From Candidatus Latescibacterota bacterium (GTDB lineage Bacteria; Latescibacterota; UBA2968; UBA8231), in NCBI GenBank assembly GCA_021295675.1, contig JAGWBY010000053.1:1-11040 (forward strand): a stretch of 11,040 nt of DNA, given 5' to 3'. Of the stretch, positions 1-11,040 are shown one piece after another (within the stretch, counting starts at the first letter, position 1; each line of letters begins with the position of its first letter). The notes under the pieces were generated by a model. It saw nothing but the letters and a program-made list of their open reading frames with translations. It was not told the DNA's origin and made no database searches. A program made the translations under genes and the position numbers.

Positions 1-2
1 TC

Positions 3-552
3 GATCAGCAAGTGTACGAAGCCTCGGGTCCAGCCATCGCCGAAACCCTGCACGTATCAGCCGCAGACGCCGAGGGCAATCTCGTCGGCATTACCATAAC
101 CCAAGGCGGGGCTTTTGGCTCCTGTCTCACGGTACCGGGCACAGGCATTATTTTGGGCCACGGCATGTGCCGTTTGGACCCCCGTCCTGGCCGGGCCAAT
201 TCCGTGGCCGCACACAAGCGTCCGCTCAACAACGTGGTCCCCATGATCTTGCGCCTGCCCCAGCGCGACGTGGCCATCGGTCTGCCCGGCGGTCGCCGCA
301 TCATCAGCGTCGGTGCCCAACTCGGCCAGCGCATTATCGACTTCAACGCCACCGCCTTGGGAGCGGCCACAGCCCTCCGACTCAACGCCGAAGCCCAAGA
401 ACCCCTCGAACTAAAGCGCGGCATCCCTAAGAGAAATGGGCCACCGAGTGCAGGTAGTTCAAGGGGTAGCCGGCGGTGCTCACGGTGCCGAAGTGCTCAA
501 AAGCGAGGGCAAAGTACGCGCTGGGGGCAATGGCTGGGCCGCGGGTGTATAG
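3..552 (+). pseudogene. Gamma-glutamyltransferase, 3' part, frameshifted
   Basis: This is the C-terminal (small-subunit) part of a gamma-glutamyltransferase, a self-cleaving N-terminal-nucleophile hydrolase that moves or hydrolyses the gamma-glutamyl group of glutathione and related compounds. The gene enters from the left edge in frame 3. The catalytic threonine is probably the codon at 45-47 (context ETLHVSAAD, matching the family's TTHxSxxD). Further family motifs follow in order: PGTGIIL, DPRPG, KRPLNNVVP and LPGGRRI. The frame breaks near 423-430: after KRGIP the reading becomes arginine- and serine-rich. Frame 1 instead gives SLREMGHRVQVVQGVAGGAH, a normal GGT tail, ending at TAG 550-552. 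The change equals one extra or two missing bases (modulo 3). The family assignment is firm. Whether the gene is broken or the sequence is wrong cannot be told here. Confidence 0.85.
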
Positions 553-566
553 ACCGTCTTTTTTTC

Positions 567-613
567 GGTGATTATCACCCTTGACGTGGGTGATAATCAC
601 CCATATCATGGGT
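567..613 (+). promoter_or_regulatory. Promoter inside an inverted repeat upstream of the DUF4143 ATPase
   Basis: Two perfect 14-base arms, GGTGATTATCACCC (567-580) and GGGTGATAATCACC (588-601), face each other across 7 bases. Each arm is itself nearly palindromic. The loop starts with TTGACG (581-586), a good -35 box. Exactly 17 bases later lies TATCAT (604-609), a good -10 box. A second small inverted repeat, ACCCAT/ATGGGT (599-604, 608-613), covers the -10 box. A repressor bound to the arms would block RNA polymerase. The expected transcription start is about 616, which is also the ATG of the ATPase, so the mRNA would be leaderless. The sequence symmetry is seen directly; promoter and operator roles are inferred. 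Confidence 0.7.
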
Positions 614-615
614 AT

Positions 616-1818
616 ATGAACACGAATCGACTATTACCTCGATTTGCTTCCGCGAGCGTGGAGCGAGCGTTGAGGGTCATGCCCGTGACCGTTCTCACTG
701 GCGCACGACAGACCGGCAAGAGCACCCTCGCCCGCATGCATCCCATCGGGACAGACCGGTCTTACTTCACCTTGGACGACTACGGCGTCCTCGAGCAGGC
801 CCAACGCGAACCGGATGCTCTTGTTGCTCGGGCTGTGCAGATCACGCTTGATGAGGTGCAACGGGTGCCGCATGTGCTGCTCGCCATCAAGCGCCTCGTT
901 GACGAAGGTCGGATTGCTGGCCGTTTCCTCTTGACTGGGTCGGCGAATCTGCTGCTTATGAAGGAGGTGGGCGAAACGCTGGCTGGTCGCGCTAGCTACT
1001 TGACGCTCTGGCCCATGACTCGCCGCGAGCAACGCGGGTTGGCTAGGCCTGGTCTGTGGACAGAACTCGTAGATGCACCCCCTACTAGATGGCGGGATGT
1101 GCTGCTCGCGGAGCCAGCCGAATCAGAGCCGTGGCAGGCCCTTGCTCGACGCGGAGGTTATCCCGTTCCAGCCCATGAATTAATCGACGATGAAGACCGG
1201 CGGCTCTGGTTCGAAGGCTACGCGGCTACCTACTTGGAGCGGGATATCCCGCGTCTATCCGCCATCGAAGGCATCACCGATCTGAGGAGGTTGATGACGG
1301 CAGCCTGTTTGCGCGTTGGAGGGCTATTAAACCAAGCAGACCTAGCTCGGGACGTACATCTTGCCCCCTCCACAGTGCAGCGGTATCTCAACTTGTTAGA
1401 GGTATCGTTCCAACTGGTGCGACTGCCATCCTATTCTGTCAACAGGACGAAACGGCTGGTCAAGTCATCCAAACTCTACTGGAGCGACACCGGGTTGGCT
1501 TTACACTTAGCGGGCGAGACACATCCTCGCGGCGCGGTGCTCTGCGACCTGCTCTCTTGGGCCGGTACTCGCGTCGAAAAAACGGAGATTCTTTTTTGGC
1601 GGACGACCAAGGGGGCCGAAGTCGATTTTATCATTGAAACAGGCCGGCGTCTGCTGCCCGTGGAGGTGAAGGCCTCCGCTAGCGTCCATCCCGGCGATGT
1701 GCGACATCTGCATACGTTTCTAGATGAATACTCCGATATGGCGCAGTGTGGAATGGTTCTATACGATGGCGAAGAGACGTTCTGGCTCACCGATCGCGTA
1801 CTCGCTGCTACTATCTAA
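616..1818 (+). CDS. AAA ATPase with DUF4143 C-terminal domain
   Basis: 400-residue P-loop ATPase of the AAA_14/DUF4143 type, widespread in bacteria and archaea; its cellular role is not established. Residues 29-36 (GARQTGKS) form Walker A, L78-DE-VQ82 is Walker B, and the LLTGSANLL stretch near residue 105 fits a sensor region. A winged-helix-like segment follows (LLNQADLARDVHLAPSTVQR). The C-terminal DUF4143 part has the typical SKLYWSDTGLA and GAEVDFII...PVEVKAS motifs. D337 and E350-x-K352 resemble the PD-(D/E)XK nuclease core. The ATG at 616 is preferred to GTG 568, because an N-terminus from 568 would be encoded by the operator-like repeat. No Shine-Dalgarno is visible, which fits leaderless translation. 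The gene sits between unrelated metabolic genes, and the next gene starts 18 bases after its stop, so read-through from this promoter is possible. Confidence 0.9.
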   Translation: MNTNRLLPRFASASVERALRVMPVTVLTGARQTGKSTLARMHPIGTDRSYFTLDDYGVLEQAQREPDALVARAVQITLDEVQRVPHVLLAIKRLVDEGRIAGRFLLTGSANLLLMKEVGETLAGRASYLTLWPMTRREQRGLARPGLWTELVDAPPTRWRDVLLAEPAESEPWQALARRGGYPVPAHELIDDEDRRLWFEGYAATYLERDIPRLSAIEGITDLRRLMTAACLRVGGLLNQADLARDVHLAPSTVQRYLNLLEVSFQLVRLPSYSVNRTKRLVKSSKLYWSDTGLALHLAGETHPRGAVLCDLLSWAGTRVEKTEILFWRTTKGAEVDFIIETGRRLLPVEVKASASVHPGDVRHLHTFLDEYSDMAQCGMVLYDGEETFWLTDRVLAATI

Positions 1819-1836
1819 CATACAACGGAGAAAAAA

Positions 1837-2933
1837 ATGAAAATTACTGATTTGCAAGTGATGCGGATGGGGTCGGAAGGGACCAACAATTGGATGTTTG
1901 TCAAAATCGAGACCGACGCCGGTATCCACGGCTGGGGTGAAGCTAGCTTGCAATACAAAGACGACGCCTTACTCGGTGAGTTTGCGGCGTTCAAGCGTTT
2001 TCTACTAGGCAAAAATCCGTTTGAGATTGAGCGGATTTGGACCTCGCTGTATCGGCGCGTGACGTGGTCAGGGGGAGCGGTGACGACGAGTGCGATCAGT
2101 GCGATTGATCTGGCGTTATGGGATATCAAAGGCAAAGCATTGGGCGTCCCAGTGTATGAATTATTGGGTGGGAAATCGCACGACAAAATTCGCATGTACG
2201 CCAATGGCTGGCCAAGAAAGGGCAACACGCCTGAAGGGATTGCCGAGGGCGTAAAACGGGTGGTGGATCAAGGCTATGAGGCGTTGAAGTTTTACCCTTT
2301 TAGAGGCGCGCAGGTGGCCACCATCGAGCGCATTCAGCACGGCGTCGCCTTGGTGGAAGCGGCGCGCGAAGCTGCCGGATCGCAAATCGAAATAGGAATT
2401 GACATTCGCGCACGACTGAATATATGGAGCGCACGACGAGTGGCACAGGAATTGGAGCCATACAACATTGCGTGGATGGAGGAGCCGATTTTGTGGGATA
2501 ATCCAGAAGCGCTAGCGCAATTCGCTCGCGAAGTAAATGTGCCAATTGCAACGGGTGAACAGCTATACACTCGCTGGGAATTCCGCGCACTATTGGAACT
2601 GAATGCGGTCGGGCTTATTCAGCCAGATATCTGTCATGCAGGCGGCATCACTGAATTGAAGAAAATTGCCGCAATGGCTGAGACGTATTACGTGACGGTC
2701 GCCCCACACAATTCCAATGGGCCGATTTCAACGATTGCGAGCTTACATTTGGACATGTGTATTCACAACAGTTTGATGCAGGAAATTTTTGTGTCGTCTA
2801 TTGATCGATACAACAAAGTGCTTACACAACCTATTGAAGTAATCGGGGCGTAGAATTGCGCGCGGATGTCATGGAGCAACATCCGCCGAAGCCGTTTACG
2901 CCGGTTGAGTCTGAGCCGTATGTGGAATTTTAA
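1837..2933 (+). CDS. Galactonate-dehydratase-like enolase-superfamily enzyme, frameshifted tail
   Basis: Member of the mandelate racemase/muconate lactonizing enzyme group, closest in pattern to D-galactonate dehydratases, which dehydrate sugar acids to 2-keto-3-deoxy products using Mg2+. GGAG at 1827-1830 lies 6 bases before the ATG. The open frame is 338 residues and ends at TAG 2851-2853. Expected features are K151 (barrel strand 2), metal ligands D189, E215/E216 (WMEEP) and E241 (TGEQLYTRW), the QPDICHAGG strand, and H291 (APHNSNGP). The DgoD general base in D-x-H is replaced here by R191 (DIRAR). The frame stops just before the expected PGLGVE tail. That tail (GVELRADVMEQHPPKPFTPV...) is present in the next frame and ends at TAA 2931-2933. 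A deletion of 1 base modulo 3, probably with loss of a glycine-rich loop, explains this. All catalytic residues are upstream of the break, so partial function is possible. Exact substrate is unknown. Confidence 0.85.
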
Positions 2934-2936
2934 AGC

Positions 2937-2977
2937 GGAGGTGTTCTGTGAGGAATTGGGAATTATACCGACAGTAG
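2937..2977 (+). other. Orphan ribosome-binding site and 9-codon reading frame
   Basis: GGAGGT (2937-2942) is followed 5 bases later by GTG (2948-2950), then eight sense codons (RNWELYRQ) and TAG (2975-2977). This looks like the start of a gene that once followed the dehydratase and has been lost, since the hairpin terminator begins only 40 bases further on. A second reading from GTG 2941 gives 24 residues and ends at 3013-3015. Neither resembles a known protein. It may equally be chance. Confidence 0.25.
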
Positions 2978-3017
2978 TGATTCGAGAAAGCGCAGGAAAA
3001 GTCGACAAAAACTAATG

Positions 3018-3056
3018 ACCGGCCTCCGCGCCGTCACACATGACGCGGAGGCCGGT
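3018..3056. terminator. Bidirectional hairpin terminator between convergent genes
   Basis: Arms ACCGGCCTCCGCG (3018-3030) and CGCGGAGGCCGGT (3044-3056) are perfectly complementary over 13 bases; the loop can pair further through GTCA/TGAC. It lies between the end of the dehydratase (plus) and the end of the Bor-type lipoprotein (minus). On the minus strand a TTAGTTTTT tract follows the stem, which fits intrinsic termination of the lipoprotein gene. On the plus strand no T run follows, so termination in that direction is less certain. Confidence 0.75.
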
Positions 3057-3062
3057 TCATCC

Positions 3063-3494
3063 TTACAGTGAATCGTGCTTGAATTGCACGTACGCGGGCT
3101 GCTCGGCAGCCACCGCCTTATCAGCGGCTCGACCAAAAGCACTCATGATTTCTTCGTAATCCGAGCCATAGGGCACGGTGACAACCGACGCAGAATCCAC
3201 AGCCGCCGAGGACATGTCGTCAGCAGCACACGTCACTATTACCGTCATGGGCGTGTATATGCTAAAGGTCAAAGCTCCCACGAGCCCATTGACGAAACTC
3301 ATCTGCGTCTCAACCCTAGCTACGCCATTTTCGCACTCACTTTGCGCTTCGACCACCGACGGCGGCACGAGGCCATATATCCAACTATGCTTCCACATCT
3401 CCACCGTCTTATGCCCCGGAGCAAGTCCTGTATCAATGGTCGCGTGATAACATCCGGCCAAAAGAAACAGGCTCCCCTGCAAACGCTTGATCAT
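3063..3494 (-). CDS. Bor-family lipoprotein with C-terminal extension
   Basis: 143-residue predicted lipoprotein. The N-terminus MIKRLQGSLFLLAGC is a short signal peptide with a lipobox (LAGC, lipidated C15). The middle matches the Bor family, named after the phage lambda protein linked to serum resistance: the core CENGVARVETQMSFVNGLVG continues into a segment containing SIYTP and ending VTCA. Lambda Bor is about 97 residues. This protein has an extra ~50 residues after the core, polar and partly acidic (DYEEIMSAFGRAADKAVAAE), with no recognised domain. AAGGGGG about 6 bases before the ATG is a good ribosome-binding site. It has its own promoter-like sequence and ends at the 3018-3056 hairpin. 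It probably sits in the outer membrane facing the periplasm or surface. Its role in a free-living bacterium is unknown; Bor-like proteins are found well beyond phages. Confidence 0.82.
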   Translation of the reverse strand: MIKRLQGSLFLLAGCYHATIDTGLAPGHKTVEMWKHSWIYGLVPPSVVEAQSECENGVARVETQMSFVNGLVGALTFSIYTPMTVIVTCAADDMSSAAVDSASVVTVPYGSDYEEIMSAFGRAADKAVAAEQPAYVQFKHDSL

Positions 3495-3514
3495 TTTAAC
3501 CCCCTTAGGTTGAT

Positions 3515-3538
3515 AAAAAATTATCGGCCCCTAGGCCG
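3515..3538 (-). terminator. Hairpin with T6 after the S8 gene, in the lipoprotein leader
   Basis: On the minus strand CGGCC-TAGG-GGCCG (3538-3525) is followed by ATAA and then TTTTTT (3520-3515). The stem is only 5 bases but fully G/C. It would end transcription from the S8 peptidase gene. Because a promoter-like sequence for the lipoprotein lies upstream of it, it could also work as an attenuator in that gene's leader. Confidence 0.45.
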
Positions 3539-3548
3539 CGAATGAGAT

Positions 3549-3577
3549 AGGATAGGCAAAGGGTCAAGGTTATTCAA
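3549..3577 (-). promoter_or_regulatory. Candidate promoter of the Bor-type lipoprotein
   Basis: On the minus strand TTGAAT (3577-3572) and TATCCT (3554-3549) are separated by exactly 17 bases. The start of transcription would be near 3542, giving a leader of about 48 bases that contains the hairpin with T6. Each box differs from consensus in one or two positions. Confidence 0.45.
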
Positions 3578-3615
3578 GCTATGGACACGGTCGAAGCCCT
3601 CACCAGTTGATTCCC

Positions 3616-5243
3616 TCACGCCCTGCTTGACCAGTCCTGGCGGAGCCAATCCTCCCATCGACGCGCCAGATCCACTCGTGCATCACGCAGCGCGTCCGAG
3701 TAATGCGGATGTCCGGCCACGTAAGGGGGACTTAACGGCAGACGATGCCCTGTTATTGCTTCCAATGCGTCTCTTCGAGCCGCGAAGTTGGATATTCGAT
3801 TCATACGAGCGTCCTCTTCGAGACCGGAGACGATTTCTTCAGCAAAACGCGGATGAGCCATTCTTATGGCAAGGTGCAAGGATACGTAACGGACATCCAA
3901 GCTCGTGTCATTGAAGAGGACGCTGAGAGACGCGCTGCACTCAGACCACAAAGCTGGACAACCTTGCAGCAAGTGTACCGCCGCTGACCGGACAATCGGC
4001 GAAACGTCCCGACACGCTTCTTTGATGCAGTCCGAATTCACCTCGGACGTTTTGCTTGCCAGGACACACACGGTAGCGGCACGAACCTCAGGTTCTGGAT
4101 GGTTTAAACACTTCTTGATCAGTTGCAGAACCGCGTCCGGGAGTGCATCACCAACAAAGGAGAGGATAATATCCCTTACCTGCTCAGAATCGCCGGCACT
4201 AAGTTGATCCATCCGGTATTCGACCGAACGTTTCCGCCACTCCGACCAGGTTTGGTAGAGGCTCGTTATCGGCACGGGTGGGTGCTCCGCCACATCCATC
4301 GCCAAAGCACCTTCGACTGAAACCAGACCAGCGCGCAGGTCCGACCACTGTGGACGCTTCATCGACGAAGCGACAAGGGCTGTTTTCATGTCCAAGGCTG
4401 TCCAACTCGGATGCGCCTGCCACACACAGGCTGCGGCCCCAAGAGTGATCGGCCCCGAATACGATGTACCAAGTCTGCGAGCATAGCGCCGTGGGAGATC
4501 GTCTGTCTTACTGTAAAAGTGGTTTTCGATCTCTTCATCGGTTCCATGGGGAAGGACGATGTTCTCCGCAGGTGCCAGAATCTCCGGAATCCATTTTCCT
4601 TCAAAGGTCGTTCCCCGGCTCCCTGGAAACGCTTCGGCCCGGTCTAGATCCCCATCCGGGGAAAGCACTATCCCTCCAACGGAAAGCACCGACGGGGCCG
4701 CGGGTTCGGTAACCCCAGCAGTCCGGTCGGAGGTATTCCCCGACCCTGCCATTACGAGCACGCCTGCGGCCGCTATTTCTTCACACAAGATGCGTATTGG
4801 TTCCGTTTGCCAGGGCAGAAGGCTCGAGTCGACCTCACATCGGCGTGCCGACAATACAGCTCGTATCTCGTACTTGCTCCAGTTGTCCCGAACCCATTCC
4901 AGTGCCTTAAGATGTGCCGCATATCGTCCTTCAGGATCCTCGCTCTGGCCGGGAAAGTATTCGGCAACGAGAAAGAGATCGGCTTCCGGGACTCGGCACC
5001 TGATCCAGCAGCCGCAGCCGCGGCCCACAGCCCATGCGCGCCTCCTTTCCAAGGTCCAGGCTCCGCCTCAAACACTTTGGGCTGCGCTTCAGACTCCATC
5101 ACCATTACTTTGTAAGTTGTACGTTGTTCGTTGGTGGTGATATCGGGATGGCTTGGGAAATCCCCATCGACAACAGCAATGCGAACCCCTTTCCCCGTAA
5201 GTGCATCAGGCACTCTCAGGAAGTCTCGCAACGTCGGCCACAT
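3616..5243 (-). pseudogene. Cytoplasmic subtilisin-like (S8) peptidase with HEAT-like repeats, frameshifted
   Basis: Serine peptidase of the subtilase family. From ATG 5243-5241 (AGGAG-type ribosome-binding site just before it) the first ~83 residues give the catalytic Asp (GVRIAVVDGDF, D26) and His (GGAHGLWAAAAAAG, H70). The rest is in the next frame, starting RVPEADLFLVAEY. It includes the oxyanion Asn (MAGSGNTS, N170), the SVLSVGG strand and the catalytic Ser (GTSYSGPITLGAA, S261); numbering assumes one restored base. Adding one C at plus positions 4995-4996 restores GSGARVPEADLF, the standard subtilase join, and gives a 542-residue protein. After ~345 come helical HEAT-like repeats (HPEPEVRAATVCVLAS, SPIVRSAAVHLLQG, SLDVRYVSLHLA). 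No signal peptide, propeptide or membrane segment is seen, so action in the cytoplasm is likely. The gene starts 51 bases after the S9 peptidase stop, suggesting one operon. Confidence 0.82.
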
Positions 5244-5294
5244 ATCCTCTCCTATGGGTTTTGAGAAGCGTTCTCAGACGAACTGCTCATGGGG

Positions 5295-7372
5295 CTACGC
5301 CTCAGCCACATGACAATTGAACCAATCCACAACGCGCCGACACAGATCATCGAGAGCATCGCGGGACCAAGCAGATGTGCCGTGGTGCTCGTCTTTGTAC
5401 AGCCGTAGCTCGACGCGCTTGCCGAGTCGGCGCAGGGCGACGAACGTCTCTTCGGCCTGCTTGGAGCCGTCCTGATCCCCTGTACCACACACGAGCAGTA
5501 GTGGAGTAGATACTCTGTCCAGGTAGAAGAAGGGCGAGTTCTCAATGTACGCAGCCCGATTCTCCCACGGCGAGCCGCCGAGGCGGGCCTGGCCCGTTTC
5601 GCACCATCCTATATGTCGGGTATAGATACTCATCATATTCACACCCCAAGGGGCATTAGCCAGTGCAGCTCGGAATCTATCGGTCTGCGCGACCAACGAT
5701 ACAACGCTGTATCCGCCATAACTCGAACCCATTAGACCCACGCGTTCGCCATCGGCCAGACCGAGTTCGACCGCCCGATCTACAGCGGCGAGTACCGGCT
5801 CCACCAGACCGACCATCGGGTCGGGAACAACACCGCGTAGCCAGCGCTGCACAGAAGTTGTGGCTCGATAGCATGCAGCCCTTGGAGACCAAAGCGATTG
5901 CTCGTCCCCACACCTCGGTACCCCCCATACACACTGACGATCATCGGATGCGGCGGTCGCGTCTCGGAAGGAAGCAACATCACTCCCCGGCATTGCATAC
6001 CGGCTGCTTCAAAGTCGATCAGTTCACTGCGGCCGAGTTTGGACACTTGGACTGCAGGCGCTAGACAAAATAGCCAGTCATGGCGTCCACCCTCTATGCG
6101 CAGCACGGAGGATGGACGCTCTGCCTCCTCCGCCATCAGGTAGTAGCACCCAGAGGAATCGTCCACCTCCATGCACCAAATTTGACCCGTGCATGTGCCC
6201 GGGATATCTGCTACGTGCTTCAGCCTTCCATCCTGCTCCAAATGGGCGACCTGCTCGCTCAGGTCGGACCGATTCTGCAGCACGACAGGTAGGCCCCCGG
6301 CCTGCGTCAATTGAATGGTGGATTCAGTCGGTCGTGCGATCCAATGACGCCTAGACCACTCTTCTGGAATCGATGCGCAGCGGTGATGGCCGGATTCCAA
6401 ATCGAATTGCCACCAAGCCTTGCTACCGAGTGAGTACAGCTTCGAACCATCCGGACTCCATCGCGGCGTGTCGTATTTCAGCAAGCGGTCGAACTCCGGC
6501 TTCGGAGTCAGATTTACAGGCTTTTCAGAACCATCGGCCGCGACGACGAACAGCTCGTCGGGCCGATCTCTACCGAAGGAGGTGTACGCAACATTCGCCG
6601 AATCCGGCGACCACGCGTAGTTGATGCCAAAGGCGCTGGCGATATTCGCAGCGAGCACCCTATCCTCTCCGGTCTCGATATCCACAGCGAAAAGCTCAAA
6701 CAGGCAGTGCTGCAAACTCGCTACATATTCGACGTAGCGCGTACAGGCCACGTGCCGGCCATCGGGCGCGATGCGCCAGTGGCCGGAGGCCCATTGTTGT
6801 AGCAGCTTCTTGACGGATCCAGTCGAGAGGCTACTCGGCACAGTCGGCTCGACCTCCGTGGTTGCGTCGGGATCGTTGGATCTGACGTCGATCTTTGGCA
6901 CGGGGCCGTGCGCATCTTCCCGATAGTCGCGCTCAGCAGGCCAGAGAGGTACTACGATGCCTTCGCCATCGGGCGTCCACACTGGCAGATCAAAGCCAAA
7001 GCGGACTAGAACAGGCGCATTCCGCAGCAACTCAACCTCCCCCGTGCCAACGTCCCACAGGCCCAGACATGCCACTCCTTCGTGCCGCACGCAGGCCACC
7101 AGCCTGTCGCCCGAAGGCGACCACTGAGCACCCCAGCTTACGCTGCCTTCGGGAAAAGGCCGCATCGACTCCCCAGTGACTGCATCTACGACAACCACGG
7201 AACTACCAGCCATTTCCGTAGGAACACCCCACTCGTCAAATCTCGGTCCCCGTGCGCCTTGGGTACGTCTTTGAACGCCAATAGCGAGTTGCCGTCCATC
7301 CGGGGACAAGTGAAAGGGCATCCGCCCGGTGGGTTTAGGCAGATCGACGAAAGAGGCGATGGTATTCTCCAT
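5295..7372 (-). pseudogene. S9 prolyl-oligopeptidase-like serine peptidase, frameshifted
   Basis: S9 family peptidase (acylaminoacyl-/dipeptidyl-peptidase type) that would cleave short peptides. The start is ATG 7372-7370 (MENTIASFVDLPKPTGRM), preceded by GGAGGG at good spacing; a TTG at 7444 is unlikely. The N-terminal half is a beta-propeller with PD40-type blades (HLSPDGRQLAI, QWSPSGDRLVA, RIAPDGRHVAC, AWSPDSANVAY, RWSPDGSKLYS). The alpha/beta-hydrolase begins at PHPMIVSVYGGYRG. After AGYAVLFPT (about 5820-5842) the frame is lost, and the next frame continues LRGVVPDPMVGLVEPVLAAV. It carries the nucleophile GSSYGG (Ser codon 5723-5721), CGTGDQDG with the acid, and DEHHGTS with the His. Missing bases are 1 modulo 3. 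Restored length is about 692 residues or slightly more. No signal peptide is visible. It is the first gene of a probable operon with the S8 peptidase. Confidence 0.85.
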
Positions 7373-7437
7373 GTATTCCCTCCATTGTGGGTAAAAGTAG
7401 CTGCGATTCTGCTGTCTTTGGATGGTATATTTTCGCG

Positions 7438-7473
7438 TTGACAAAGAGTACTGGAGGGTGTTACTGTTGTCAA
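7438..7473 (-). promoter_or_regulatory. Promoter of the S9-S8 operon flanked by an inverted repeat
   Basis: On the minus strand TTGACA (7473-7468, perfect -35) and TACTCT (7450-7445) are 17 bases apart, giving a start near 7438 and a leader of about 66 bases before ATG 7372. TTGACAA and TTGTCAA (plus 7438-7444 and 7467-7473) form an inverted repeat that brackets the promoter and extends, after a small bulge, by AGTA/TACT. This is a plausible operator, but no regulator gene is nearby. Confidence 0.5.
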
Positions 7474-7523
7474 TATAAAAATGACGTATCTATATATTTA
7501 TATTAATGTTATGAATTATTTTC

Positions 7524-7552
7524 TTGACGACATTTAGTCGATTGTTTATATT
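7524..7552 (+). promoter_or_regulatory. Candidate plus-strand promoter of a short hairpin RNA
   Basis: TTGACG (7524-7529) and TATATT (7547-7552) are exactly 17 bases apart. Transcription would begin near 7559 and end in the T8 tract at 7614, giving an RNA of about 55 bases made almost wholly of the terminator hairpin. The region 7474-7560 is very A+T-rich, so a chance match is possible. Confidence 0.35.
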
Positions 7553-7563
7553 TTATGTACAAC

Positions 7564-7614
7564 AAAAAGATGGGGGCCGCTTACGTAAGCAGTCCCCATC
7601 TTTTTGTTTTTTTT
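7564..7614. terminator. Strong intrinsic terminator, active in both directions
   Basis: Arms AAAAAGATGGGG (7564-7575) and CCCCATCTTTTT (7594-7605) pair perfectly. Inside, GCTTAC/GTAAGC (7579-7590) continues the stem. On the plus strand a G and eight T follow. On the minus strand the stem ends in CTTTTTG and lies about 100 bases after the stop of the Gfo/Idh gene, so it should end the isomerase-Gfo/Idh operon. No plus-strand gene upstream needs it. The rest of the 333-base gap 7373-7705 holds no coding sequence that I can see. Confidence 0.85.
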
Positions 7615-7705
7615 ACGCTTCCAGAATTGAGCTGATTGCGGGCGCGTAGAACCTGCGCTAGGGCTAGAAAGTTTTTTTATTGCTCCCCTCGCAAAAAAGC
7701 ATGAC

Positions 7706-8671
7706 TTACGTCTTCGCCGCCATAATCTCAGCAGCCTCAATTTGATCCACTAGCGCGATCGAGTGAATCACGTCGCGGATGTCGGTGATCGGCTGCCGGT
7801 TTTCAACCACGCAATCGACGAAGTGCTCGTGCATAGTCAAGACCCCCTCGTAGCGGGGCACATCGTCTTCGGGCACGCCGTCGATTTCCCAGCCGCCGAG
7901 GGTGCGCACTCGATTGTCCTCGTGGATTTCGATTTCACTGGGAATTTTCATGTAGCAGCCAACGCCCACGCCGTGCAATTCCGAGCGCAACACCCGCCCG
8001 CCAGAGGCGCGGTTGCCGAGCATCACGCCGGTTGCGCGGTTGTCAAAGCGCACCAACGCAGTGTAGTGGTTAAAGCCCTCGCCGCCGAATTTGTCTTGAT
8101 AGGCTGTAACTTCCACCGGCTCGCCGCCAGCCATGTAGCGCAGCAGATCGACGATGTGGACCAGGTCATTCCACAAGGTGGTGGTGAACTCGTCGGCGCG
8201 CTGCGGGAGCTGTTTGTTGAAGGTCGTCGTCGCCAACGACACCGGGCCTTTAGCCCCCACTAGACGCATGGCCTCGCGGGTGACGGCGGTATAGCGGCGT
8301 TGCAGACCGACCATCACCCAGACCCCTTGGCGCTCGGCAGCCTCCAAAATCGCCCGCGTCTCGTCGCTGTTAGCCCCAGGCGGCTTTTCAATAAACAGGT
8401 GCTTGCCCGCGGCGATGCAGTCGAGGGCCGGTTGCAGGAGCCACTTCTCGTTCATCACGCAATAGACGATGTCTGGGTCGATCTCGTCGAGCATGGCGCG
8501 GTGGTCTTGGTACGTGCGCGTAAAGCCGTATTTTGCGACCACTTGCCTGAGACGCTCCTCGTCCAACTCGCAAACCGCAGCCATCTCCACCCGGTCGGCA
8601 AGGCGATGGACCGTTGGGTAGTGGGCGCTCTGGCCGCGCCCTCCCGCGCCGATAAATCCCGCTTTAAGCAT
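7706..8671 (-). CDS. Gfo/Idh/MocA-family NAD(P)-dependent oxidoreductase
   Basis: 321-residue sugar or cyclitol dehydrogenase. ATG 8671-8669 gives MLKAGFIGAGGRGQSAHYP, with the Rossmann GAGGRG right at the N-terminus, preceded by an AAGGGGAAG ribosome-binding site. Next comes the family's IEKPPGAN (catalytic/cofactor Lys of EKP) near residue 94. The WNDLVHIVDLLRYM helix carries the conserved Asp and His of the active site. Length and order fit the family. It overlaps the upstream isomerase gene by 8 bases (ATGCTTAA), so translation is probably coupled. The partner is typical: TIM-barrel isomerases and Gfo/Idh enzymes often form paired oxidation/epimerisation steps, as in inositol or 3-keto-sugar breakdown. 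The exact substrate cannot be told. A longer reading back to 8788 lies inside the isomerase gene and is rejected. Confidence 0.92.
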   Translation of the reverse strand: MLKAGFIGAGGRGQSAHYPTVHRLADRVEMAAVCELDEERLRQVVAKYGFTRTYQDHRAMLDEIDPDIVYCVMNEKWLLQPALDCIAAGKHLFIEKPPGANSDETRAILEAAERQGVWVMVGLQRRYTAVTREAMRLVGAKGPVSLATTTFNKQLPQRADEFTTTLWNDLVHIVDLLRYMAGGEPVEVTAYQDKFGGEGFNHYTALVRFDNRATGVMLGNRASGGRVLRSELHGVGVGCYMKIPSEIEIHEDNRVRTLGGWEIDGVPEDDVPRYEGVLTMHEHFVDCVVENRQPITDIRDVIHSIALVDQIEAAEIMAAKT

Positions 8672-9503
8672 GATCTTCCCCTTTCTGGCACAAAGCTGTA
8701 AAAAAGCGCACGTCAATCCGCGCCAAATCGATAACGCTTTCCACCGGCTCGCCGCTGTACTCGCTGTGAAAGCTGACCGGCCCAGCAAAGTCCAGCCGCT
8801 TCAAGGTCTCAATCACCGAAGGCCAATCGACAAAGCCCTGCCCCATCCGCACAACGCCACTGCCGGGCGCGCCCTGCTGGGTAATGCTCAAAGACCGCTG
8901 GCGGGCCAGATCCTTAAACGCAAGCAAGCACAAGTGCGAGCGCACAATATCGAGGGCCATGGCAATCGGCTCCCCGCACAGTGACAAATGTCCGGGATCG
9001 GCGAAGACGCCCACGTATTGCGGGTCGCAGTCCTTGACGATGTTCATAGCGGCGCAGGAATTGAGGCCCATGGACGCGCCCGAATGATTGTGAATGACGG
9101 TCTTGACGCCGTATTTTTCCGACAGCGCTTGAAACCCCTCCATAAAGCCGCGCACCTCGTCTAACTGCGTCCAGTAAGGCACATCCGGCTCCCAGTGCCA
9201 ATAGCCGAGCTTGACGTGGGCCACGCCTGCATCGCCCAAGGCCGCGTAATACCTTTCCGCATAGTCGATGTCGGGCCGGTTGAAGTCGCCCGGAGCCGTG
9301 ACCAAGGGGATGCAAAGACCGGCGTCGGCAAAGCGGCGCGCAGCCTCCGGCAGGGCCGTGGCCACATTGTCGGGGTTGACCGGGTAGCCATCGCGCACGC
9401 ACAAATCGGCCCCCTGCACGCCAATGGACTGCAAGGCGTCGATGATTTGCGGGACATCGAGGCCCTCTAAGTGTTTAGTAAATGCGATATACGTCAGATC
9501 CAC
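8664..9503 (-). CDS. Sugar phosphate isomerase/epimerase-like TIM-barrel protein
   Basis: 279-residue protein of the xylose-isomerase-like (AP endonuclease 2) TIM-barrel superfamily, which includes inosose dehydratase, hydroxypyruvate isomerase and 3-keto-sugar epimerases/lyases. Likely divalent-metal ligands lie in VIHNHSG, the D-x-x-H of FADPGHL, and the Glu of SFHSEYSG near the C-terminus. The start is GTG 9503-9501 (first residues MDLTYIAFTKHLEGL), with AAAGGAG 8 bases upstream and no in-frame ATG nearby. It is the first gene of a minus-strand operon with the Gfo/Idh dehydrogenase, whose start codon overlaps its stop. It is divergent from the PhyH gene across a 237-base intergenic region. 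Reaction class is uncertain; metal-dependent isomerisation, epimerisation or dehydration of a sugar is the best guess. Confidence 0.9.
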   Translation of the reverse strand: MDLTYIAFTKHLEGLDVPQIIDALQSIGVQGADLCVRDGYPVNPDNVATALPEAARRFADAGLCIPLVTAPGDFNRPDIDYAERYYAALGDAGVAHVKLGYWHWEPDVPYWTQLDEVRGFMEGFQALSEKYGVKTVIHNHSGASMGLNSCAAMNIVKDCDPQYVGVFADPGHLSLCGEPIAMALDIVRSHLCLLAFKDLARQRSLSITQQGAPGSGVVRMGQGFVDWPSVIETLKRLDFAGPVSFHSEYSGEPVESVIDLARIDVRFFTALCQKGEDHA

Positions 9504-9576
9504 GATGTGTGCTCCTTTCTCTATATTTGTTTGCTAGTACACGACCGTACCGTTACGCATGGCCATCGAGGTATCA

Positions 9577-9612
9577 GATGCTTCGACTCCGCTTCGCTTC
9601 GCTCAGCATGAC
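9577..9612. repeat. REP-like intergenic repeat
   Basis: The stretch GATGCTTCGACTCCGCTTCG followed by CTTCGCTCAGCATGAC has outer arms ATGCT (9578-9582) and AGCAT (9605-9609) and tandem CTTCG units. On the minus strand it reads GTCATGCTGAGCGAAGCGAA, a pattern I recognise from dispersed intergenic repeats of many uncultivated bacterial genomes. Only one copy is in this window. It sits between divergent genes. Confidence 0.6.
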
Positions 9613-9670
9613 CCGGTGAAGCAGAGCACCCACTCTCAGACCACCTCTACTGGCGTGTACTTAGATTTGT

Positions 9671-9699
9671 TTGACAAAGCGTGGTAAGGGTATCAAAAT
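9671..9699 (+). promoter_or_regulatory. Candidate promoter of the PhyH gene
   Basis: TTGACA (9671-9676) is a perfect -35 box; CAAAAT (9694-9699), 17 bases further, matches the -10 consensus in 4 of 6 positions. The leader to ATG 9741 would be about 35 bases. The rest of 9504-9740 shows only the REP-like repeat; I saw no convincing promoter for the minus-strand operon. Confidence 0.4.
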
Positions 9700-9740
9700 A
9701 TCGGCTACGTGCCAACGAACTAAACGGAGCAAGTAGAATT

Positions 9741-10670
9741 ATGGAAGCAATCAAAATGAATCCCAGTACGGCAATCGAGGTCCCCAAGCCGCTCACCCCC
9801 ACCCAAGTGCAGTCCTTCATCGACGACGGCTATCTCGTCGTGCCGGGCCTAATGGAAGCAGCCGAGCTCGCCGAACTCAAACGCGACCTCGTGGACGTGG
9901 CGCGCGGCCGCTACGAGTGCGATAACATCGAGCCGGTCGCTCCCACCCTCAGCGACCAAGCGGTGCTGGAGAGCATCCTCTGCATCCACCAGCCGCACTA
10001 CGTCAGTCCAGTGATCGAACAGTACGTCCGCCACCCCAAAATCTGCGGTGCCCTGAGCCAGATCACCGCCGCGCACCTGCCCTTTTGGGACGGCAGCGTC
10101 AAGTGCATGCAGTCCATGTACTTCGTCAAGCCACCCAACTTCCAGGGGCAGGCTTGGCACCAAGACGAGATCTACATCCCCACGCGGGATCGCTCGCTGA
10201 TCGGCGCGTGGATCGCCGTGGACGACGCCACCGTGGAAAACGGTTGCCTGTACGTCATTCCGGGGTCGCACCGGCCTGGGTACCTCTACCCGCAGCGGCC
10301 CCACGAAAATCCAGACGAGTTCGACTTCGCGCCCGAGAGCTACGGCTTTGACGAGAGCGTCGAGATCCCGGTTGAAGTGGAGGCCGGTGCCCTCGTGTTC
10401 TTCAACGGCTATCTCCTCCACCGCTCGTACAAAAACCAAGGCGACACCTATCGCCGCGTCTTGGTCAACCACTACTGCAACGCCTGGAGCCTGTTGCCTT
10501 GGAGCATTGAAGAAGGCGAATCGCCCGCTCGCGCCGACCGGCGCAACATCGTGCCCGTGGCCGGCATCGACCCCTACGCCTGGAAGGGCTATCAAACGCC
10601 AGCTAAGTCCGTGGGCCTGCGGCATTGCCAAGCCATCGACGAAGTCCGCGCCGCGCGCGATAAGCCCTAA
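9741..10670 (+). CDS. Phytanoyl-CoA dioxygenase (PhyH) family protein
   Basis: 309-residue Fe(II)/2-oxoglutarate-dependent oxygenase, soluble, expected to hydroxylate a small molecule while turning 2-oxoglutarate and O2 into succinate and CO2. It opens with LTPTQVQSFIDDGYLVVPGL, the usual PhyH start. The iron facial triad is H140-x-D142 (AWHQDEIY) and H227 (FFNGYLLHRSY); R238/R239 (YRRVLVNHY) would bind 2-oxoglutarate. ENGCLYVIPGSH is also family-typical. ATG 9741 is chosen, with GGAG at 9726-9729; the 11-base spacing is somewhat long, so ATG 9756 is an alternative. Reading on from GTG 9681 adds residues unlike the family. It is intact. A membrane-protein gene follows almost directly, suggesting co-transcription. 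Such genes are highly multiplied in Poribacteria/Latescibacterota-like genomes, so the substrate cannot be guessed from family alone. Confidence 0.93.
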   Translation: MEAIKMNPSTAIEVPKPLTPTQVQSFIDDGYLVVPGLMEAAELAELKRDLVDVARGRYECDNIEPVAPTLSDQAVLESILCIHQPHYVSPVIEQYVRHPKICGALSQITAAHLPFWDGSVKCMQSMYFVKPPNFQGQAWHQDEIYIPTRDRSLIGAWIAVDDATVENGCLYVIPGSHRPGYLYPQRPHENPDEFDFAPESYGFDESVEIPVEVEAGALVFFNGYLLHRSYKNQGDTYRRVLVNHYCNAWSLLPWSIEEGESPARADRRNIVPVAGIDPYAWKGYQTPAKSVGLRHCQAIDEVRAARDKP

Positions 10671-10673
10671 CCG

Positions 10674-11040
10674 TTGACCGCAACGACACACAGCCCCATC
10701 GTGCGAGGCTTGACCCTCCGCTCCCTCGGCATCGGCCTGCTGCTGGCCTTTGGAGTCGGCGCAGTGGTTCCCTTCCTCGGCCTCTACGTGCAAGGCTCGA
10801 ATGCCGGGGCGTACTTCACCAGCCAGATAGCCCATCTCCTCCTCTTCCTGCTCATTTTAGTCGTCAACGCCAGCCTCGGCCCCATCCGCCGGTCTTGGGT
10901 CCTCCAGCGCGGCGAACTGGTCGTCATTTTTATTATGACCAGCTTGGCCAACTCGGTCCCTGGACTGCTCAGCTACTGGGTACCACTGGCGTCGAGTCCG
11001 TTTTACTACGCCAGCCCCGAGAACAACTGGGGCGAACTGA
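10674..11040 (+). CDS. DUF6785-type multi-pass membrane protein, N-terminal part
   Basis: The gene runs off the right edge in frame with no stop. The start is uncertain: TTG 10674 (MTATTHSPIVRGLTLR) or GTG 10701 (MRGLTLRSLGIG); neither has a clear ribosome-binding site. Three hydrophobic segments are visible: SLGIGLLLAFGVGAVVPFLG, IAHLLLFLLILVVNASLG and VVIFIMTSLANSVPGLLSYW. Between segments 2 and 3 comes RRSWVLQRGELVVIF, and after segment 3 SPFYYASPENNWGEL. These match the start of the large DUF6784/DUF6785 integral membrane proteins common in Latescibacterota, Poribacteria and Planctomycetes-like genomes; their function is unknown. It begins 3-30 bases after the PhyH stop, so it is probably translated from the same mRNA. 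Confidence 0.78.
   Translation, partial: MTATTHSPIVRGLTLRSLGIGLLLAFGVGAVVPFLGLYVQGSNAGAYFTSQIAHLLLFLLILVVNASLGPIRRSWVLQRGELVVIFIMTSLANSVPGLLSYWVPLASSPFYYASPENNWGEL

Follow-up and report, generated by a model that had tools for sequence, protein, structure and literature searches.

The sequence at 566-613 of the window (the whole stretch of DNA analysed, 11,040 nt) is very probably the private operator of the ATPase gene at 616-1818, whose product would repress its own gene. The site is symmetric, phased at 22 bp, conserved upstream of related genes and exclusive to the ATPase gene in the genomes searched, and it covaries with residues of the recognition helix of the ATPase. Tight, perhaps self-acting, repression had been suggested in an earlier note on this DNA. 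Self-acting repression is the best-supported reading because the conserved site covaries with the helix, the leaderless-type promoter that it appears to overlap is shared across the close family and the modelled protein has a winged helix. At the level of sequence, the gene has what marks an autorepressor: its own operator over its own promoter, specific to the DNA-binding helix of its own product. The features are collected in Table 1.

Table 1. Features of the ATPase locus in the window
Feature	Position	Strand	Remarks
Operator palindrome 1, (C)GGTGATTATCACC(C)	566..580	.	Centre 573; left outermost base not symmetric
Predicted -35, TTGACG	581..586	+	TTGACG or TTGACA in 8/8 window-clade rows displayed
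Operator palindrome 2, GGGTGATAATCACCC	588..602	.	Centre 595, 7/7 pairs; occupies the -35/-10 spacer
Predicted -10, TATCAT	604..609	+	Predicted leaderless type, 6 nt before ATG 616
Third half-site, ATGGGT	608..613	.	Overlaps the end of the -10
ATPase gene	616..1818	+	AAA_14 + winged helix + DUF4143, PDC-S01 profile match, 400 aa
Recognition helix, residues 251-263	1366..1404	+	P251, T253 and Q255 occupy the positions that covary with the operator across the family
15-nt gap relative to L001	1535..1536	+	Nearly invariant H-L-E-N stretch missing from the window copy
Gene end	1801..1818	+	L001 is 25 nt longer; the family's PWWRV-like tail is missing from the window copy

Architecture of the operator

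A repeat search of the window returned an inverted repeat with 14-nt arms at 567-580 and 588-601 (100% complementary, 7 nt apart) and a 22-nt direct repeat at 567-588 and 589-610 (77% identity). A 6-nt inverted repeat, 599-604 and 608-613, flanks and overlaps the -10. The earlier note had described a perfect 14-base inverted repeat with the -35 box in its loop and its second arm in the -35/-10 spacer, and a further 6-base repeat over the -10. The arms and their placement were as described, as was the shorter repeat, while the parse as a single repeat did not hold, since the half-sites form an array phased at 22 bp. GGTGATNATCACC palindromes lie at 567-579 and 589-601, 22 bp apart, and a third half-site, GGGT at 610-613, lies 22 bp downstream of the GGGT at 588-591. 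The array is two palindromes of 13-15 bp spaced by 22 bp plus a third half-site, rather than one 14-bp repeat, and the two inverted repeats first noticed are the faces between neighbouring sites of this array. GGTGATNATCACC is above chance in the window, with two mismatch-free matches versus 0.40 expected with up to two mismatches, though 8 of 200 shuffles also reached two such matches; the stronger evidence for the repeat comes from the comparison with relatives. Pairs of GGTGATNATCACC spaced 4-20 bp apart were found in 0 stretches of the viral contigs.

Promoter and start codon

The predicted -35 and -10 are separated by 17 nt, the predicted transcription start falls on ATG 616 itself, and the words GGAG, GAGG, AGGA and AAGG are absent from 600-611. 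This agrees with the consensus-like promoter with a start on the ATG and without a Shine-Dalgarno sequence that had been proposed from the sequence. Promoter matches per se were not above chance in the window (4 found vs 4.8 expected). The start codon was taken as ATG 616 because, among the 17 homologues closest to the protein (P0001-P0017), 11 are 409 aa long and begin at its equivalent; two begin upstream and four downstream. A longer frame from GTG 568 in the list of open reading frames would begin within the operator.

Promoters were compared between 163 close-family loci and 532 control ORFs. A -10 hexamer ended 4-10 nt upstream of the start in 117 family loci vs 33 controls, a -10 together with a -35 was found in 78 vs 2, and Shine-Dalgarno-like words were found in 4 vs 132. 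The gap from -10 to start was 7 nt in 76 family loci and 6 nt in 19. One gene, entered as L059 and L115, was counted twice here and in one of the tree tests below, and probably in the phasing and start-position counts too. Of 57 ATT-armed loci, 38 have the start at +13 from the palindrome centre, and 38 have the -10 at position 0. Within the window clade (8 of the 17 ACC-armed rows, which are close relatives) the start has shifted to +21 and the -10 to +9, with the gap still 6-7 nt. Because promoter and start codon shift together, as a leaderless promoter predicts, the promoters of the window and its close relatives appear from their sequences to be of this type.

The ATPase and a model for its action

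Both Pfam domains of the protein passed their cut-offs (DUF4143, 110.9 bits against 28.1; AAA_14, 83.7 bits against 27), and the PADLOC PDC-S01 profile PDLC04790 matched residues 5-398 (1.4e-103). HTH_24 matched residues 237-262 at 21.4 bits, just below its cut-off of 21.9, and NCBIfam assigned no family to the two proteins searched. The AlphaFold2 model (mean pLDDT 87) has the order of a winged helix, with helices at 220-232, 240-247 and 251-263 followed by strands at 267-270 and 272-275; the winged-helix-like segment that the earlier note had pointed out is in the model a winged helix with its recognition helix at 251-263. Foldseek matched the model best to the archaeal ATPases 2fna and 2qen, then to NLR-type and apoptosome ATPases, with Cdc6/Orc1 also among the matches. 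When solved structures were searched by sequence, 2fna was the only match (E 3.7e-4).

The window copy retains EVD (335-337) and PVEVK (348-352) and has lost the nearly invariant H-L-E-N stretch. We take these to be residues of a PD-(D/E)XK active site. The C-terminal domain of this copy may be impaired, with its operator and winged helix intact.

We infer binding, the oligomer, the repressive sign, the inducer and the transcript start along the following lines. The winged helices of two ATPase subunits would read the two halves of a palindrome, one helical turn apart, and further subunits would read half-sites 22 bp, or two turns, away on the same face of the DNA. The bound ATPase would cover the -35 and -10 of the leaderless-type promoter and would repress its own gene because the bound subunits shut RNA polymerase out. 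Its release, perhaps via a change of ATP state or via invading DNA, would turn the gene on.

Binding and the sign of regulation are separate matters, and the ATPase might bind the site and activate its own promoter, or use the site for docking or self-recognition by its nuclease. The DUF4143 domain, of PD-(D/E)XK type according to the portion of PMC12988326 consulted, could act on bound DNA. Retention of the operator and winged helix in a copy whose DUF4143 domain has lost conserved residues is a further point for such readings. The operator sites, however, overlap the -10 and the -35/-10 spacer, and a protein bound there normally blocks polymerase. We regard activation or docking as unlikely.

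Conservation upstream of relatives

Alignment A1 consists of the window and 43 of the 120 homologues listed. The genome scan was made with 44 aligned sequences, and the best 80 of 558 confirmed loci, which by their record titles come from many phyla, were kept. Among the 81 upstream regions of the window and these best 80 of 558 loci, a palindrome with 7/7 pairs was present in 30 (vs 1.3% of 3856 control windows), one with at least 6/7 pairs in 71 (controls, 18%) and an exact GATNATC in 43 (vs 136 of 4682 control windows). The arms vary by clade (GGGTGAT-, GAATGAT-, GTATGAT-, GGACGAT-, GGGCGAT-) with the symmetry retained. Among 42 distinct operators, complementarity is kept at pair 4 in 40, at pair 5 in 40 and at pair 6 in 27, each count being above all 2000 shuffles. 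The 22-bp phasing recurs as well: of 122 resolved operators, 75 have the right half-site again at exactly -22 and 59 have the left one again at +22, where the means over all offsets are 1.5 and 1.3, respectively. Locus L048 has four copies of the palindrome at exact 22-bp steps upstream of the start codon. An alignment of homologous upstream regions had been named as one check on the self-repression proposal, with absence of conservation counting against it; the repeat is kept in place upstream of the homologues and covaries with the recognition helix of the ATPase.

Helix residues and operator sequence

Operator classes sort by the residues of the recognition helix. P251 with Q255 (or L255) goes with ACC arms, and Q251/T253 with H255 goes with AT-arms, mostly ATT, ATC or ATG. 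The Q251/Q253/H255 combination has ATA arms in 7/9 loci and ATG in the other two, R251/H255 has GTC arms (three loci) and R251/S255 has GCC arms (two loci). Locus L058 was omitted from this sorting, and L007 was misregistered in it, its 7/7 GGGT/ACCC palindrome being seen in the palindrome count. From such data, residues 251 and 255 appear to track base pairs 4 and 5 from the centre and, less surely, residue 253 appears to track pair 6.

The rule was fixed in writing before held-out sequences were looked at, and the joint sets exclude loci at least 95% identical to earlier ones. The first held-out set comprised 56 loci with less than 90% identity to any training locus (L182 and L192, whose reading frames stop early, and L205, which has no upstream sequence, were omitted), and 40 were resolvable. 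The rule held at pair 4 in 39 of 40 (35 by guessing never G), including 4/4 with R251, and at pair 5 in 31 of 37 (24 by guessing always T), including 7/7 with Q, S or L at 255. Three of these loci, L176, L179 and L184, have R251 with Q255, a combination new relative to the training set; as the rule predicts, pair 4 is C:G and pair 5 is G:C in all three. In the second set, with 20 of 27 loci resolvable, the rule held in 20/20 at pair 4 and 18/20 at pair 5; since guessing alone scores 19 and 17, this set adds little beyond L236, another R251/Q255 locus that fits the rule. Operators meeting the criteria were absent from 16/56 and 7/27 held-out loci, respectively. Of the loci that fell outside the criteria, L234 fits on both arms and L233 fits on the right arm at both pairs. 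The five relatives L213-L217 (43-49% identity) retain either H or Y at position 255; L214 has AAT arms and the other four have ATT. Exceptions to the pair-5 rule are L138, L147, L185, L197, L200, L208, L214 and L237, several of which are of class GTGGTGGATAATCCACCAC, outside the scope of the rule. L185, L197 and L237, together with L199 (outside the rule), have a common palindrome, GT(G/A)GTGGATAATCCACCA-, that the rule leaves uncovered.

Column specificity was examined with 103 representatives and 1617 column-residue pairs. C:G at pair 4 correlated best with R251 (phi 0.94; next 0.57), and G:C at pair 5 with Q255 (0.85; next K332 at 0.74, then Q251 at 0.70). For T:A at pair 6, Q253 was tied with F257 and R215 (0.85), and the best correlate of G:C at pair 4 was the absence of Q240 (0.73). 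For mutual information, 80 of 84 loci were kept (L038, L067, L069 and L070 failed the register criteria) and 63 representatives were used. Residue 251 topped both arms at pair 4; at pair 5, residue 255 was top on the right arm and 251 on the left. At pairs 6, 1-3 and 7-9 the helix was not singled out, residue 253 not being the top column for pair 6, except that 253 was in the top ten at pair 8. Tests for independent switches on trees cannot reach 0.05 because three runs gave only 1-3 supported pairs per trait. None of the displayed pairings was contrary, and for residue 255 versus the left arm the operator was often unchanged. The case for covariation rests on column specificity, the first held-out set and exclusivity.

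One site per genome

Occurrences of two clades' palindromes were counted in 19 genomes, picked because a locus there carries the palindrome. GTATGATNATCATAC occurred once per genome in 7/7 and TGAATGATNATCATTCA once per genome in 12/12. Coordinates place all 19 of these sites at the ATPase gene, and therefore the host genome has no other. GGGTGANNNTCACCC was confined to the ATPase gene in G001-G004 (2, 2, 2 and 1 sites) and G006 (1); G005 had the pair at the gene plus five others with different centres, and G007, of another class, had none. The R251-class pattern GGNCGATNATCGNCC was not unique within its genomes, with 0, 1, 1 and 3 sites in the four searched; G087 and G089 each had one site at the gene. 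In a distant paralogue clade, TTTACGATNNNATCGTAAA occurred once in 5/7 genomes, always adjoining that paralogue.

Paralogues within one genome have different repeats when compared by eye (5 of 6 examined in G004, 5/5 in G065). An automatic inverted-repeat test was significant in 24/42 loci of the wider family, many of which are closely related, and in only some of the G004 and G065 paralogues. One paralogue clade (L108, L122, L123, L127 and L128) has ACAAATGGACGCTAAT-like direct repeats upstream in place of the palindrome, and other clades (L098-L107, L111-L114, L129, L131 and L134) have their own, quite different inverted repeats near the start.

These counts bear on the possibility that another host-encoded regulator, whether global, Fur-like or the product of a neighbouring gene, binds the palindrome. 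The sequence TGATNATCA resembles half of a Fur box. Nevertheless, the site is confined to the ATPase gene in 19/19 genomes of two clades, which is not the pattern of a regulon; no neighbour gene is common to more than 6/38 loci, and the site follows the ATPase's own recognition helix. Such a regulator is accordingly improbable. Still less credit can be given to the idea that the gene travels on a mobile unit whose end or insertion site is marked by the palindrome. The DNA similarity of L093 to the window is limited to 567-1808, operator plus gene, and relatives occur in many phyla, as a mobile unit might lead one to expect, but there is no second copy at the other end, each of the 19 genomes has one site, and the position of the palindrome is tied to promoter and start codon. 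A hairpin in the RNA of a longer leader, which the 14-bp inverted repeat with its 7-nt loop could form if transcription began further upstream, has next to nothing in its favour, as the predicted start lies downstream of the repeat, the conserved palindromes have a one-base centre, G-T occurs in only 4/488 arm pairs and the repeat tracks a DNA-recognition helix. All three readings were set aside on these grounds.

Other genes of the window

Read-through from the ATPase gene could reach a mandelate racemase/enolase-type gene (1837-2853), which follows 18 nt downstream and has the same orientation; in L090 the two genes are separated by about 1 kb of other DNA. On the minus strand, an S9-type peptidase (5295-7444) is split into two overlapping frames resembling a frameshift, 5780-7444 with the beta-propeller part and 5295-5993 with Peptidase_S9. 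A subtilase with HEAT repeats (3616-5052, minus strand) overlaps a frame at 4773-5243 that resembles its N-terminus (span 3616-5243), possibly a second frameshift. A Lambda_Bor (Bor-protein) domain was found at 3063-3494 on the minus strand (E 2.3e-21); the usual setting of Bor proteins is phage and enterobacterial, unlike the host of the window.

A cultured relative

The best plasmid match, at 53% identity, was TT_RS11170 on pTT27 of Thermus thermophilus HB27. CTGAATGACTATCATTCAAGT lies upstream of its start, the helix SQPTVHRYL agrees with the code, and its promoter reads TTGTCT-17-TATCAT-6-ATG (counted by hand). TGAATGANNNTCATTCA is unique within the 232,605-bp pTT27 record. TT_RS11170 is probably TT_P0211, judging from strand, position and a protein numbering that stays in step from cas2 (TT_P0101). 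In the part of PMC4406477 consulted, TT_P0211 is 6.6-fold up in HB27 with a plasmid, with no such change without TtAgo. This rise fits an inducible gene and shows no mechanism.

Relation to known systems

The initiators DnaA and Orc1/Cdc6 are likewise AAA+ ATPases; they carry a DNA-binding helix domain at the C-terminus and recognise repeated boxes upstream of the genes that encode them. They differ in binding many sites and starting replication, whereas in the genomes searched each copy of the window's family has a single private site, and the protein continues into a DUF4143 domain. Restriction-modification C proteins, BrxR/CapW and antitoxins are dedicated repressors with a palindromic operator over the promoter. 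These are separate small regulators, whereas the window ATPase would be repressor and putative effector in one. The archaeal ATPases SSO1545 (2fna) and PABY2304 (2qen) share 20 and 17% identity with it, and their matches span residues 1-300 of the model and not the C-terminal domain.

By profile the window ATPase belongs to the same family as PDC-S01, a single-gene defence candidate of PADLOC. PDC-S01 is described as a fusion of an ATPase with a domain of the PD-(D/E)XK superfamily and, in one survey, as the fourth most common defence across prokaryotes, with 9986 counts in Archaea and 29,494 in Bacteria; validation is pending for most such candidates (PMC12988326, in the portion consulted). 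Self-binding, an operator and a leaderless promoter, all proposed here for the window ATPase, do not figure in that portion of the account (PMC12988326). Our literature search on DUF4143, COG1373, PDC-S01, Pfam accessions and operator strings, conducted mostly outside subscription journals and preprints, returned no report of such regulation among the papers listed.

As a tentative generalization, about which we are more doubtful than confident, PDC-S01/DUF4143 ATPases could be self-repressing sensor-effectors, each with an orthogonal, co-evolving, 22-bp-phased operator that silences a leaderless promoter. Invading DNA or its products would pull the ATPase off, and several copies would coexist without cross-talk. 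For the close family of the window, the present analysis predicts a DNA target and a helix-to-operator code that can be read, and it points to a cultured laboratory organism in which binding, repression and induction are measurable. If the analysis is right, the helix-operator pairs would be a natural set of orthogonal repressors.
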